Part shown: positions 1 through 64,000 of the stretch, one piece after another | How the letters are laid out: each line of letters starts with the position of its first letter | Numbering within the stretch: the stretch's first letter is position 1 | Assembly (NCBI GenBank): GCA_014058405.1 | Contig: CP047423.1 | Coordinates: 3,208,501 to 3,272,500, forward strand | Source: Candidatus Nitrospira kreftii | Lineage (GTDB): Bacteria; Nitrospirota; Nitrospiria; Nitrospirales; Nitrospiraceae | Length of the DNA: 64,000 bases | Direction: 5' to 3' | Made by a program: the position numbers and the translations under genes | The notes under the pieces: model-generated | Seen by the model: the letters and a program-made list of their open reading frames with translations, nothing else | What the model was told of the DNA's origin: nothing | The model's database searches: none

Positions 1-240
1 AAGGCTGCTCTTCCGGTGGCTTCGAGTCGACCGGCTGCTCAGTCTCCACAGGCATGATTGTGAAAGGCGAGGGAGAAGAAGGTTCCCGTGACGATATCGG
101 CTGAGCAGCAGTAGTGACGGAGGACCCACAGATCCCTTCTTTCGTGTTACCCCGTCCGGGCTCTAACCGACCACACACTCATCAGCTATCTTTCCATCAG
201 CGAGCACGAATCTTACAACCTGCAACCCGGGAGAAAGCAT
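1..240. other. Left edge, no supported complete gene
   Basis: On the minus strand an ATG at 55 opens a frame that runs off the left edge and starts MPVETEQPVDSKPPEEQP. It is rich in Pro and Glu, but no ribosome binding site is visible in front of it, so it may be the 5' end of a gene or chance. The rest up to 240 carries the leader of the zinc-ribbon gene, with a GGGAGAAAG-type ribosome binding site just before 241. Confidence 0.3.
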
Positions 241-486
241 ATGAGTTGTTCACGTTGCCACGGTCTCATGATCAGGGATCACTTCTTGGATTTCGACGGC
301 ACTATTGGACACATGTGGGCGAACGGATACCGTTGCATGAACTGCGGGAATGTTCATGACCCGGTCATCGAGCAACATCGCCATGCTCGGAAACAACAGG
401 CACTGCCAATTCACAATAGCGAGCACGAATCTAGGAAGAACGACCTTATCCCGGAATCTCAAACAGTTATTCTGCGTGCAGCCTAG
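241..486 (+). CDS. Small two-CxxC zinc-ribbon protein
   Basis: An 81-residue protein with two CxxC pairs, C3/C6 and C32/C35, which should bind one zinc ion or similar metal. The core pattern is CSRCxGLM, about 20 residues, then RCxxCGxxxDPVI. The same pattern recurs in the paralogue at 18699-18953, so this is a real family and not a chance ORF. A GGGAGAAAG ribosome binding site precedes the ATG. The C-terminal half is polar with no recognisable fold. A single-domain response regulator follows on the same strand 55 bases downstream but has its own promoter-like sequence. I know no function; small DNA, RNA or protein contacts are typical of zinc ribbons, but that is inference. Confidence 0.75.
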   Translation: MSCSRCHGLMIRDHFLDFDGTIGHMWANGYRCMNCGNVHDPVIEQHRHARKQQALPIHNSEHESRKNDLIPESQTVILRAA

Positions 487-487
487 A

Positions 488-517
488 TTGAGAGGGATAT
501 GAGTGTTGCTCTATATA
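488..517 (+). promoter_or_regulatory. Candidate sigma-70 promoter
   Basis: TTGAGA at 488-493 and TATATA at 512-517 are separated by 18 bases, matching -35 and -10 elements. They lie 25 bases ahead of the response regulator start at 542. Assigned by eye only. Confidence 0.45.
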
Positions 518-541
518 CTCTTGGATCTAACGAGGGAATAG

Positions 542-904
542 ATGGCTTCCATTTTGATCGTCGATGATGACGCCCCGATTCGAGCCTTGTTACGTCGCAT
601 CCTTGAAGAAGATGGTCATCAGATTCGCGAAGCCTCGAACGGTGAGATCGGCCTGAGGCTTTATCGAGACGCACCTGCAGATCTTGTCATCACAGACATC
701 ATGATGCCGGAGCGAGACGGGATGGAAGTCACCCTCGCCCTGACTCAAGAGTTCCTAGACGCTCGCGTGATCGCCATCACCGGCGGAACCGGTGATCAGA
801 ACTTTCTCAACGTCGCCAAGCTCTTTGGTGCCCGACGAGTGATTCAGAAGCCCTTCACACCGCGAGAAGTGCGTCGGGCCGTACTTTTCGTTCTCAATCA
901 TTAG
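542..904 (+). CDS. Single-domain response regulator
   Basis: A stand-alone CheY-like receiver of 120 residues with no output domain. The acidic pocket D8/D9, the phospho-acceptor D52 in the TDIMMP motif, T80 and the switch lysine K103 in QKPF are all present, so it should be phosphorylatable by a histidine kinase. With no DNA-binding domain it probably acts by protein contact or as a phosphorelay shuttle. A GAGGGAA ribosome binding site and a candidate promoter at 488-517 precede it. No kinase gene is adjacent; the nearest hybrid kinase is at 56358-58676, so its partner is unknown. Confidence 0.9.
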   Translation: MASILIVDDDAPIRALLRRILEEDGHQIREASNGEIGLRLYRDAPADLVITDIMMPERDGMEVTLALTQEFLDARVIAITGGTGDQNFLNVAKLFGARRVIQKPFTPREVRRAVLFVLNH

Positions 905-971
905 CCTCCCGAAACAATGAACCTGAAGAGTAGATCATGACGTTGGTCAAAAACTAAACCGGACACCGTAC

Positions 972-2414
972 TCACTCGCCAACTACCCTCCCGTTGGTCT
1001 TTTTCGATTTACGCACCTGTAAAGGCCATAGCGACCCCACCAGCATGCCGATTCCCGCCATCAAAAATCCAATGAGCTGAGGCGGCCAGACGTCGGTTGG
1101 CTGACTCAAGAACTCCAACACTAACCAGCTCGTGAGACCAGCGATGATGGCATAGAGAGCGCCCTGTGTCGTGGCCCTCTTCCAATAGAGCCCTGCGACC
1201 AATGGAATAAATGCTGCTACCAAAGTCACCTTATACGTATTCACTACCAACTTATAGATTGTCGCATCCGACCAGAGCGCAATGGTCAAGACCACCAATG
1301 CAAATACGAGCAGGACCACGCGCATCAGGCGAAGGAACTCCGCATCATTGACATGTGAAAGCATCGGCCGAATGACGTTTTCGCTCAACGCCACGGATGG
1401 CGCGAGTAAGGTTGCACTTGAACAACTCATCACGGCCGACAGAACAGCTCCGAAGAAGATGATCTGTGCCGGAAGTGGTGTGTGCTCCATAATCAGCGTC
1501 GGAAGAATAAGCTGTGAATCCTGCTCCAATAACGCTCCGAACTTGGCTGGATCAATCAGCGTCGCGGCGTACGCGAGAAACATCGGGACAAAACAAAACG
1601 CAAAATAGAGTGCCGCACCAAGCAACGAACCCCGCACCGCAGTCTGTTCGTTCTTCGCAGACGTGATTCGTTGAAATACGTCTTGCTGTGGAATAGACCC
1701 GAGCATCATGGTCATCCAAGCCCCAACGAATGGAATCCATGCTGTAATCGAAGCGGACGGGAACAAGTCCAACTTACCAGCCCCGGCCGCATGTGAGATA
1801 ACCGTTTGCACCCCGCCGGCCATCTCCCCTACAAGCGATGCGATATAGAGCAATCCTCCCATGATCACCGAGATCTGAACAAAATCCAGAATCGCCACAG
1901 AAAACATGCCGCCGAATGTCGTATAGGTCAGGACAATGACTGCACCGATCACGATTCCCGCGGACTGGCTGACTCCGCCTTCGGTCACCACATTGAGCAC
2001 GAGACCGAGTACCTTGAATTGAGCCGCGACCCACCCAAGGTAGGAGGCGACAACACAGAGCGTACACAGAACTTCGACGGTCCGGTCATAGCGATACCGA
2101 TAATAATCACCGACCGTCAACATATTGAGTCGATACAGTCGCGGCGCAAAAAAGAGTCCGGCGAGCATCAAACACATACTGGAGCCGAAAGGGTCGGCCA
2201 CCACTCCATGCAGCCCCTCCTTGACGAATGTTGCTGAGATGCCCATGACGGCTTCAGCACCGAACCAGGTTGCAAATACCGTTGCTGTGACTACGGCAAG
2301 AGGCAAGCTTCTTCCCGCGACGGCAAAGTCTTTTGAATTCCGTACACGGGTTGCGGCGAAAAGCCCGATACCGACCGACAGGATGAGATAGAGGATGACG
2401 AACCAGAGAACCAC
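972..2414 (-). CDS. Sodium:solute symporter family protein
   Basis: A 480-residue polytopic inner-membrane protein of the SSS family, with about 13 hydrophobic segments. The N-terminal pattern, a short periplasmic end then membrane segments with the conserved GRSLP and ATWFGAEAVMG stretch, is typical of the family. Members use the sodium gradient to import small solutes such as proline, pantothenate or organic acids; the substrate cannot be read from the sequence. The start is a GTG at 2414. The short C-terminal tail is basic (VRKSKKTNGR). It stands alone, convergent with the response regulator gene, and its roughly 300-base leader contains a small GCCAG/CTGGC hairpin near 2530. Confidence 0.88.
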   Translation of the reverse strand: MVLWFVILYLILSVGIGLFAATRVRNSKDFAVAGRSLPLAVVTATVFATWFGAEAVMGISATFVKEGLHGVVADPFGSSMCLMLAGLFFAPRLYRLNMLTVGDYYRYRYDRTVEVLCTLCVVASYLGWVAAQFKVLGLVLNVVTEGGVSQSAGIVIGAVIVLTYTTFGGMFSVAILDFVQISVIMGGLLYIASLVGEMAGGVQTVISHAAGAGKLDLFPSASITAWIPFVGAWMTMMLGSIPQQDVFQRITSAKNEQTAVRGSLLGAALYFAFCFVPMFLAYAATLIDPAKFGALLEQDSQLILPTLIMEHTPLPAQIIFFGAVLSAVMSCSSATLLAPSVALSENVIRPMLSHVNDAEFLRLMRVVLLVFALVVLTIALWSDATIYKLVVNTYKVTLVAAFIPLVAGLYWKRATTQGALYAIIAGLTSWLVLEFLSQPTDVWPPQLIGFLMAGIGMLVGSLWPLQVRKSKKTNGRVVGE

Positions 2415-2710
2415 GCGGGCAGGATACGGCGATCCGGGCTGGCAATCAATCTGTATCGGGTTTCTTGAAGAAGAGGGACAGCGATGCCATTTGGGAGAAC
2501 ATACCGGGTAAACTACCCTAAAGCCGCCAGTTCCCTGGCGTAAGCAGATGAACGGCGATCATCCAGGTCCATCCCGTCCATGATGTACAGGGCTCAGCGA
2601 GAACAGTGTTACCGCCAAGGAAGGAACCCCAGGTCATCACCAAATGAAGGTTAGACGGTGGGAAGTATGTACGGGTCCAGCAGGAGAGGGATTAGATCGT
2701 GCAAGTACTC

Positions 2711-3136
2711 CTAGAACGACCAATATCGGGACGCTCCTAGGACAAGACGGCAGCCGGCCAGAAAGAGATGACCATGAGACTCAACCGGTACCGCTTTGGT
2801 CCACTGCACTTCGTACAAATTCAGGGAATGTTCCCATCGGGTTTCAGCAACGTGGAGTTCGACCAGTTGCCTGGTTCGCACCCGACTTCCTATAAGAATG
2901 AGAACGCCATGCTCACTTCGGTTCAGGCAATACGCCTCACCCTGTTCGATGCTCAGAGACTCTTCACTGGTTGACTCACAGATCCCATAACCACACACCC
3001 TCTGATCATTACAGCGCGCTTCTCGTCGGCGAGAAAGAAACGGACCCTCACCCTTCTCCTGCTGAAGGATTCCCGCCATAGCCACTCCAGCTTCAAGATT
3101 TCTCATACGGTCTGGGCGGGTTTCGCTATTGACCAT
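2711..3136 (-). CDS. Divergent PilZ-domain protein
   Basis: About 141 residues from the chosen ATG at 3136, which has an AGGAAC ribosome binding site 5 bases away. The frame stays open upstream to 3235, so an earlier start is possible. Features of a PilZ beta barrel are visible: an RRREAR segment near the N-terminus, a CLNRSEHGVLIL segment matching the N/DxSxxG region, and a C-terminal VQWTKAVPVES...FLAGCRLVLG stretch. PilZ domains classically bind cyclic di-GMP, but the second motif here (NRSEHG) departs from the canonical D/NxSxxG spacing and charge, so binding is doubtful. I recall closely similar proteins as frequent in Nitrospira genomes. Monocistronic. Confidence 0.7.
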   Translation of the reverse strand: MVNSETRPDRMRNLEAGVAMAGILQQEKGEGPFLSRRREARCNDQRVCGYGICESTSEESLSIEQGEAYCLNRSEHGVLILIGSRVRTRQLVELHVAETRWEHSLNLYEVQWTKAVPVESHGHLFLAGCRLVLGASRYWSF

Positions 3137-3516
3137 TTTTGTTCCTATGCTTGTTCCCATGATACCCCCACAAGTGAAGCTACCAATGGGATAGTTGAGC
3201 AAGCACCATGCCTGTGGATCGCTCAAGCCACACACATGGATTCCTGAGGAATCTGCACCTCCGCTCGAAGCGACTACCCAGTCAGGTTCGACGAGCGAAG
3301 GAACATTGATTCACTCTTCCGATGTATTCAAGATGCATCTATCTGATTTTAAATTGGATTGTAACTTGAATGGAAAAGCATACAGGCTCACATGATCAGC
3401 CTTCACAGCAATAGACCTTTCCGTATTGTTCCTGCGTACACCCACCCATCCCCACCAATTACATCTCAATGCCTTCCCAACCGACGATTTGAGTACTGGT
3501 TCCATGGTTGAGGCAA

Positions 3517-4593
3517 TTAGATCAGCTTCTCCACGCGAAGGCCAAGTAGGCGGATGAGTTTTCGACGTGGGTTTTCACGACGATCAAGAAACGGCATAAG
3601 CAATTTTAATCCCTCACGCTGCAATACACTGAGGTCACCCGTAGGTGTGGCTACAGTATGGGCACGCGACTTGGTTTCGAAGTCCGCAAACCGGACCGTC
3701 AGCACAACGGTCCGAAAGGCCTTAAAGTCTTCGCGAGACAAGCGATCACTGACACCTCGAGCAAGCCTAGCGAGTTGAGTGAACAGCATCTGACTATTGA
3801 GCGTATCAGACTCGAACGTTTCCTGCTCACCAATCGATTTCGGCTCCGAATATTCTTCGAGCGGAGAATCATTACATCCGCGAGCTCCATCATAGAGAGC
3901 CACACCCCGTTTACCCAGCAGCTGTTCGAGATGATGCACGGAGAGACGCCTCAGATCGTTGACGACCTTGATCCCCCTCTCCCTCAACCTGGCCTCCGTT
4001 TTAGGGCCGATGCCAGGAATAAGCCGGATCGGCAACGGAGATAGAAAAGTCTCCACCTGCTCCTCACGCACCACCGTGAGTCCGTTTGGCTTCTGCCACC
4101 CTGAAGCTATTTTCGCGACCAACTTATTCGGCCCGATACCCACTGAAGCGGTCAACAGCATTTCCGATGTGATCGTTTCTTTCAGGTAGCGGCAGATACG
4201 CTCCGCTTCTTCGTAGGTCTCAGTCCAGCTTAGATCGCCATAGGCTTCATCAATGCTGGCTTGCTCGACCTTCGAAATGAACCGTCGCACAATTTTCATC
4301 ACTTCCTCAGACACCCGTGCGTACTTTGGCATATCGACCGACACAAAGGTCACTGGCGGCTTGCCGGCATGACGAGCCGCTTCGGACAAGCGCCACGCCA
4401 TGGAGATCGGTGTCGCTGAGTGAATCCCATAGGCACGTGCGAGATAGTTCGACGTGGAGGCCACACCCCGCCCCTTGCCACCGAGCGGATCTGCCCCGAC
4501 CACAAGCGGGACTCCCCGAAACGCTGGAGTGTCACGTTCTTCAATCGCCGCAAAGAACGCATCCATATCTAAGTGGGCAATAATTCTAGGCAT
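3517..4593 (-). CDS. dinB: DNA polymerase IV (Y family)
   Basis: A 358-residue translesion polymerase that copies past damaged bases with low fidelity in the cytoplasm. The N-terminal catalytic motif HLDMDAFFAAIE gives the metal ligand D9, and SIDEAYGDL gives D115 and E116, so the palm active site is complete. A thumb with helix-hairpin-helix (LIPGIGPKTEARL) and a C-terminal little-finger domain follow. Length is normal for the family. The C-terminus ends in LGLRVEKLI with no obvious QLxLF-type sliding-clamp peptide, so clamp contact may use another surface. Single gene; no LexA box was identified by eye. Confidence 0.95.
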   Translation of the reverse strand: MPRIIAHLDMDAFFAAIEERDTPAFRGVPLVVGADPLGGKGRGVASTSNYLARAYGIHSATPISMAWRLSEAARHAGKPPVTFVSVDMPKYARVSEEVMKIVRRFISKVEQASIDEAYGDLSWTETYEEAERICRYLKETITSEMLLTASVGIGPNKLVAKIASGWQKPNGLTVVREEQVETFLSPLPIRLIPGIGPKTEARLRERGIKVVNDLRRLSVHHLEQLLGKRGVALYDGARGCNDSPLEEYSEPKSIGEQETFESDTLNSQMLFTQLARLARGVSDRLSREDFKAFRTVVLTVRFADFETKSRAHTVATPTGDLSVLQREGLKLLMPFLDRRENPRRKLIRLLGLRVEKLI

Positions 4594-4801
4594 CTCGTTT
4601 TAATAGCATGCATAAGGAGACTATCGAATGGCAGCTCTGACCGATCAGAGGAAACGAGATGAAATCTGGTTCGCTGCCTTTAGTTGGCTGTAGATTTTCA
4701 CGACAGAGACGGCGTACAATTTGTTGACGGTCACTCGGGATTCAGCCATTCAAGAGGTCGGTGAATAGTTAACTAACGATCATCGAAGAAAGGAGCGCAT
4801 C

Positions 4802-4987
4802 TTGGGGATACGGTGGTTTAATTTTATCGGATTTGGCATGTTGTTTCTCGCACTTTTCCTCAATGAAGTCGTCTATCTGAATGTATGGTATGAGTCGAAC
4901 TTTTTCTTGGTTTTTGTCGCTGCAGTGTACTTCGGTATTGCATTATGGCTTTCGCTCTGGGGAGGCTCACGCCCCCAGGAAGCTTGA
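4802..4987 (+). CDS. Small membrane protein, tandem copy 1
   Basis: A 61-residue protein with two hydrophobic segments (about 8-28 and 33-53) joined by a short NVWYESN loop. The start is a TTG at 4802, supported by an AAGGAG site 8 bases upstream and by alignment with the ATG start of its neighbour at 5144. The two share FLALFLNE, a W-Y-E loop and a second helix of similar length, so they are a tandem duplication. Probably an inner-membrane hairpin protein. I recognise no function; neither neighbouring polymerase nor DUF1059 gene gives a clue. Confidence 0.7.
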   Translation: MGIRWFNFIGFGMLFLALFLNEVVYLNVWYESNFFLVFVAAVYFGIALWLSLWGGSRPQEA

Positions 4988-5143
4988 CGGTACACATGAT
5001 GGTAATTGATGGCTCGAATTGAGCGTAACATGCAATCCTTCTTTTTCTTGTCCCGTTTTCTGGTCCCTATGGTGCGGTGCTCTTAATTGTTTTAGAGATT
5101 ATCCACGGAAGCACGAAGGCCAACTAAAGAAAGGAGACAACCC

Positions 5144-5332
5144 ATGGGTATGAGTTTTTGGAATTGGCTTGGAGTGGTGATGTTGGTGCTGGCCCTGTTT
5201 CTGAATGAGCTATATCTTGGGATCAACGCGTGGTACGAGATCAACCTCGGGGCGATTGTTGCTGGTGTCGTCTACCTGGTTGTGGCAATCTCGTTGTCAG
5301 TTTGGCCAAGTGCCAGTAATCAGAGCGCGTAA
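5144..5332 (+). CDS. Small membrane protein, tandem copy 2
   Basis: A 62-residue two-helix membrane protein, paralogous to 4802-4987. Shared features are an aromatic N-terminus (MGMSFWNW), LALFLNE, a NAWYE loop and a C-terminal WPSAS tail. The start has a strong AAAGGAG site. Each copy has its own ribosome binding site and about 150 bases lie between them, so they may be separately transcribed. Function unknown. The retention of two copies suggests they are used, perhaps under different conditions. Confidence 0.72.
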   Translation: MGMSFWNWLGVVMLVLALFLNELYLGINAWYEINLGAIVAGVVYLVVAISLSVWPSASNQSA

Positions 5333-5746
5333 AGAGATATCTTCCTGTTTTCGCATCTTGATAACATCAGCCACCAAGAGTATTGGTGTGTCCTTTAGCG
5401 CGTTGTGAATCGCCAGGGGCCATCTCACGAATTACGAATCTGAGTCGGCCCATTAGTTATCCAAAAGCCGTTGGACGACGATTCCTCTCGCAGAATTCGG
5501 AGAGGATCTATTGGGGACAACCTGGGGCCTTACGAATTCAACTACAGAGACTTCACAAGACTCACCCACTGTATTTCCTTTCATAAATATGTCCCTCATC
5601 TACCTGTCCCAATCAGAGAGTTGATCTCACGGGATCGATCTACTACGATCTTGCTTATCAGTCAATCACAGAGATTCTGCATGGCAACCGCGGGCATTGC
5701 GAAGAAACAGACCGACCATTCCCAACCCCAACCAGAGGAGGAAGTT
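5333..5746. other. Intergenic, no gene seen
   Basis: The frame of the DUF1059 gene stays open back to 5471, but the upstream part is unlike the family and lacks a ribosome binding site. A short inverted repeat CCTCTC...GAGAGG near 5484-5505 is the only structure I see. Confidence 0.5.
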
Positions 5747-5953
5747 ATGGCAGACAAACAGTACAAGCAGCTCGGCTGTCTCGATGTTCAACCAGGAGGC
5801 GGCTGTGGATTCCAGGTGCGGGCGGAGACGGAAGCGGAACTGATGCAGTTGGTCGCCACCCACGCCAAGCAGTGCCATAAACTGGACTCCATCCCACAGG
5901 AAATGGTGTCTAAAGTGCAAGCAGCGGTCAAGACTGTCACAGTCACCGTCTAG
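5747..5953 (+). CDS. DUF1059 small protein
   Basis: A 68-residue protein with the layout of the DUF1059 family: a CLDVQPGGGCGFQVRAETEA start followed by a helix with a HAKQCHK segment that carries conserved Cys and His. The ATG at 5747 has an ideal AGGAGGAAG site, which decides it over the longer open frame that begins at 5471. Proteins of this family are small, cytoplasmic and of unknown function; the Cys/His pattern suggests a metal or redox role, which is inference. Confidence 0.85.
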   Translation: MADKQYKQLGCLDVQPGGGCGFQVRAETEAELMQLVATHAKQCHKLDSIPQEMVSKVQAAVKTVTVTV

Positions 5954-6058
5954 TGAGCTCTAGCATGCGGCGGGAGCCTTCTCCTTTTGCACAACGAGGG
6001 GAGGGGGCCCCTGCATACCCGCAAACCAAGGGCTGATAGACGAGATCAAGGAGGGCAT

Positions 6059-6493
6059 ATGAGTTGGAAAACAATACTCCCAGTAGCAGCGCTTCTTCTG
6101 CTTAGCACTAGTGGCTGCAGCTACCTGTTTTATCCCCATGCGAAGGAATTTACCGAGAAAGCAAAGGGGGCAACAGGTCTCGAAACTGTAATAAATCTGA
6201 CCAGTATGGCCGAAGCTTCCGCAAATGCCGCCAAGGGAGGCAAGGGAGTCGATCAGGCTTTTGATGACCTCCATAATCAGTTTCATGCGATTAACGACAG
6301 CATCTGCTGCATTGAGAAATCCGTGAGAGAACGGCCGGCCTATGCACTAGCCGTCACACACAACAAAGAACTCAAAGCGATTTTCAAGCGCCTGTGGAAG
6401 TTCAAAGACGATCAACCGCAACGAAATCAGCACCTAGACCTCCTCGTATCGGAACTCACGGAATTACGCGAGACGTTAGAAACCTTGAGGTAA
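6059..6493 (+). CDS. Putative lipoprotein
   Basis: A 144-residue protein with a lipoprotein signal: MSWK, a hydrophobic stretch and a lipobox ending in TSGCS, putting the acylated Cys at about residue 19. The mature part is mostly helical and polar, with a SICCIEK segment holding two adjacent Cys. The ATG at 6059 follows AAGGAGGGC. The methyltransferase start lies five bases past its stop, so the genes are probably cotranscribed. I recognise no family; an envelope role is inferred only from the signal. Confidence 0.7.
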   Translation: MSWKTILPVAALLLLSTSGCSYLFYPHAKEFTEKAKGATGLETVINLTSMAEASANAAKGGKGVDQAFDDLHNQFHAINDSICCIEKSVRERPAYALAVTHNKELKAIFKRLWKFKDDQPQRNQHLDLLVSELTELRETLETLR

Positions 6494-6498
6494 CTGTT

Positions 6499-7356
6499 GT
6501 GGCATCGCTATCGCCTGAGCAAGTCATCGAAGGCCAGCGCCAGGACTGGAACCGCGTCGCCGATGGCTGGGAGAAATGGGATTGCTTCTTCGACGAACAG
6601 ATGGCCTTCCTCAATCATCGGCTCGTCGGCGATGCCAGGCTACGCGCCGGTCTTCGCGTATTGGACCTAGGATCGGGGACAGGCTATCCTGCCATTCTTG
6701 CTGCACAGACAGTCGGAGCCAGAGGCAGTGTCGTTGGTATTGATTTAGCCCAGCAGATGCTGGACGCCGCTGGACGCAAGGTGGCGTCACTGCAACTTTC
6801 CAACCTCACATTCCGAGCAGGTGACGTCACCACTCTCCCCTTTGAGACGGCGTCGTTCGACGCGGTGACCACCCGATTTTGCCTGATGTTTCTCCCGGAC
6901 ATTCCCAAAGCCGTCGCCGAGATCGCCCGAATCCTCAAACCGGACACCTGGATGGCAGCCGCGGTATGGTCCACGCCTGAGAAGAACCCGTACCTCAAGA
7001 TTCCCATCGACATCATCAAGCAATTCATCGAGCTTCCCCCGCCGGATCCGGCAGCACCAGGAATTTTCCGTCTGGCGATGCCTGGCGAGCTCGCAGCGAT
7101 GTTGCACCAAGCGGGATTTATCGACATCTCCGAACAAGAATTTCTCGGCGACGTCCGATTTGCCGAGGGAGGCGAATACTTTTCCAGTCTCATGGACATC
7201 GCAGCCCCGATTCAGAATCTGTGGGAGAAACTAAACCCCACGCAACAGACTGAGGCGAGACAGCGCATCATAGACACAGCTGGGCAGTACCGGAATGAAT
7301 CCGGCATCGCCTTACCCATCGCCGTACGAATGGTCGCCGCACGCAAGCCGGGATGA
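6499..7356 (+). CDS. SAM-dependent methyltransferase
   Basis: A class I Rossmann methyltransferase of about 285 residues. Motif I, VLDLGSGTGYPA, sits near residues 54-65, followed by an acidic end of strand 2 (GIDLAQQML) and a FDAVTTRFCLMF motif IV region, the layout of the UbiE/Methyltransf_11 group. It transfers a methyl group from S-adenosylmethionine to an unknown small molecule. The GTG at 6499 is chosen because GAGG lies 8 bases ahead and because it starts right after the upstream stop. The TfoX-like gene follows within 4 bases, so the three genes look like one operon. Confidence 0.85.
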   Translation: MASLSPEQVIEGQRQDWNRVADGWEKWDCFFDEQMAFLNHRLVGDARLRAGLRVLDLGSGTGYPAILAAQTVGARGSVVGIDLAQQMLDAAGRKVASLQLSNLTFRAGDVTTLPFETASFDAVTTRFCLMFLPDIPKAVAEIARILKPDTWMAAAVWSTPEKNPYLKIPIDIIKQFIELPPPDPAAPGIFRLAMPGELAAMLHQAGFIDISEQEFLGDVRFAEGGEYFSSLMDIAAPIQNLWEKLNPTQQTEARQRIIDTAGQYRNESGIALPIAVRMVAARKPG

Positions 7357-7359
7357 CAC

Positions 7360-7635
7360 ATGTCGTTGAGGAGCGACGGCTTCAAGGATTTTGTGTTGGA
7401 TCAGCTGGCTGACCTACGTGGAATCACAGCTCGTGCTATGTTCGGCGGCTACGGCCTCTATCATCGAGCCACATTTTTTGGCATCATCCATAAAGACCGC
7501 CTTTACTTCAACGTGTCCAAGGCCACGGTTCCTCGGTACAAGAACCATGGCATGAAACCGTTTCGTCCAAACGCCAAACAAACCCTGATATCCTTCTACG
7601 AAGTCCCTATTGATGTTCAGGAGGATGCAGAGTAG
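7360..7635 (+). CDS. TfoX N-terminal-domain protein
   Basis: A 91-residue stand-alone TfoX N-terminal domain. The segment ITARAMFGGYGLYHRATFF and the following DRLYFNVSKAT strand are typical. In Enterobacteria and Vibrio the full TfoX/Sxy regulates competence, but short stand-alone domains such as this are widespread and not shown to do so. Its start is 4 bases after the methyltransferase stop, so it is likely translated from the same message. The C-terminus (SFYEVPIDVQEDAE) is close to the usual end of the domain, so it does not look truncated. Confidence 0.85.
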   Translation: MSLRSDGFKDFVLDQLADLRGITARAMFGGYGLYHRATFFGIIHKDRLYFNVSKATVPRYKNHGMKPFRPNAKQTLISFYEVPIDVQEDAE

Positions 7636-7714
7636 TTCGTCGCATGGGGGCAGGAATCAACAGAGCGATGAATGCCCTCTCCACTTCCTTCCTCTGATCT
7701 ATCAGACGAGACCG

Positions 7715-9349
7715 TCACGCGCTCTTAAACTTCGTGAGCTTCACAAACAGGATAGCGGAGAATGGAAGAGCCAGGCCGAGCAAGAGCTGTGTGATGAAGA
7801 GCTCACCCAACTCACTGTAGTCGGCTGGTGTTAGAATGATGCCGGTTGATTGGTCCCGCACCTCGCGCGTCACGACGAAAATTTCGTTGAGATACTTCGT
7901 GCCGAGCTGGCTGAATGACAGTGCCAGGTTGGTAAACGACGCCATCACGGCAAAAAAGGTCGCTTTTAAATTTGTTGGAGCCGAGTTGGCAATCCAGGCC
8001 AACATCGGAATCATGGAAATCTGCGCGAGCGGAGATTCCAGCGCTGTGTCGATCAAGGCGATGAAGCGCGCATCGACTGCGCCACCGGTCATCTGTGCCG
8101 TCCATTCATGCACTCCATAAAACATTCCCACGATTGGAAGCGAGAGAATCGTTCCGACTACGGTCAAGAAGCCTACGATGTAAGTAATCGACCGCTCGGC
8201 CATAAATCGTCGAAAAACGAACATGCCGGCCAAGGCCACCGTGCCCCCGATCAGAGAAAGAACCGAAAGGAACTGCTGATCAAACTTCAGATGGTCAATC
8301 ATCCACCAGGTCGCGCCTGAGCCGGTCTGTGGGATGGCGCGTAGCGCAAAGATCACCGCTGCGGTGCCGACCAACGTGAACCGCTTATCAGGCTCGAGCT
8401 CTTGAATAAGTCTCGACATTAGGAACAGCACGATGCTCATCGAGCCGACGAACACAACCTCTTCTCGGTACGAAAATCCCCCGAGCCCGACCGTCAACGT
8501 AAACAAGACAAACGCCGAGCTTCCACCGAGGATCCACCAATTCGGCTTGGTCGATTCGTCGCCCGTATCCCGTACGTTCACCATTTCTCTGGCCTGCTCC
8601 GATGAAAATCCTTCTTGAACAAGTCGTCGTCTCTGCCGACGCCTCAACCACCAGGCCAGTCCAACGCCCAACACCGACACGACAGGAATCCCCATGGCCA
8701 TGAGATAGATTCGTTGGTAGAGCCGAACGAGATCGGCCTGAGGTAGCCCCTCGGTTCCCGTGAAGACATAGACATTGACCAGCGCCACGAGGATCCCCCC
8801 ACTGACTATTGCGACGCGACCAAGTGTCTGCATCGTAGTGTGCATGAGTTTCCGCGTCTGGTCGTCAAATGTACGGCCCTGATCATCGACACGCGGAACG
8901 GCCTCGACCGTCATGGCATCTGCCACCGCATCTTGCACGACATACCCGATGGGAGCCAGCAGCACGCTGAGCACATACCAGACTTCGGCCGGCAAGAGAG
9001 CCGTCATCGCTTCGCGGTCGCCTATCAAGAGGGCCATGATACCGAGACTGATGGTTAATAGTCCGGCCCCTAGGCCGACGAGCCAACTCTTCCATCGCCA
9101 TAAGAGATCCACCGTATGGCCGATCGGCATCTTCAATGCCCATGGAATGCCAGCCCAGAATCCGAGTGCGGCGAGAAATGCGGCGGAGAGACCGAGATAG
9201 TCCTTGACGAAGAAGGTTCCGACGATCCCCGTGAGTCCGGAGATGCCATAGGCAAGATAGACCATGAGCGGCGGTAGATAGGACAACCGCATCTCACGAC
9301 CGAGGGAGATAATGTTCCGATCAATCCACTGAGCAACAACCGTGAGCAT
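7715..9349 (-). CDS. BT1/MFS-like membrane transporter
   Basis: A 544-residue polytopic inner-membrane protein with about 12 hydrophobic segments and a central basic cytoplasmic loop (WWLRRRQRRRLVQEG). The overall layout resembles the major facilitator superfamily, nearest in my judgement to the BT1/folate-biopterin branch; the substrate is unknown. Two bases separate its ATG from the stop of the ferredoxin-metallo-beta-lactamase gene, so it is the last gene of the minus-strand efflux and repair operon beginning at 18221. Placement there suggests a role in exporting or importing a product of that pathway, which is inference. Confidence 0.7.
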   Translation of the reverse strand: MLTVVAQWIDRNIISLGREMRLSYLPPLMVYLAYGISGLTGIVGTFFVKDYLGLSAAFLAALGFWAGIPWALKMPIGHTVDLLWRWKSWLVGLGAGLLTISLGIMALLIGDREAMTALLPAEVWYVLSVLLAPIGYVVQDAVADAMTVEAVPRVDDQGRTFDDQTRKLMHTTMQTLGRVAIVSGGILVALVNVYVFTGTEGLPQADLVRLYQRIYLMAMGIPVVSVLGVGLAWWLRRRQRRRLVQEGFSSEQAREMVNVRDTGDESTKPNWWILGGSSAFVLFTLTVGLGGFSYREEVVFVGSMSIVLFLMSRLIQELEPDKRFTLVGTAAVIFALRAIPQTGSGATWWMIDHLKFDQQFLSVLSLIGGTVALAGMFVFRRFMAERSITYIVGFLTVVGTILSLPIVGMFYGVHEWTAQMTGGAVDARFIALIDTALESPLAQISMIPMLAWIANSAPTNLKATFFAVMASFTNLALSFSQLGTKYLNEIFVVTREVRDQSTGIILTPADYSELGELFITQLLLGLALPFSAILFVKLTKFKSA

Positions 9350-9351
9350 TG

Positions 9352-10233
9352 CTATCGGAACCCGGCGCGCTTCTCACGGCGCTCAAGCAACGCCGCCAGA
9401 TGTGCGTGCATGTCGACCGAAGAGCACCGCACACGATCACCGTGACCGGCCAGTACCCATTCAAATCGATAATCGAGAAGTTTGCGTATGGAATCCATCA
9501 GCGTCCATTTTCTCCAAACCAGACGAGTGGGAGCTTCCAACGACCTTGAATGCGAGTCCCACCAAAGATGATCTCCCGTAAACAGAAAGCGCCCCCGATA
9601 GAGCAGCGCCATGCTCCCGGCTGTATGCCCAGGTACGGGAATGACTTGGAACTGTGATCCGATACGGACCATCCCCTCCCCCGCGATCACCCGTTCTGCA
9701 GACGGAGCGGCCTCCAGGTCTGCTTGATGGATGATCCGCTCGGAACCGAAATGTGCGGCATACTTGTCTGCATCGGCCACGTCATCTTTGTGGGTAAGAA
9801 AGATATGGGCGATACCCCCTCGCTGTTCGAAGACCTCAACCAGAGGCTTGATATACCGAGGAGAGTCGATCAGCCAATTCCCGTCCGGGTGATCGATAAA
9901 GAAACTATTTGCCCCAAACGACTTCTCTGAGTTGAAGCCACAATAACTGACTCCATCCTCAAGATGAACCGGGAAACTTTCCCGCGCCGCCTGCAGCCGT
10001 GACTTGTCGTTCTGTTCCGTTCCAATCGAGCCGACTGGGCAGGCCAGTAACGCCTGGTAGGCCTGATGGATCTGGGCCATATCACCAGGTTGGTTGATGA
10101 CGGCGGAATAGCATCCAATCTCCTCGAAGCTCAACGGCGCTAACTGCCGACAGGTGTCGCAATTGATACAGGTTGCATCCACATAAAAGTTTCCTGGCAC
10201 GTTGGAATCAAGTCGCTTACCCGGATCGGCCAT
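9352..10233 (-). CDS. Ferredoxin fused to metallo-beta-lactamase fold
   Basis: About 293 residues from the ATG at 10233. The N-terminal part is a ferredoxin-like domain with C22, C25, C28 and a distant C65-Pro, ready for one 4Fe-4S cluster. The C-terminal part is a metallo-beta-lactamase fold with PVPGHTAGS, TGDHLWW and AGHGDR segments. The usual HxHxDH metal motif is replaced by THKDDVADAD, so the metal site is changed. The start overlaps the glycosylase stop as TGATG, which decides it over a longer open frame back to 10314. It may be an electron-linked hydrolase or oxidoreductase; the substrate is unknown. Confidence 0.82.
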   Translation of the reverse strand: MADPGKRLDSNVPGNFYVDATCINCDTCRQLAPLSFEEIGCYSAVINQPGDMAQIHQAYQALLACPVGSIGTEQNDKSRLQAARESFPVHLEDGVSYCGFNSEKSFGANSFFIDHPDGNWLIDSPRYIKPLVEVFEQRGGIAHIFLTHKDDVADADKYAAHFGSERIIHQADLEAAPSAERVIAGEGMVRIGSQFQVIPVPGHTAGSMALLYRGRFLFTGDHLWWDSHSRSLEAPTRLVWRKWTLMDSIRKLLDYRFEWVLAGHGDRVRCSSVDMHAHLAALLERREKRAGFR

Positions 10234-10874
10234 CAGAACACCTTCATCGCTCGCTTCTTCCGATCCGCCGCCCGCCACAAATACCACGCGGCAGCCGTGC
10301 GAAACGGTCTCCATCGCTCGCCGTACTGAGACACCAGTCGCGGCGTTGGCATCGTCGCCATTCGATACCCGATACGAAATCCATTACGCACCCCGAAGTC
10401 ATGGACAGGGAGCACATCGGGCCTGCCCAACTGAAAGATCAGCAGCATCTCAACCGTCCACCGACCAATTCCACGCACTTCGATCAGCCGCTCGATAATT
10501 GCTTCATCGTCGAGCTGTTTCATCCATCGGCTTGTCGGCACCGTACCATCGAGTGTCTTCATCGCTAAATCCCGAAGTGCCATGATCTTCGGTCGTGAGA
10601 ATCCAGCCTCCCTGATCGCGCTCACATTCATGGCCAGGAGTTCCTCCGGATGAGGAAATCGTCGCCCTGGTGACAAGGCCATAAATCGCTTGAGGATACT
10701 CTCAGCAGCTTTGTCATGGAGCTGTTGGTAGGCGATGGCGCGGGCGAGTGATTCGAATGGCGATCGACGCACTTTCGGCTTCAACGTAAAAGCGCCAATC
10801 TCCTCGATTAACCGCCGCATGACCGGATCCACCTTGGCTAGATGGTCCGTTGGCTCAGAGCTTACGCAGAACAT
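10233..10874 (-). CDS. DNA-3-methyladenine glycosylase II (HhH-GPD)
   Basis: A 213-residue base-excision repair glycosylase of the HhH-GPD superfamily, AlkA type. The helix-hairpin-helix VRGIGRWTVEML (about 133-144) and the catalytic aspartate D159 in PVHDFGVRNGF are present. It should excise 3-methyladenine and similar alkylated bases. It is shorter than E. coli AlkA (about 280) because the N-terminal TBP-like domain is missing, as in many one-domain relatives. It is cotranscribed with an efflux system, nitroreductase and reductase; removing alkylated bases fits protection from reactive compounds handled by that operon. Confidence 0.9.
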   Translation of the reverse strand: MFCVSSEPTDHLAKVDPVMRRLIEEIGAFTLKPKVRRSPFESLARAIAYQQLHDKAAESILKRFMALSPGRRFPHPEELLAMNVSAIREAGFSRPKIMALRDLAMKTLDGTVPTSRWMKQLDDEAIIERLIEVRGIGRWTVEMLLIFQLGRPDVLPVHDFGVRNGFRIGYRMATMPTPRLVSQYGERWRPFRTAAAWYLWRAADRKKRAMKVF

Positions 10875-10911
10875 CGCGTCAGCAAGACCTAATCAGTTAT
10901 CCCGGATCGAT

Positions 10912-11643
10912 CTACATGACGATACCGCCCCCGACATGAATCGTCTGTCCCGTCAGCCACCGCGCTTCCTCACTGACGATGAACGCCACCACATCAGCAA
11001 TGTCTTTGGGAACTCCGAGCCGCTTCATCGGCGACAATTGAATGCCAGTCTTTCGATACTCCTCCGTCATCATCCCTGTTTCAGTAAACCCCGGTGAGAC
11101 GCAATTGACCGTAACACCTTTGGGGGCCAGTTCCTGCGCCAATCCCTTGGTGTATTGTTCAAGCGCTGCCTTGCTGCCGAGATAGGCAGTGGCCCCTGAG
11201 AAGTTCAGCTGCGTTCCTCCGGTTGAGATATTCACGATGCGTCCACCGTCTTTCAGTGCCTTTGCCGCTTCCTGCATGGCAAAGTATGGTCCTTTGGCAT
11301 TCAAGGCAATCACTCCATCGAAGTCTTCTTCCGTGGTTTCCTCAAGCGGTTTGGGCATGAACTTGCCCGCGTTGTTGATGAGAATATCTAGTCGGTTGAA
11401 TTGTTTTATGGTGTCAGCTACGAGACGACGCGCATCCCCCACTCGACTCATGTCGGCTTGAACCGCTAATGCCTTACCGCCTTTCGCCTGGATTCCCACA
11501 ACCACCTGTTGAGCTTTGTCAGAGCTTTTCGAATAGTTCACCACCACGATGGCGCCTTCCTCCGCGATTCGTTCGGCAATGGCTCGACCGATTCCACTCG
11601 AAGCTCCGGTCACAATCGCCACTTTACCGCTCAACGACCTCAT
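10912..11643 (-). CDS. SDR family oxidoreductase
   Basis: A 243-residue classical short-chain dehydrogenase/reductase. The dinucleotide motif TGASSGIG (12-19), NNAG (90-93), catalytic S140, Y154 and K158 are all present. The NYSKSSDKA segment after strand 2 suggests NADP(H). Annotated relatives are often called 3-oxoacyl-ACP reductase, but such names are weak for SDR enzymes. Here it lies between nitroreductase and glycosylase genes in a tight run, so reduction of a reactive carbonyl compound is more likely than fatty acid synthesis; that is inference. Confidence 0.88.
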
Positions 11644-11676
11644 TGGTTCAACTCCTCTTCTTCAACCATCACCAGG

Positions 11677-12270
11677 CTATGGAATTCGGGTTCCCCACTG
11701 CCCCCTAAATGTCCATTCTCTGATCGGCCGACGACTCCTTGGCCGTAACTCCCGCTCCCGCAGCCGGTCTGGAAGAATATCCGGATTGCCAGGATAACCG
11801 ATCGCGATCATCGCCACCGGGTCATAGTCTGATGGGATGAGGAGATTGGCCCGCGCTTTCTCTACATCAAAACCCGCCATCTGATGGGCGACCAATCCGC
11901 CCGCCGTCGCTTGTAGGACGAGATTCTCCGTCGCCAATCCCGTATCGTGCAACGCGTGTCGATTCGGCTTACCGTCGTCCTCGAAATTCATGCTGGCAAC
12001 CGACAGGATCAGCACCGGCGCTCGGACCGCCCATTTTTGATTTCCTTCGGCCAGACAATCGAACAGTCGGTTCCACTCTGTTTCGTAGTCTTTTGTCGCC
12101 ACAATAAAACGCCAGGGTTGCTCGTTACTCGATGACGGCGCCCAGCGGGCTGCCTCAAAAAGCATCCGCAGTGAATCGGCCTCCACCAGCCGTTCGTCAA
12201 ACGCGCGAGGGCTCCATCGACGAGCGAGCAAGTCATGGATCGGAAATTCTGTCTGAGCCGGCTTTTCCAT
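11677..12270 (-). CDS. Nitroreductase family protein
   Basis: A 197-residue FMN-dependent nitroreductase. The N-terminal [14 protein letters not shown] and [13 protein letters not shown] segments are the flavin-binding signature, and the C-terminal AIGYPG segment is typical. It should reduce nitro groups, quinones or enones with NAD(P)H. I start it at the ATG at 12270, five bases after the stop of the outer-membrane channel gene; the open frame reaches back to 12321 but would overlap that gene by 46 bases. Position within the efflux operon suggests it changes compounds that the pump also handles. Confidence 0.88.
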
Positions 12271-12275
12271 GGTCC

Positions 12276-13709
12276 TTACCCTTTCTTGCTGACTTCGGCT
12301 GATTGCATATCCGGTGACCATCCACCTCCCAATGCTTTGTAGAGTTGAACGACCGACGCCAGCTGGAGCCGCCGTGTACTGGCCAACGCCAGCTCCGCGT
12401 CGAACAGACTGCGTCGTGCCACCAGGACATCAAGATAGTTGGCCAGGCCTCCCTTATAGCGAAGCTCTGCCAGTTTCAGCGCCGATTGCAGCGCTGTGAC
12501 CTGTTGCTGCTGAGAGTCGCTCTGGAGGCGCGCCGTCCGAACGGCGATAAGCGCATCCTCAACTTCGCGAAACGCCGTCAACACCGATTGCTGGTACTGC
12601 GCCAACGCTTGTTTGCTCTGAGCTTCCACCGCTTCTTGTTGAAAGCCCAGGATTTGGGCGTTCAACAGCGGCGCGGCGAGGCCGGCACCGAACACGCCGA
12701 AGGAGGATGATTCGGTGAAGATCAAGGACAATTCGGGATGAGCCAGGCCGGCCAACCCGGTCAATGTGATCCTGGGGAATCGTTCGGCCTTGGCGGCTCC
12801 GATACGGGCGGTGACCGCCGCTAACTGTTGCTCCGCGACCAGCAGATCAGGCCGTCGCTGCAACAGCTCAGAGGGCAAACCGGCGGGGACATCGGGAGCA
12901 ATGATCTGCTTGTCCAAGGAACGCCCTCGCGCAACAGCAAAAGGCTTGCGACCCAGCAAGATGCTCAAGTGATTCTCGGCTTGTACCATCTGCCGATGGA
13001 GTTCCGCCGTGCGCGCGGCGGCATTGGCACGTTCCGCTTCAAATTGATCAGCATCCAGCTTCGACGTCATCCCTTGGCGCAACCGCGCTTGAGCAATTCG
13101 GACCGATTCTTCCCACGACTGGAGCGTGCGTTCCGCGATGTCGAGTTGAAGATCGAATTGGAGAAGATTGAAATAGGCTTCAGCCACTGCGCTGACCAAC
13201 TGAATCGTCACGGCACGTCGGTTTTCTTCCCTGGACAACAGATCGGCGCGTGCCGCTTCACTGGTTCGTCGGACGCGTCCCCACAGATCCACCTCCCATG
13301 ATAGGTTGCCTAACGCGTAATAATTGAACGGACTGGCAAAGCCGGGAAACAAGAACACCGCGCTGCGGCCGGCCGGTGCGTTCACGGCCGCCGTGATCTG
13401 CGGCAAATAGTCGGTTTGGGCGATCAGGGCCCTGGCTCGAAATTCATCGACGGTCGCGACGGCGCGCTGCAGATCCTTATTTTCCTCGAGGGCCAAGCGA
13501 ATGAACTGCTGCAGCTGCTCATCGCGCAGCAGCTCCCACCAGGGCAGGTTGGCCAACGACGGCATATCCGACGAGCCCTCCGCCATCCGGAAGCGATCCT
13601 CCGTGTCTGTCTGGGGCCTTTTGTAGTCCGGTCCCATGGCGCAAGAGGTCAAAACGGCGCTGAGCACCAGCAGTGATACGCAACGAACGATCGAGAAAGG
13701 AAGCATCAA
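12276..13709 (-). CDS. Outer membrane efflux channel (NodT/OprM type)
   Basis: A 477-residue TolC-like lipoprotein. The signal ends in a lipobox LTSC with Cys about position 23, followed by the typical MGPDYKRP start of the mature channel. Two repeats of the outer-membrane efflux domain follow, with the LPSELLQRRPDLLVAEQQL segment that marks the second repeat in this family. It forms the outer-membrane and periplasmic duct of the tripartite pump encoded just upstream by 13723-16956 and 16953-18221. Thirteen bases separate it from the pump gene. Confidence 0.93.
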   Translation of the reverse strand: MMLPFSIVRCVSLLVLSAVLTSCAMGPDYKRPQTDTEDRFRMAEGSSDMPSLANLPWWELLRDEQLQQFIRLALEENKDLQRAVATVDEFRARALIAQTDYLPQITAAVNAPAGRSAVFLFPGFASPFNYYALGNLSWEVDLWGRVRRTSEAARADLLSREENRRAVTIQLVSAVAEAYFNLLQFDLQLDIAERTLQSWEESVRIAQARLRQGMTSKLDADQFEAERANAAARTAELHRQMVQAENHLSILLGRKPFAVARGRSLDKQIIAPDVPAGLPSELLQRRPDLLVAEQQLAAVTARIGAAKAERFPRITLTGLAGLAHPELSLIFTESSSFGVFGAGLAAPLLNAQILGFQQEAVEAQSKQALAQYQQSVLTAFREVEDALIAVRTARLQSDSQQQQVTALQSALKLAELRYKGGLANYLDVLVARRSLFDAELALASTRRLQLASVVQLYKALGGGWSPDMQSAEVSKKG

Positions 13710-13722
13710 TGCTCTCCGTCCG

Positions 13723-16700
13723 TTAAGGTCCCAGCGTACTCTTGCGAACCGCTTCAGGCGACGCTTCTGGAAATTCAGGTCGTTCCTTTACCGGAGCCCA
13801 TCGCTCGCTGACCTTCCGCAGCGTGACGAAGAATAGCGGCACAAAAAAGATCGCAAGGAATGTAGCCGTCAGCATCCCACCTAATACACCGGTCCCGATG
13901 GATTGACGGCTGGCTGCCCCCGCTCCGCTGGCGATCGCCAGGGGCAACACTCCGCCGATGAAAGCCATGGAGGTCATGATAATCGCACGAAACCGCAACC
14001 TCGCGGCTTCCCTTGCCGCCTGCCTGAGCGGCATGCCCTCATTTCTGCGGTGATTAGCGAATTCAACAATCAGGATGGCATTTTTGGCCGCCAATCCGAT
14101 CAGCGTCACCAAGCCGATTTGGAAATAAATATCATTGGTCATCCCACGCAACCAGACAGTGGACATGGCGCCGAAGACTCCGAAAGGCACCGCGAGGATG
14201 ACGGCAAGCGGCACGGTCCAACTTTCGAACTGCGCCGCGAGCACGAGAAAGACCATCAACAAGCCGAAGCCAAACGCCAGTCCGGACTGCCCGCCGACTT
14301 TCGCTTCCTGGTAAGAAATCCCGCTCCATTCGAGGGTATAGCCCTTGGGGACCAACACCTCCTGTGCCGTGCGTTCGAGCGCCTCCAGCGCCTGACCGGA
14401 GCTGTAGCCGGGAGCCGCAGCCCCCAACACCCAGGCCGTATTGAAGCCGTTGAAATGCGTCACCGGATCGGGGCCGCTCCTGAACTCGGTATCAACCACT
14501 GTGTCGAGAGGGATCATCATGCCCCCCAGGCCTGTGCCTCCGAGGCCCGGTGTGCCTCTGCCGTCGAGTGGCGTGGCGGCGGGATTCATCGAGCGCACAT
14601 AGACGTTCCCGATGTCGTCGGGGCTCGACCGGAACTCGGCTTCGGCCTCCGTCTGAACGCGATAGACTCGGCCGAACTTGAGAAAGTCGTTGATATAGAA
14701 ATTGCCGAAGTACGCTTGCATCGTGTCGAAGATCTCTGAAATCGGCACCCCTAACGCCTTCGCCCGCTCACGGTTGACATGGGCGAATAGCCTGGGCGCA
14801 GTGACGCGGAAATTGGAGCCGATCCCGGCGATTGCGGGATGTTCCTTGGCTTTCGCGACGAATTCCTGAGTCACCGCTGCTAACTTCCGGAAGTCTCCCC
14901 CGCTTGGATCCTGGACTTGTAGCGAGAATCCACCCGTCGCGCCGATCCCGCGGATCGGCGGGGCATTGAAGGCGAGAATCAAGGCTTCCGGAATTTTTGC
15001 GAACTCTCCATAAGCCGCACCGACCAAGGCCTGCACATGCTCACCCGGCTTGCGCTCGTCCCAATGGTGCAAGGGGACGAACATGGTGGCGGAATTGGGA
15101 CCTCTTGTATTGAAGACGAAGTTCATGCCGGACATCGCGTCGGTCGAGTGAACGGCCGGGACCGAGAGGAAATATCGTTCAATCTTCTTGAGGACCTCAT
15201 CGGTCCGTTGCTTAGAGGCGCCGTCAGGCAGCTGCACGATCGTGATGAAATAACCTTGGTCCTCTTCCGGCAAAAAGGCGGGAGGAATCACGCGGAAGAG
15301 CCCCACTGCCACCACCACGATCATCGCAAACACCGAGAAGGATAAGGCTCGCCATTCGATCACGACATCCACGGCTCTGGAATAGCGATCTCGTGTCCAG
15401 TCAAAAAACCTGTTGAACAGCGCGAAAAATCCCGTCTCGTGATGTTCGCCGCCCGGCTTCAACACCAGCGCCGACAACGCGGGGCTAAGCGTCAGCGCAA
15501 CCATGCCGGAGATCGTCACGGCCATGGCAATCGTGATGGCAAACTGTTTATAGAGTTCGCCGATGATCCCGCCTAGAAATGCGACTGGCACGAACACCGC
15601 CACCAATACGAGGACGATCGCGATCACCGGTCGTGTGACTTCCGCCATGGCTCTCCTGGCGGCTTCCCTGGGCGGCACCATTTCTTCCCTCATGTGCCGT
15701 TCGACATTCTCGACGACCACAATGGCATCATCCACCACGACACCGATGGCCAACACCATGCCGAATAGCGTCAGCGTATTGATCGAAAACCCCAGCGCCT
15801 CCATGCCAGCAAACGTGCCGATCAGGGAGACCGGAACGGCTACGGCGGGAATCAAGGTTGCGCGCCAACTCTGCAGGAACAGATAGACGACGAGGATGAC
15901 CAGGGTCATTGCCTCGGCCAGTGTCTTGAGCACTTCCTTGATCGAGACCTCGATGAACTTGGTCGTGTCATAAGGAATGTCGTACATCAGCCCTGGAGGA
16001 AACGACTTGGCGAGTTCCTGCATTTCAGCACGAATGTGTTTGGCTGTGTCGAGCGCGTTGGCGCCGGGGGCCAGGAAGGTGATCAGGAACACGTTCGGTT
16101 TCCCGTTCCATCGCCCTTGCATCACATAGGATTGGGCTCCCAGTTCGATTCGCGCAACATCCTTCAAACGGATCATCGATCCATCCGGCATGGCCCGAAC
16201 GATGAGATTTTCGAAATCGCTCACTTCCGTCAATCGACCCTGCGCCATGATTGGAATCGTGAGCTCCGTCCCCATCGGGGCCGGTTCTCGCCCCACTTGT
16301 CCGGCCGGAAAATCCCGATTTTGTTCCCGGACCACACTGACGATGTCGGTAGGTGTCAGCCCAAGCTGGGCCATCCGCTCCGGGTTCAGGATCAGCCGCA
16401 TCGAATAATTCTGCTGTCCGAAAACAACGGCCTGTCCGACCCCTCGAATCCGCTTGAGCGGGTCGAGAACACGCAAGAGCGCATAATTCGAGATAAAGAC
16501 CGAGTCTTGAGTCGGATCAGTCGAACTCAGCGCGACGACCACCAGGAGGTCTGGAGAAAACTTCAAGACGCTGATTCCCTGCCGGACGACTTCGGGTGGG
16601 AGCTGGGGTTCCGCAAGCTTTACGCGGTTCTGCGTCTGCACCTGCGCGATATCCACGTTGGTGCCGATTTCGAACGTGAGTCTGATGCTGACGTGGCCGT

Positions 16701-16956
16701 CGTTGGTGCTGGTCGAGTCGTAATAGAGGAGATTGTCGATGCCCGGTAGCTGGACTTCAATCGTCCGGGCCACCGAATCCGCCACGACTTCCGCACTGGC
16801 TCCGGGGTAGTCGGCTTCGATCTGGACGACAGGCGGGCTGATATCCGGAAACTGAGCGATGGGCAAGGTGGCGAGCGCCGCTAGTCCGATGACGACGATG
16901 ACAATGGAGAGGACCGACGCAAAGATCGGTCGCTCGATGAAAAAGCGTGAACTCAC
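13723..16956 (-). CDS. RND efflux pump, HAE1 family (AcrB type)
   Basis: A 1077-residue inner-membrane drug/proton antiporter with the usual twelve membrane helices and two large periplasmic loops. The N-terminus MSSRFFIERPIFASVLSIV is typical of hydrophobe/amphiphile pumps. The proton-relay aspartate pair is present in helix 4 (VVVDDAIVVVENVER). It should drive export of hydrophobic or amphiphilic compounds through the channel at 12276-13709. It overlaps the adaptor gene by four bases (ATGA), so the two are translationally coupled. Substrate cannot be inferred from the sequence. Confidence 0.95.
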   Translation of the reverse strand: MSSRFFIERPIFASVLSIVIVVIGLAALATLPIAQFPDISPPVVQIEADYPGASAEVVADSVARTIEVQLPGIDNLLYYDSTSTNDGHVSIRLTFEIGTNVDIAQVQTQNRVKLAEPQLPPEVVRQGISVLKFSPDLLVVVALSSTDPTQDSVFISNYALLRVLDPLKRIRGVGQAVVFGQQNYSMRLILNPERMAQLGLTPTDIVSVVREQNRDFPAGQVGREPAPMGTELTIPIMAQGRLTEVSDFENLIVRAMPDGSMIRLKDVARIELGAQSYVMQGRWNGKPNVFLITFLAPGANALDTAKHIRAEMQELAKSFPPGLMYDIPYDTTKFIEVSIKEVLKTLAEAMTLVILVVYLFLQSWRATLIPAVAVPVSLIGTFAGMEALGFSINTLTLFGMVLAIGVVVDDAIVVVENVERHMREEMVPPREAARRAMAEVTRPVIAIVLVLVAVFVPVAFLGGIIGELYKQFAITIAMAVTISGMVALTLSPALSALVLKPGGEHHETGFFALFNRFFDWTRDRYSRAVDVVIEWRALSFSVFAMIVVVAVGLFRVIPPAFLPEEDQGYFITIVQLPDGASKQRTDEVLKKIERYFLSVPAVHSTDAMSGMNFVFNTRGPNSATMFVPLHHWDERKPGEHVQALVGAAYGEFAKIPEALILAFNAPPIRGIGATGGFSLQVQDPSGGDFRKLAAVTQEFVAKAKEHPAIAGIGSNFRVTAPRLFAHVNRERAKALGVPISEIFDTMQAYFGNFYINDFLKFGRVYRVQTEAEAEFRSSPDDIGNVYVRSMNPAATPLDGRGTPGLGGTGLGGMMIPLDTVVDTEFRSGPDPVTHFNGFNTAWVLGAAAPGYSSGQALEALERTAQEVLVPKGYTLEWSGISYQEAKVGGQSGLAFGFGLLMVFLVLAAQFESWTVPLAVILAVPFGVFGAMSTVWLRGMTNDIYFQIGLVTLIGLAAKNAILIVEFANHRRNEGMPLRQAAREAARLRFRAIIMTSMAFIGGVLPLAIASGAGAASRQSIGTGVLGGMLTATFLAIFFVPLFFVTLRKVSERWAPVKERPEFPEASPEAVRKSTLGP

Positions 16957-18221
16957 TGTGGATCCTTCGAAGCCCCGGGGTTGGCTTCCACCTCATGGTC
17001 AACCGCGCCGACGGAAGTCTTGTTGTCCGGCTTTCCATTGCCCGTGGATTCGGCAGCCGGAATCGGTTTGACGGGAGCTCCGGGCACCACCATGTGAAAG
17101 CCGCTGATGATCACCCGCTCGCCTGACCGCACACCCGACTCGATGATCCATTCCTGGTCGTGCCAGCTGCTCGCCTTGATCGGACGAATTTCCACCTTGT
17201 CCCCTTCACCCACGACGAATACGATCTGCCCTTGGGGCCCTTGATGGACCGCTCGCTGCGGCACCAACAGAGCATGGTCTTTCATCGTTCCCGTAAAGCG
17301 CACCCTGACAAATTGTCCGGGCAGCAACACTCCATCGGGATTGGCAACGACGAATCGGGCTCGCCTCGATCCTGTTTCGGTCCGCAGGCCGACGTCGGTG
17401 AAGTCGAGGAAACCTTCGCGATTGTACGTGCTGCCGTCGGCAAAGATGATGGTGCCTTTCAACTGGGTGAGGCCGGGATGTTGAAGGCCCACGGCGATGG
17501 TATCCTGTCGGCGTTTGAGCAGAAAACTTTCCGGTACGTTGACCACCACGTACATCGGGTCGATGCGATGTATGACGGTCAGCAAATCAGTTTGAGCCGA
17601 GACCAGACGGCCTTCGTAGTAACGACTCCGCTCGATGAGCCCCTTAATCGGAGCGATAATGGTCGTATTGTCGAAATCGAACTTGGCTTTGATCAAGTCG
17701 GCATGAGCCCTTTGCAGAGCAGCCTTCGCCGCAAGGTCTTCGGCGACGGCGTCGTCCACGTCTTTTTGACTGACCGCCTGTTCCGCAAGCAACGGTTTCA
17801 CCCGAGCCAGATCCTGTTTAGCCTGGACCAACCGCGCTTCCGCTTCCGCAATCCTGGCCTTCGCGCTCTTGTACGCCGCTTCAAACGGTACGGGATTTAT
17901 TTGGTAAAGCTCCTCGCCCTTTTTGATCTCTCGTCCTTCTGCAAACAGCACCGCTTTCAGAATCCCCGTGACCTGTGGGCGAATTTCAACCGGACGAGAC
18001 GCTTCCGCCTGCCCGATGAATTCCGGTTCATCCGGCACGCTCCGCGCCATCACCGTCACGACTTCCACCTGCGGAATTGGCGGCGGAGGAGAAGGAGCCG
18101 AGCCCACATCCTCTTTGCAACCAAGTTCCGCAGCTATTGCAGTTGATATAAGCAGCACCACGACATTTCTAAACAGATTGGTATACGAAAACCCCATTCG
18201 ATCCATCCTATTCTCTACCAC
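16953..18221 (-). CDS. RND efflux periplasmic adaptor
   Basis: A membrane-fusion protein of up to 422 residues (AcrA/MexA type), anchored as a lipoprotein at the Cys in AAELGC. It has a coiled-coil hairpin (AEARLVQAKQDLARVKPLL), lipoyl half motifs and a beta barrel. It bridges pump and channel. The longest frame starts with GTG at 18221; an ATG at 18197 with an AGGATGG site gives a more normal signal peptide and may be the true start. It is the first gene of the eight-gene minus-strand run. A degraded relative lies at 37654-37913, sharing the PDEPEFIGQAEAS and EIRPQVTG segments. Confidence 0.92.
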   Translation of the reverse strand: MVENRMDRMGFSYTNLFRNVVVLLISTAIAAELGCKEDVGSAPSPPPPIPQVEVVTVMARSVPDEPEFIGQAEASRPVEIRPQVTGILKAVLFAEGREIKKGEELYQINPVPFEAAYKSAKARIAEAEARLVQAKQDLARVKPLLAEQAVSQKDVDDAVAEDLAAKAALQRAHADLIKAKFDFDNTTIIAPIKGLIERSRYYEGRLVSAQTDLLTVIHRIDPMYVVVNVPESFLLKRRQDTIAVGLQHPGLTQLKGTIIFADGSTYNREGFLDFTDVGLRTETGSRRARFVVANPDGVLLPGQFVRVRFTGTMKDHALLVPQRAVHQGPQGQIVFVVGEGDKVEIRPIKASSWHDQEWIIESGVRSGERVIISGFHMVVPGAPVKPIPAAESTGNGKPDNKTSVGAVDHEVEANPGASKDPQ

Positions 18222-18358
18222 CCATCAACACCTGGTCGAAGCAAACGTATGATTGTACCGGCGCAAGCAATACGGGGGCAAGCCCAAGACGGACAGGACT
18301 TCTCAGCATTGTGCCGAAAATGATGAAGATCCACACGTCACATCTCCTCTTGCGTCAC

Positions 18359-18685
18359 TCACGAGGCAAACTTGTCATCATTCTCACTCGATGCATCGAA
18401 CCTGCCGACTGTGGTGATCTCTTCAACGACACACCTGGTCAAACAACCGGTCGCCCGCAGTTCAGCCCCCTGCCGCCACAAACTGGCCAACAGCGTCTTA
18501 CCAACGGCATCAATGAACGTCACACCGGTCAAGTCAATCACCTTCACCTTACAAGGTTTCTGGTCTTCAGACATCTTATGGCAATAAGCATTGAGCTCCT
18601 CTACCCACGGACCGGATAGTCGCCCCTCCAATATAAGGGACAGAGCCCCAGACTCTGCATCTTGCTGTTCGGTAATCTTCAACAT
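18359..18685 (-). CDS. STAS-like domain protein
   Basis: About 108 residues. The segment KPCKVKVIDLTGVTFIDAVGKTLLASLWRQG has the strand-turn-helix of STAS/anti-sigma-antagonist proteins, with the D-A (in place of the usual D-S) at the phosphorylatable position: FIDAVGK. Loss of that serine means it probably is not switched by serine phosphorylation. ATG at 18685 has AAGGATG upstream; the longer frame to 18799 would overlap the zinc-ribbon gene. The zinc ribbon at 18699 ends 13 bases before it, so the two may form an operon. Confidence 0.75.
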   Translation of the reverse strand: MLKITEQQDAESGALSLILEGRLSGPWVEELNAYCHKMSEDQKPCKVKVIDLTGVTFIDAVGKTLLASLWRQGAELRATGCLTRCVVEEITTVGRFDASSENDDKFAS

Positions 18686-18698
18686 GAAGAACTCATCC

Positions 18699-18953
18699 TT
18701 ACTGCTGTCTTTTATCGCTGGTTCGACCCAGATCTCCTCCAACCTGCAATCGACGATTCTGCAAGATAACCGGATCAATGACTTCACCGCATTGCACACA
18801 CCGTCGAAGCGGAACCTCTGTCGGACTCGTACCGAACAAGGAACCGAAGCTCTGTTCCATGACCATAAGCCCCTGGCATCTGGAACAGTTTCTGGAACCG
18901 GCGAGATATTCCCACCCGATGTTATTTCTTTGAGGCACTCTTGCCGTTGCCAT
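18699..18953 (-). CDS. Small two-CxxC zinc-ribbon protein
   Basis: An 84-residue paralogue of 241-486. It has C23/C26 and C52/C55 in the same frame of conserved residues (CSRCQGLM, then RCVQCGEVIDPVI), with an N-terminal extension. A GAAGGTCC site precedes the ATG. It probably binds zinc. The STAS protein gene follows on the same strand after 13 bases. Function unknown; the two family members in one window suggest an expanded family in this genome. Confidence 0.78.
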   Translation of the reverse strand: MATARVPQRNNIGWEYLAGSRNCSRCQGLMVMEQSFGSLFGTSPTEVPLRRCVQCGEVIDPVILQNRRLQVGGDLGRTSDKRQQ

Positions 18954-19111
18954 GATGGACCTTCTTTCTTAAGGGTTCATCCACCTGACTTGGCAATTTT
19001 GGTTCCAGGATCCCTTGAAGAGACTGACCTATCCAAGTAGTTGGAATAAAGTGAAGATATGTCGTTGGAAGAGAGTGCTTGACCAAACGAATCTACATTG
19101 GCCTGCCGACC

Positions 19112-19148
19112 CCGCGGCACGCTGCCGAATCATCGGCGCGTGCCGCGG
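19112..19148. repeat. Palindromic repeat, copy 1
   Basis: CCGCGGCACGC (19112-19122) pairs with GCGTGCCGCGG (19138-19148), and GCCGA (19124-19128) pairs with TCGGC (19133-19137) around an ATCA loop, with one bulged T. It lies 14 bases past the stop of the exported protein at 19163 on that gene's strand but has no T-run on either side, so it is more like a REP-type or mRNA 3' stabilising hairpin than a terminator. A second copy of its core is at 51143-51173. Confidence 0.65.
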
Positions 19149-19162
19149 AATGACTGAGGCTA

Positions 19163-19696
19163 CTAGGGCAGCGTGTACGTCAAGTTCGGCCACACCGCAT
19201 ATCCGATAGCTTGCCCACTTTTCCCTTCCTGCAACTCAAAGACGATACTGGTCTGGAAGGGGGTGGTCCCTGAAACTCCGGTGAATCCACCGGATCCGCC
19301 TGTAAATGTAAAATCGCCCACACATTCTTTCAACGTTCCAGTGCACTTCCAAGTTCCATACGCGATGTCTTTACCTTCATGCGCTATCATCGTACAAAGC
19401 CCATCTATGGCTTGAGAATCTTTGCCTCTGTTGAGCTTCACGCGCACTGGGCAGGCCAATTTGGACGAGTGAACGATCATTTTTCCTCCGTCTTTATGCC
19501 GAGAGATCAGCACGCCTTTGACCAAACCGTTGACGACCTGATCTCCGTTCCCAAGTTCCATGAATTCACCAGTTCCGCTCCAACTTGAACTGGAGTCTCC
19601 TGCCTCAACGGTTTTCCCATAAACCAAAGAGTCATTGCCTTGCACCAGTAAAAAACCCATCCCAAGCGCACATAACAAATAATTGATTCTTCTCAC
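19163..19696 (-). CDS. Exported protein of unknown function
   Basis: A 177-residue protein with an N-terminal signal peptide (MRRINYLLCALGMGFLLVQG, cleavage probably near VYGKT). The mature part looks like an all-beta barrel, with repeated G-x-G-E-F and a GDFTFTGGSGGFTGVSGTT segment as in small secreted barrels; two Cys in CTGTLKEC may form a disulfide. The start is a GTG with AAAGGAG seven bases ahead. It is monocistronic, with a hairpin directly downstream. I do not recognise the family well enough to name it. Confidence 0.68.
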   Translation of the reverse strand: MRRINYLLCALGMGFLLVQGNDSLVYGKTVEAGDSSSSWSGTGEFMELGNGDQVVNGLVKGVLISRHKDGGKMIVHSSKLACPVRVKLNRGKDSQAIDGLCTMIAHEGKDIAYGTWKCTGTLKECVGDFTFTGGSGGFTGVSGTTPFQTSIVFELQEGKSGQAIGYAVWPNLTYTLP

Positions 19697-19847
19697 ATTG
19701 AACTCCTTTCAAGATTAGTCCACTGGTCTGCACAGCAGTTCCATCCCGGTCTGATACCGCCTTCTCTTACTAAGAGTCAACCATAAAATCGGCTTAGAGG
19801 AACTAAGGTAAGTCCATCGCATACCATCATTGCTTACGCAGCTCTTC

Positions 19848-20318
19848 TCACCGACCGTCTGGGACGTTATTACGTTTCTCAAGACAGGCTGCAATACCGC
19901 CGTCCACAGCCCATTTCCCTCCGCCGATGAGGACAAGAGCAGCGCTCATGGCGATGACCAGAAGATGATATTCAAAACCCTCTCCCTGCTGCTGCCCAAA
20001 CCAATTCATAAAAAACCCCTGTGGCCAATGCACCGTGGCGATCGCGCCGATCATGATCACGATAAAACTTGCCGCCGTGAACCGAGTCAGAAATCCCGCG
20101 ATCAATCCAAGGCTGCCGAAGGACTCTCCGATGATGACGAGAAGGGCCACAAGCCATGGCAGCCCCATCTTCTGGGTGAAGAATCCCATCGTACCTTCAA
20201 ATCCGTTTCCACCAAACCAGCCTAAAAGCTTCTGCGCACCGTGCGCGAACATCACCACTCCGAGCCCAACTCGTAGGATCAACCCCACACATGAATTATC
20301 TGTCTTAAAGAATCCCAC
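19848..20318 (-). CDS. DoxX family membrane protein
   Basis: A 156-residue membrane protein with four hydrophobic segments and the DoxX pattern: [24 protein letters not shown] at the N-terminus and [13 protein letters not shown] in the second helix. DoxX proteins are inner-membrane proteins linked to sulfur or redox stress in some organisms; no reaction is assured. The start is a GTG 10 bases after the stop of a 46-residue ORF at 20329, whose TAG is part of the AGGAGGTGG ribosome binding site, so the two are coupled. Confidence 0.9.
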
Positions 20319-20328
20319 GTCCCACCTC

Positions 20329-20469
20329 CTATCTAGGTTTCATGAACGAGGGCACCCGCCGACGTGTCACCACCCTCTCCATCGCATTCTTGATCAACAT
20401 CCTTGTCATGACCAGCGGTAAGGCTCCAAGCATCACGTACCACATGCTCCACAGAATCAGATCATCCAT
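20329..20469 (-). CDS. 46-residue membrane protein
   Basis: Reads [20 protein letters not shown] then a basic tail with [11 protein letters not shown]. It has one hydrophobic helix near residues 5-20 and a strongly basic C-terminal half, so the C-terminus should face the cytoplasm. The ATG has a perfect AGGAGGTGA site, the main reason to believe it is expressed. Its TAG lies in the ribosome binding site of the DoxX gene that follows. Function unknown; partner of DoxX is a reasonable guess. Confidence 0.6.
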
Positions 20470-20676
20470 GGTGTCACCTCCTGCTTTCTTCATTCCTTCC
20501 GATGACGCTAGTCACAACAATGGCAAAGGGCGTTCCACATTGAGGCACAAGAGGGCCACTCCGATAACGCGATGAATTGACGGAGGATGCGGGTGAATTC
20601 GGAATGAATAGCCTCAAACAGCGGTGATGTGAGGAAGCCGATGAGCCGATGGCTCGTCAGGTGACGACGACAGTCG

Positions 20677-22218
20677 TCACGCAAGGGGTCGAGTAATGCC
20701 GAGCTTCTGCATCTTTGATTGGAGAGTGGTTCGCTTAAGTCCTAGCCGAGCCGCAGCCCCGCCTGGCCCTCCGATGATCCACTTTGTCTCGTGCAGCGCA
20801 CGAAGAATTTGCTCGCGCTCTGCCTCTTCGAGGGTCGCTACAGCCATGACAGCCAGGCGACTTTGCTGCAGAAGTTCGCTGATCGGTACTTGCAGATCCG
20901 TCCCTTGCGTGAGGATGACGGACCGTTCCACAAGATTCTCCAGTTCTCGAATATTGCCGGGCCAGGCATAGCGTGACAACACCTCAAGGGTCTTGGCCGG
21001 CACGGACTGAATGTTCTTCTTCATGCGGATGGCGTAGTGCTGGGTGAAATAGCGGACAAGAATTGGGATGTCTTCTGGTCGTTCACGCAAAGGCGGCAAG
21101 GTCACCGGAAAGACATTCAGCCGGTAGTAGAGATCGCTCCGAAACTGCTTGGCCTCTACCGAACCTTTGAGATCTTGATTCGTCGCAGCGATCAAGCGCA
21201 CGTTGACCCGAATGGTCTTGGTACTGCCCAGCCGCTCAAATTCCTGTTCTTGCAGGACACGAAGCAGCTTGGACTGTAGTTCCAGTGGGATTTCACCCAC
21301 TTCATCGAGAAAAATCGTCCCCTTATCGGCCAACTCAAATCGTCCGGCTTTCTGCGAAATCGCCCCGGTGAATGCGCCTCGTTCATGTCCGAAAAGCTCG
21401 CTCTCCAATAATCCGGTTGGAATGGCGGCGCAGTTCAGCTTGGCGAAGGTCCGTTGTCCTCGACTACTGAGCCGGTGAATGGCCCGGGCGATGAGTTCCT
21501 TGCCAGTCCCCGTTTCCCCTTGAATCAAGACAGTCGAATCGGTCGGAGCCACTACCTCGACTTGTTTCAACACATTCCTCAAGGGATTGCTCTCGCCGAT
21601 GATATCTTCAAACCCGTGCTCCGTTCGTATCTCCTCTTCGAGATAGAGCTTTTCTTTTGCGAGCTTATCCTTGAGTTCGGCAATCTCCTGAAAAGCCAGC
21701 GCATTTTCGACCGCCACAGCCACTTGATTGGCCACCTGTTGAAGGAATTCCAGGTCCGTCTCGCTATAGGCTTGCTTCTCTAAACTTAGGAACCCCATGG
21801 CACCCAACCGGGATGCTGCAGTGGTCAGCGGCATGAAACAAAATGAACCGGCACCGTCCTGCTTCATACATTCTGTGACTTTCGGCCATCGAACCTCATC
21901 GGCAAGATCCGAAACCAGGAGGGGCTGCTGAGTTCGCCAGACCAGCCCGGCAGGGTTCTCCTCAACAGGCGCCTCATGACCACCAATAAGATCGGCCGGG
22001 ACATTCGCTTGAATCGTATGCAATCGCATGGTGTTCTTGTCTAGATCGTATAAGGATAGGGCCACGAAATTGACTTGTACGACGCGGGGAAGGCGCTGCG
22101 CAAGCTCTCGAAAGAGCTTGTCCAGATCCCGATGCGAGGAGATGGCCTGAGCGACCTCCAACAAAGCCTGATAGCGTTCCGCCAATGTCTCGCAGGGAGA
22201 TATGGATGACTGTTCCAT
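20677..22218 (-). CDS. Sigma-54 dependent regulator with GAF domain
   Basis: A 513-residue FhlA-like activator. An N-terminal GAF domain (about 15-185) should sense a ligand or redox signal. The AAA+ domain follows, with Walker A GETGTGKE (234-241), the sigma-54 contact loop GAFTGA intact (281-286) and Walker B TIFLDE (301-306). A Fis-type helix-turn-helix closes the protein ([20 protein letters not shown]). It should open sigma-54 promoters. The DoxX operon lies directly downstream on the same strand, but I see no clear -24/-12 element nearby, so its targets are unknown. Confidence 0.93.
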
Positions 22219-22499
22219 AGATCTAAATATGACCCATCAGCTCACGACGCCTCAAGAGGCCGGCTGAGCAGGTTGTCGACAAGCCCCCCAGCGGTGTTCT
22301 CACGGCCCTCAGAAGCTCAACGTAAGACAGAGAGTACGCTTCGCCTATTCGCTTGCTGCGGTCTTGCTGGACGGCCTTTCTGAACAGCCTGAAGGGATTT
22401 CTGAAATGGTCCGTGAGCTCCAGGCATTCCTGATTTCACTGTACGCGAGTCATTTGTCAACATACTGTTAGCTCACTTGCGAGGGAGGAACACTCGCCG

Positions 22500-22736
22500 T
22501 CAAAGCGTCTGATGCGTCCCGTCGCAAAAGGGCGGCGTCTTGGTCTGCTTGCACTGGCACAAGGCAATTTCCTTCGTTTCATCCACGATAAATTCAACCG
22601 GCTCAAACCCGGTCCCCTGGTGAGAGCCATCACAAAACGGTTGGTCCCTTGAGCGTCCACAGGAGCACCAGTAGTACGTTCCTGCCTCCAATGAAATTAT
22701 AGATGGCTCCTTAGCTGCAATGCGTGATTGTCCCAT
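22500..22736 (-). CDS. Double CDGSH iron-sulfur protein
   Basis: A 78-residue protein with two CDGSH-type sites: C24, C26, C35, H39 and C60, C62, C71, H75. Each fits the CxCx8CxxxH pattern and should bind a 2Fe-2S cluster with one His ligand, so this small protein would carry two clusters. Such clusters serve in redox sensing or cluster transfer. I take the ATG at 22736, which has GGAGGAACG seven bases ahead, over the open frame to 22757. Monocistronic; the sigma-54 regulator gene is upstream on the opposite side of a 280-base gap. Confidence 0.9.
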   Translation of the reverse strand: MGQSRIAAKEPSIISLEAGTYYWCSCGRSRDQPFCDGSHQGTGFEPVEFIVDETKEIALCQCKQTKTPPFCDGTHQTL

Positions 22737-22757
22737 GAGCGTTCCTCCCTCTGCCAT

Positions 22758-23155
22758 TGGTCAAGATCAGACTACTGATCAGCCTTCGTGGCTGAAGTAT
22801 AACGTTTTCATTACGCACTTCGCACCCTCCTCTTGCGCGATCCTCTAATCGCTTCCATCTCTCCCGATCTCACTCGACCAGTATTGGTTCATGGCGATTG
22901 ATTTATGAGACAGCAGGTATTATTTACCCGGTCTATGGTACTTTCGATTTCGGGTCTCTTGTGACCTTGCTACTACTTGACCATGGCGGGTCAATCGCAA
23001 ATAGAGTACGTATAAGAAGGAATAAGGAAGATATCCTCTAGCACCATCACTCCAAAATCAGCTTACTCAAGCAAGTATGCGGTTGAACGTTCCGTATGCA
23101 AGCCGGCGCGTCTCGTGCTGATGAGGAAAGCGCGTGCCGTTGTAGGTAAGACGAC
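22758..23155. other. Intergenic with antiporter leader
   Basis: Separates the CDGSH gene from the CPA1 antiporter gene. The part from 22930 to 23009 resembles the leader of the second antiporter gene and is listed separately. The rest holds nothing I can name. Confidence 0.5.
22930..23009 (+). promoter_or_regulatory. Shared antiporter leader, copy 1
   Basis: About 80 bases lying 146 bases ahead of the CPA1 antiporter start. It aligns with 28661-28738 ahead of the CPA2 antiporter: TCTATGGTA then TTTCG, a shared CCTTG, CCAT, and GGTCAAT followed by CGC or TGC and AATAG, with one or two indels in the middle. TTGACC and GGTCAA form a small inverted repeat here, but the pairing is not kept in copy 2, so conservation looks like DNA rather than RNA structure. 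May be a common promoter or operator. Confidence 0.45.
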
Positions 23156-24670
23156 ATGACACTGCCGATCGAGTTTATCCTGCTCGCTGCTTCCGGGCTC
23201 CTGCTGCTGAGCGTCATCGCGAGTAAGGCGTTTGGCAATATGGGCATCCCAGCGCTCTTGTTGTTCCTCGGTATCGGGATGCTGGCGGGGTCGGACGGTC
23301 CAGGTGGCATACACTTCGACGATCCTTGGTTGGCCCAGTCTCTTGGCGTAGTAGCGCTCACCTTCATTCTGTTTGCCGGCGGCATGGACACCGAGTGGGC
23401 GACCGTGCGGAAAGTGTTGGGAATTGGGGTAGGCCTGTCGACCCTAGGAGTCGCCGTGACAGCTGGCCTAGTCGGTTGGTTCGCAACCACAGCGTTGCAG
23501 ATGTCATGGTTGGAAGGACTCCTCATCGGCGCGATCGTTTCCTCGACCGATGCCGCGGCGGTGTTTGCCGTGATGCGTTCACGCTATGTAGGCCTGCGTG
23601 GCACCTTGAAACCTTTGCTCGAACTCGAATCCGGTAGCAACGATCCGATGGCAGTCTTTCTCACCATTGGCATGATTTCCCTGATCACGGGAGCTTCCGA
23701 TTCAGCGTTCGACTTGGTGCCGATGTTCATACGGCAAATGGTCCTCGGCGGAGCCATCGGGTACGGGGTAGGCAAGTTGATGGTGTTGCTGGTGAACCGG
23801 CTGCGCCTTGAATACGATGGGCTCTATCCTGTTCTAACCCTGTCGCTCGTGCTCTTCACCTACAGCGGCAGCACATGGCTTGGCGGAAATGGATTTCTGG
23901 CCGTCTATCTGGCCGGCCTCATGATGGGAAACAGCGAATTTGTCCATAAACGAAGTCTGATCCGGTTCCACGACGGACTGGCCTGGCTCATGCAGATCAG
24001 CATGTTCCTGGCTCTAGGGCTGCAGGTCTTCCCTGCGCAGCTCGTACCAATCGCCGGGACAGGGCTGCTCTTGGCGTTGTTCCTGATGTTCATTGCCCGA
24101 CCTGTAGCTGTCTTTGCGACCTTGGCGTTTACGCATCTCAGCATGAGGGAGAAAACCATGGTCGCCTGGGTGGGATTGCGAGGGGCCGTGCCGATTATTC
24201 TGGCCACCTTTCCGCTTCTCGCAGAGGTCCCTCAGGCTGTTACAACATTTCATCTGGTTTTTTTCATCGTGCTGACATCGGTGTTGTTGCAAGGCACCTC
24301 AATCCCGATCGTAGCCCGTTGGCTGGACGTCGATGAGCCGTTGGCGCCGCGCAAGGAATCTTCTCCGGTATGGGATGCGCCGACCAGCCTCAAGAGTGGC
24401 CTCCTCGAAGTGCGGATTCCAGAACACTCCTGGGCGATCGGGCGGCGATTGCTTGATCTGGGCCTACCGAAAAGCGCGTTCATACTCCTGATCGCTCGAA
24501 AAAGTAAGTGTTTCGTTCCGGACGGGACGGCCGTGTTGCAGGCCAACGATTCCCTTCTTGCATTTACTGACCAATTTTCATTTCTCCGATTGCGGTCGAT
24601 TCTCGAAAGCCGACATCAGCCCCCGCCGCCCGAGGATCCTCCGGAGGGCGGAGGAGTCGAGGTCGTGTGA
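23156..24670 (+). CDS. CPA1 potassium/proton antiporter
   Basis: A 504-residue inner-membrane cation/proton antiporter of the NhaP2/CvrA type. About 12 helices precede the catalytic LELESGSNDPMAVF stretch with the ND pair (near 161-164) and SSTDAAAVF in the transport core. A TrkA-C-like domain (about 405-480; AIGRRLLDLGLPKSAFILLI) at the C-terminus points to K+ or nucleotide regulation. It should exchange K+ or Na+ for protons. The gene is the first of the ion and stress island and has the conserved leader element at 22930. Confidence 0.88.
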   Translation: MTLPIEFILLAASGLLLLSVIASKAFGNMGIPALLLFLGIGMLAGSDGPGGIHFDDPWLAQSLGVVALTFILFAGGMDTEWATVRKVLGIGVGLSTLGVAVTAGLVGWFATTALQMSWLEGLLIGAIVSSTDAAAVFAVMRSRYVGLRGTLKPLLELESGSNDPMAVFLTIGMISLITGASDSAFDLVPMFIRQMVLGGAIGYGVGKLMVLLVNRLRLEYDGLYPVLTLSLVLFTYSGSTWLGGNGFLAVYLAGLMMGNSEFVHKRSLIRFHDGLAWLMQISMFLALGLQVFPAQLVPIAGTGLLLALFLMFIARPVAVFATLAFTHLSMREKTMVAWVGLRGAVPIILATFPLLAEVPQAVTTFHLVFFIVLTSVLLQGTSIPIVARWLDVDEPLAPRKESSPVWDAPTSLKSGLLEVRIPEHSWAIGRRLLDLGLPKSAFILLIARKSKCFVPDGTAVLQANDSLLAFTDQFSFLRLRSILESRHQPPPPEDPPEGGGVEVV

Positions 24671-25000
24671 AGACTACGCCACATCTCAAAATCGATTTCC
24701 CACGACACAGCGCTCAATTCATCAACTCAATCCTTTCGGAACGGGCAGCATCTTCCGAAACATCATGTTCGTTCTTTTGGTTGAGCTCGTAAGGGCCGAA
24801 AGCTTGTCGCCTATCAATTGGGAGATTGGTTCTACCCCACAGCTCATCTTCGAGGATCTCACGGCAGGTATCACTCTCCGGCGGTTGACCTGAGCGGAAC
24901 GGTTGGACTATATCAAAGCCCTCCACAATGATGTGCTGCAGCATATGGGCTCCGTTCGCAGCAGTACCGTCGTCATGCTGGCGCAGGCTGCGTCTGTCGG
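24671..25000. other. Intergenic, degraded-looking
   Basis: No intact gene. It leads directly into a decayed universal stress gene. Short ORFs in several frames show no recognisable domain, and I cannot assign a remnant to them. Confidence 0.4.
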
Positions 25001-25450
25001 ATGAGCGAAAAGCATAAGAGTTGCTGCGCATCCAACACGAACGATTCTCGCGGCGACCGATCTCTCGGCATGTTTTCAAACTTGCACTGCTGTCGAATCT
25101 CCGTCTCATCGTTCTGCATGTCGTGGAAGCTCATCCCAAATTTGAGCAGTGGTCTCCGGCGGCGCATTGCTCCCTTCACTCCTTGAAGGCCAAGGCTCTT
25201 CTTGAGCTGGGCCGCATAGTTCGTCTCGCGAACGAAAACGGCCTCATGGTTGATCACAAACTTCTGGGGGCATTCCTGGGGATGCCATCTTGGAGGTTCC
25301 ACACAACTCTCACGTTGCCTTTCTCGTCATGGCAACTCACAGGATGACCGGCTCGGATCGACTTCGGTTAGGCAGCGTCGCGGAGAGCATCTTGCGCCAG
25401 GCGCCGTGCCCTGTCCTTACGGTCCGCGCGTCCGCCCCCATACCCCTAGC
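25001..25450 (+). pseudogene. Decayed universal stress protein gene
   Basis: Pieces in three frames match the start of the intact gene at 27394. They are ILAATDL (about 25041), then HVFKLALLSNLRLIVLHVV through KALLELGRIVRLANENGLM in another frame, then HRMTGSDRLRLGSVAESILR and APCPVLTVRA in a third. At least two frameshifts and an internal deletion exist, so no usable protein can be made. Only the first Usp domain is represented. The final codons pass directly into the P-type ATPase remnant, so a deletion probably removed the rest of both genes. Strong DNA identity to 27394 suggests a tandem duplicate. Confidence 0.85.
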
Positions 25451-26330
25451 AAGTTCCGGCTCGTCCATGTGCTGTAGGCGTCGGGTCAAGTGGTGGCCAT
25501 GACCGGCGATGGTGTCAACGATGCCCCGGCCATCAAGCGCGCAGACGTCAGCGTGGCAATGGGGTTGAAAGGCACTGATGCCGCCCGAGAAGCGGGCGAC
25601 ATTATGCTCGCCGACGACAATTTCGCAACGATCAGCAGTGCTGTGCGCGAAGGACGCGACATCTATAACGACAGGAAGTTCGTGCTATTCATGCTGCCGA
25701 CCAATGGCGGAAAAACGTTGGTCGTCACGGCCGCAATCCTCTCCGAGCTGACGCTGCAGCTGACATCCGCGCAGGTTCTCTGGATCAATATGGGGACGTC
25801 AAATACGCTCGGACTTACCTTTGCGTTTGAGTTTCCGAAGTCCGACGTCATGCAGCCGCCCCCACGAAACCCATGGAAGCCCCTGCTCTCCTGGTTTTTC
25901 GTATGGCGGATTCTGATGGTGTCCGTTCTGATGATGACGGGAACGCTAGGACTATTTCTCTGGGAACTCGATCGGGGCGCAAGCCTGGAAAGTGCTCGCG
26001 CCATAAGACGTCGGTGCAATCGAGGTGACGGAAATGTTCGACTTTGCTCAATAGCCGTCGTATCCTCAAATCCGTGCCCCCAAAGGGAAAGGGCTCTTCG
26101 GCAATCGCTCGGTCCTTATTGTTATTGCAGGCTGCGCTCTACTGCATGTTGCTTATGTACATACCAGCCGGATGCAGGTACTCTTCCACTCGACCCATCT
26201 GACGTTTGAGCAGGACGCAAGGTCGGGCTGGGCTAGCTTTCGTCTTTACGATCGCCGAAGTGGAGAAAGTGATCATCCACTACTTCAGCAAAAGCGCCAC
26301 TCATCGCACACTCGTCAGGCAGAGCAATAG
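25441..26330 (+). pseudogene. Decayed 3' part of a P-type ATPase gene
   Basis: The longest open piece (25490-25990) reads MTGDGVNDAPAIKRADVSVA, VREGRDIYNDRKFVLFMLPT and AQVLWINMGTS. These are the hinge aspartates and membrane helices M5-M7 of a cation-transporting P-type ATPase, of the Ca2+/H+-like group. Upstream KFRLVHVL is interrupted by a TAG. Downstream, VTEMF, LLNSRRIL, GLFGNRSV, VLIVIAGCALLHVAYVHTSR and GLAFVFTIAEVEKVI continue the homology in changing frames. The DKTGT phosphorylation site and all the 5' part are absent, so it is non-functional. Confidence 0.88.
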
Positions 26331-26364
26331 TTCAATTTCGTCCCTGTAAGCAGGAGACTCGCAC

Positions 26365-27243
26365 ATGAAGACGATCATCGCAGCAACCGATTTCTCTGAC
26401 GAAGCTCGACACGCTGTAGAGCGCGCTGCCATCGTTGCTAAAGAACAGCGTGCTCATCTGAGACTGTTACACGTGATAAGCAGCTCCGCCTTGAACGATC
26501 TGCGAAAGTTGTTCCAGACATCGACCGGCGCAGAAGCCAAGCTGATCGACGATGCCAGACGCATGCTGAATGAAGCAGCCGCAGACATCAGCGTGAAGAC
26601 AGGGCTGATAGTGAGCACCGACGTCAAGACCGGCCAAGCACAAACTGAGATCCTAGCGGTGACCAAGTCTGCGGACCTGCTAGTCTTGGGCGCACATGGC
26701 GGAAACTCTCTGCACGACCTGGTTCTCGGCACGACGGCAGAACGTCTGCTAAGCAAGTGCGTGCGACCAATACTTGTGACTAAGTGCCCCCCGACGACAC
26801 AATATCAGCGTGTGATCGTGCCGGTCGACTTCTCTTCTTACTCTGCCCCCGCCTTGACAATGGCGAGCCGGATGGCTCCCAATGCCCGCATTGCGATCCT
26901 TCACGCGTTTCGTGTTCCTTTCGAAGGGAGACTGCGTATTGTCGGTGCGTCAGAGAACGACATCGACAGATACTGCGAAGAGGAACAACAAGCCGCAGAG
27001 AAAATGATCTGCGAGCTGATCCGTGAATCCCATATCGATTCGGATCGTGTCTCGTATGTCGTTGAACGTGGCGATCCCTCTCCTGTGATTTTGGCAAAAG
27101 CAGAGGCGCTCTGGTCTGACTTAATCGTGATGGGCAAGCATGGCCAATCTTGGTTCGAAGATCTGTTCCTCGGGAGCGTCACACACCATGTTCTGGCTCG
27201 ATCGAAGTGTGACACGCTCGTCATCCACAGTAGTCCGCAATAG
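26365..27243 (+). CDS. Universal stress protein, two domains
   Basis: A 292-residue protein with two tandem UspA domains. The first ends with GAHGGNSLHDLVLGTTAERL and the second with GKHGQSWFEDLFLGSVTHHV, both fitting the G-x2-G-x9-G-S/T nucleotide-binding pattern, so both may bind ATP. Start ATG has an AGGAGA site. These cytoplasmic proteins help survival under starvation or damage, by unknown biochemistry. It lies in an island with two cation/proton antiporters and a second two-domain Usp gene 150 bases later; a stable hairpin lies between them. Confidence 0.93.
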   Translation: MKTIIAATDFSDEARHAVERAAIVAKEQRAHLRLLHVISSSALNDLRKLFQTSTGAEAKLIDDARRMLNEAAADISVKTGLIVSTDVKTGQAQTEILAVTKSADLLVLGAHGGNSLHDLVLGTTAERLLSKCVRPILVTKCPPTTQYQRVIVPVDFSSYSAPALTMASRMAPNARIAILHAFRVPFEGRLRIVGASENDIDRYCEEEQQAAEKMICELIRESHIDSDRVSYVVERGDPSPVILAKAEALWSDLIVMGKHGQSWFEDLFLGSVTHHVLARSKCDTLVIHSSPQ

Positions 27244-27324
27244 TCCGCCAATAAGCATAGCGGCCTGAAGAGGACATTGATGAGACCACATGGACGAAGA
27301 GCGCGCTGAGAGGCGTACGATCTC

Positions 27325-27355
27325 AGGCGACGCGTGATGAGATTGCGCGTCGCCT
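27325..27355 (+). other. Stem-loop between usp genes
   Basis: AGGCGACGCG (27325-27334) is perfectly complementary to CGCGTCGCCT (27346-27355) with an 11-base loop. It lies 82 bases after the first usp gene and 39 before the next. There is no T-run, so it is not a standard terminator and may stabilise or attenuate the message. Confidence 0.55.
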
Positions 27356-27393
27356 AACAGGCACCCACCCTTCACAGCCTCACGGAGTTTGTT

Positions 27394-28356
27394 GTGAATG
27401 AGACAGCCCGCAGAAGTAAAACGCTCCTCTTGGCCACCGATTTTTCGAATCCCGCGCGCATGGTGGTTCCGCATGCTTTTAAACTAGCACTGTCGCTGAA
27501 TCTCCGTCTCATCATCCTGCATGTCGTGAAGGCCCCTCCCGGCGTTGAGCAGTGGTCCCCGGGCGCGCGCCGCTCCCTCCAGTCCTTGAAAACCAAAGCT
27601 CTTCTTGAGCTGGGCCGGATCGTCCGTCTGGCGAACGAGAGCGGCCTCATGGCCGATTACAAACTTCTGGTAGGCATTCCTGAAGATTCCATTTTGGAGG
27701 TTGCGCACAATGCTGATGTTGTCCTTGTCGCCATGGGTACTCACGGTAAGACCGGTAGGGATCGACTTCGGTTAGGCAGCATTGCGGAGAGCACTTTGCG
27801 TCAAGCGCCTTGCCCCGTGCTTACGGTCCGTGCGCCTGTTACTCCCTCTCCCTCCGTCAATCCGCGTCGACTGAGCATAGCACGTCTTCTGGTAGCAACG
27901 GACTTTTCAACATCTTCAAAGGCCTCGCTTCGGACCGCTGTCGTGCTGGCAAAACGCCTGAACGCGCGAGTGGTGCTGCTCCATGCCGCCGAGCCCTCAG
28001 GCTCCTTGCAGTCCGAGCCGCGTCGTGCAGATGACCTCTCGAGGAAGCACTATGCTCAACGGTTCCGGAAGCTTATATCGGAGTCTCGAGCGGATGAGGT
28101 CATCACCGACAAGGTCGTGATTACGGGGGATCCGGTTGAAGTCATTCTTGATCAAGCAAAACACCAGAAAGCCGACCTGATCATCGTTGGAACCCATGGC
28201 CGTCGTGGTATGAAGCGACTCATGTTAGGGAGTGTGGCCGAAGCTGTGGTTCGAAGAGCCGCATGCCCGGTCGTTGCTGTGAAGGCTCAAATGAGAAAAC
28301 CGTTTAACCTGACCAACGGCACGAAGCGTTCCCATCCCCGTAGCAGTACCGATTAA
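27394..28356 (+). CDS. Universal stress protein, two domains
   Basis: A 320-residue protein with two UspA domains. Nucleotide-binding signatures GTHGKTGRDRLRLGSIAEST (first) and GTHGRRGMKRLMLGSVAEA (second) are intact, so ATP binding by both halves is likely. The start is a GTG at 27394. The first half is the parent or sister of the degraded copy at 25001-25450, with long stretches of near-identical DNA. It sits between another usp gene and the CPA2 antiporter, so its role is probably stress linked to ion or pH balance. Confidence 0.93.
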   Translation: MNETARRSKTLLLATDFSNPARMVVPHAFKLALSLNLRLIILHVVKAPPGVEQWSPGARRSLQSLKTKALLELGRIVRLANESGLMADYKLLVGIPEDSILEVAHNADVVLVAMGTHGKTGRDRLRLGSIAESTLRQAPCPVLTVRAPVTPSPSVNPRRLSIARLLVATDFSTSSKASLRTAVVLAKRLNARVVLLHAAEPSGSLQSEPRRADDLSRKHYAQRFRKLISESRADEVITDKVVITGDPVEVILDQAKHQKADLIIVGTHGRRGMKRLMLGSVAEAVVRRAACPVVAVKAQMRKPFNLTNGTKRSHPRSSTD

Positions 28357-28660
28357 TACGGCTCGCTTTGGGGACCTGTCGAAGCATCACCGGTGCCTCA
28401 ATCAGCCGCGCAATCATGCCGACCTCATAGAGGTGAATCTTTTCACCACACTCAGATTCGAGAAGCTTCCATCAGACCATGAGGGCTCCGAGAAGATCCC
28501 ATCTGTACCCATACATCTGTTCATCGTGCACACTACCCGGCTGCTCTCTCCACGGAAATTCGCAATCTACCTTCATCTGGTTCCTTCAGCTTTCTAGGGG
28601 CTCTTCTCATTACATCGTTGACTCACACAATTCATCCATGAAATGACGGCATTCTCCACT
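28357..28660. other. Intergenic, no gene seen
   Basis: Lies between the second usp gene and the antiporter leader element. No ORF with a recognisable product and no clear terminator. Confidence 0.45.
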
Positions 28661-28738
28661 GATCTATGGTATTTTCGTTCCCCGATCTGGAGGCCTTGTC
28701 GACAAACCGGCCATCGCCGGTCAATTGCGAATAGCGTT
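28661..28738 (+). promoter_or_regulatory. Shared antiporter leader, copy 2
   Basis: Aligns with 22930-23009. It ends 17 bases before the GTG start of the CPA2 antiporter, while copy 1 ends 146 bases before its gene, so the element is unlikely to hold a coding start. ACCGGC and GCCGGT form a 6-bp stem here. Confidence 0.45.
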
Positions 28739-28755
28739 CCCTCAAGAGGCGTTAC

Positions 28756-30468
28756 GTGCAGCCTGACCCCGTATTCTTTCAAGATCTTGCCATTGTATTC
28801 CTGGCGGCTGTCGCAGGTGGCATACTCGCTCGGCTTGCCAGGCAACCGTTGATCCTTGGCTATGTCCTCGGCGGCATTGCGATCGGCCCGTTTACCCCTG
28901 GACTGACCATCTCAGAACCGCACGCCTTCGAGCTGTTTGCAGAGATCGGTGTCATTCTCTTGATGTTCTCCATCGGGCTCGAGTTTTCTGTGAAGGACCT
29001 GATGCGGGTCAAATGGGTCGCCCTGGCGGGCGGACCGCTGGGGATTCTCATGGCCATCGGATTGGCCGTCGCGACGGGGAGCCTGATCGGGTGGTCTACG
29101 ACTCAAAGCATTGTGATCGGAGCGGTGATTTCAATAGCGAGCACCATGGTACTCGCCCGTCTGCTCGGCGATCGGGGCGAACTTCGTTCAAAGCATGGAC
29201 GGGTCATGATCGGCATCGCCCTAGTCGAAGACGTGGCCGTCGTGGCAATGACCGTGCTCGTGCCGGCTCTCGGAGAGTTCGACTCAGGACGATTGCTTGT
29301 GATCGGTCAAGCCTTGGCAAAGGCGCTGCTGATTCTTGTGCCGGTGGGATACTTGGGCACCAAAGTCATCCCACATATCCTGACACACGTCGCTAGGACC
29401 CAAAACCAGGAGCTGTTCCTGCTCGTCACCCTTGCCATCAGCCTTGGGACCGCCGCCGTCACCCAAATGGTCGGACTCTCTCTCGCCTTGGGTGCCTTCC
29501 TGGCCGGCCTTATTATCAGCGCGTCCGAGTATGGGCACGAAACATTGGCCCGGCTGCTCTCGCTGCGTGACGCCTTCGTCGCGCTCTTTTTCGTGACCAT
29601 CGGTATTCTGATCGACCCGCGCGTGATCATCCAGAACCTTCCTCTTCTTGCCACCATGATCGGCTTGATCGTAGCCGGGATGTTCATGATTTGGGTAACT
29701 GTCGTGCGGCTATTCGGCTACTCTTGGACCACGGCTTTCCTTGTGGGGATCGGGCTCACTCAAATCGGCGAATTCTCATTTGTCCTTGTGCAGGTCGCCA
29801 AAGCGGCAGGCCACGTCGGCAGCGAAGTATACAATGCGACGCTTGCCGCCTCTCTCATCACCATTCTCATCAATGCGGCACTGGTCAGATATATGCCCAG
29901 CTGGTTCGTGCAGCGGCGTCCGGCCCATGATCAGCACGACATGGCGCCGTGGCCTCCGGACGGCGAACCGCTCCGGCAGCATGTCGTCCTGTGTGGCTTT
30001 GGACGAGTCGGCAGCTCCCTCGGGAAAGCATTGGAGACCTTCAATCTTCCCTATGTCGTCATTGACCGAGATCCCGACATCATTCGCCGGTTACAGATGC
30101 AGGGCATTGCCTGTCTGTATGGCGATGCTTCCCATCGCGTATTGCTCACAAAAGCTGGAGCGGCGGATGCGTCGCTGATCATCGTGGCCTTGCCCGAAAT
30201 CGAACCTGCCGCGCTGGCGGTCAGTCGAATCCGTGCTTTCAATCCGAAAGCTCCGATCTTGGCCCGCGCACATGGGCAAGCGGAAGCTCGAAGACTCGCC
30301 GGGCTTGGGGCGACCGAGGTCATCCAGCCTGAAGTCGAGGCGTCGGCGACACTCATCCGGCATGCCTTGACCTGGTTCGGGATACCGAAGGAGAGAATCT
30401 TAGACCACGTAGAACAGTATCGGGAGTCCATGGAAACGAAGGGCAAACAAGTTGAATCGGCACCGTGA
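28756..30468 (+). CDS. CPA2 cation/proton antiporter with TrkA-N domain
   Basis: A 570-residue KefB/KefC-type K+/H+ antiporter. About 12 helices form the exchanger (1-395, with GFLAGLIISASEYG-like LGAFLAGLIISASEYGHE), and a Rossmann TrkA-N domain follows with GFGRVGSSLGKAL (about 415-430) and a YGDASH segment for NAD(H) or glutathione-type control. It should release K+ or Na+ in exchange for protons. GTG start at 28756 with AAGAGG ahead. No KefF/KefG partner gene is adjacent. Second antiporter of the island. Confidence 0.9.
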   Translation: MQPDPVFFQDLAIVFLAAVAGGILARLARQPLILGYVLGGIAIGPFTPGLTISEPHAFELFAEIGVILLMFSIGLEFSVKDLMRVKWVALAGGPLGILMAIGLAVATGSLIGWSTTQSIVIGAVISIASTMVLARLLGDRGELRSKHGRVMIGIALVEDVAVVAMTVLVPALGEFDSGRLLVIGQALAKALLILVPVGYLGTKVIPHILTHVARTQNQELFLLVTLAISLGTAAVTQMVGLSLALGAFLAGLIISASEYGHETLARLLSLRDAFVALFFVTIGILIDPRVIIQNLPLLATMIGLIVAGMFMIWVTVVRLFGYSWTTAFLVGIGLTQIGEFSFVLVQVAKAAGHVGSEVYNATLAASLITILINAALVRYMPSWFVQRRPAHDQHDMAPWPPDGEPLRQHVVLCGFGRVGSSLGKALETFNLPYVVIDRDPDIIRRLQMQGIACLYGDASHRVLLTKAGAADASLIIVALPEIEPAALAVSRIRAFNPKAPILARAHGQAEARRLAGLGATEVIQPEVEASATLIRHALTWFGIPKERILDHVEQYRESMETKGKQVESAP

Positions 30469-30537
30469 GGCCTATAACTGCAATAGCCTGATCGACGGTC
30501 ACGGCTGCCGCCATCCCGTGCGTCCTTCTGCTCGGCG

Positions 30538-31227
30538 TCAGTTCAATCGCACTCCCATTTCGTCGAGATGGCGCAAAAGATCGGTGGGATCTTGATACAC
30601 TCTGTAGGCGCCGGCCTGCTGAAGCTCCTCACGCCCGTATCCCCCGGACAGCAAGCCCACCGCCAAAGCCCAGGCCCGGCGGGCGGCCAACATATCCCAG
30701 ACGCTGTCCCCCACGATCACACACTGGTTTATCGGTACCTTAAGCCGCTGGGCGGCAGCCAGGAAGAGATCCGGATCCGGTTTTGCATGCCGCACGTCAT
30801 CGCGAGTCACGACCGGTACATCCTGGGATAGGTTCAACAGTTTGAGGGTAGGCTGCGCACTTTGCAAACGCCCACTGGTGGCAATGGCATACGGCACGCC
30901 ACGCGCCGACAGCTCCGCCAACAGTTCCAGCGTACCAGGCAACACGTGCAAAGAACCGGCCTGCCGACGATAGGCCTCGACGTGGGCGCGCTGAATATGC
31001 TCAATTTCTTCTGACGAGAGAACTCGCCCGATCTCCCGAAGAAACGCCGACAGCATGAGGCCACCACTCATACCGATCTGTCGGTGGATCCGCCACACGG
31101 CCAGCTCAATCCCGGCGCCCTGCATGGCTTCGCGCCAAGCCAGGACATGCTGATACACGCTGTCGACCAGTGTGCCGTCCAAATCAAATAGGAAAGCGAC
31201 CGACTGCCTATCATGCGACTGATTCAT
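30538..31227 (-). CDS. HAD-superfamily phosphatase
   Basis: A 229-residue haloacid dehalogenase-like hydrolase of the phosphoglycolate phosphatase/beta-phosphoglucomutase group. The nucleophile motif FDLDGTLVDS, IATSG (motif II), the lysine in HAKPDP (III) and VGDSVWDM (IV) are all present, so it should be an active Mg2+-dependent phosphatase. The ATG at 31227 has GGAGG eight bases ahead, better than the GTG at 31242. It is convergent with the antiporter gene and follows the exported protein at 31255 on its strand. Substrate is unknown. Confidence 0.88.
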   Translation of the reverse strand: MNQSHDRQSVAFLFDLDGTLVDSVYQHVLAWREAMQGAGIELAVWRIHRQIGMSGGLMLSAFLREIGRVLSSEEIEHIQRAHVEAYRRQAGSLHVLPGTLELLAELSARGVPYAIATSGRLQSAQPTLKLLNLSQDVPVVTRDDVRHAKPDPDLFLAAAQRLKVPINQCVIVGDSVWDMLAARRAWALAVGLLSGGYGREELQQAGAYRVYQDPTDLLRHLDEMGVRLN

Positions 31228-31254
31228 AACGACAGCCTCCACGATAGCGTGGTT

Positions 31255-31593
31255 TCATTCCACTTCAATCATGACTATTGCTTCAGCATTCAGCGCGTCA
31301 TGATCGTGGCTCGCCGCCACAAGTTTGATCTCGTGCGAGCCGCGCGTGAGACCCTTGACCACTCCCTTGAACCCTTTTTGATATTCTCCGTCCACGTAAC
31401 AATGGATGTGCGTTGCTTCCGTACCCTTTGACAGCTTGTACTGTACTTCGACAGAATCCCCCTTTATCACTGCGCCCTGCGCCGGACTCACGATCATGAG
31501 TCGGCTACCATCGTCGTCGGCCGTCCAACCGTTCACACCGCTCCCCAATGACAACAAGCCGATCAGCACTGACATCATAACTACGCGAATCAT
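31255..31593 (-). CDS. Small exported Ig-like protein
   Basis: A 112-residue protein with a signal peptide (MIRVVMMSVLIGLLSLGSGV; cleavage near GWTAD) and one beta-sandwich-like domain: SPAQGAVIKGDSVEVQYKLS, then HIHCYVDGEYQ, and a final SHEIKLVAASHDHDAL. The pattern is like short periplasmic domains that bind metal or sugar, and a histidine-rich stretch supports possible metal contact, but this is inference. ATG at 31593 has AGAGGTG ahead. It is close to the HAD gene, so cotranscription is likely. Confidence 0.65.
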   Translation of the reverse strand: MIRVVMMSVLIGLLSLGSGVNGWTADDDGSRLMIVSPAQGAVIKGDSVEVQYKLSKGTEATHIHCYVDGEYQKGFKGVVKGLTRGSHEIKLVAASHDHDALNAEAIVMIEVE

Positions 31594-31819
31594 TTTGCAC
31601 CTCTTTGAATGATTCTCGACAACTGATGCCGAGTGATAGATCTCCATATATCAACGCAAGCACGAGCCTCAGTTATCATCCAGTTCATCCTTGCACATCG
31701 TGCTCCGAAACCGCTAGACAGAGACATATCGCCACCTGCCATCGGCATTGAGACTTGTGTGTTCATCTCGCACATCGGCAGCGCGAGTCGGCTACAGACT
31801 ATAGCTCTTCCCCTGTTCT

Positions 31820-32404
31820 TCACACCACTATATCTTTGTGCCCATGAATGTCGCGAAGGATTCGCGCCGGGTTACCCGCAACAACCTTCGCCGCCGGGAC
31901 GTCGTGCACGACAACGCTCCCAGCACCGATTACGCTGTGCTCGCCGATGGTTACGCCCGGAAGAATGATTGCGCCGCCTCCGATCCACACATTGTTTCCG
32001 ATGCGGATCGGGCAAGCATATTCCAGGCCGGTTCGCCGTACATCCGCCTCGAGCGGATGCGCCGCGGTGTAGACCTGCACGGCCGGTCCCATTTGGAGAT
32101 TGTCCCCGATCTCGATCGGTGCACAGTCGAGAAAAATGCAATTGAAGTTGATAAAGGCGTTCCGTCCAAGTCGGATGTTATAGCCATAGTCGCAGGCGAA
32201 GGGCGACCTAATTATCGTGCCGTCCCCGACCGAACCACAGAGCCGGCGCAGCAGCACCATGCGGGCTTCATACGCCTCTCCAGGGGTGGCATTGTACTGG
32301 GCCACCAGGCGTTGCGCCCGTGCCGCGTCTTTGACGAGCTCGGAGTCAGTCGAGCGATAAAGCTCACCGGTCAGCATTTTTGTCTTTTCCGTCTTGATGA
32401 TCAT
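31820..32404 (-). CDS. Maltose/galactoside O-acetyltransferase
   Basis: A 194-residue left-handed beta-helix acetyltransferase of the Maa/LacA/NodL family. The N-terminal MLTGELYRSTDSEL segment and hexapeptide repeats (e.g. IGNNVWIGGGAIILPGVTIG) are typical, and H116 in YTAAHPLEA is the likely catalytic base. It should acetylate a sugar hydroxyl using acetyl-CoA. It is the last gene of the alcohol-dehydrogenase/PchF-like run, 61 bases downstream of the dehydrogenase; a role in that pathway is not obvious. Confidence 0.92.
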   Translation of the reverse strand: MIIKTEKTKMLTGELYRSTDSELVKDAARAQRLVAQYNATPGEAYEARMVLLRRLCGSVGDGTIIRSPFACDYGYNIRLGRNAFINFNCIFLDCAPIEIGDNLQMGPAVQVYTAAHPLEADVRRTGLEYACPIRIGNNVWIGGGAIILPGVTIGEHSVIGAGSVVVHDVPAAKVVAGNPARILRDIHGHKDIVV

Positions 32405-32465
32405 CGAATACCTATTGTGAATGATTACGCCGTCGCCTTGTCAGCCTACCTCCATGCCATGGGAT

Positions 32466-33587
32466 TCACGAGCCGAACCGGACGATCGGCTTGATCGTGA
32501 TTCCCTTTTCGCTGTCCTCAGCCGCCTGGTTGATTTGATCGAGGCTGTAGAACTTCACCAATTTATCGAAGGGAAATCGTCCTTGCTGATACAGATGTAC
32601 AAGACTCGGGATGAAGAGGTCCGGCACGCTGTCACCTTCGATGATGCCGATTATCCGCTTGCCGGTCGTCATGACGCCGTTCACATCGAAGCTGGCTTCG
32701 GTCCCCAATGCCGGAGCCCCGACAACGCCGCACACTCCTTTGATCGCCAGCGCGTCGATGGCTTGCCGCAACACGGCCGGACGTCCGCTCGATTCGAGTG
32801 TAAAATCGGCACCGCCGCCGGTGATTTTGCGCACCGCCTCGACCGGATCGGTCTCGCGGCTGTTCACCGTATGGGTGGCTCCGAGCTCCTTGGCCAGTGC
32901 AAGCCGCGATGGGACAACATCGGCGGCGATGATGGTCGTCGCACCGGCCACCCGCGCGGCCATCACGGCGCTCAAGCCGACGGCTCCGCCACCGAACGCG
33001 GCGAAGCTGCTGCCGGGCCTGACTTTCAGCCCGTTCATCACGGCGCCCGCGCCGGTTTGGATGCCACAGCCGAGAGGACCGAGTAATTCAAGCGGCGCAT
33101 TGCTCGGGACTTTGATCACATTTCGCTCATGGGCGAGCGCAAAGGTGCAGAACGACGACTGGCCGAAGAAATGGTCATGGACCGAGCTCTGTTTGTCGTG
33201 GGTCGCGGTACTCCCGTCCTCGCGGGCCCCGCCGAAATTCAACGGGTAGAAATTCACGCAGTAGGTCAGGTCGCCGTTTAGACAGGGCTTGCAATGGCCG
33301 CACCACATGTAGGTGAGTACGACATGATCGCCCGGCATGAGCTTCTTGACCGCGCCGCCGACCTGTTCGACGACGCCGGCACCTTCGTGACCCAGCACGA
33401 TAGGAAGAGGGACGGTATAGAGTTGGTCGCGCGCCACCATATCGGTATGGCACATGCCGGTCGCAACGATCCTCACCAGCACCTCGTCAGGGCGCGGCTC
33501 CTCCAAGGTCAGCGTTTCGATTTGGAACGGTCCGCCTTTCTTGCGGACGACTGCTGCCTTGATCGCTTTGGTCTGCGCAGTGGGCAT
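32466..33587 (-). CDS. Zinc-dependent alcohol dehydrogenase
   Basis: A 373-residue medium-chain alcohol dehydrogenase. Catalytic zinc residues C46, H67 and E68 are in MCHTDMV and GHEGAG, structural zinc cysteines are C96, C99, C102 and C110, and GGGAVG binds NAD. The [34 protein letters not shown] pattern is that of benzyl/aryl-alcohol dehydrogenases such as XylB. It should oxidise an aromatic alcohol to the aldehyde. It follows the PchF-like gene by 54 bases, fitting 4-hydroxybenzyl alcohol oxidation after 4-cresol hydroxylation. Strong AGGAGGAG site. Confidence 0.93.
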
Positions 33588-33641
33588 AAGACTCCTCCTT
33601 CACACGTCTATTACAACCGCTGGTCGACACGAGTGTTCAGC

Positions 33642-35186
33642 TTATCGAATCCCCGACTTGCCCGGCGCGAGAATTCCGTTGGGATCCAATGCCTTCTTGA
33701 GTGTCTTGTGAACGTGCCGTTGCACCGGACCGTAGGTCTGAGCCACCTTGTCCATGAAGGCCGTATTCGTCCGATAGGAACCGTACCCCTCGGCCGAGAA
33801 TGTCGTGATCAGTTCGTCGAAGCATTGATAGGCCGCTTGCGTCATGGTTGGGTCCGTCCGGTCATAGAGCATGTCGAGGATATGGTGCATGTCTCGCATG
33901 CCGACGATGAACTCGCCGGCGTAATCCAGCCCGTACTTAGCCAGGATCTGCTTGGCCAGTCTCATCTGCTTGAGCGTTTCACTGCCGCGGGTTTGGGAGA
34001 CCGGCGCGAACCACAGAGACCCTCCGCCACCGCGCCAGTTGTAGAGATTGAATTCCCTCATGTCCATACCGCCGCGCATCAGGACGGCCCGATAGCCGAA
34101 TTGCGGATCGTCGCCGACATCTTCTTGTGTCAGAAACTTGGCCTTGCCTGATTTACCGAAGGCTTCGGTCACGATCTTCCAATTCACATCTACCTGCTCC
34201 TGCGTGCCATAGAGCGCGGCCGTGACGTTCCAGATACCCATGTTGTGATCCTTGACCAGTCGGCGCACGGCCTCATCCGAGATCGCGCCGGGCCCGGACA
34301 CATAGTCGCTCCGTTTCGCTTTCAGCCCCGCTTCGTACAGCGCATGCGCGATCACTCCTGAATTGGGGATGACACCATTCAGGCGGAGAGGGCGCATGAT
34401 CTCTACGATTTCCACAACATCTTCTTCGTTTTGATACTGAATCATGAACGGCTTGTATACCGGCGGTGCCGGCTGGAGCCAAAAGCCAAATTTGGTGACG
34501 ATGCCATAGTTGGACTGGGTAAAAATTCCGTCCAAGTAGGGACCGTACCCCCACTTAAAGGCCTGCCAGGTATTGGACTTTGGCAGGGAGCCCATCCCGG
34601 TTCGTAAGACCTCGCCGTTGGCCAGCACGACCTCCATGCCGCAGGCGTTCATGAAATGCTCCCCGTAGGGCGTATAACCAACCCCCCGGTCCAACGTATT
34701 ACCGGTCGGTCCCGCAATGGCTGAGGGTGCCGGCACGGAGAGCCAGAGCGCCAATTGATGTTCCTGGAAATAGTCGTAGAGCTGTCTATAGGTGACGCCC
34801 GGTTCCACGAGGGCGTAGCAGAGGTCGCCATCAACTTCGAGGATGCGGTTCATGCGATGCAGATCGAGCACCACCTGCCCCCGCTCAGCCGGAGCCGCTG
34901 AGCCGTAGCCTAGGTTCTTGCCCGTCGAAATCGTCCAAACTGGGACCTTGTACTTGTTGCAGATGCCCACGATTTTCTGGATTTGCTCAACAGTCGTCGC
35001 CAGGATCGCGGCGGACGGCGTGTGGTTCGCCTCCGGCACCGGCATCATGACCTTGCTATAGGGCGCCAGCTGCTCAGCGCTCACGAGCACATTTGCCTCG
35101 CCCAAGACCAGGCGAAATTCCTTCACGGCAGCATCAAATGTTTTTTCCGAGACACCTTTCGGCAGTGCGATATATTTGCTGGCCAT
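33642..35186 (-). CDS. PchF-like FAD oxidase (4-cresol dehydrogenase type)
   Basis: A 514-residue VAO/PCMH-family flavoprotein, with length close to P. putida PchF (about 521). The PP-loop GKNLGYGSAAPAERG binds FAD, and the C-terminal part has GEFIVGMRDMHHILDMLYDRT and LAPGKSG as in the PchF group. Y382 in LYNWRGGGGS lies where Tyr384 makes the covalent 8-alpha-O-tyrosyl FAD bond of PchF, so a covalent flavin is likely. It would hydroxylate 4-alkylphenols with electrons passed to a cytochrome c. No signal peptide is visible. Part of a cytochrome c/Tat protein/flavoprotein/alcohol dehydrogenase operon. Confidence 0.88.
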   Translation of the reverse strand: MASKYIALPKGVSEKTFDAAVKEFRLVLGEANVLVSAEQLAPYSKVMMPVPEANHTPSAAILATTVEQIQKIVGICNKYKVPVWTISTGKNLGYGSAAPAERGQVVLDLHRMNRILEVDGDLCYALVEPGVTYRQLYDYFQEHQLALWLSVPAPSAIAGPTGNTLDRGVGYTPYGEHFMNACGMEVVLANGEVLRTGMGSLPKSNTWQAFKWGYGPYLDGIFTQSNYGIVTKFGFWLQPAPPVYKPFMIQYQNEEDVVEIVEIMRPLRLNGVIPNSGVIAHALYEAGLKAKRSDYVSGPGAISDEAVRRLVKDHNMGIWNVTAALYGTQEQVDVNWKIVTEAFGKSGKAKFLTQEDVGDDPQFGYRAVLMRGGMDMREFNLYNWRGGGGSLWFAPVSQTRGSETLKQMRLAKQILAKYGLDYAGEFIVGMRDMHHILDMLYDRTDPTMTQAAYQCFDELITTFSAEGYGSYRTNTAFMDKVAQTYGPVQRHVHKTLKKALDPNGILAPGKSGIR

Positions 35187-35232
35187 TTCTTCTCCTCCTT
35201 GCTCGGGGCTACCAGACTTTCTTAAGTTCCTG

Positions 35233-36111
35233 CTAGAGATCCATCACAAATGACATAAATCGCTCCTGTGGGCCTGGCCGCTCACGGTCGGTTGTTCGAT
35301 GCAGAAACGCGCGTCCGGAGCAGGTTTCCTTGAAGGAGTCTATGCCAAGCGCCGACGCGGTTACCGCATAGCCGACAGCTTCAACCCAGTTCTGGGAGCG
35401 CGGTGCCGTGCAGCCGCGCTCGTACGCCTGCGGGAGGATGGGGATCCACTTTTCAGGTGTATCGAGAGCCAGCAGTCGGCACCCGTCCGGAAGGGAGAGG
35501 TCTGAACAATGCAGGTGGATCGGCTCCGGTTCGGCCGATCGATAGGAGCAGAATCCCGGCGCAGACCAGCCGGTGAGAGCAAGTCCTCCCGATACGTCGC
35601 GTAGATAACTTTCCATGATTGAAAAACTGCCCTGTCCAGGGATCAACTGCGAGGCCAGGAGACCACCCGCGCTGTGATCTTGCGAGGTCGAGACAAGATC
35701 ATGTCGGATAGGCCAAGGGCTATCGGTCGAACAAGCATGCGTGCCCAGGGAGAGCATCCTCACCCCGGCTGACCTGACCAGTTCCAGAAATATCACAGCG
35801 CTGGCATCGTCCAGGATGACGATCATCCGGACGCCTCGAGAATGATGCAACAGATTGACCATCTCATTCATACCTGTTAACAACCCGCCTTTCAGATGTA
35901 CGGTCCGACAGCCTTCAGACATCATCGCGGCGGAGGCCGCCTGTGTGCCGTGCGCGAATGCCTCATCCGCCGGAGTGCCGCCCAATACCAACATGCACCG
36001 TTGAGGCCTTCGCGCAGGCTGGTCCGCGAACGTCCATGGCGGAACCCCCAGCGCCAGAAGAGCCCCGCTTGCCAACATGCCCTTCATTAAACTGCGGCGA
36101 TCAACCTCCAT
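35233..36111 (-). CDS. Tat-exported protein in pchX position
   Basis: A 292-residue protein with a twin-arginine signal: R5-R6 in DRRSLMKGMLASGALLALG, then a cleavage-like ADQPA. The mature part resembles a periplasmic-binding-protein type alpha/beta fold (CMLVLGGTPADEAFAHGTQ, MIVILDDASAVIF), but with no recognised ligand residues. It sits between a cytochrome c and a PchF-like gene, the place of pchX in the P. putida pchACXF order as I recall it. A role in folding, flavin insertion or export of the flavoprotein is possible; not demonstrated by sequence. Confidence 0.65.
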   Translation of the reverse strand: MEVDRRSLMKGMLASGALLALGVPPWTFADQPARRPQRCMLVLGGTPADEAFAHGTQAASAAMMSEGCRTVHLKGGLLTGMNEMVNLLHHSRGVRMIVILDDASAVIFLELVRSAGVRMLSLGTHACSTDSPWPIRHDLVSTSQDHSAGGLLASQLIPGQGSFSIMESYLRDVSGGLALTGWSAPGFCSYRSAEPEPIHLHCSDLSLPDGCRLLALDTPEKWIPILPQAYERGCTAPRSQNWVEAVGYAVTASALGIDSFKETCSGRAFLHRTTDRERPGPQERFMSFVMDL

Positions 36112-36125
36112 GGGATATGCCCTCC

Positions 36126-36455
36126 TTATTTGTCACCTTCCGGTTTCGACACATACTCAGCGAGTTTTTCCAATGAGTGGTCATCGATTTCGGAAGCGCG
36201 GAAGGCCGGCATCGCCCGACTGCCGTTTCGCACGATCAAGCGGATATACAAGGGATCAAGTTCACGGCCACGAAGCGCCGGCCCGACCGAGGTTTCGTGA
36301 CACAACGCGCAGATCTTCGTATAGGCCTCAGCTCCATCTTTCCAGGCGAATCCTGGCGAGACCTCTTTCTGCTCGGCTCCCATCGCGCCCGTGTGGCTTG
36401 CCATCACAATGAGTCCTGACACGAGAACCACGAATTTCATTCGCCCTGCCTTCAT
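36126..36455 (-). CDS. Small c-type cytochrome, PchC-like position
   Basis: A 109-residue monoheme cytochrome c with a signal peptide (MKFVVLVSGLIVMASH) and one CALCH heme site at C49, C52 and H53. The sixth ligand is probably M82 in AMPAF. Its compact size fits the electron-accepting subunit of p-cresol methylhydroxylase. ATG at 36455 has GAGGAGG ahead, which decides it over a longer frame. It lies 14 bases from the Tat protein gene and two genes from the PchF-like gene. Confidence 0.88.
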   Translation of the reverse strand: MKAGRMKFVVLVSGLIVMASHTGAMGAEQKEVSPGFAWKDGAEAYTKICALCHETSVGPALRGRELDPLYIRLIVRNGSRAMPAFRASEIDDHSLEKLAEYVSKPEGDK

Positions 36456-36561
36456 GAGAACCTCCTCGTTCACCCTCGCGTCTCTCGCCCACTTTTCCCG
36501 CGAGACGCCCAAAGCCTCTCCGATGCCGTCTTGCAGCACACTCGTCGACTCTACTGGTCGC

Positions 36562-37131
36562 TCAAACCTTCGCCTTCTTGAGCCTTCTCGTCCAGTCACC
36601 AAGGGCCTCGAGCAGTTCTCGGATCTTTTTAGCCGTTTTGTCGTCTTTCAAATTTCCGTCTGTATCGAATTTTTGGTCCGCGTTGGCGATCATCACTTCC
36701 GGCTGGTTCAGCGGGAACATATTGAGAAAGACGAACATCTGACGCAGGTGATACTGCGCACGGGCGGTGCCGAGCATTCCGACCGAGGCGCCCAGGATAC
36801 CTACCGGTTTCCCATCCCAGGCGCTTTCGCCATAGGGACGCGAGGCCCAGTCGATCGCATTCTTCAACACGCCGGGAACGGAGTAGTTGTACTCCGGCGT
36901 CACGATCAAAATCGCGTCCGCCGCGGAAATCGCCGATTTGAACTGCCGTACGGCAGCGGGTGGCTCTCCCTCATGATCCTGATTGAAGAGTGGGACGCCG
37001 GCCAAATCGAACGTCTCGATCCTAATGCCGGCCGGTACAAGCTCGACCGCGGCCCTAAGGGAGGATCGGTTGTAGGACTGTTTTCGAAGACTCCCCGCAA
37101 TTCCCAATATTTTGACTTCGTCGGCCATCAT
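36562..37131 (-). CDS. NADPH-dependent FMN reductase
   Basis: A 189-residue flavodoxin-like reductase with GIAGSLRKQSYNRSSLRAA at the phosphate loop and TPEYNYSVPGVLKNAIDWASR, the signature of the azoreductase/FMN_red (ChrR/YieF) family. It should reduce FMN, quinones or chromate with NAD(P)H. It lies between two cytochrome c genes of the PchF-like operon; supply of reduced flavin or quinone recycling are possible. Strong AGGAGCATG site overlaps two ATG codons, so the start could be at either. Confidence 0.9.
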   Translation of the reverse strand: MMADEVKILGIAGSLRKQSYNRSSLRAAVELVPAGIRIETFDLAGVPLFNQDHEGEPPAAVRQFKSAISAADAILIVTPEYNYSVPGVLKNAIDWASRPYGESAWDGKPVGILGASVGMLGTARAQYHLRQMFVFLNMFPLNQPEVMIANADQKFDTDGNLKDDKTAKKIRELLEALGDWTRRLKKAKV

Positions 37132-37190
37132 GCTCCTCCATACAAGTTAGAGATGTGCTTGGACGCAAGCGTTCGCATGTCCGTTCCGCG

Positions 37191-37553
37191 CTATTTCCTA
37201 AGGCTCAGCACGTAAGCCAGCACATCTTGGATCTCTGCTTCATTGAGCTGTTTTTTCCACGACATCATGGAGGTTTTGGGTACGCCGTTTTCTATGGTCG
37301 TTTGCAATGCCTCGGGAGATTTCTTCTTGCTTTCGGCGCTGGAAAAATTCGTCGCCGGAGGCTTCACTTTTTGCCCAAGCGGCCCGTCTCCTTTACCCTC
37401 AGTTCCATGGCAGTTCACGCACTTAGACTGATAAATGGATTTCCCCTTCGCGGCATCACCTTCGGCAGCGGAAACCCACTGCGCTGTCAAACACCACGCT
37501 GATAGCGCTAGAACCCAGCCGAGTACGACCTTCACTCGAAAGGTATGACGCAT
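37191..37553 (-). CDS. c-type cytochrome
   Basis: A 120-residue exported monoheme cytochrome c. Signal peptide up to about residue 29, then CVNCH heme site (C45, C48, H49) and a probable Met ligand at M96 or M97 in TSMMSW. The EGKGDGPLG segment after the heme site is typical of cytochrome c class I (cytochrome c6/c551-like). First gene of the run toward the PchF-like flavoprotein; it may be the next electron carrier after the PchC-like cytochrome. Confidence 0.9.
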   Translation of the reverse strand: MRHTFRVKVVLGWVLALSAWCLTAQWVSAAEGDAAKGKSIYQSKCVNCHGTEGKGDGPLGQKVKPPATNFSSAESKKKSPEALQTTIENGVPKTSMMSWKKQLNEAEIQDVLAYVLSLRK

Positions 37554-37653
37554 AATGTCCTCCTCCTTACGCTATTGGTTGACCGCTCAGTACGAATTCC
37601 AATAACGACACGTGTCATACGCGCCCCGCATGATCAAGCCGAACGCAACAGGC

Positions 37654-37913
37654 TTAAGCGGAGTGGGATCTAGCCGCTTCGCTCCCTAATTTGCCGGTGA
37701 CTTGCGGACGGATTTCGATGATGCTCGACGCATCGGCCTGTCCGACAAACTCCGGTTCATCAGGGACTGTCTGAGACGCAATTTCGATGATTTGGACTTC
37801 GGAGGTGAGAGCGGCGAGGAAGTGCTGGCTTCGCCTTTGCAACCGAACAAGCCAGAGGCTCCTATCAAAAGAACCTTGCCTAACGCGTGTCGTTGGTGGA
37901 TCGTCTCGTTCAT
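37654..37913 (-). pseudogene. Fragment of an RND adaptor gene
   Basis: Reads GASGLFGCKGEAS (lipobox region) in one frame and SQTVPDEPEFVGQADASSII then EIRPQVTG in the next, matching the N-terminal part of the adaptor at 16953-18221 (SVPDEPEFIGQAEAS, EIRPQVTG). It ends after LGSEAARSHSA, so the coiled coil, lipoyl and barrel parts are gone. At least one frameshift is present. It is a remnant of a second efflux system. Confidence 0.82.
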
Positions 37914-38127
37914 GGCAATGCGCCCCTATTGGTGCTCAGAAGGGCCTACCGAATCGCCGATCCTCAAGAGCGAAGGGATACGCCCGTCTATCACTTCGAT
38001 TGTCGGCGCAGACTGCCCAGACCCACACCTGTGCGGAGGGCCAATGGCATTACTCCGTCGCGGTGTCAAGCACTACGACGGAGCTAAGACATCACATGCT
38101 TCGAATCCACGAAGAGTTTGACGACGA

Positions 38128-38631
38128 TCAGTGCTTCCCTTTGTGCAGATCAATCACAGTACCTGCCTCGTTCAATTCAACTGTGACTTCGGTGCCCTCC
38201 GCCAGGTCCCGGGTTTTCGTTTCCTGCAGCAAGAGGGGGAAGGACTTTTCTCCTTCCGCGGTTTGCAGCTTGATTTCCTTCTTCATCTTTCCAACATAGA
38301 CGAGTTTCCCTGTGACGAAGTTGTGTGTACCTTTCTCGCCTTCCAAATGAACATCGACGATGGCATTGTTTTCGTTGACCGTGACCTCAACCTTATCGCC
38401 GGCTTTGAACTGACGGCCCTGGCGTCGTGCCTCGTTTTCGCTCAATTGATACGTGGCTCCCTCTTCCGACCGGATAGCTAGCGCGCCGGCCTTTTCGACA
38501 ACCTCGCCTTTGAAAGACTTATGCGCTGATTGTCCCTTGCCGGCCAAACATATGTCGGCGGATCCTAGCATGATGGTTCCACTGATGATGGCTGTGAGTA
38601 GGAATTCAAATACAGTCCCCGTGCTCCGCAT
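38128..38631 (-). CDS. Exported protein of unknown function
   Basis: A 167-residue protein with a signal peptide (MRSTGTVFEFLLTAIISGT; cleavage near CLAGKGQS). Two similar halves carry a strand-rich pattern: an EGATYQLSENEARRQGRQFK segment and VEVTVNENNAIVDVHLEGEK, then a second VTVELNEAGTVIDLH near the end, suggesting an internal repeat of a small OB or DUF5666-like barrel. ATG at 38631 has AGGAGG six bases ahead. Unnamed family. It follows the adaptor pseudogene on the same strand side but has its own leader. Confidence 0.68.
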   Translation of the reverse strand: MRSTGTVFEFLLTAIISGTIMLGSADICLAGKGQSAHKSFKGEVVEKAGALAIRSEEGATYQLSENEARRQGRQFKAGDKVEVTVNENNAIVDVHLEGEKGTHNFVTGKLVYVGKMKKEIKLQTAEGEKSFPLLLQETKTRDLAEGTEVTVELNEAGTVIDLHKGKH

Positions 38632-38870
38632 CACTGACCTCCTTGTTCATGGATGAGTGCTCTTCTGGTTCATCATCATAGAGGGCTCTACACTCTTGTT
38701 CAAGATACAATTGGGACTCGTAGCCATTCGTCTCACCAATCTTCACGGGGTGCACAGAGATGAGCACCATCGGGGAATGTCGCGTGAAGAAGAGGACAGA
38801 GTGAAGATCAAGAGGTCATGCCGCATCATCTGTCAAGTTGCCCTCGACACCAAATTTACTAGCTTCGAGA

Positions 38871-39317
38871 TTACAGACGCAGCGGTTTGATGGGCGCCAC
38901 AACCGCTGACGGATTGTTCTTCCACACCGACTCGTCTGCATCGACATAGAGCTCGATTTCGTTCCTGTCTGGATCCTTCAGATAGAGGCTTTGGCTGACC
39001 GTGTGGTCGCTCATGCCGTCGATCAAGATCCCTGCTTGCTCTAGTTCTCGTTTTGCCTCGCGCAGCTCATCGAGGCTGTCTCCGACCTTGATCCCGATAT
39101 GATAGAGACCTCGGTGGCGTCCACTCGGTGGCCCAGGAGCATCACCGACTTGGATCAACAGCAATTCGTGATGCGTGCGACCAGAAGTCAGCGCAGCGGC
39201 TGCCCCATTGAAGATCTTCCCCACTTCTTTGAACCCTAGGAGATCCCGATAAAAGGCCAGCGACTGTTTAAGATCCTTCACGTAAAACACGACATGACCA
39301 AGATAATGGGCTTTCAT
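38871..39317 (-). CDS. VOC-family (glyoxalase/dioxygenase-like) protein
   Basis: A 148-residue vicinal-oxygen-chelate protein with two beta-alpha-beta-beta-beta units. Candidate metal ligands are H8 in LGHVVFYV, a His in TSGRTHHELLL, and the Glu in NEIELYV; the third is HIGIKVGD. This fits both glyoxalase I-like and extradiol dioxygenase-like members. ATG at 39317 has AAGGGGTGA ahead; the GTG at 39326 overlaps the upstream stop and is an alternative. Third gene of an operon led by a Rieske-flavoprotein fusion. Confidence 0.86.
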   Translation of the reverse strand: MKAHYLGHVVFYVKDLKQSLAFYRDLLGFKEVGKIFNGAAAALTSGRTHHELLLIQVGDAPGPPSGRHRGLYHIGIKVGDSLDELREAKRELEQAGILIDGMSDHTVSQSLYLKDPDRNEIELYVDADESVWKNNPSAVVAPIKPLRL

Positions 39318-39322
39318 TTGAT

Positions 39323-39742
39323 TCACCCCTTGTTGGGAACAGATGGCCTCAGCAATGCTCTGACCGCCGCGTGCTCCAGCACGACATCGGGACTTCGTTG
39401 CAGCGCATCGTGATAGTGCCTGCCGAATCCCTCCCCCTCTTCCGTCGGCATCAAGAGCCTCTGCGCAGAGGCAAGCAGAGCTGAGATGTCCTCTACATTT
39501 GCGGGGTCCTCCTCTTCATTGAGTTCGTCGAGCTTGGTCATCAGTTGGGACAGCGGACGCAACCAGGCGAACCAAGAATCGTTCAACACCAGCTGCAAAA
39601 ACGCTCCATTGGAGGGAATACGTCCATGCACGCGCTCATAGGACACCCGCTCGTTATCCAGCAAGGCTTTGTGCAGACGAAGCAGCGCAGGAAAAAGATT
39701 GTCCAGAGAGACGTCCCGTACCCTTGCCCTTGGCTCCGGCAT
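39323..39742 (-). CDS. Protein of unknown function
   Basis: A 139-residue, mostly helical protein. Visible features are a conserved-looking AFLQLVLNDSWFAWLRPLSQL segment and an acidic EEEDPANVEDIS stretch. I do not recognise the family. It is 15 bases after the Rieske-flavoprotein gene and overlaps the VOC gene's alternative GTG, so all three are probably cotranscribed. AGGAGGCAC ribosome binding site. Confidence 0.72.
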   Translation of the reverse strand: MPEPRARVRDVSLDNLFPALLRLHKALLDNERVSYERVHGRIPSNGAFLQLVLNDSWFAWLRPLSQLMTKLDELNEEEDPANVEDISALLASAQRLLMPTEEGEGFGRHYHDALQRSPDVVLEHAAVRALLRPSVPNKG

Positions 39743-39757
39743 GATAGTGCCTCCTCG

Positions 39758-40864
39758 TTACCCAGTTAGTTCACTGTCCAGCTGATGGGCCTTGCGCCCG
39801 CCCCGAGCAAGCGGGTGCTCAGGAACTTGCCCCTCAACCATAAGTCTTGCCATATCCGCGGCGCGGGTGACGAGTTCTTGCGCCCCTTCCCGCAGCTCTC
39901 GGCTGTTCTGAACTTCGAGGACGTTCCGTTCCATGTCCTCGGCGCTCCACCCTCGTGAATGAGCGATGAACGGAAACTGCGGGAACTGGCAGCCAACTTC
40001 GGCAAAAAACGTCATGAGCTGGCCTGCCACCCCCTGCACATTGTCTTGCCCACCCATAATAATAAACGCCGCGACCTTGTTCTTGAGCAAGTGTCTATTT
40101 GCGATGGTCTCCTGATTCTGGATGCAGTTCATCCGCTCAATCATCTTGTAATAGAGGCTGCTGGCGTTGCCCCAACGAATAGGGGTGGCAATCAGGATCA
40201 CATCGGCCCAATGCACGATCGCTTCATACACGCGATCAAGTTGATCCGTCGGGTCCATTTGCGTGATCGAACAGGGCCATGTACAGGCCTTCGCCGATTT
40301 GGAGTAATAGCCCTCACAGGGACGAAAGGCCAGTTCCCGCAACTTGATGTACTGGGTCTCAAGTTGTAGCTCGTGCCGCGCATGATCTAAAGCCGCTTCG
40401 AGCAATGCATCCGATCCGCTGAAACGCGGATGTTCAAGCGTCATCGCCGTGGTCGAGATCCCCACAACCCGGATCGGTCCAGCTTGGCGGAGCACTAGAC
40501 GACCAAGAGGGTGAGGCTTGTGAGCCTGCTTCCTGCGTTTCGTGGCAGAGGAAAGATCGACATAGACCCTGCCATCCTCCACTTTTGTCGAGTAGACCGG
40601 AACCTGATCTTGCTCATACCCAGATTCCCCATGACCGGTTCGATGATGGAACTTCCAGTAGTGCCAGGGACAGACAACATAATCGCCATCCAGCGTGCCT
40701 TCACCTAACGGACCACCAACGTGATTGCAGAATCCGGATATCGCGGTAAATGCGCCATCCTTGTACGTCAGGGCGATAGTTGTTTTTCCGAAAGAGATTG
40801 TCTGCAGCGGCTTCCGCTTCAGTTCTTCAACGCTTCCAACATCGGTCCATTCGGCATCCGGCAT
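39758..40864 (-). CDS. Rieske domain fused to flavodoxin-like reductase
   Basis: A 368-residue two-part protein. Residues 1-105 form a Rieske domain with C46, H48, C65 and H68 (CNH and CPWH), spaced as in naphthalene dioxygenase-type ferredoxins. Residues about 130-345 form a NADPH-dependent FMN reductase/iron-sulfur flavoprotein-like fold, with GISTTAM as phosphate loop and a CEGYYSKSAKACTWPC cluster motif. Electrons could thus pass from a flavin to a 2Fe-2S centre in one chain. First gene of the three-gene operon, AAGGAGCAC ribosome binding site. Substrate or partner is unknown. Confidence 0.88.
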   Translation of the reverse strand: MPDAEWTDVGSVEELKRKPLQTISFGKTTIALTYKDGAFTAISGFCNHVGGPLGEGTLDGDYVVCPWHYWKFHHRTGHGESGYEQDQVPVYSTKVEDGRVYVDLSSATKRRKQAHKPHPLGRLVLRQAGPIRVVGISTTAMTLEHPRFSGSDALLEAALDHARHELQLETQYIKLRELAFRPCEGYYSKSAKACTWPCSITQMDPTDQLDRVYEAIVHWADVILIATPIRWGNASSLYYKMIERMNCIQNQETIANRHLLKNKVAAFIIMGGQDNVQGVAGQLMTFFAEVGCQFPQFPFIAHSRGWSAEDMERNVLEVQNSRELREGAQELVTRAADMARLMVEGQVPEHPLARGGRKAHQLDSELTG

Positions 40865-41058
40865 GAAGTGCTCCTTGGTGCTGACTTTGTTCGGGTCTCC
40901 TTCGCCTATAGGGCTCGAACGACATTACTACGAACGACTCTCAAGTTGAAAACGGCTCCATGGATTGCGTCGTCGACCGGCATATCGGAGCCGAGAATCG
41001 TCAGACGCGTAGCTCACACATCGAACACAACACTTTTGAAGACAAGTCAAGATCGGCC

Positions 41059-44000
41059 TCACATACCGAGCTGCTCAAGAATGTTCCGAGCCTCAATCAA
41101 GTCGGGAGTGGCAACCCGCTTCTGAAACTGGGAGCAGACGGGATGCAGGACCCGTTTCGCGGCATCCGGCCGGTGCAGTGTTCTCAAGAGTCTGGCCATA
41201 CTTACCGCGACTCGAAGTTCAAGCATGTTTGCATGCTGATCCTGTGCGACCTTCAGGGCTTCAACAAAACACTGCTCGGCAACGGAGACGGATGGCTCGG
41301 ACTGTTCCAGCAACAGTTCCCCTTTCAGCCGAAGTAGTTCCGCCTGCCAACAGCGTTCTCCCTGAGAGCATACAAGTTTCAGCGCCTCTGAAAGTACGCT
41401 CAAACCTTCATCAATACGTTTCTGGCGCAAATAGAGTTCTGCGAGCAGCGACAATGTAAACGTGTTATTGAGACTTGCACCAGCGGCTCGGGTAGCGGAG
41501 AGGCCCTTTACGAACCTGTCGAGTCCTTGCTCTTCCCCCTTTTCAGCCAGAGCCCAGCCTTGCAGAGACGTCGCCCAAGCTAAAGGCACTTCAAATGAAT
41601 ATTTTGTCGACAACTCTATGGCTTCTTCGGTGAGATGTAATGTCTTCTCTGCTTCTCGCAGTGTGGAATAGGTCCAGGCCACAGTCGTCAAGGTGAACGC
41701 CAGTGTGAAGGGGTGTTCCAACTCTCTTGCCATACCGATGGCCTCCCTCGATAGGACTTCGACTTGATCGACCTCGCCCAATATCCATAGCGCTCTTGCC
41801 AGCATAATTCTCGCGGTGATGCCAGGATCCTGAGTATAGGGTAGCGCCTGTGAGCGATGCCGAGCAGGATCATATAGAGACTTTGCCGCAAGCAAATGGG
41901 TTTTGGCTTCATTGAACCGGCCAAGAAAGAAATAGGTGGAGCCGACACTCTCGTGCGCGCGAATCAGCATATCCGGGTTGTGTTCACGATTCGCCTGAGA
42001 CAAGAGATGTTCAGCCAGGTCGCAGGCTGTTGCAAGAGGTCCCCTGACAAGACGGAAGACCCATAACCCCCAATGAGCGAGAAAGTGATGCTCAGAGTCG
42101 CGGTTCTTCTGAGAGAGTTCCTTTGCCCTGAGATAATTTCGCTCGATCTCCTCGGAAGCATATCCTTTCACCGTCACCATGGGGGCTCCGCGCGCGATGA
42201 GGAGCTCCAACTCCAATGCATCACGTTCCGTATCTGAGGGTAACTCCTTCAGCAAAGCCAATGCGTGATCGAAATGGTTCAGCGCTTCGACATTGGCTGA
42301 CCGATCCGCGTCTCTTCGAGCTGCAAGTCGCCAATACGTGATGGCCGGACGGGTCAAGCCTGCCTGTTCAAAGTGGTAGGCCAGGAGTTCCGGTTCCAAC
42401 CGCACACGCTCGGGGAACTTCTCTTCCAGTGATTGAGCAATGCGGGCATGGAGGAGCCGGCGAGATTTCTTGGGGAGCGTATTGTAGGCCGCTTCTTGGA
42501 CGAGCATATGTTTAAAGCGATAGCGCGCAAACAATCGTTCCCCCTCCTGCAGAATGAGCCCTGAAGCGACAAACCGATCAAGGGCACTGTGTAGCTGGCT
42601 GTCCGTTATCTCAACGGTGGCCCGCAGGAGTTCATAGGTGAATTCCCGCCCGATTGCCGCTCCGATCTGAACAATTTCCTTGATCGGCCCTAATCGGTCC
42701 ACCCGTTCCATGAGCAACGCTTGGAGACTGTCCGGAATGGCCATGTCCATTAACGGAGCCTTGAGGGTAAAGGCGTCGGCTCCCTCGGTCAGCAATCCGA
42801 TTTCCAGGAGGTTTTTCGTCAACTCTTCGATGTACAGAGGGACACCGTCCGTCTTCGCCAAAATCGCCTCCTGTACTTCTTGGGGAAGCACCTTTCCTCC
42901 CGTCATCGTCGCAATCAGCTCGGCACTCTGCCGGCGCGAAAGCCGACTCAACGTCAGAAATGTGACGTGACTGTATTCCGCCCAGACCGGTCTGAAGTCA
43001 GGGCGAAAGGTGATCAGCATCAAGACACGCATCTGCCTGATCCGATCAATGATTCGCGTCGTGAGGTCCAGCGTGCTGGGATCAAGCCAGTGCGCATCCT
43101 CCACAATCAGCAACACCGGGGAACGATCCGCCAACCTTCGCAGATACTGCACGAGCGCTTCCAGGGTCATGTCCTTGCGTTTATCGGGCGACAGATTCAA
43201 CAGCTGGTCCTGTTCACTCCCTTGAATCGAGAGCAGATCCGCAAGCAGGGCAACCGTGATGCGGTCGGCGGGCCCGTTGTCGGCCATAAGCGTGGCAAGC
43301 TTCTGCCGTTGCGTGGAAGCGCTGTCTCCATCGGTCAGCCCCGCGGCCTGCCGCAGATACGTCATGACCGGATAGAGTACGGTATTGGTATGGTGCGGTG
43401 AGCACTGGGCTTGGATCCTTTCGTAATGGCCGCCCGCCAGTTGGTCACGCAGATGTTGAACCAACCGCGATTTGCCGATGCCGGCCTCACCACACAGAAG
43501 AACGACCTGTCCTTCTCCCTCCACTGCCTCGCGCCAACGACCCAAGACAAGAGCCGCTTCGTGCGTTCTGCCTATGAACTGGAATAATCGGCCGGATCGA
43601 TACGACTCGAACCGGCTGGCTGAGGATGTGGCGCTCACAACCTGCCAGATCTTGACTGGTGTCTCGAACCCCTTGAGAGGGACCGTTCCCCGATCGGTAC
43701 ACTCGAACTCGCCCCCGATCAGACGCTTCGTCACTGAATCAACGATCAATTGATTCGGTGCAGCCAGTCCCTGAAGCCGGGAAGCTAGATTTGGAGTTTC
43801 ACCGAACACCGACCGTTCCTTGGCGACGTCCTGACCGATGAGTTCGCCCACGATGACAGGACCGGTTGCGATCCCGATTCGCACCGCGACTTCAAACTCC
43901 TGATCAGTATAATGCTCACGAGGGAGCGCCCTCACCAACTCCAGCACAGCGAGTCCGGCATGAACCGCGCGCTCCGCGTCGTGCTCATGAGCCTGAGGAT

Positions 44001-44457
44001 ATCCAAAATACACCAAGAGTCCGTCACCCATGTATTTTGCGATATAGCCGTTGAATCGGCTGATCGCTTCACTACAGGCATCGAGAAAATGCCGGATAGA
44101 GGTTTGCAGATCTTCAGGATCCACCCGGCGAGCCAGCGCCGTTGAACCCACAAGGTCACAAAACATGACCGTCAATTGGCGACGCTCCGCTTGATCTCGG
44201 ACGGGAGGGAATGGTGTGGCTTCCAGGTCGGTTGCGATGGGAGCTGGCTGACGACCGTCGCTGTCGGCCTGTAGTGACAGGTCTGCGATGGCACGCAGGA
44301 GCCTCTTCCGATGGCCGAGCACAACACCCAAAGATGCCAAATCGCTGTCGTTCAGTTCTGGCAAGACGTCCCATGTGATGGCGTTCTGCTGAAAGACTTC
44401 TCGATAGTAATCGAGGCCGAGACTGTCCAGCCATGCCGAGACGCGATCATCTATCAT
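41059..44457 (-). CDS. Adenylate cyclase-like/AAA ATPase/TPR protein
   Basis: An 1132-residue multidomain protein. A SAM domain is at about 1-60. A class III cyclase domain (about 92-270) has both metal aspartates, D101 in FCDLVGST and D145 in YMGDGLLVYFG. A large P-loop ATPase of the STAND/AfsR-like type follows (Walker A GEAGIGKS at 323-330, and LIVEDAHWLD), then a helical TPR-like repeat region to the end. Such proteins may sense a signal with the repeats and make cAMP. Monocistronic or final gene of its strand run; the ATG has no obvious ribosome binding site. Confidence 0.9.
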   Translation of the reverse strand: MIDDRVSAWLDSLGLDYYREVFQQNAITWDVLPELNDSDLASLGVVLGHRKRLLRAIADLSLQADSDGRQPAPIATDLEATPFPPVRDQAERRQLTVMFCDLVGSTALARRVDPEDLQTSIRHFLDACSEAISRFNGYIAKYMGDGLLVYFGYPQAHEHDAERAVHAGLAVLELVRALPREHYTDQEFEVAVRIGIATGPVIVGELIGQDVAKERSVFGETPNLASRLQGLAAPNQLIVDSVTKRLIGGEFECTDRGTVPLKGFETPVKIWQVVSATSSASRFESYRSGRLFQFIGRTHEAALVLGRWREAVEGEGQVVLLCGEAGIGKSRLVQHLRDQLAGGHYERIQAQCSPHHTNTVLYPVMTYLRQAAGLTDGDSASTQRQKLATLMADNGPADRITVALLADLLSIQGSEQDQLLNLSPDKRKDMTLEALVQYLRRLADRSPVLLIVEDAHWLDPSTLDLTTRIIDRIRQMRVLMLITFRPDFRPVWAEYSHVTFLTLSRLSRRQSAELIATMTGGKVLPQEVQEAILAKTDGVPLYIEELTKNLLEIGLLTEGADAFTLKAPLMDMAIPDSLQALLMERVDRLGPIKEIVQIGAAIGREFTYELLRATVEITDSQLHSALDRFVASGLILQEGERLFARYRFKHMLVQEAAYNTLPKKSRRLLHARIAQSLEEKFPERVRLEPELLAYHFEQAGLTRPAITYWRLAARRDADRSANVEALNHFDHALALLKELPSDTERDALELELLIARGAPMVTVKGYASEEIERNYLRAKELSQKNRDSEHHFLAHWGLWVFRLVRGPLATACDLAEHLLSQANREHNPDMLIRAHESVGSTYFFLGRFNEAKTHLLAAKSLYDPARHRSQALPYTQDPGITARIMLARALWILGEVDQVEVLSREAIGMARELEHPFTLAFTLTTVAWTYSTLREAEKTLHLTEEAIELSTKYSFEVPLAWATSLQGWALAEKGEEQGLDRFVKGLSATRAAGASLNNTFTLSLLAELYLRQKRIDEGLSVLSEALKLVCSQGERCWQAELLRLKGELLLEQSEPSVSVAEQCFVEALKVAQDQHANMLELRVAVSMARLLRTLHRPDAAKRVLHPVCSQFQKRVATPDLIEARNILEQLGM

Positions 44458-44583
44458 GACGGCTCGAGCCTGGATCGGTGAGCGCTGGACCCGGAATCAT
44501 GGCTGCTTGCAGCCGATGACACCTTGAGCGATAATATCCCCATGATCAACGGTGCTTCCCCAGCGAAGACTAGTCCTCGGAGC

Positions 44584-44694
44584 ATGATCCGACACATCGA
44601 ATACCGACTCATCTCGATTGGAATGTCGGTGATCGCCTACCTACTCGAAAGAGCCGTTCTACGCTCGATCAAACGGGACGCTGCCGGTCTTTAG
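44584..44694 (+). CDS. Small single-helix membrane protein
   Basis: Reads MIRHIEYRLISIGMSVIAYL then LERAVLRSIKRDAAGL, 36 residues. An ATG at 44542 would add 14 residues, but CGGAG ahead of 44584 favours this start. The central stretch is hydrophobic and the ends are charged and basic, so a single membrane helix or amphipathic helix is plausible. It lies in the divergent gap between two large minus-strand genes. Expression is not certain. Confidence 0.4.
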   Translation: MIRHIEYRLISIGMSVIAYLLERAVLRSIKRDAAGL

Positions 44695-44727
44695 AGTCCG
44701 CCGAACCGCCGACAGAACAACGCCCCA

Positions 44728-46827
44728 TCAACGTCCCCGCATCAGATCGAAGACCAATCCAAGAGTCAACAGTCCGGCGACAATCCCGAACGTGACCGAT
44801 ATCCAATCTGCAACTGTTCCCGACATGGCCGTGAGTCCGCTGGAGAGGATACTTGCCGCGGCCGCTGAGCCGAGGGCAAGGCGCCGTCCCGTCCGGCGAA
44901 CCATTTCCTCAAGTGAATTCGCCTGGAAATTCACGACCAGCTTCTGCCCAGGGCGAGCGCCGATCAGATGTTCGATGGCTTCGGTCATCCGCTCGGCTCG
45001 TACTTTGAACTTCTGCAGCTGATAGACAAGCGCTTTGGGATCGAGCGAGGCCCCCATACGCTTGATCATGACACGCATCAAAAACTTGCCGGCGACGTCA
45101 TAGGGGTCAAGTTTCGGATCCAGAGCCGCCGTCGCCAGTTGGACTTGCGCCAACGCCTTGGCGGCGAGCGTCAGCGACGCCGGCATCGGTACGCCGTGTC
45201 GAAACGCGATCGCGCTCATCTCCTGCAGCAGCGGTCCGATCTGCATCTCGGCGAGAGCCGCCTTGCGGTACTTCGCCATCACTTCACCGACTTCGCTTTG
45301 AAACCGTGGAATATCCAGATCATTACGGCCGGCCGAACCCGTCATCATCAGCGTGACATCGCTAAGAAACGCCACATCTTCCTTCCACAGCGCCATCAGC
45401 AACAACATGAGATGTTCCCGTACGTTGGCATCGAGGGTGCCGACCATTCCAAAGTCGAGCAGGTAGATGCGATTTTTCCACCACATGAGATTGCCCGGGT
45501 GAGGATCGGCATGGAAGAAGCCGTCAACCATGATTTGTTTGTAGTAACTTTCCAAGAGCTGGCGGGCGGCTTCGATACGTTCCGAACCTTCCGGCGCCTC
45601 TGCGATCGGGATACCTTGAATCTCCTCCATCACCAATAATCGGGATGTCGATAGTTCCTGATGCACGGAGGGAACCGCCAACCGGTCATAGTCTGCGAGC
45701 ACCGTCCGCATCCGCCCGATATTTTCGATTTCCTGGTGAAAGTCGAGTTCCCGGTGGAGCGACGTGGAGAGGTGTTTGAACACCGCCTCCATATTCACCA
45801 CTTGGTTGAGGGCCTGACGTTGTCCCACCTTCTGGGCGAATATCTCGAGCAGAGCAAGATCCTGTTCGATATCGGCTCGGGCGGTGGGGCGTTGCACTTT
45901 CACGACGACTCGGTCGCCGTGTTCGAGTCTGGCCCGATGGACTTGGGCGATAGTCCCGGCCGCGAGTGGTGTGGGGTCGATCGACTCAAACACATCCTCC
46001 CACGGCACTCCCAACTCCTGTTCAGCGACTCGAACGACTTCACGCTCGGGCATAGGGGGCACGTGACTCTGCAACATCGTGAGTTCTTCGATGTATTCCG
46101 CAGGAAGGAGATCCGGACGGGTCGACAAGACTTGCCCGAGCTTGGAGAAGGTCGGACCCAGTTCCTCCAGCGCCGCGCGTAGGCGCTTAGCCTGCTGGCG
46201 GCGCATGACAACGTCCGATTGATCGGGCTGACTAAAGAGCTCTTTGAGGCCATGCTTCGCCATGACCGTCGCGATATGCATGGCTCGTCCCGCCAGGTGA
46301 GGCTCAGACGTGTGGGGTTCGCCCAGAGGTTGAACCACGCGCACCGATCGAGCGACCTGCTCACCGGCAGAGGGCAGCGTATTCACAATAATGACGGTGC
46401 AATGGGAGTTGTGGCTGATGCGATTCGGAACGTTACCGAGTAAGAACTCCTTTCGTCCGGCCATGCCCGAATTCCCGACGACCAGGACATCTATGGCTTC
46501 GCGCTCAGCGGCGCGGACGATTGTCAATGCCGGATCGGGATCAATCGCGACGAGGGCATGCCCTCGCTCTCCGGCCAGCTGCCTCACGACCTGTGCAAGC
46601 TCCTCATTCGCGGCAGCAGCCCGTGTCTGCTCAGCTCCACCGAATTCCGTGGTGGTCGGGTGGTGCGGCACAATCACCTGCACAACAAACAGCTCTGCCC
46701 CGTAGCGGGCGGCGAATTCGGCGGCCCATCGGACGGCGTGGTCTGCGGTCTTGGAACGGTCCGTGCCCACCATCACACGACCTATGGCGCTGTATCTGGG
46801 AGAATCGTCCATTTCGCCCTCGCTCAT
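44728..46827 (-). CDS. UspA-UbiB kinase-like fusion
   Basis: A 699-residue protein. Residues about 15-150 form a UspA domain with the nucleotide signature GNSGMAGRKEFLLGNVPN. Residues about 215-560 form an ABC1/UbiB kinase-like domain with the KLGQ motif (229-232), VVVKVQRP, FHADPHPGNL and LLDFGMVG. The C-terminus carries two hydrophobic helices (ASILSSGLTAMSG, IVAGLLTLGLVF), as in UbiB. UbiB-like proteins serve quinone biosynthesis or lipid transport; the fused stress domain could tie it to ATP level. The start has two candidates, ATG at 46827 and 46812. Confidence 0.92.
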   Translation of the reverse strand: MSEGEMDDSPRYSAIGRVMVGTDRSKTADHAVRWAAEFAARYGAELFVVQVIVPHHPTTTEFGGAEQTRAAAANEELAQVVRQLAGERGHALVAIDPDPALTIVRAAEREAIDVLVVGNSGMAGRKEFLLGNVPNRISHNSHCTVIIVNTLPSAGEQVARSVRVVQPLGEPHTSEPHLAGRAMHIATVMAKHGLKELFSQPDQSDVVMRRQQAKRLRAALEELGPTFSKLGQVLSTRPDLLPAEYIEELTMLQSHVPPMPEREVVRVAEQELGVPWEDVFESIDPTPLAAGTIAQVHRARLEHGDRVVVKVQRPTARADIEQDLALLEIFAQKVGQRQALNQVVNMEAVFKHLSTSLHRELDFHQEIENIGRMRTVLADYDRLAVPSVHQELSTSRLLVMEEIQGIPIAEAPEGSERIEAARQLLESYYKQIMVDGFFHADPHPGNLMWWKNRIYLLDFGMVGTLDANVREHLMLLLMALWKEDVAFLSDVTLMMTGSAGRNDLDIPRFQSEVGEVMAKYRKAALAEMQIGPLLQEMSAIAFRHGVPMPASLTLAAKALAQVQLATAALDPKLDPYDVAGKFLMRVMIKRMGASLDPKALVYQLQKFKVRAERMTEAIEHLIGARPGQKLVVNFQANSLEEMVRRTGRRLALGSAAAASILSSGLTAMSGTVADWISVTFGIVAGLLTLGLVFDLMRGR

Positions 46828-46883
46828 TTCCGAGATAGCGGCATGTTCGTGCCGGCTTAGGCAACCGAGTATTTCTGTGGCTG

Positions 46884-47147
46884 TTATTGAGCTGCCTGCT
46901 TCAGCTCGTCGATCAGCAGGTCGGCAACCGGCCGGCCCGAAGCCGGATTCTGTCCGCTGATGACAGGGCTATCCACGATGGCAAAGCGCCCACGCCTTGG
47001 CGGCTTTCTTGTAGATCGCCTATAGGGATCAATCGGGGTATAGCCTCCACAAGGGCTCACGTAGTCGACCTGATACCCTGCCGCTTCGACTTTCTTGACG
47101 AAGTGGACGGCCTCTCCAAGCCACAACCCCCTCGGCCGAACCGTCAC
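46884..47147 (-). pseudogene. Deleted DJ-1/PfpI family remnant
   Basis: Reads GLWLGEAVHFVKKVEAAGYQ and VDYVSPCGGYTPIDPYR, the N-terminal part of a DJ-1/PfpI (Hsp31-like) domain, then jumps to FAIVDSPVISGQNPASGRPV, its C-terminal end. About 115 residues, including the nucleophile-elbow cysteine, are missing in between. A GTG at 47147 overlaps the DUF5069 stop as GTGA, so the 87-residue piece may still be translated, but it cannot be an active DJ-1 enzyme. Confidence 0.78.
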
Positions 47148-47605
47148 AGCCGTTTCTCCTCCAGATCGTAGACATCGAACCAGACGTAGACGGGACGATG
47201 GTTCGGGACGAACTTGGGAACATATTCTTCGAGGTACTGCTGAGCCTGGAGACTCATATCGCTCAATCGTGTATCGCGCATCACATTGTTCCATTTCAAT
47301 ACTTCGTCTGGATCCTTGACCTTGGAATGCCCACCGATCCACGTCGCGAGTTCTTCATCGGTCGCTCCCGTCGCAACCATATCCTTAAATTGTTCGGGCG
47401 TGATACCAGTGAACGAGAACCATTGACCGGCCAGCGAGCAAGGCCAGTAATTGTACTCGCCATTTATGTCCAGCAAGAACGCGCGACACTTATCTACACA
47501 GCGAGCTGCAATGACAAAGCCTCCCAGCTTCTCGCGTGGGCTACGGGGATAGCCCGTTCGGAGATCCTTCGCAAACGTCTTTACCTTTTCGTGGTTTGCT
47601 TTCAT
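47144..47605 (-). CDS. DUF5069 domain protein
   Basis: A 153-residue protein of the DUF5069 family. LRTGYPRSPREKLGGFVIAAR is the typical start and YNYWPCSLAGQWFSFTGITPEQF and DEELATWI the middle. Cytoplasmic, of unknown function. It overlaps the deleted DJ-1 remnant start by 4 bases and follows a SnoaL-like gene, within a run of redox and stress enzymes; the conserved Cys in RCVDKCRAF and WPC may matter, but I cannot say how. Confidence 0.85.
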   Translation of the reverse strand: MKANHEKVKTFAKDLRTGYPRSPREKLGGFVIAARCVDKCRAFLLDINGEYNYWPCSLAGQWFSFTGITPEQFKDMVATGATDEELATWIGGHSKVKDPDEVLKWNNVMRDTRLSDMSLQAQQYLEEYVPKFVPNHRPVYVWFDVYDLEEKRL

Positions 47606-47680
47606 GGTCTTCTCCTCTGCTTGTCGTGCGCTTTGCCAAGGATAGGTCAGGTTGAAAGCTTTCTCCCCACTCCGCTACTC

Positions 47681-48049
47681 TTACTTTTTGCTGGCGTCAT
47701 AGTAGAACCGCTCATGGATGATCTTGTCCTTGTTCCATTTCGACACCACCACCTGTTCCATATGGACCGCCTGCCCGTTCGTCGCGATGAAGTCCAGGCT
47801 GCATTCATAGAATGTGACATTGTCACCCACGGCTGAGGCCGTCACATTGAACCCTTTCCACTCTTTCACGCCACTCATGAACTGTTTTTCCCGCTCAATA
47901 TTCGCGGCCTGACCGACGGTCGGAGGGTTGGCATTCTCTTGCATAGCCGCGTCCTTGTCATAAAACTCGGTCATCGCTTCAATAATTTTCCCCTGACGGA
48001 TGTAGCCGAATAAACCGTTCAACCGCTGTTGCAAATTCGTCGTGCTCAT
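47681..48049 (-). CDS. SnoaL/NTF2-like protein
   Basis: A 122-residue alpha+beta cone-shaped protein of the SnoaL/NTF2-like group; EAMTEFYDKDAAMQENANPP and MEQVVVSKWNKDKIIHERFYYD are typical. Such folds bind small hydrophobic ligands, as enzymes or binding proteins; no catalytic residues are evident. ATG at 48049 has GGAG eight bases ahead; ATG at 48055 overlaps the upstream stop. Cotranscribed with the VOC and DsbA-like genes. Confidence 0.85.
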   Translation of the reverse strand: MSTTNLQQRLNGLFGYIRQGKIIEAMTEFYDKDAAMQENANPPTVGQAANIEREKQFMSGVKEWKGFNVTASAVGDNVTFYECSLDFIATNGQAVHMEQVVVSKWNKDKIIHERFYYDASKK

Positions 48050-48051
48050 GA

Positions 48052-48480
48052 TCATTTCTCCTTTTGAGGTTTCCTGGCGAATGTTATTCCGGCCTTCTGC
48101 ACTTCCTGATAGGGGAGCAGCCAGACCAACGATTCATCGCTGAGATCTCCGACTTGGATACGATTCCCCCACGGATCCCGAAAGTCGCAGCGAAAATCCG
48201 GGTGAAGTTTCAACTTATACTTCTGCGTCAGCTTCTTGCGAACTTCTTGAATCTGCTTCGCGTCGCGCACCATCAATCCAAAATGTTTCACTCGGTCCGG
48301 CTGAAGCTGCGCGACCTCAAAGATCGCCATGAATTGATGCGCGCCCAACTTACACCAGGCTGCGCCTTCTCCGCCCCGCAACATCTTCAGGCCAAAGACA
48401 TCGGAATAAAACTTCATGGCCTTCTTGGCATCGGTGACTTCGATCACCACATGATTACAACCATAGACCTGAACGGCCAC
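48052..48480 (-). CDS. VOC-family protein
   Basis: A 142-residue vicinal-oxygen-chelate protein. CNHVVIEVTDAKKAMKFYSDVF is the first unit, FRCDFRDPWGNRIQVGD the second, which resembles glyoxalase/fosfomycin-type members. Candidate metal ligands are the first His and a later Glu/Asp; the set looks incomplete. Start is a GTG overlapping the DsbA-like stop as TAGTG. The second VOC gene in this window (with 38871). Confidence 0.85.
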   Translation of the reverse strand: MAVQVYGCNHVVIEVTDAKKAMKFYSDVFGLKMLRGGEGAAWCKLGAHQFMAIFEVAQLQPDRVKHFGLMVRDAKQIQEVRKKLTQKYKLKLHPDFRCDFRDPWGNRIQVGDLSDESLVWLLPYQEVQKAGITFARKPQKEK

Positions 48481-49154
48481 TACCCACCTACCTTCCCCAC
48501 TGCCGAACCGGCCGCGCTCTCCCTGAGGGCAGCGACAAACTGTTCGGGAGGTTGCGCCCCGGAGAGCACATAGACTCCATTGACGACGAAATAGGGAACA
48601 CCTCGAATGCCCAAACGATGGCCTACGGCTTCCTCTGCCTTCACTTCCCCGACACCTTCATCGCCGGTCAGAAACGTTTCGGTCTCGGTTTGATCGAGCC
48701 CAGCCTGAGCCGCGACGAGAGACAACGTCTCAATACTCCCAATATCTCCACCCTCGACGAAATAGTGGTGAAAGAGCACCTCGACCATCTCTTCTTGCTT
48801 ACCCAGATGCCCTGCCAGCCAGATGAGGCGATGCGCGGCAAATGTGTTGGGCGTGCGGGCAATCCGCTCAAAAACGAACGGGATCTCCTCTTCGACACCT
48901 GCAGCCGCAACGCGGTCGTAGATCGCTCGAGCAGCCTCAGGGCCACCAAACTTCGTTTCAAGGTACTGCCGCCGATCCAACCCGTTCTTTGGCATCGTCG
49001 GATTCAACTGGAACGGCTTCCATACTACACGCGTCTTCACTGTTTCGCCGACTTGCTGTAGTGCCCGTTCAAGCCGCCGCTTGCCCACATAGCACCAGGG
49101 ACAGATGACATCCGAGTAAACATCGATACGGATTGCTGCGCCCTGGCCATTCAT
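48480..49154 (-). CDS. DsbA-family oxidoreductase (FrnE-like)
   Basis: A 224-residue thioredoxin-fold protein of the FrnE/DSBA_oxidoreductase group, with the redox pair C18-P-W-C21 in DVICPWCYVGKRRLERAL and no signal peptide, so it acts in the cytoplasm. Related proteins isomerise disulfides or serve in polyketide pathways and oxidative stress. ATG at 49154 has AAGGGTGA seven bases ahead; the longer frame starts with a GTG at 49163. Confidence 0.9.
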   Translation of the reverse strand: MNGQGAAIRIDVYSDVICPWCYVGKRRLERALQQVGETVKTRVVWKPFQLNPTMPKNGLDRRQYLETKFGGPEAARAIYDRVAAAGVEEEIPFVFERIARTPNTFAAHRLIWLAGHLGKQEEMVEVLFHHYFVEGGDIGSIETLSLVAAQAGLDQTETETFLTGDEGVGEVKAEEAVGHRLGIRGVPYFVVNGVYVLSGAQPPEQFVAALRESAAGSAVGKVGG

Positions 49155-49186
49155 ACGCTTCACCCTTCACACTCCACGAACGACGC

Positions 49187-50068
49187 TTAAAATAGATGTC
49201 CCATCCTTCCGGCCTGATAATCTTCGACCGCCTGAACAAGTTCGGCTTTAGTATTCATGACAAACGGACCATAGCGCGCGATCGGCTGATTGATCGGCTC
49301 TCCGCTCATGATTAAGAGCCGGCTCTCTTCGTGGGCTTCTATGTTGAGTTGAGAGCCTTCACCGTGACACACAGCCAATTCCGCCTCTCCGGCCGTATGA
49401 GTGCTGTTCAGCCTCGTTCGACCTGTTATCACCAACAGGGAAACATTATGGCCCTGAGGGAAAATCAGGGCAGCGCTCTCACTATCTTGCAATTGGAGAT
49501 CGTAGAGCTCGATCGGTGTAACGGTATGGGCCGGCCCCTTACGTCCCTGAAACGATCCTGCAATCACTCGCAACTTTCCTCCGCCGTTCAAATCGATAGC
49601 TGGAATATCGGCATCCAGAATCGTCTGATAGCGTGGCACGGACATTTTCTGAGACTGCGGTAGATTGACCCACAGTTGGACGGCCTGAAAGGTTCCTCCC
49701 TCCTTGGCCCACTGTGTCTCGTGCATCTCTTCATGAACGACGCCGGACGCCGCCGTCATCCACTGGACATCACCAGGCCTAATCACGCCGGCATTACCCG
49801 CCGAATCCCGATGAGCCACGGCACCTTGATACATGATCGTCACCGTTTCAAACCCGCGATGCGGGTGCTCCCCGACCCCTCGCGGTTGATCGGTGCCGGA
49901 AAATTGATGCGGTCCGGCATAGTCCAACATGAGGAACGGATCAACCTGTCGATCGAGATCGTTGCTTGGAAACAAATTGCGAACAGGAAACCCATCGCCG
50001 ACCATATGGGCAGATCCTGGTTGATAGACTCCGAGTACGTCCTTGGTAGCCGTGGTGCTTGTTGTCAT
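49187..50068 (-). CDS. Pirin family protein
   Basis: A 293-residue bicupin. The N-terminal HPHRGFETVTIMYQGAVAHRD contains the metal-binding His set, and HEEMH completes it, as in pirins/quercetin-2,3-dioxygenase-like proteins. It may oxidise a flavonoid-like or quinone compound, or sense iron redox state. It starts 10 bases after the stop of the NmrA-like gene and leads to the DsbA-like gene, inside a redox-stress run. Confidence 0.92.
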   Translation of the reverse strand: MTTSTTATKDVLGVYQPGSAHMVGDGFPVRNLFPSNDLDRQVDPFLMLDYAGPHQFSGTDQPRGVGEHPHRGFETVTIMYQGAVAHRDSAGNAGVIRPGDVQWMTAASGVVHEEMHETQWAKEGGTFQAVQLWVNLPQSQKMSVPRYQTILDADIPAIDLNGGGKLRVIAGSFQGRKGPAHTVTPIELYDLQLQDSESAALIFPQGHNVSLLVITGRTRLNSTHTAGEAELAVCHGEGSQLNIEAHEESRLLIMSGEPINQPIARYGPFVMNTKAELVQAVEDYQAGRMGHLF

Positions 50069-50078
50069 GATCCCCTCC

Positions 50079-50939
50079 TTATTTCACCATCTCCTGTAAC
50101 GCATCCTGAAGCGTCACAGTTCCCCTCACCAGTCTGACCGGTTGTTCATACCTGATCAGGCCTTTTGAGAACGCGGTGTACATTTCTTCAAATAACCTCG
50201 CTGCCTCGTCGGAAAACCCAAATGATTTGAATGTCGGGACAACGGCACTCAGAGGCGCATGCTGAGCCGTGACCGTTTTTCCTAGGATCTGGCCAAGCGC
50301 CGTTGCCACCTGTTCTGGACTGTACTCTTCAGGACCCGCCATTTCCACGATCTGCTTGCCCCGCCCACCGGCGATCAAATGCTCGGCCGCAATCCTGCCG
50401 ATATCCTTGGTCGAAATCATCGGAATCTTCGCCTGAGGCGCAATGAACGTGGGCAGAACTCCCTCCGCCTTCACCGCACCGACCACCGGCGTCCAATTCT
50501 CCATGAAGTAGGGTGAACGAAGAATCGTGAGATGCCGGACCGAGGCTCGCAGTTTCCCTTCACCATAATGCACGGCTCGAATGGGCCCCGTGCCATCGGG
50601 CAACTGGCCGCCGATGGAGGAGAGAAACGCCACATGACCAGCCCCGCTTTTCTGAACAGCCTCGGCGGCTCGATCGAGCCGAACCTGCTGATCTGATAGC
50701 CATGCTGTTGCAGCGTAGTTCGGTGGGATCATGAGATAGATGCCCGTTGCTCCTTCAAATGCCTTGGCTAGAGCCGACACATCATCAAGCGAGGCAACGA
50801 CGACCTCTGCACCCTTTGCTTCCCAAGTAGATCCCTTCTCAGTGGAACGAACCACGATCCTCACCGGTTGTTTCTTACCCAGTAACGTCTTTACGACCGC
50901 AGATCCCGTATTCCCCGTCGCACCAACAACGACAAACAT
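50079..50939 (-). CDS. NmrA-like NAD(P)-binding protein
   Basis: A 286-residue atypical SDR. The MFVVVGATGNTGSAVVKTLL start binds a dinucleotide, and AEGVLPTFIAPQAKIPMIST is typical of the NmrA/QOR2-like group that reduces quinones or senses NADP. ATG at 50939 has GGGAGG ahead. It opens the eight-gene minus-strand redox run. The lack of a clear Tyr-Lys pair leaves enzymatic activity open. Confidence 0.88.
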   Translation of the reverse strand: MFVVVGATGNTGSAVVKTLLGKKQPVRIVVRSTEKGSTWEAKGAEVVVASLDDVSALAKAFEGATGIYLMIPPNYAATAWLSDQQVRLDRAAEAVQKSGAGHVAFLSSIGGQLPDGTGPIRAVHYGEGKLRASVRHLTILRSPYFMENWTPVVGAVKAEGVLPTFIAPQAKIPMISTKDIGRIAAEHLIAGGRGKQIVEMAGPEEYSPEQVATALGQILGKTVTAQHAPLSAVVPTFKSFGFSDEAARLFEEMYTAFSKGLIRYEQPVRLVRGTVTLQDALQEMVK

Positions 50940-51142
50940 GAGTGGCCTCCCTTTCTTGCCGGTCCTTTTAAACCAGCAAGACAACAGACAGTTCAACTAC
51001 CGTCACCGAATCTTACACTGGCAACTTGTATTCCAGGCAATCCCACCCAACTAGAGCACCGGATCCTGCCGGAACGATGGAGATTTTTGAGTTTGACCCA
51101 GTGGTTCACCAGAGGGAAGTGTGGTCTCTCCTGTCGAACGAA

Positions 51143-51173
51143 CGGCACGGTGCCGAATTGTCGGCGGCTGCCC
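51143..51173. repeat. Palindromic repeat, copy 2
   Basis: CGGCACGGTGCCGAATTGTCGGCGGCTGCCC repeats the core of 19116-19146 (GGCACG, TGCCGAAT, TCGGCG, TGCC). GCCGA and TCGGC pair around ATTG, but outer pairing is weaker. It lies in the gap between the divergent NmrA-like and exported-protein genes. Confidence 0.55.
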
Positions 51174-51207
51174 ATTGAACCTCTGGTAGACTTGAGGCGA
51201 GGTGCTC

Positions 51208-51687
51208 ATGACCGAATCTCGGCTTGGTTCAGCGTTACTGACGATCGTACTCATCGCCACCGGAATAAATTGGTTTGATCCTGTGATGGCATCGGACGAG
51301 CTCCCACGTTCTTATTTGAAATTCCCCCTCGTCTCTCGAGAACGGATTCCGATCAGCAGGATCTTAGCTTATCCAGACCAGTATCAGATGCGAGAAATCC
51401 GGTTGACCGGCACCGTCACGGCAATTCAAACCGAGACCATCACGAACAGGTTCGTCTGTGGACGAGCCCATGAACGGACAAGGCTCACACTTGAGGATGA
51501 CAGCGGCCAGATCGAGGTGATCGATCAGGGAGCGTGCGGCAAGAATGTCGGAGCAGTCAAGGCGCCGATGCTAAAGACAGGCCAACCGATCGATCTCCTG
51601 GTCCAGATCATGCACCACACCAGCTTGGGCTCTTCCGGTTCATCGGTTGAAGCGACCATCCGCTACATCAACCTAGCCCGAGAGTAG
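51208..51687 (+). CDS. Exported OB-fold-like protein
   Basis: A 159-residue protein with a signal peptide (MTESRLGSALLTIVLIATGI) and a beta-rich mature part: REIRLTGTVTAIQTETIT, then RLTLEDDSGQIEVIDQGACG, which resembles an OB-fold (tRNA_anti-like) strand order. ATG at 51208 with GAGGTGCTC ahead is preferred to the GTG at 51202. Two Cys (C in FVCGRAH and GACGK) may pair. Function unknown. Confidence 0.68.
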   Translation: MTESRLGSALLTIVLIATGINWFDPVMASDELPRSYLKFPLVSRERIPISRILAYPDQYQMREIRLTGTVTAIQTETITNRFVCGRAHERTRLTLEDDSGQIEVIDQGACGKNVGAVKAPMLKTGQPIDLLVQIMHHTSLGSSGSSVEATIRYINLARE

Positions 51688-51733
51688 CGTCGCGCCTCGC
51701 AAATTCCAGGAAGAGCTTGTTCATCCGGTGAGT

Positions 51734-51747
51734 GGCCTCGCTAGGCC
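51734..51747 (+). terminator. Weak terminator-like hairpin
   Basis: GGCCT and AGGCC pair around CGCT and are followed by TTTCGTGCTTCCTTCT, 46 bases past the stop of the exported OB-fold-like protein. The stem is only 5 bp, so confidence is low. Confidence 0.3.
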
Positions 51748-51917
51748 TTTCGTGCTTCCTTCTCTAGTGCTTGAAGCTCAGTCTCTCCGAGAAATTCGAC
51801 CTTATGATAGGGATTGGCATGATTTCTAGTTGCTCGCCGCAGTCGTTATGCTAAGGTGGATTTCACCAATCAATCGTACATATGTCTTCCGGGAGAGAGC
51901 CAACGAGGGAGGACGTG

Positions 51918-52160
51918 ATGATCACAGTGAAGAGCCCGTTCGTTCAGCAGACCTTGGTAGCGATGACGGTCTTTATCGCCATCGGTGCGCTCTCGGTGAT
52001 CTGGCCCGCCATCATTGCCCTCGGACTAAGTGTATTCCTGCTCTTTCATTCTTTTGGCGTCGAACAGGAGATCGTACTCCGGTCGTGGACCGAGATCAGT
52101 CATATGTCGATCATCTTCACCTCTCCTCAACGCCCCGGTGTTCTGACGATTCTCTCGTGA
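51918..52160 (+). CDS. Small membrane protein
   Basis: An 80-residue protein with one or two hydrophobic segments (FVQQTLVAMTVFIAIGALSV and IWPAIIALGLSVFLLF) then a short polar tail. ATG at 51918 with GGAGGACGTG ahead is preferred to the open frame from 51882. Unknown function. No cotranscribed partner visible. Confidence 0.62.
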   Translation: MITVKSPFVQQTLVAMTVFIAIGALSVIWPAIIALGLSVFLLFHSFGVEQEIVLRSWTEISHMSIIFTSPQRPGVLTILS

Positions 52161-52357
52161 CGAATTCGCACAGCGCGGTCGTCAGTCGAGAACCCTCTAC
52201 CTCGAACGGATGTGCTTCGCGGTGCGCATGAGCGCCGATGTGGCGGCTCGACGCGCGACAGCATTCTCGTGCCGATCGAACGAACCGCACAAACAGAGTC
52301 CATCATTGATGGCTCAGATTGCACACCATGGACATGGCCAGCATGACTTCCATTGCT

Positions 52358-52843
52358 CTAGCTTATGAATCTGAGGAAGCGGAGGCTAAGGATGTCTCCC
52401 AGGAGCTGTCGAAAGAATGAGGGCCGATATCTTTTGAAAACTTCTTCAATAGGCCGGATGCTTATCTTGCATTCGTCAGGATTGTCGGGGCCTATGCAAT
52501 ATCTGCTATTGTCTCCATCCGGCTCCCATACCACATAGTCGTAGCCTTGATATTTGAACCGCACATGAATCTCTCTCGGGATTCCACCGAAACCCTCTTT
52601 GCGAACGTCAGTGATCCCCTCAATCGCTTTCAGAAGAGAGGCGATCGTCCCTGGCCTTATGTACACATTGTCGATCTCAAACGCGATCGGCTGATCCTCT
52701 TCACCCTTATAACTGAGAGGATAGACCTCCATTGAGATGAGAAAATCCGAAGGGCTACTTTTCCTTTCGGCTCGCTCCCCGTTGACGTTCCCTGCTACGG
52801 CTATAGGTACCATCATTCGCAATCGTGACGACAGGCTCGTCAC
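52358..52843 (-). CDS. Protein of unknown function
   Basis: Up to 161 residues, starting from a GTG at 52843 or from an ATG at 52732, which gives 124 residues; neither has a clear ribosome binding site. The C-terminal part reads HVRFKYQGYDYVVWEPDGDN with CIGPDNPDECKI, and ends with SFFRQLLGDILSLRFLRFIS. It could be a small immunity-type or regulatory protein, but I recognise no family. Next to the PIN toxin gene, upstream of it on the minus strand it is separated by 21 bases. Confidence 0.5.
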   Translation of the reverse strand: MTSLSSRLRMMVPIAVAGNVNGERAERKSSPSDFLISMEVYPLSYKGEEDQPIAFEIDNVYIRPGTIASLLKAIEGITDVRKEGFGGIPREIHVRFKYQGYDYVVWEPDGDNSRYCIGPDNPDECKISIRPIEEVFKRYRPSFFRQLLGDILSLRFLRFIS

Positions 52844-52864
52844 ACCCTGGCATACAGTGAGCCG

Positions 52865-53254
52865 TCAGTCTGCCTCGGCAATCACCTGACATACCGGACC
52901 ATAGGGTTTCAAACCCGCATCAGCTGTGAGCAGACGCAGGTGCTCAGCATGGGCTTGTGCCAACAAGATGCGGTCAAAAGGGTCACGATGATGCAGGGGC
53001 AACCGCTCAAGGGCCAGGGTGTGTGCTACTGATACTGACAATTCTTGAAACCCACTGTCCACGATCTTGGCGGCTAACTCTTCTGGATCGGCAGAGAGCC
53101 TCTTCACTTGAATCTTGATGACCGCCTCCCAGAGTGAAGCCGCACTAACATAGACCACGGGTGTCGTCTCGATCTGATGATAGATGCTTTGTGAAAGGCG
53201 TGGAGATTGAATCAGAAACCACAAAAAGACATGGGTATCGAGCAGGAGATTCAC
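52865..53254 (-). CDS. PIN-domain toxin
   Basis: A 129-residue VapC-like PIN ribonuclease. D6 in LLDTHVFLW, E43 in SLWEAVIK and D91 with D95 in HHRDPFDRILLAQA make the acidic active site. It should cleave RNA when freed from its antitoxin. Start is a GTG overlapping the antitoxin stop as GTGA, so translation is coupled. Confidence 0.92.
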   Translation of the reverse strand: MNLLLDTHVFLWFLIQSPRLSQSIYHQIETTPVVYVSAASLWEAVIKIQVKRLSADPEELAAKIVDSGFQELSVSVAHTLALERLPLHHRDPFDRILLAQAHAEHLRLLTADAGLKPYGPVCQVIAEAD

Positions 53255-53502
53255 GACCCACCCTCGAACGAGCCCAACACGTCTGGTGGTAACGGCGCAT
53301 CAAAATCGTCCGCGATGGTCACACGTCCTTTCAACAGCCCTGGACGTCGGACTGGAATAGGCTGATCAAGCGGCCCGAGCTGAGCCACAGGCGTCCCGTC
53401 TTTGCAAATCGTAATACGCTCACCCTTTGCAACGGCGGCCAGAAGCTTAGAAAAATGGGTCTTGGCTTCATGGATATTCACCGTCTTCGTTGTGACTTTC
53501 AT
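53251..53502 (-). CDS. Phd/YefM-family antitoxin
   Basis: An 83-residue antitoxin. TVNIHEAKTHFSKLLAAVAKGERITICKDG-like first half is the Phd/YefM DNA-binding fold, and the acidic C-terminal tail (TIADDFDAPLPPD) should block the PIN active site. ATG with GGAGGGAGC ahead. A palindrome at 53517-53534 just upstream is the likely operator for autorepression. Confidence 0.9.
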   Translation of the reverse strand: MKVTTKTVNIHEAKTHFSKLLAAVAKGERITICKDGTPVAQLGPLDQPIPVRRPGLLKGRVTIADDFDAPLPPDVLGSFEGGS

Positions 53503-53516
53503 AAGCTCCCTCCGAC

Positions 53517-53534
53517 TAGACTAACATTAGTCTA
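53517..53534 (-). promoter_or_regulatory. Antitoxin operator palindrome
   Basis: TAGACTAACATTAGTCTA is a perfect 8-bp inverted repeat with a CA spacer, 14 bases upstream of the antitoxin ATG. Phd/YefM proteins bind such palindromes to repress their own operon. Confidence 0.7.
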
Positions 53535-53842
53535 CTTCCGGCCAGTGAAGGAGTCAACCAATCGTTCCCATGATATTGGGGATCGCTTGCGAGACTCTCG
53601 CGGGAATCCGCGAACATGCGACCCAACGCGGCCGCGCGCAGGACTGTTCCGCTAACTGTGTAAGGATTAGGCTTGCAAAAATGCTAGATTAGGTCAGGCC
53701 GTCTAAAGGCCACGGACCTGCTGTGGTTTTGTAGAATCGGATAGGAACAGTCCTGGGAAAAGTCTACCGGACGAGATCAACTTTGGCGATCGTACTTGGC
53801 CGGTACCGCGATCTTCGAGCGGACCCTCACCGATTCTTGCCC
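53535..53842. other. Intergenic, no gene seen
   Basis: Nothing recognisable between the toxin-antitoxin operator and the end of the first glycine-zipper lipoprotein gene. Confidence 0.45.
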
Positions 53843-54277
53843 TTACTCCCACCCGCTGACTTCATAACCCTTTTCCTTGAGGCAACTCATCACAGCATCG
53901 GCATAGGGCGGATCCGGCTCCAGCGGCTTGAAAGTTCCTCCCAGTACGCCAAGGACCAACCCGAGACCACTGCCGGCGGCAGCCCCGATCGTCATACCCG
54001 GCAGTCCCCCGATCACCCCGGCCGATGCGCCCATGGCACCGCCGAGCAACAGACCGAGCACGGCGCCGGACCCGGCGTTGGCACTTTGGTGAACCCCTGG
54101 ACGCAATCCGGTTCCTTCAACTTGTTTCCGGCAGGATTCAACCTCCCGTTGAGCGACCTGCTTGCCAGACACGTGGAGATGCTTATTCGACCGTAAAATC
54201 GGCTGGGGGCCCGAGCAGGATACGACCGACAGCAGCAGTATGATTCCAATCAGCCGCTGCCATGAGTGAGTGACCAC
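53843..54277 (-). CDS. Glycine-zipper lipoprotein, copy 1
   Basis: A 144-residue lipoprotein. Lipobox LLSVVSCSG puts the acylated Cys at about 21. A glycine-zipper membrane segment (GAVLGLLLGGAMGASAGVIG) and a second Gly-rich stretch follow, then a conserved C-terminal CLKEKGYEVSGW. It is paralogous to 54651-55091 over the whole length. Glycine-zipper lipoproteins sit in the outer membrane, some with links to envelope stress; the exact role is unknown. Confidence 0.8.
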   Translation of the reverse strand: MVTHSWQRLIGIILLLSVVSCSGPQPILRSNKHLHVSGKQVAQREVESCRKQVEGTGLRPGVHQSANAGSGAVLGLLLGGAMGASAGVIGGLPGMTIGAAAGSGLGLVLGVLGGTFKPLEPDPPYADAVMSCLKEKGYEVSGWE

Positions 54278-54525
54278 GGAAGTCTCCTACGGTGCTTGCT
54301 CTTCTTTGCTTCACTTCTCACCCTTTGGAGTAAATGTCGAGGATTTTTGAATTGCGTACATCTTGTCGTTCCTTCTCTCTCGCAGACCGGACGGGCGGAC
54401 ATTCAACTGCGCATTGTCCGAGCACCTCTTTCCCACTCATTCGTGGCTGGGTGGTGAGGTCGTTTCCCTTACGCGCATGACCGATCATTACCCGCCAACG
54501 ATCCTTTCTCTACTTCACCCTTTTA

Positions 54526-54642
54526 GGTTGCGTGTGGGAGGAGTTCCCACTGCGCACATGCATCGAGTACCGACCCTAATTTCATTCAAATGTACCTTGC
54601 GTGCGCGAGGCGTGAGCACAGGAAATCCTCCCACACGCAACC
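54526..54642. repeat. Large inverted repeat
   Basis: GGTTGCGTGTGGGAGGA (54526-54542) is a perfect 17-bp inverted match to TCCTCCCACACGCAACC (54626-54642), with an 83-base centre that partly continues the pairing. It lies between the two glycine-zipper lipoprotein genes. The size, about 117 bases, fits a small MITE-like element or a long hairpin regulator. Confidence 0.6.
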
Positions 54643-54650
54643 ATTCCCCC

Positions 54651-55091
54651 TCACTGCCATCCCGTCACTTCATAGCCTTTCTCTTGCAAACACCGATTGA
54701 CATAATTCGTGTAGGCCTCGCTGGGTCGGTGGGACGGGCCGGTCACAGCCGAAAATAGTCCCGTCAGGAGACCCCAGACCGCTCCACTCGCCGCCCCGAT
54801 CATTGACCCTAACCCGGCGGATGCCCCGGAAATCACGCTTCCGATGGCTCCACTGGCAGCCCCAGCGCCGGCACCAACGGCCGTCCCGGTTGCGATGCGT
54901 CCGACCTTGCTGTTGCCGCCCGCCTTGGCGCCGGCCGATTCGGCGGACTGTTTACACGCCTCAATGTCCTGCTCCGATCTATCTTTCCCCACCGATTCTA
55001 AATGGGAATTGGGATACAAAACCGGTCGCGCACTCGAACAGGCCGAGAGCAGGAACACCGCTAGGAGAACACTCCGTCCTAATCCCTTCAT
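54651..55091 (-). CDS. Glycine-zipper lipoprotein, copy 2
   Basis: A 146-residue lipoprotein with lipobox LLSACSS (Cys about 19) and a glycine-zipper region (GTAVGAGAGAASGAIGSVIS). The C-terminal CLQEKGYEVTGW matches copy 1 at 53843. ATG at 55091 has AAAGGAGT ahead. The two copies are separated by a 117-base inverted repeat. DUF167 lies just upstream on the strand. Confidence 0.8.
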   Translation of the reverse strand: MKGLGRSVLLAVFLLSACSSARPVLYPNSHLESVGKDRSEQDIEACKQSAESAGAKAGGNSKVGRIATGTAVGAGAGAASGAIGSVISGASAGLGSMIGAASGAVWGLLTGLFSAVTGPSHRPSEAYTNYVNRCLQEKGYEVTGWQ

Positions 55092-55108
55092 CTGGACTCC
55101 TTTGCTTT

Positions 55109-55414
55109 TCAGTATTGCGGCATCAGCCGCGCCAGCAACGCCTGCGCGGTGATTCCTTGTACACACAGTCGCTTACGCCGAGCTTCGGCCCCAGCCTGGA
55201 GCCGCACATGCGCGCGCGGAACCATACATTGTTCTGCGATAAATCTGATCAACTCATCATTGGCAGCGCCGTCAATCGGACGAGCCGCCAGTCGGATCTT
55301 GAGGGCATCCCCGTGCATTCCGACACATTCGGTCCGTGATGAGTTGGGTTGGACATGGACGGTGAGAATCGCCCCACGATCACTGTCCCGTACAATCACA
55401 GGTAGGGAGTCCAC
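55109..55414 (-). CDS. DUF167 family protein
   Basis: A 101-residue protein of the DUF167/YggU family: VHVQPNSSRTECVGMHGDALKIRL then IDGAANDELIRFIAEQ with the conserved PxDGxANxxL. Cytoplasmic, small, function unknown. GTG start without a clear ribosome binding site, 14 bases after the AAA gene. Confidence 0.9.
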   Translation of the reverse strand: MDSLPVIVRDSDRGAILTVHVQPNSSRTECVGMHGDALKIRLAARPIDGAANDELIRFIAEQCMVPRAHVRLQAGAEARRKRLCVQGITAQALLARLMPQY

Positions 55415-55428
55415 AAGACGTGATGGGT

Positions 55429-56247
55429 CTAAAAGATCGCTTTGACCAATTCCAGGATAGCACGCTGCATATCCGTGTCGTCGGTGATCGGACGAGCGAT
55501 GGCAGCATCACAGGCTCGTTCCGGCGGGATGCCTTGCTTGATCAGTGTGCCGGCATAGATCAAGAGTCTGGTGCTGACGCCTTCTTCCAGCCCATGATTT
55601 CTGAGATTGCGGACTTTTTGGCCGAGCTTGACGAGATTCGCTGCGATACCTGCCTCCACCGCTGCTTCACGTTGAATCACTCTCGTTTCGATATCGGTGC
55701 TGGGGTAGTCGAATTCAATGGCTATGAATCTCTGCTTGGTACTCTGCTTGAGATCTTTCAAGACACTTTGATAGCCAGGGTTGTAGGAGATCACCAACAT
55801 GAACTCATCGGAAGCTTCAACGATTTGGCCTTTCTTTTCGATCGGCAGCACTCGCCGGTCATCACTCAGCGGATGAATGATGACGGTGGTGTCTTTCCGG
55901 GCTTCCACCACCTCATCGAGATAGACGATGGCCCCGTGCTTCACACCCAAGGTCAGCGGACCGTCCATCCAAACCGTATCCTGTCCTTTGAGTAAGTACC
56001 GTCCAACCAAGTCGGATGCGGTGAGGTCTTCATGACACGCGACGGTGATCAGCGGTCGGCCGAGCTTGTAGGCCATGTATTGAACAAATCGTGTTTTCCC
56101 GCACCCGGTCGGTCCCTTGAGCATGACTGGCAGTTTCCGGTCCGCAGCAATGGTAAACAGGCCGATTTCTCCACAGACCTCCTCGTAAAACGGCTCATGG
56201 AGGATGCGGTGTTGTGCTACGTCGATTTCGCGTACCGATTGCATCAC
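55429..56247 (-). CDS. NorQ/CbbQ-type AAA ATPase
   Basis: A 272-residue MoxR-class AAA+ ATPase: Walker [13 protein letters not shown], Walker B AIVYLDEV, then [16 protein letters not shown] typical of CbbQ/NirQ/NorQ. These chaperones activate Rubisco or nitric-oxide/nitrite reductases together with a von Willebrand (CbbO/NorD) partner. No such partner or target enzyme is in the window, so it is an orphan here. Confidence 0.9.
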
Positions 56248-56357
56248 CTTCTCACTCGTGCTTGGAATATGACCGTGGTCTTCCTCTCAAACGGTGCCCC
56301 GTCACAATAAACAGAAGACTCTCCGAAGATCAAGGGATGGCCCGGCAGGGAAGTCCC

Positions 56358-58676
56358 CTATACCATCTTCTTCCCATCGAGCACCTCGCGAACCTTCTGA
56401 GTCAACACGTTGGGGGTGAATGGCTTCTGCAGAAACGCCGTGTCCCGTTTAAACCCGCCCTGCTCAAACACTGGATGGTCGGGGTAACCCGACATATACA
56501 ACACCTTGATGTCCGGCCGCACACCCGTCAGTTTCTCGGCGACCTCCGGTCCACTCATCTGTGGCATAGCAACATCGGTGAGTAGCAAATGAATAGGGCC
56601 CATATGTTTGCCGCCAGTCAACAGCGCCTCGATCCCGTGACGAGCCACCAATACCTCGTATCCGCTCAGGCGAAGGGCTTCTTGCACGAGGCCGCGCACT
56701 GATGGGTCATCCTCAACCAACAAGATGGTTTCCCGCCCTATCGCCTTGCCGAGGCTCCCATTGACGGCCGGCACTGGCTCGGACGCCTCATCCACCTTCG
56801 GAAAAAAGATCTTGCAGGTGGTTCCTTGCCCCAATGTACTCTCGATACTGATCGTCCCCCCAGACTGCTTGACAATCCCGTAGACGGTGGAGAGCCCAAG
56901 CCCTGTCCCCTTCCCCTTTTCTTTTGTCGTAAAGAACGGTTCAAACAAGTGGGATTGGGTTTCTTCGCTCATGCCCTGTCCCGTGTCTCTGATCGCCAAG
57001 AGCGCGTAGGATCCCTCCTTGAGCGTCACAATGTCACGGTCACGCCGAGAGCCCGTCTCGACCAGAACGTTTCGTGTCTCAATCGTCAATTGACCTCCTG
57101 TCGGCATAGCGTCCCGAGCGTTCACAGCCAGGTTCATGATCACCTGTTCAATTTGGCCAGGATCGGCCTTGATCGATGCCAGTTGTGGATCAAGGTCGAC
57201 GCAGAGATCGACTATATCCTCACCCAACAACCGTCGCAGCATTCCATCCATATTCATGATCACCGCGTTCAAATCGACGATCTTAGTTGTCACGAACTGG
57301 CGGCGACTGAATGCCAGCAGTTGGCTCGTGAGCCCGGCGGCTCGATCAGCCGCCTTTTTCACCTCTTCGATTTCGCGACGCGCGGGATCCTCCGTCGTCA
57401 ACCGGCTGAGGATCAACTCGCTGTACCCGCGGATCACAGTCAGCAGATTATTGAAATCGTGCGCGACGCCGCCTGCCAGCCGCCCTACGGCTTCCATCTT
57501 CTGCGCTTGGCGGAGTTGTGCCTCCGTCTGATGCAATGCCTCTTCCGTTCTGGCGCGTTCGCCAAATTGCCCGATTCTCAAGGCGAGATCAGTAATCATG
57601 CTCAGCAGTTCATTGTCCGGCTCACGCACCTGCCGGCTAAAGAACTCAATCACTCCTTCAATATCTCCCCCAATGCGTATCGGAAAGCCAAATCCACCAT
57701 GAAGACCGGCCCTGATAGCCACCTCGGCTCGAACCAACGTAGGATCGACCATGATGTCTCGGATCCAGACCGGCTCCCCCCGTTCCCAGATCTGACCGGG
57801 CAACCCCTGCCCTGCCTTAAAGCCATGACCTTGATTCGCAGCAATCATCTCATCGGCACTGATGCCCGCAACATGCCAATGATGGAGACAGCGCAACGTT
57901 CCCGATTGCTTGTCCAACCGCCAAAAGACCCCCAGATCCCATTCAAGACTCTCTCCGACCGCCCGAATGATTTTCGGCACCGCCTCTTCAAGCGTCACTG
58001 CTTCGGACAAGACACGTGTCACCGCGTATTGGGAAGCCAATCGACGTTCGTCTCGGCGACGCTCTGTAATATCGCGCACAAAAGCACTGAAAATGTACGT
58101 CTCGCCGATGCGAGCCGGCGACACGGCAAGCTCCACCGGAAACTCATGCCCATCTCGGTTCCGGGCCGCAATCTCGATACGACGGTTCAGCACAGGGCCG
58201 ACTCCCGTCTTGAGATATTCGCGAATTCCTTGGGCATGCGCCTCCCGATCACGTTCAGGAATGATCGTCTCTGACAGCGGTTTTCCCATCGCCTCTTCAC
58301 GAGTCCATCCGAAGATCGCCGTCGCTTGAGCATTCCACTCGGTCACGATTCCGGCCGCATCAATGGTGATCACCCCGTCAAGCGCCGTATCGACAATTGC
58401 GCGGTTTCGCTCCTGACTTTGCAGCAACGCTGCTTCAGCAGCTCGTGCCCATGCGCTTTCCTGTTGCGCCTGACGGTATTCAGTGCGCAAACGAGAGGTG
58501 GACCAGAGCACCAATACCAAGAGTGGAAGCCAGACCGCCGCCACGATGCTCCGCTCGACATGACCGAGCAGGTAGGTGCCAACCCCTAGAGAAAGCAAGG
58601 TGATCAGGACCATGACGAACGTCAGCCACTCGTATCGTCTCGCCGCTGAAGCACGACGCTCATCCGATGGTGTCAT
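56358..58676 (-). CDS. Hybrid histidine kinase
   Basis: A 772-residue sensor. Two membrane segments near residues 18-55 are followed by a PAS domain (ALDGVITIDAAGIVTEWN), a GAF domain, a HisKA helix with GGVAHDFNNLLTVIRG, an ATPase domain (NLAVNARDAM, GTGLGLSTVYG) and a C-terminal receiver (LLVEDDPS, LLTDVAMP). It should autophosphorylate and pass phosphate to its own or another receiver. ATG at 58676 overlaps the stop of the upstream gene as ATGA, so it is coupled; the longer open frame would overlap that gene. Confidence 0.9.
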   Translation of the reverse strand: MTPSDERRASAARRYEWLTFVMVLITLLSLGVGTYLLGHVERSIVAAVWLPLLVLVLWSTSRLRTEYRQAQQESAWARAAEAALLQSQERNRAIVDTALDGVITIDAAGIVTEWNAQATAIFGWTREEAMGKPLSETIIPERDREAHAQGIREYLKTGVGPVLNRRIEIAARNRDGHEFPVELAVSPARIGETYIFSAFVRDITERRRDERRLASQYAVTRVLSEAVTLEEAVPKIIRAVGESLEWDLGVFWRLDKQSGTLRCLHHWHVAGISADEMIAANQGHGFKAGQGLPGQIWERGEPVWIRDIMVDPTLVRAEVAIRAGLHGGFGFPIRIGGDIEGVIEFFSRQVREPDNELLSMITDLALRIGQFGERARTEEALHQTEAQLRQAQKMEAVGRLAGGVAHDFNNLLTVIRGYSELILSRLTTEDPARREIEEVKKAADRAAGLTSQLLAFSRRQFVTTKIVDLNAVIMNMDGMLRRLLGEDIVDLCVDLDPQLASIKADPGQIEQVIMNLAVNARDAMPTGGQLTIETRNVLVETGSRRDRDIVTLKEGSYALLAIRDTGQGMSEETQSHLFEPFFTTKEKGKGTGLGLSTVYGIVKQSGGTISIESTLGQGTTCKIFFPKVDEASEPVPAVNGSLGKAIGRETILLVEDDPSVRGLVQEALRLSGYEVLVARHGIEALLTGGKHMGPIHLLLTDVAMPQMSGPEVAEKLTGVRPDIKVLYMSGYPDHPVFEQGGFKRDTAFLQKPFTPNVLTQKVREVLDGKKMV

Positions 58677-60223
58677 TTCGCCACCCTTGTGATCGTCCAG
58701 GTATCGAGGATCGAGGTTGGGCGATAGGCCAACTTGGTTGCGCGCAATCCCGGAAGGCCGGCATCCTCCATCGCATTGATGGAGATGGCTCCGTGCGACA
58801 TGGCTATCCGACACGTATCACGAAACACCCACTGCGCCAGGCCAGGGGCAGCGCGATCTGCGACTTCCAGTAGAATGCACCACGTGTGAGGCGTCAACCA
58901 GTAGCCGAAGGTGTAGGCCGCGACGTCATTGTCGACTCTACTCACCGTTCCTGACACACCCATCTGTTCATGCTCCTGAAGGACGCACGCATGAGCAAGT
59001 TCCGCATCCTCCAACAGTAACTTCCCCATGGCATCGATGTTCCCTTGGCGCTTGCGATTTGCCCAGCGTCGATACAAGGCCATGCAGTCATTGTGGTGTT
59101 CAGGACGATACGGTTCGCTCGTGATTCTGTGCTCCCGCTCTACGCGATTGCAGAGTGCCCGTTGGGATTTGTAGTGGTCTCCTGCTAATGCAGCCAAGGC
59201 TGCGACCGAATAAAGATAATCTCCTTCATTCCTCTGAAACTGGTACTCATCGGCTGGCAAGAGCCCTTTCTGCGAATTCATGACATGCTCAATTCGACTC
59301 ACCGGCGAGACCCCGTTCCACTCCAACATCAGGTCGAATGCTTGATCGACTGTCCTCTCCAGACGGCCAGGTCCAAGTGGAGGCAGCGGCATAAACCACC
59401 CGTCCGGAGATGCTGCGAAAAGAAACGCTGTGTCATGGATCTCCATCCACCGATACGCAAGGAGCGAAGTCCACATGTAATGATATGGAAAAGCAAAGGC
59501 GGCAGGTGTGTCAGAAGAAAGGGTATGCGATTGCTCAATCAGCTGCCTAAAATAGGGGGCGTCCGAGACCGCGAGAGGCCGGAGCCGAGGGTCGGCTCGC
59601 CGTGGGGCAAGACGAGCCGTCAGATGAGGGAGCGGCTTGACCACAATGACATCGTCCTGAAAGCGGCCGATAAGGCGTGGGTGAGCCACAATCTTTTCGA
59701 CCAGAGCATCGCTCTCCAGTGTATTCGCAACATGATTGGCATACGTGCGAATCGTACCGGGAGGCTCTTCGCGCATGAAGGGGCATTTGGTATCCCAACC
59801 CAGGAGCACCTCTTTCCCTGACGCATCCCACATCAACGCCAGCGGGTACAGTTGACAATCCAACGGGCGCACATTGTAGATCCCACAGCGGCCGGACGTT
59901 GAATCAAATGCCGGACACACATACCCCTCACCGATCGGACTCTCGACGAGATTTACTTGCGAACCGGATTTGTCCGGAAAGAAAGACTCCGCGACTCCAT
60001 GCGTCACGGCATCGGCAATTTCGTGGTCTGTAAAATACGGACGCAGAAAACTGTCCGCTTCCGGGAATCGGCAGCAGACGTCACAACGAACACAGGCTGA
60101 GTCCGGCACCAGCTGAGGCAACGCCCTCATCATCGGTTCGGAATCCACTGTCATGAGGTCCATCGGGTCCCAATCATACGACGCATGGAGAAAGGTAGCA
60201 AGGAAGCCTCCGTTCTCGCTCAT
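58673..60223 (-). CDS. YkgJ-like cysteine protein fused to acyltransferase-like domain
   Basis: A 516-residue fusion. Residues about 35-150 carry the YkgJ/zinc-iron-chelating pattern: CVRCDVCCRFPEADSF, CPAFDSTSGRCGIYNVRPLDC. Residues about 210-515 resemble a DUF2156/phosphatidylglycerol lysyltransferase-like (GNAT-related) domain, with SDAPYFRQLI and YTFGYWLTPHTWCILLEVAD. It may transfer an aminoacyl or acyl group under control of a metal cluster; inference. ATG at 60223 with GAGGACT ahead. Coupled to the histidine kinase gene and divergent from the ATP-grasp gene. Confidence 0.72.
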   Translation of the reverse strand: MSENGGFLATFLHASYDWDPMDLMTVDSEPMMRALPQLVPDSACVRCDVCCRFPEADSFLRPYFTDHEIADAVTHGVAESFFPDKSGSQVNLVESPIGEGYVCPAFDSTSGRCGIYNVRPLDCQLYPLALMWDASGKEVLLGWDTKCPFMREEPPGTIRTYANHVANTLESDALVEKIVAHPRLIGRFQDDVIVVKPLPHLTARLAPRRADPRLRPLAVSDAPYFRQLIEQSHTLSSDTPAAFAFPYHYMWTSLLAYRWMEIHDTAFLFAASPDGWFMPLPPLGPGRLERTVDQAFDLMLEWNGVSPVSRIEHVMNSQKGLLPADEYQFQRNEGDYLYSVAALAALAGDHYKSQRALCNRVEREHRITSEPYRPEHHNDCMALYRRWANRKRQGNIDAMGKLLLEDAELAHACVLQEHEQMGVSGTVSRVDNDVAAYTFGYWLTPHTWCILLEVADRAAPGLAQWVFRDTCRIAMSHGAISINAMEDAGLPGLRATKLAYRPTSILDTWTITRVAK

Positions 60224-60385
60224 CAGAGTCCTCGCGCAGCCGCCATCCATGCCCCACGGTCTCAATGAGCTCAGGCACGTTCAGGGCCCCTTGTCGCTCC
60301 AGGCTCTGCGTGCTAGCATCCGGCGTCTTGCAGACTCTCACGTCGTGGTGCTGCCTGCGGCAACCATGGCATAGGATACATCTCC

Positions 60386-61810
60386 TTGACACACACTCAC
60401 ACCCTCTGCCCAACACTTTCGACGGAAGCCGCGCATCATCGCTGTACGGCCATTCAAGCACGCTTAGACCATACCGATCTATTTGGAGCATCCTGGCGTA
60501 TCAGTCCGTGCCCGCTTTTCCTCTCGTCCGACCAACTCCAGTTCTTCATATCGCTAGGGCCGCACCTCCTGTCGTTTTATCGAGGGTTGAATCGTCTCTA
60601 CAGCGAGAGCCTCAAAGGCCTCCAGCCGGCTTGGGTGGCGGGCTACCTCGATCAAGGCAAACCGGAATCGTTACTACAGTACAGCCGCATGAAACGGTTT
60701 CGAGACGAGGTCCCGGCTGTCATCAGGCCCGATATCATTCCGACACAAGACGGCATGGTGATCACTGAGCTGGATTCAGTCCCCGGAGGCATTGGTTTGA
60801 CGGCCTGCTTGTCTCACATCTATCACGACCTCGATGACGGTCATGTGCGGATCATTGGGGGACGGAATGGGATGATTCAAGGCTTTGCCCGCATGCTGCG
60901 GTCCTACCAGGCCCAGCGCACAGGATGTATCGCCATCCTCATTTCAGAAGAATCCAAAGACTATCGCCCGGAGATGTCGTGGCTCGCCGAACAACTCCGC
61001 AAAGAGGGGCTACCCGTTTGGTGCGTCGAACCCCGAGAGATTCGATTTACGGAGGAAGGACTTCGGCTCGAGATCGACGGCAGCCTTCAAGCCGTTGACG
61101 TGGTCTATCGTTTCTATGAACTGTTCGACCTCTTGAACATTCCAAAAGCCGAGCTTGTGCAATATGCCGCCAAGAAAGGGTGGGTCTCCGTCACCCCCCC
61201 CTATAAACCGGCGCTCGAAGAAAAATCGGCCTTCGCCCTGTTCCACCATCCCATGCTGCGCCCCTTTTGGGAAAAGGAACTTGGGGTCGAGTGCATGCTC
61301 GAATTGAGTCGCGTCATACCGAAAACCTGGCTACTCGACCCAGCACCGCTTCCAGCCATCGCAACGATTCCCGACCTTCGTATCGGGACCCGCACGGTCG
61401 CAAGCTGGAGAGATCTCGAGAACGCCACGCAGAAGGAACGGCAGTTCGTCATCAAACCGTCTGGATTTTCACCCTTGGCGTGGGGAAGCCGAGGCGTATC
61501 CGTCGGACATGACATGCCGCAAGCAGAATGGGTGGACGCGCTGCGCAACGCTCTGGTGTCGTTTCCAACCACACCCTACATCTTGCAAGAGTTTCATAAG
61601 GGCCGATTGTTCGACATGGACTTCATGGACGAGAGCCACGGTGCGGTCGTTCGAATGTCCGGCCGCGCGCGGCTCTCTCCTTATTATTTCGCATCGGAAG
61701 GGACGGTGGAGCTCGCCGGCATCCTCGCGACCATCTGTCCCGCCGACAAGAAGATTCTCCATGGCATGAAGGACGCGATTCTGGTCCCCTGTGCCGTTCA
61801 ACCAAGCTGA
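60386..61810 (+). CDS. Circularly permuted ATP-grasp protein
   Basis: A 474-residue ATP-grasp fold. The VITELDSVPGGIGLTACLSHIY segment and the KPSGFSPLAWGSRGVSVGHD stretch are typical of the circularly permuted ATP-grasp families that join a carboxylate to an amine or similar nucleophile. The TTG at 60386 has an AGGATAC-like site; ATG is absent near the domain start. It is divergent from the YkgJ-like fusion and heads a plus-strand series with a glutaredoxin-like protein and KamA. Confidence 0.82.
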   Translation: MTHTHTLCPTLSTEAAHHRCTAIQARLDHTDLFGASWRISPCPLFLSSDQLQFFISLGPHLLSFYRGLNRLYSESLKGLQPAWVAGYLDQGKPESLLQYSRMKRFRDEVPAVIRPDIIPTQDGMVITELDSVPGGIGLTACLSHIYHDLDDGHVRIIGGRNGMIQGFARMLRSYQAQRTGCIAILISEESKDYRPEMSWLAEQLRKEGLPVWCVEPREIRFTEEGLRLEIDGSLQAVDVVYRFYELFDLLNIPKAELVQYAAKKGWVSVTPPYKPALEEKSAFALFHHPMLRPFWEKELGVECMLELSRVIPKTWLLDPAPLPAIATIPDLRIGTRTVASWRDLENATQKERQFVIKPSGFSPLAWGSRGVSVGHDMPQAEWVDALRNALVSFPTTPYILQEFHKGRLFDMDFMDESHGAVVRMSGRARLSPYYFASEGTVELAGILATICPADKKILHGMKDAILVPCAVQPS

Positions 61811-61881
61811 GACACACGTGTCACAGAAATCGTAAAATGGGCGTATCACTTTCTCCGTTTTCCTGGTAGCCTTATAGCACT

Positions 61882-62217
61882 GTGGCACTGACTATTTTCC
61901 ACGTCGACTGGTGTCCTGACTGTCACGTGGTCCGACAAAAACTGAGTGAGTTACGGATATCCTATCAAGACGTCATCGTGCCTGATAGTCGACGAATGCG
62001 GACGCAAGTCTACGAAGTATCGGGGCAATATTATGTCCCGGTCCTCAAAGACGACGAACTCGTGCTGACGGAAACCAACGACATTCTGGATTATTTGGAC
62101 AAGCGTTACGGAACCGATACCGTGGGCGGCGCAACAACACAATTTGAATCTCAAGCCCGTGCCACGCCGGACGTGCTGGGCGACGATGACGACCACCCCT
62201 CCTGCCGCATCACCTAA
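61882..62217 (+). CDS. Glutaredoxin-like protein
   Basis: A 111-residue thioredoxin-fold protein, with C11-P-D-C14 in HVDWCPDCHVVR, cis-Pro segment YYVPVL, and NDILDYLDKRYG, a glutaredoxin/GST N-terminal pattern. It should reduce or transfer glutathione-type disulfides. Start is a GTG at 61882. The tail is polar and ends SCRIT. KamA follows 17 bases later. Confidence 0.88.
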   Translation: MALTIFHVDWCPDCHVVRQKLSELRISYQDVIVPDSRRMRTQVYEVSGQYYVPVLKDDELVLTETNDILDYLDKRYGTDTVGGATTQFESQARATPDVLGDDDDHPSCRIT

Positions 62218-62234
62218 CTAACGAAGGACGATTC

Positions 62235-63431
62235 ATGGAAGACTGGAAACAAGTCCTCGCGAAGAGCCTCGTAAGGCCCAAAGACTTGGCGGAACGGTTC
62301 GGACTCGACGAGAAAGAGGTGGAAGCGATCGTCGGGCCGTACCCTGTACGAATCACACCGACCGTCCTCGAGACCATTAAATCTCCGGGCGATGCGATTT
62401 GGAAACAGGTCGTCCCGGATATGGCGGAGTTGGACGATATTGCAGCCGACGACGATCCGCTAGAGGAGGACCTGATGAGCCCGGTGCCCCACCTGGTTCA
62501 TCGGTATCCGGACAGAGTGCTCCTCATGGTGACCAATCAATGTCCGATCTACTGTCGTTTCTGCACTAGAAAGCGATTAGTCGGCAAGCCTGGGTTCCTT
62601 AAAAAGGGCGAATTGGACCGTGCTATTCAGTATCTTCGCGAGCACCAGGAGGTACGCGATGTGATTCTCTCCGGAGGGGACCCACTATTACTCCCCGACC
62701 ACCTTCTCGAACGGATATTCAAGGCGCTTCGAACGATCCCACACTTGGAACTGATCCGGATCGGCTCACGCGTCCCGGGATCGTTACCTGAACGCATCAC
62801 CCCCAAGCTGTGTGAAATGGTGAAACAGTACCACCCGATCTATATGAACCTGCATTTCAATCATCCGGATGAACTCACCCCCAAAGTCAAAGCCGCTTGC
62901 GGGATGCTGGCGGATGCCGGTATTCCATTGGGCGCCCAAACCGTGCTTCTGAAAGGTGTGAATGACGACCCGGACACCATGAAACGCCTCGTCCATCAAC
63001 TGCTCCTCGCACGTGTGAAGCCCTATTACCTTTACCAAGCGGATCTGACGAAGGGAACGAATCATTTCCGGACGACAGTCGAAACCGGCTTGAACATCAT
63101 CAAAGCCCTCCAAGGCCATACCAGTGGAATGGCCGTGCCCCATTTCGTGATCGATGCGCCTGGTGGCGGAGGCAAGATTCCCTTATTACCGGATAATTAC
63201 TTGGTGCATCTGGACGAAGACGGCGCACTCCTCCGCAACTACGAGAACAAATCGTTCCACTACCCGCAGCCGAAGGTTGAGTCTGGGCGCGATCTACCGA
63301 TGGTCGGAGCCAGATCCTCGCATGAGGCCTCAGCAGAAGAAGCCTATGCGGCCTGCAGTGACAGCTATCCCGATCGCGATGGCTTCGCCTCGTGGGGAAA
63401 CAGCTGTGGCGGAGACTCGGACGACCTGTGA
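62235..63431 (+). CDS. kamA: Lysine 2,3-aminomutase (KamA family)
   Basis: A 398-residue radical SAM aminomutase. The cluster cysteines C103, C107 and C110 are in CPIYCRFC. GGDP is the SAM-binding segment, and D270 (YLYQADLTKG) and D307 (FVIDAPGGGGK) match the two lysine-binding aspartates of Clostridium lysine 2,3-aminomutase. EpmB-type relatives lack these, so this is more likely a true L-lysine to L-beta-lysine mutase with PLP. Its neighbours are an ATP-grasp and a glutaredoxin-like gene. Good AAGGACG site. Confidence 0.93.
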   Translation: MEDWKQVLAKSLVRPKDLAERFGLDEKEVEAIVGPYPVRITPTVLETIKSPGDAIWKQVVPDMAELDDIAADDDPLEEDLMSPVPHLVHRYPDRVLLMVTNQCPIYCRFCTRKRLVGKPGFLKKGELDRAIQYLREHQEVRDVILSGGDPLLLPDHLLERIFKALRTIPHLELIRIGSRVPGSLPERITPKLCEMVKQYHPIYMNLHFNHPDELTPKVKAACGMLADAGIPLGAQTVLLKGVNDDPDTMKRLVHQLLLARVKPYYLYQADLTKGTNHFRTTVETGLNIIKALQGHTSGMAVPHFVIDAPGGGGKIPLLPDNYLVHLDEDGALLRNYENKSFHYPQPKVESGRDLPMVGARSSHEASAEEAYAACSDSYPDRDGFASWGNSCGGDSDDL

Positions 63432-64000
63432 CAACACGATCGCGTCGGTCCGGTATTCTCCCCTATCAAGACATCAAACAGCTGATCGCAAGCCGCGCCA
63501 TTACATCTTCCCCTGCGATCGAAGAACGACAAATTCAACCGGCCAGCCTTGATCTCCGCCTCGGCCACAAGGCCTATCGGCTGATCAGCAGTTTCTTGCC
63601 CGAGTTGTCGGCGATTTCCTCCCGGCTCAACGTGCTGGATTTTTATCAGTCCGATCTGGTCATGTATGAGATGGATCTGTCCGCCGGCGGCATTCTGGAG
63701 AAGGGCCATGTATACTTGGTGCCGCTCTTGGAGCAACTGGCCCTGCCAAAAACCATCCGCGCGCGCGCAAACCCCAAAAGCACTACCGGTCGCCTGGATG
63801 TCTTCACCCGCGTCGTCACGGATCTCACCGCCGGGTTCGATGAAATCCGCACCGGCTATCGAGGCCAGTTGTTCTTGGAGGTCGTCCCACGTTCCTTTGC
63901 CATCAAGGTTCACACAGGCCAATCACTGAATCAACTCCGATTCGTATCCGGCGACGCCGGGGTTTCAGACCAGGCTCTCCACTCGCTTCATCGAGAGACT
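63428..64000 (+). CDS. dCTP deaminase-like protein, partial
   Basis: At least 190 residues, cut by the window end. ILPYQDIKQLIASRAITSSP, PASLDLRLGHKAYR, ARANPKSTTGRLDVFTRVV and YRGQLFLEVVPR are the N-terminal half of a dCTP deaminase/dUTPase-superfamily protein, in the long (duplicated) 2'-deoxycytidine-5'-triphosphate deaminase type. It should turn dCTP into dUTP. GTG start overlaps the KamA stop as GTGA. Confidence 0.88.
   Translation, partial: MTTRSRRSGILPYQDIKQLIASRAITSSPAIEERQIQPASLDLRLGHKAYRLISSFLPELSAISSRLNVLDFYQSDLVMYEMDLSAGGILEKGHVYLVPLLEQLALPKTIRARANPKSTTGRLDVFTRVVTDLTAGFDEIRTGYRGQLFLEVVPRSFAIKVHTGQSLNQLRFVSGDAGVSDQALHSLHRET

Follow-up and report, generated by a model that had tools for sequence, protein, structure and literature searches.

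The window analyzed here comprises 64,000 nucleotides from the complete, 4.1 Mb genome of Candidatus Nitrospira kreftii. On its minus strand, a single open frame (44728..46827) encodes a protein of 699 residues that joins a universal stress protein (Usp) domain to a UbiB-type region. The true start may be Met6 (46812), as many homologues begin at the equivalent methionine. The Usp domain (residues 16–148; 46384..46782, minus strand) was assigned from a fold match and from PF00582 (E 4e-26, 92.6 bits against a cut-off of 24). The UbiB region (residues 204–593; 45049..46218, minus strand) corresponds to TIGR01982 (UbiB), the best NCBIfam match of the fusion, includes the ABC1 domain PF03109 at residues 252–485 (E 2e-64, 217.7 bits against a cut-off of 22.9) and matches the fold of COQ8A. 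The score against TIGR01982 (325.7 bits) lies under the equivalog cut-off of 487.55, and the UbiB equivalog threshold of NF003404 is also missed (262.9 against 667). By sequence, the closest solved structures are TeaD, Rv1636, and other Usps for the Usp half, and mycobacterial ABC1 proteins together with COQ8A and COQ8B for the UbiB half. The two-domain architecture proposed in a preliminary description of this DNA is right: both halves have Pfam matches within one 699-residue frame, and the arrangement is conserved across phyla.

An AlphaFold model based on 32 homologues is of moderate confidence (mean pLDDT 72, pTM 0.55), and for this reason we do not interpret contacts between the domains. 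The model aligns with COQ8A (7udp) over 359 residues (Z 28.0, rmsd 4.6). Its Usp half aligns with known Usps over approximately 120–135 residues, with the MSMEG_3811–cAMP complex (5ahw), TeaD (3hgm), and UspA from L. plantarum (3s3t) tied as best fold matches at Z 16.2. The C-terminus is predicted to form two long helices (residues 637–667 and 674–698; 44734..44919, minus strand). These helices had been described as a membrane pair, but the mean hydropathy over 19 residues exceeds 1.5 only in the second helix, so that the pair of helices stands while a strongly hydrophobic character is limited to one of them.

An artificial joining of two genes during sequencing or assembly could be ruled out, since the same fusion recurs in dozens of assemblies, including that of an isolate. 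The window protein and 25 sequences from its own genus (76–90% identity) are same-frame fusions without internal stop. A search for this arrangement elsewhere also recovered single-frame Usp-UbiB proteins in Nitrosomonas, including the isolate Nitrosomonas nitrosa Nm90, and in other phyla. That independent genomes keep this order in an uninterrupted frame argues against chance as well as against an assembly join.

With a threshold of E 1e-20, the fusion protein has matches in 33 of 98 relatives. Thirty-one of these are among the 59 Nitrospira genomes, with two represented by fragments only (G008, G035) and one by two pieces (G010); the remaining two matches (G079, G094) are UbiBs without Usp. 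Surveys of other groups at E 1e-90 or better, with centre genomes already known to match counted in, gave matches in 30 of 346 genomes from the phylum of an Actinobacteria MAG, in 13 of 125 Nitrosomonadaceae (11 full length, G541 in two pieces, G494 truncated), in 4 of 201 genomes from the phylum of a Dormibacteraeota MAG (Dormibacterota), and in 1 of 199 from the phylum of a Bryobacteraceae MAG, this one being the centre itself, cut at the contig end. Full-length fusions are found in N. nitrosa Nm90, the Burkholderiales MAG H5_AOB4, and a Methylocystis MAG. A further contig (L040, 78% identity), assigned to Pyrinomonadaceae, may be misbinned. One scan of viral contigs with the fusion protein revealed no relative, and none of the 155 plasmid records with a match reached 80% coverage. 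A truncated copy consisting of the Usp domain and the start of UbiB resides on a conjugative plasmid of Nitrosomonas sp. sh817, where it adjoins another cyclase-domain gene and a recombinase.

In a tree of the UbiB part (98 rows, with close Nitrospira rows thinned and every second outgroup row of the pattern scan omitted), 46 family rows lie on one side of a branch with an SH-aLRT of 100. These are 42 rows labelled fused, 3 split, and one contig-edge row (L164) in which the Usp is not visible. By this tree, the Usp-linked UbiBs are one clade. Four Actinobacteria genomes encode Usp and UbiB in two neighboring frames, with the order of the fusion retained. Among the split loci from Actinobacteria MAGs, L053/L163 shows an ATGA overlap and L054 a GTGA overlap; the survey of the Actinobacteria-MAG phylum added L166 with a TGATG junction and L161, whose linker contains an in-frame stop and, after it, a methionine. 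L161 carries the label fused in the tree. A stop within the UbiB part of L052/L185 and a frameshift in L056 look like errors or decay and were left out of the split count. The deepest family branch (L165) is fused, split forms lie near the base, and the character "fused" costs four changes on the tree, which is compatible with a single fusion as well as with repeated fission.

The UbiB half contains the KxGQ motif (K229-L-G-Q232; 46132..46143, minus strand) and the catalytic loop FHADPHPGN (residues 438–446; 45490..45516, minus strand) exactly as the preliminary description had stated. K229/G231/Q232, K310, E360/D362 (the ExD pair), and E366 are present in 82/82 Usp-linked sequences, and H439, D441, N446, and D458 in all 79 that are readable at these positions (3 unread). 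By alignment, the UbiB half therefore has a complete catalytic set.

What the preliminary description overlooked are a glycine in the A-rich loop, a small convergent gene, and a linked cyclase. The loop (A289-A290-G291-T292, AAGT; 45952..45963, minus strand) aligns without gaps to COQ8A, placing G291 on Ala339. We take the COQ8A loop to be AAAS at residues 337–340, counting residues as chain position plus an offset of 254. To survey this position, 158 loci were entered and 155 were readable; the fragment locus L035 was left out. Removal of identical sequences left 82 Usp-linked sequences and L032, in which the Usp part is broken off and which we counted as Usp-linked even though deduplication had filed it with the others. 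Glycine occupies the position in 83/83 of these distinct sequences (AAGT, AAGS, or ACGT), as opposed to 0/59 of the other UbiBs in the same survey, all of which have alanine. The contig-edge row L164 inside the clade also has AAGT, and none of the Usp-linked set has the loop of the canonical UbiB/COQ8 branch (AAAS, ASAS, and alike, with alanine at 339). Since this first sample came from a pattern search with the Usp-linked family itself, we added a family-based sample: 30 further genomes yielded 26 ABC1 loci in 20 of them, of which 25 were readable, 24 with alanine and 1 with glycine. This lone exception (L231) is very divergent, has ELGR in place of KxGQ, and aligns unreliably. Taken together, the two samples show alanine in 83 of 84 readable UbiBs without linked Usp.

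The consequences of this exchange are known from COQ8 proteins. Ala339 and Lys358 of COQ8A are both named in the consulted part of PMC4718504, which reports that A339G reverses the preference for ADP and enables autophosphorylation with Mg-ATP, and that the kinase-inhibiting regions are required for Coq8 function in vivo. Excerpts of PMC7263595 describe the corresponding A197G variant of yeast Coq8, which produces less Q6 and has enhanced ATPase and cis-autophosphorylation activity, and A339G serves as a hyperactive control in PMC7877690 (consulted in part). The effect of the glycine might be offset elsewhere in the active site.

The Usp half was examined for its nucleotide site. The phosphate-binding motif G118-2x-G121-9x-G131-N132 (GNSGMAGRKEFLLGN, residues 118–132; 46432..46476, minus strand), which had been described as a nucleotide motif, is near-canonical: the glycines are in place, but the final Ser/Thr is replaced by Asn in 81/82 Usp-linked sequences, so that the G-2X-G-9X-G(S/T) signature of the ATP-binding Usp subgroup is not fully present. 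Gly118 and Gly121 are found in 82/82 sequences, Gly131 in 75/82, and Asp23 in 81/82 with one unread; Asp23, Gly118, and Gly121 are also invariant in the cross-phylum set. Usps with partly degenerate motifs can still bind ATP, according to the part of PMC3673472 consulted. In Rv1636, the cAMP-contacting glycines are G10 and G113 (PMC11107214, in part). The window protein has G21 and G118 as equivalents of Gly10 and Gly113/114 of Rv1636, which is not diagnostic; Gly21 is invariant in 26 own-genus sequences and falls below 90% in a cross-phylum set of 32. The glycines of the Usp half would thus be compatible with cAMP binding without being diagnostic of it, and Usp domains may bind ATP/AMP, cAMP, or no ligand.

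The small convergent gene (44542..44694, plus strand) codes for 50 residues with a predicted membrane or amphipathic helix, and 33 bases separate its stop from the end of the fusion gene. A regular-expression search located it at 9 of 87 loci, and we used a profile built from the small gene instead. With this profile, the gene was detected downstream of the fusion and on the opposite strand at 79 of 87 usable loci, giving 66 distinct frames; the 87 loci include some genomes fetched twice, and the split locus L166 lies outside this search. The profile did not find it at the other eight loci (L147, L201, L056, L051, L053, L163, L054, and L165). Across 176 pairwise alignments, we counted 1034, 667, and 2064 substitutions at first, second, and third codon positions, along with 1465 synonymous and 1504 non-synonymous codon differences. 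This pattern indicates a coding frame. Glu36 is invariant in 15 rows, and Glu20 and Ala32 are conserved at 90% or more. Pfam gave no match for the protein and four homologues, nor did NCBIfam for two of these five. Among 34 own-genus genomes searched, the small gene occurs in 17, never more than about 110 bases away from the fusion gene. These 17 belong to the 18 genomes with a fusion match, the exception (G008) having an N-terminal fragment of the fusion only, whereas the profile found it in 0/16 genomes without the fusion. Two further weak matches of the profile lie in G007 and G059.

Downstream of the fusion, on the same strand, lies a gene for a protein of 1132 residues (41059..44457, minus strand) with SAM, class III nucleotide cyclase, AAA_16, and TPR domains. 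A relative of this cyclase (>50% identity) occupies the same place and strand at 18 of 26 Nitrospira loci and at all 11 Nitrosomonadaceae loci examined, out of 13 genomes with a match. No close relative was found beside the fusion at the other 8 Nitrospira loci or at 20/20 loci of other groups, some of which are on contigs that end soon after the fusion gene. The gap between the two genes is mostly 230–340 bases, with 563 in L191 and 1429 in L044, two Nitrosomonadaceae loci in which the cyclase frame is broken. In L120, L125, and L135, the cyclase is present in tandem copies; the second copy was the one scored, and the first lies at about 230–300 bases. The catalytic columns of the window cyclase, aligned to CyaB, are D101, K141, D145, S216, N223, and R227, which are presumably two metal-binding Asp, the substrate-recognizing Lys, the Ser/Thr or Asp position, and the transition-state Asn and Arg. 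All 29 neighbors keep these columns (28 as D-K-D-S-N-R, one as D-K-D-T-N-R). Other flanking genes vary between Nitrosomonas loci, and near L187 and L191 there is a gene similar to the annotated recombinase of the sh817 plasmid locus. Differing flanks and a recombinase-like gene are consistent with horizontal movement. Genes with cyclase domains of a different type lie near some copies (e.g., L045 and L136), which means little by itself because this family is common.

The preliminary description had linked the fusion to quinone or lipid handling. We searched 31 own-genus genomes from both groups with PF03109 (threshold E 1e-5). Each of the 13 with the fusion matched at about E 1e-62 to 1e-65 (G038 twice), and these genomes have no other clear ABC1 protein, G016 having an extra marginal match. 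The 18 searched genomes without the fusion are a subset of 28 own-genus genomes lacking a fusion match at E 1e-20. PF03109 gave no match in 17 of them, including the single-contig genomes G022 and G053, and a marginal one in G027 (E 4e-6); the control set for this search matched in 10 of 14 genomes. Consequently, an ABC1 protein does not appear to be a housekeeping quinone gene in this genus. The Nitrosomonadaceae genomes G099, G100, and G101 encode not only the fusion but also one or more Usp-free UbiB-type proteins each. UbiD was not detected in any of 15 own-genus genomes, whether or not they have the fusion (control matched in 9 of 14); this decides nothing about a quinone role and gives no basis for assigning a pathway. 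The ABC1 searches and the additional UbiB-type proteins weaken a role in quinone biosynthesis, while an action on the quinone pool or on other membrane lipids is conceivable.

Taken together, these observations suggest that the fusion may be a membrane-located UbiB module that uses ATP under the control of a nucleotide, a reading to which we assign a probability of roughly 45%. The Usp half would bind an adenine nucleotide (ATP or AMP or, in nitrifiers, cAMP from the neighboring cyclase), and the ligand-bound Usp half would gate the UbiB half. Owing to the loop glycine, the latter would take up ATP and consume it, by hydrolysis or cis-phosphorylation, more easily than canonical UbiB does. The small helix protein could act at the C-terminal membrane helices as a partner or brake. 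As output, we envision a stress-conditional action at the membrane, such as mobilization of quinone or another isoprenoid lipid, or phosphorylation, instead of quinone biosynthesis. The idea of the preliminary description that UbiB is coupled here to a nucleotide or stress input is indirectly supported by the conserved nucleotide sites, the split pairs, and the cyclase of nitrifiers. We consider doubtful the wider reading in which these sequences represent a naturally "unlocked" UbiB clade, with phosphotransfer or high ATPase activity gated by a cyclic or adenine nucleotide, a dedicated small membrane protein, and in nitrifiers a cyclase, forming a horizontally moving stress-signaling module distinct from quinone biosynthesis.

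The most conventional alternative is that the protein is an ordinary UbiB orthologue that happens to have a Usp domain and serves as an accessory of quinone biosynthesis. Its ABC1 fold, full catalytic set, and top NCBIfam match to TIGR01982 fit this view, as does its status as the sole clear ABC1 protein in the 13 searched fusion-bearing genomes. Moreover, excerpts of PMC12324825 report that Nitrospira (N. inopinata and N. moscoviensis) makes methyl-plastoquinones only, and MpqB is listed, in the consulted part of PMC13386864, in an mPQ set aligned together with UbiA–E. Nevertheless, this explanation appears improbable given scores under the UbiB equivalog cut-offs, the near-absence of ABC1 matches from fusion-less Nitrospira (17 of 18, one marginal), the separate Usp-free UbiB-type proteins of G099, G100, and G101, the lowered CoQ caused by A339G-type loops in COQ8 (PMC7263595, in part), and the absence of a quinone gene among the five window neighbors scanned. 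That the UbiB half is a true protein kinase, with the attached Usp domain or the small helix protein as its substrate, would agree with the glycine fixed in the clade, the conserved phosphotransfer residues, and the cis-autophosphorylation conferred by A339G on COQ8A (PMC4718504 and PMC7263595, both in part). However, KxGQ and ExD, which insert into the active site of COQ8A and block its substrate pocket (PMC4718504, same excerpt), are conserved here too, and trans kinase activity has not been shown for UbiB, Coq8, or COQ8A according to the sections of PMC7263595 consulted, which makes a protein kinase unlikely.

Two further alternatives concern the parts surrounding the UbiB half. The Usp domain could serve for dimerization or tethering only, without sensing; Usps commonly dimerize (PMC3673472, in part), Gly131 is lost in 7/82 sequences, and the Ser/Thr has given way to Asn in 81/82. 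Yet the invariance of Asp23, Gly118, and Gly121 across phyla exceeds the needs of a scaffold, and separate Usp genes still adjoin UbiB in four genomes, and we hold such a purely structural role to be rather improbable. For the cyclase, functionally unrelated travel on the same DNA is a serious contender, though at somewhat less than even odds. The pair was seen only in Nitrospira and Nitrosomonadaceae, the fusion proteins of which cluster with each other, and the gap of about 230–340 bp has an opposite-strand gene within it. The cyclase is missing at 8 Nitrospira loci and broken in frame at L044 and L191; as it is missing at many loci and broken at these two, it is not a general source of the ligand. 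On the other hand, order and strand are kept in 29 loci despite differing other flanks, and so are the catalytic columns in 29/29.

Several known systems share parts of the module that we favor. With UbiB, COQ8A (ADCK3), and Coq8, the fusion has in common the fold, KxGQ, ExD, and the catalytic Lys/Asp/Asn/Asp, but it differs by the glycine at the position of Ala339, the N-terminal Usp, scores under the UbiB equivalog cut-offs, and its dispensability within Nitrospira. The mycobacterial ABC1 proteins of solved structure, MSMEG_1954 and Rv3197 (which we take to be MABP-1), have the bacterial ABC1 fold; they match over the ABC1 part only and have alanine where the fusion has glycine. The cAMP-binding Usps Rv1636 and MSMEG_3811, TeaD, and MJ0577 share the Usp fold and glycine positions. 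Unlike the fusion, these are stand-alone proteins, and the motif of Rv1636 contains GS instead of GN. In the histidine kinase KdpD, a c-di-AMP sensor, a Usp provides the nucleotide input of a membrane-bound enzyme (PMC4686210, in part), but its output domain is different and its Usp (7ji4) is a weaker fold match (Z 13.6). The neighboring gene has the cyclase-AAA-TPR body of TOMM kinase/cyclase fusions (TIGR03903) and CyaB-type class III cyclases; it scores 573 bits against TIGR03903, under the equivalog cut-off of 705.75, and has an N-terminal SAM domain where the TOMM fusion has a kinase.

In the literature searched, the architecture is already known from a single mention: one sentence of a 2005 survey of kinase architectures (PMC1262709) notes an ABC1 protein of Nitrosomonas europaea with an N-terminal Usp, the same two-domain architecture as here, and the part of that survey covered analyzes neither the loop nor the distribution of the architecture, nor the split loci, the small protein, or the cyclase. 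Neither the glycine in the A-rich loop, nor the small protein, nor the association with a cyclase came up in this literature, which consisted mostly of open-access journal articles. Four findings appear to be new: the clade with the glycine loop, its split members, the small gene as a candidate partner, and the linked cyclase.

The role of ATP in UbiB and COQ8 proteins has long been in question. In human COQ8A, a single engineered Ala-to-Gly exchange releases ATP use and lowers CoQ. Here, a whole bacterial clade has this glycine naturally fixed, always tied to a Usp in the sequences read. The clade may offer a natural test case for the catalysis and control of UbiB, it comes with two named candidate partners, the 50-residue protein and the cyclase, and it would provide a lead toward stress signaling in nitrifying bacteria.

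One genome from the organism's own genus (G038) contains two copies of the Usp–UbiB fusion gene, which are located on C16 and C4. At three loci (L120, L125 and L135), the SAM-cyclase gene that follows the fusion gene (1131-1134 aa) is doubled in tandem. A truncated copy, comprising the Usp part and the start of the UbiB part, is carried by the conjugative Nitrosomonas plasmid NZ_CP133084.1 (locus L136, 20019-20753 and 18493-19836), where its neighbours are another cyclase-domain gene, a recombinase and transposases. In the copy at a Dormibacterota locus (L185, also listed as L052), an in-frame stop codon falls where residue 244 would lie, probably through error or decay.

Immediately upstream of the fusion gene in the window lies a short frame (46884-47342, minus strand) that seems to be broken; on visual inspection, its end resembles a piece of a DJ-1/PfpI-type protein. 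A DUF5069 protein (E 2e-42) is encoded at 47144-47605 (minus strand). Elsewhere on this strand, a domain scan located a Rieske [2Fe-2S] domain (residues 5-91) and an NADPH-dependent FMN reductase domain (151-295) within one ORF of 368 aa (39758-40864). Upstream of the fusion gene, a row of same-strand genes (47681-50996, minus strand) includes those for a DsbA-like protein and a pirin according to the domain scan; visual inspection adds one glyoxalase-like protein and another that resembles NmrA. Together these genes may form a cluster against electrophile or redox stress.
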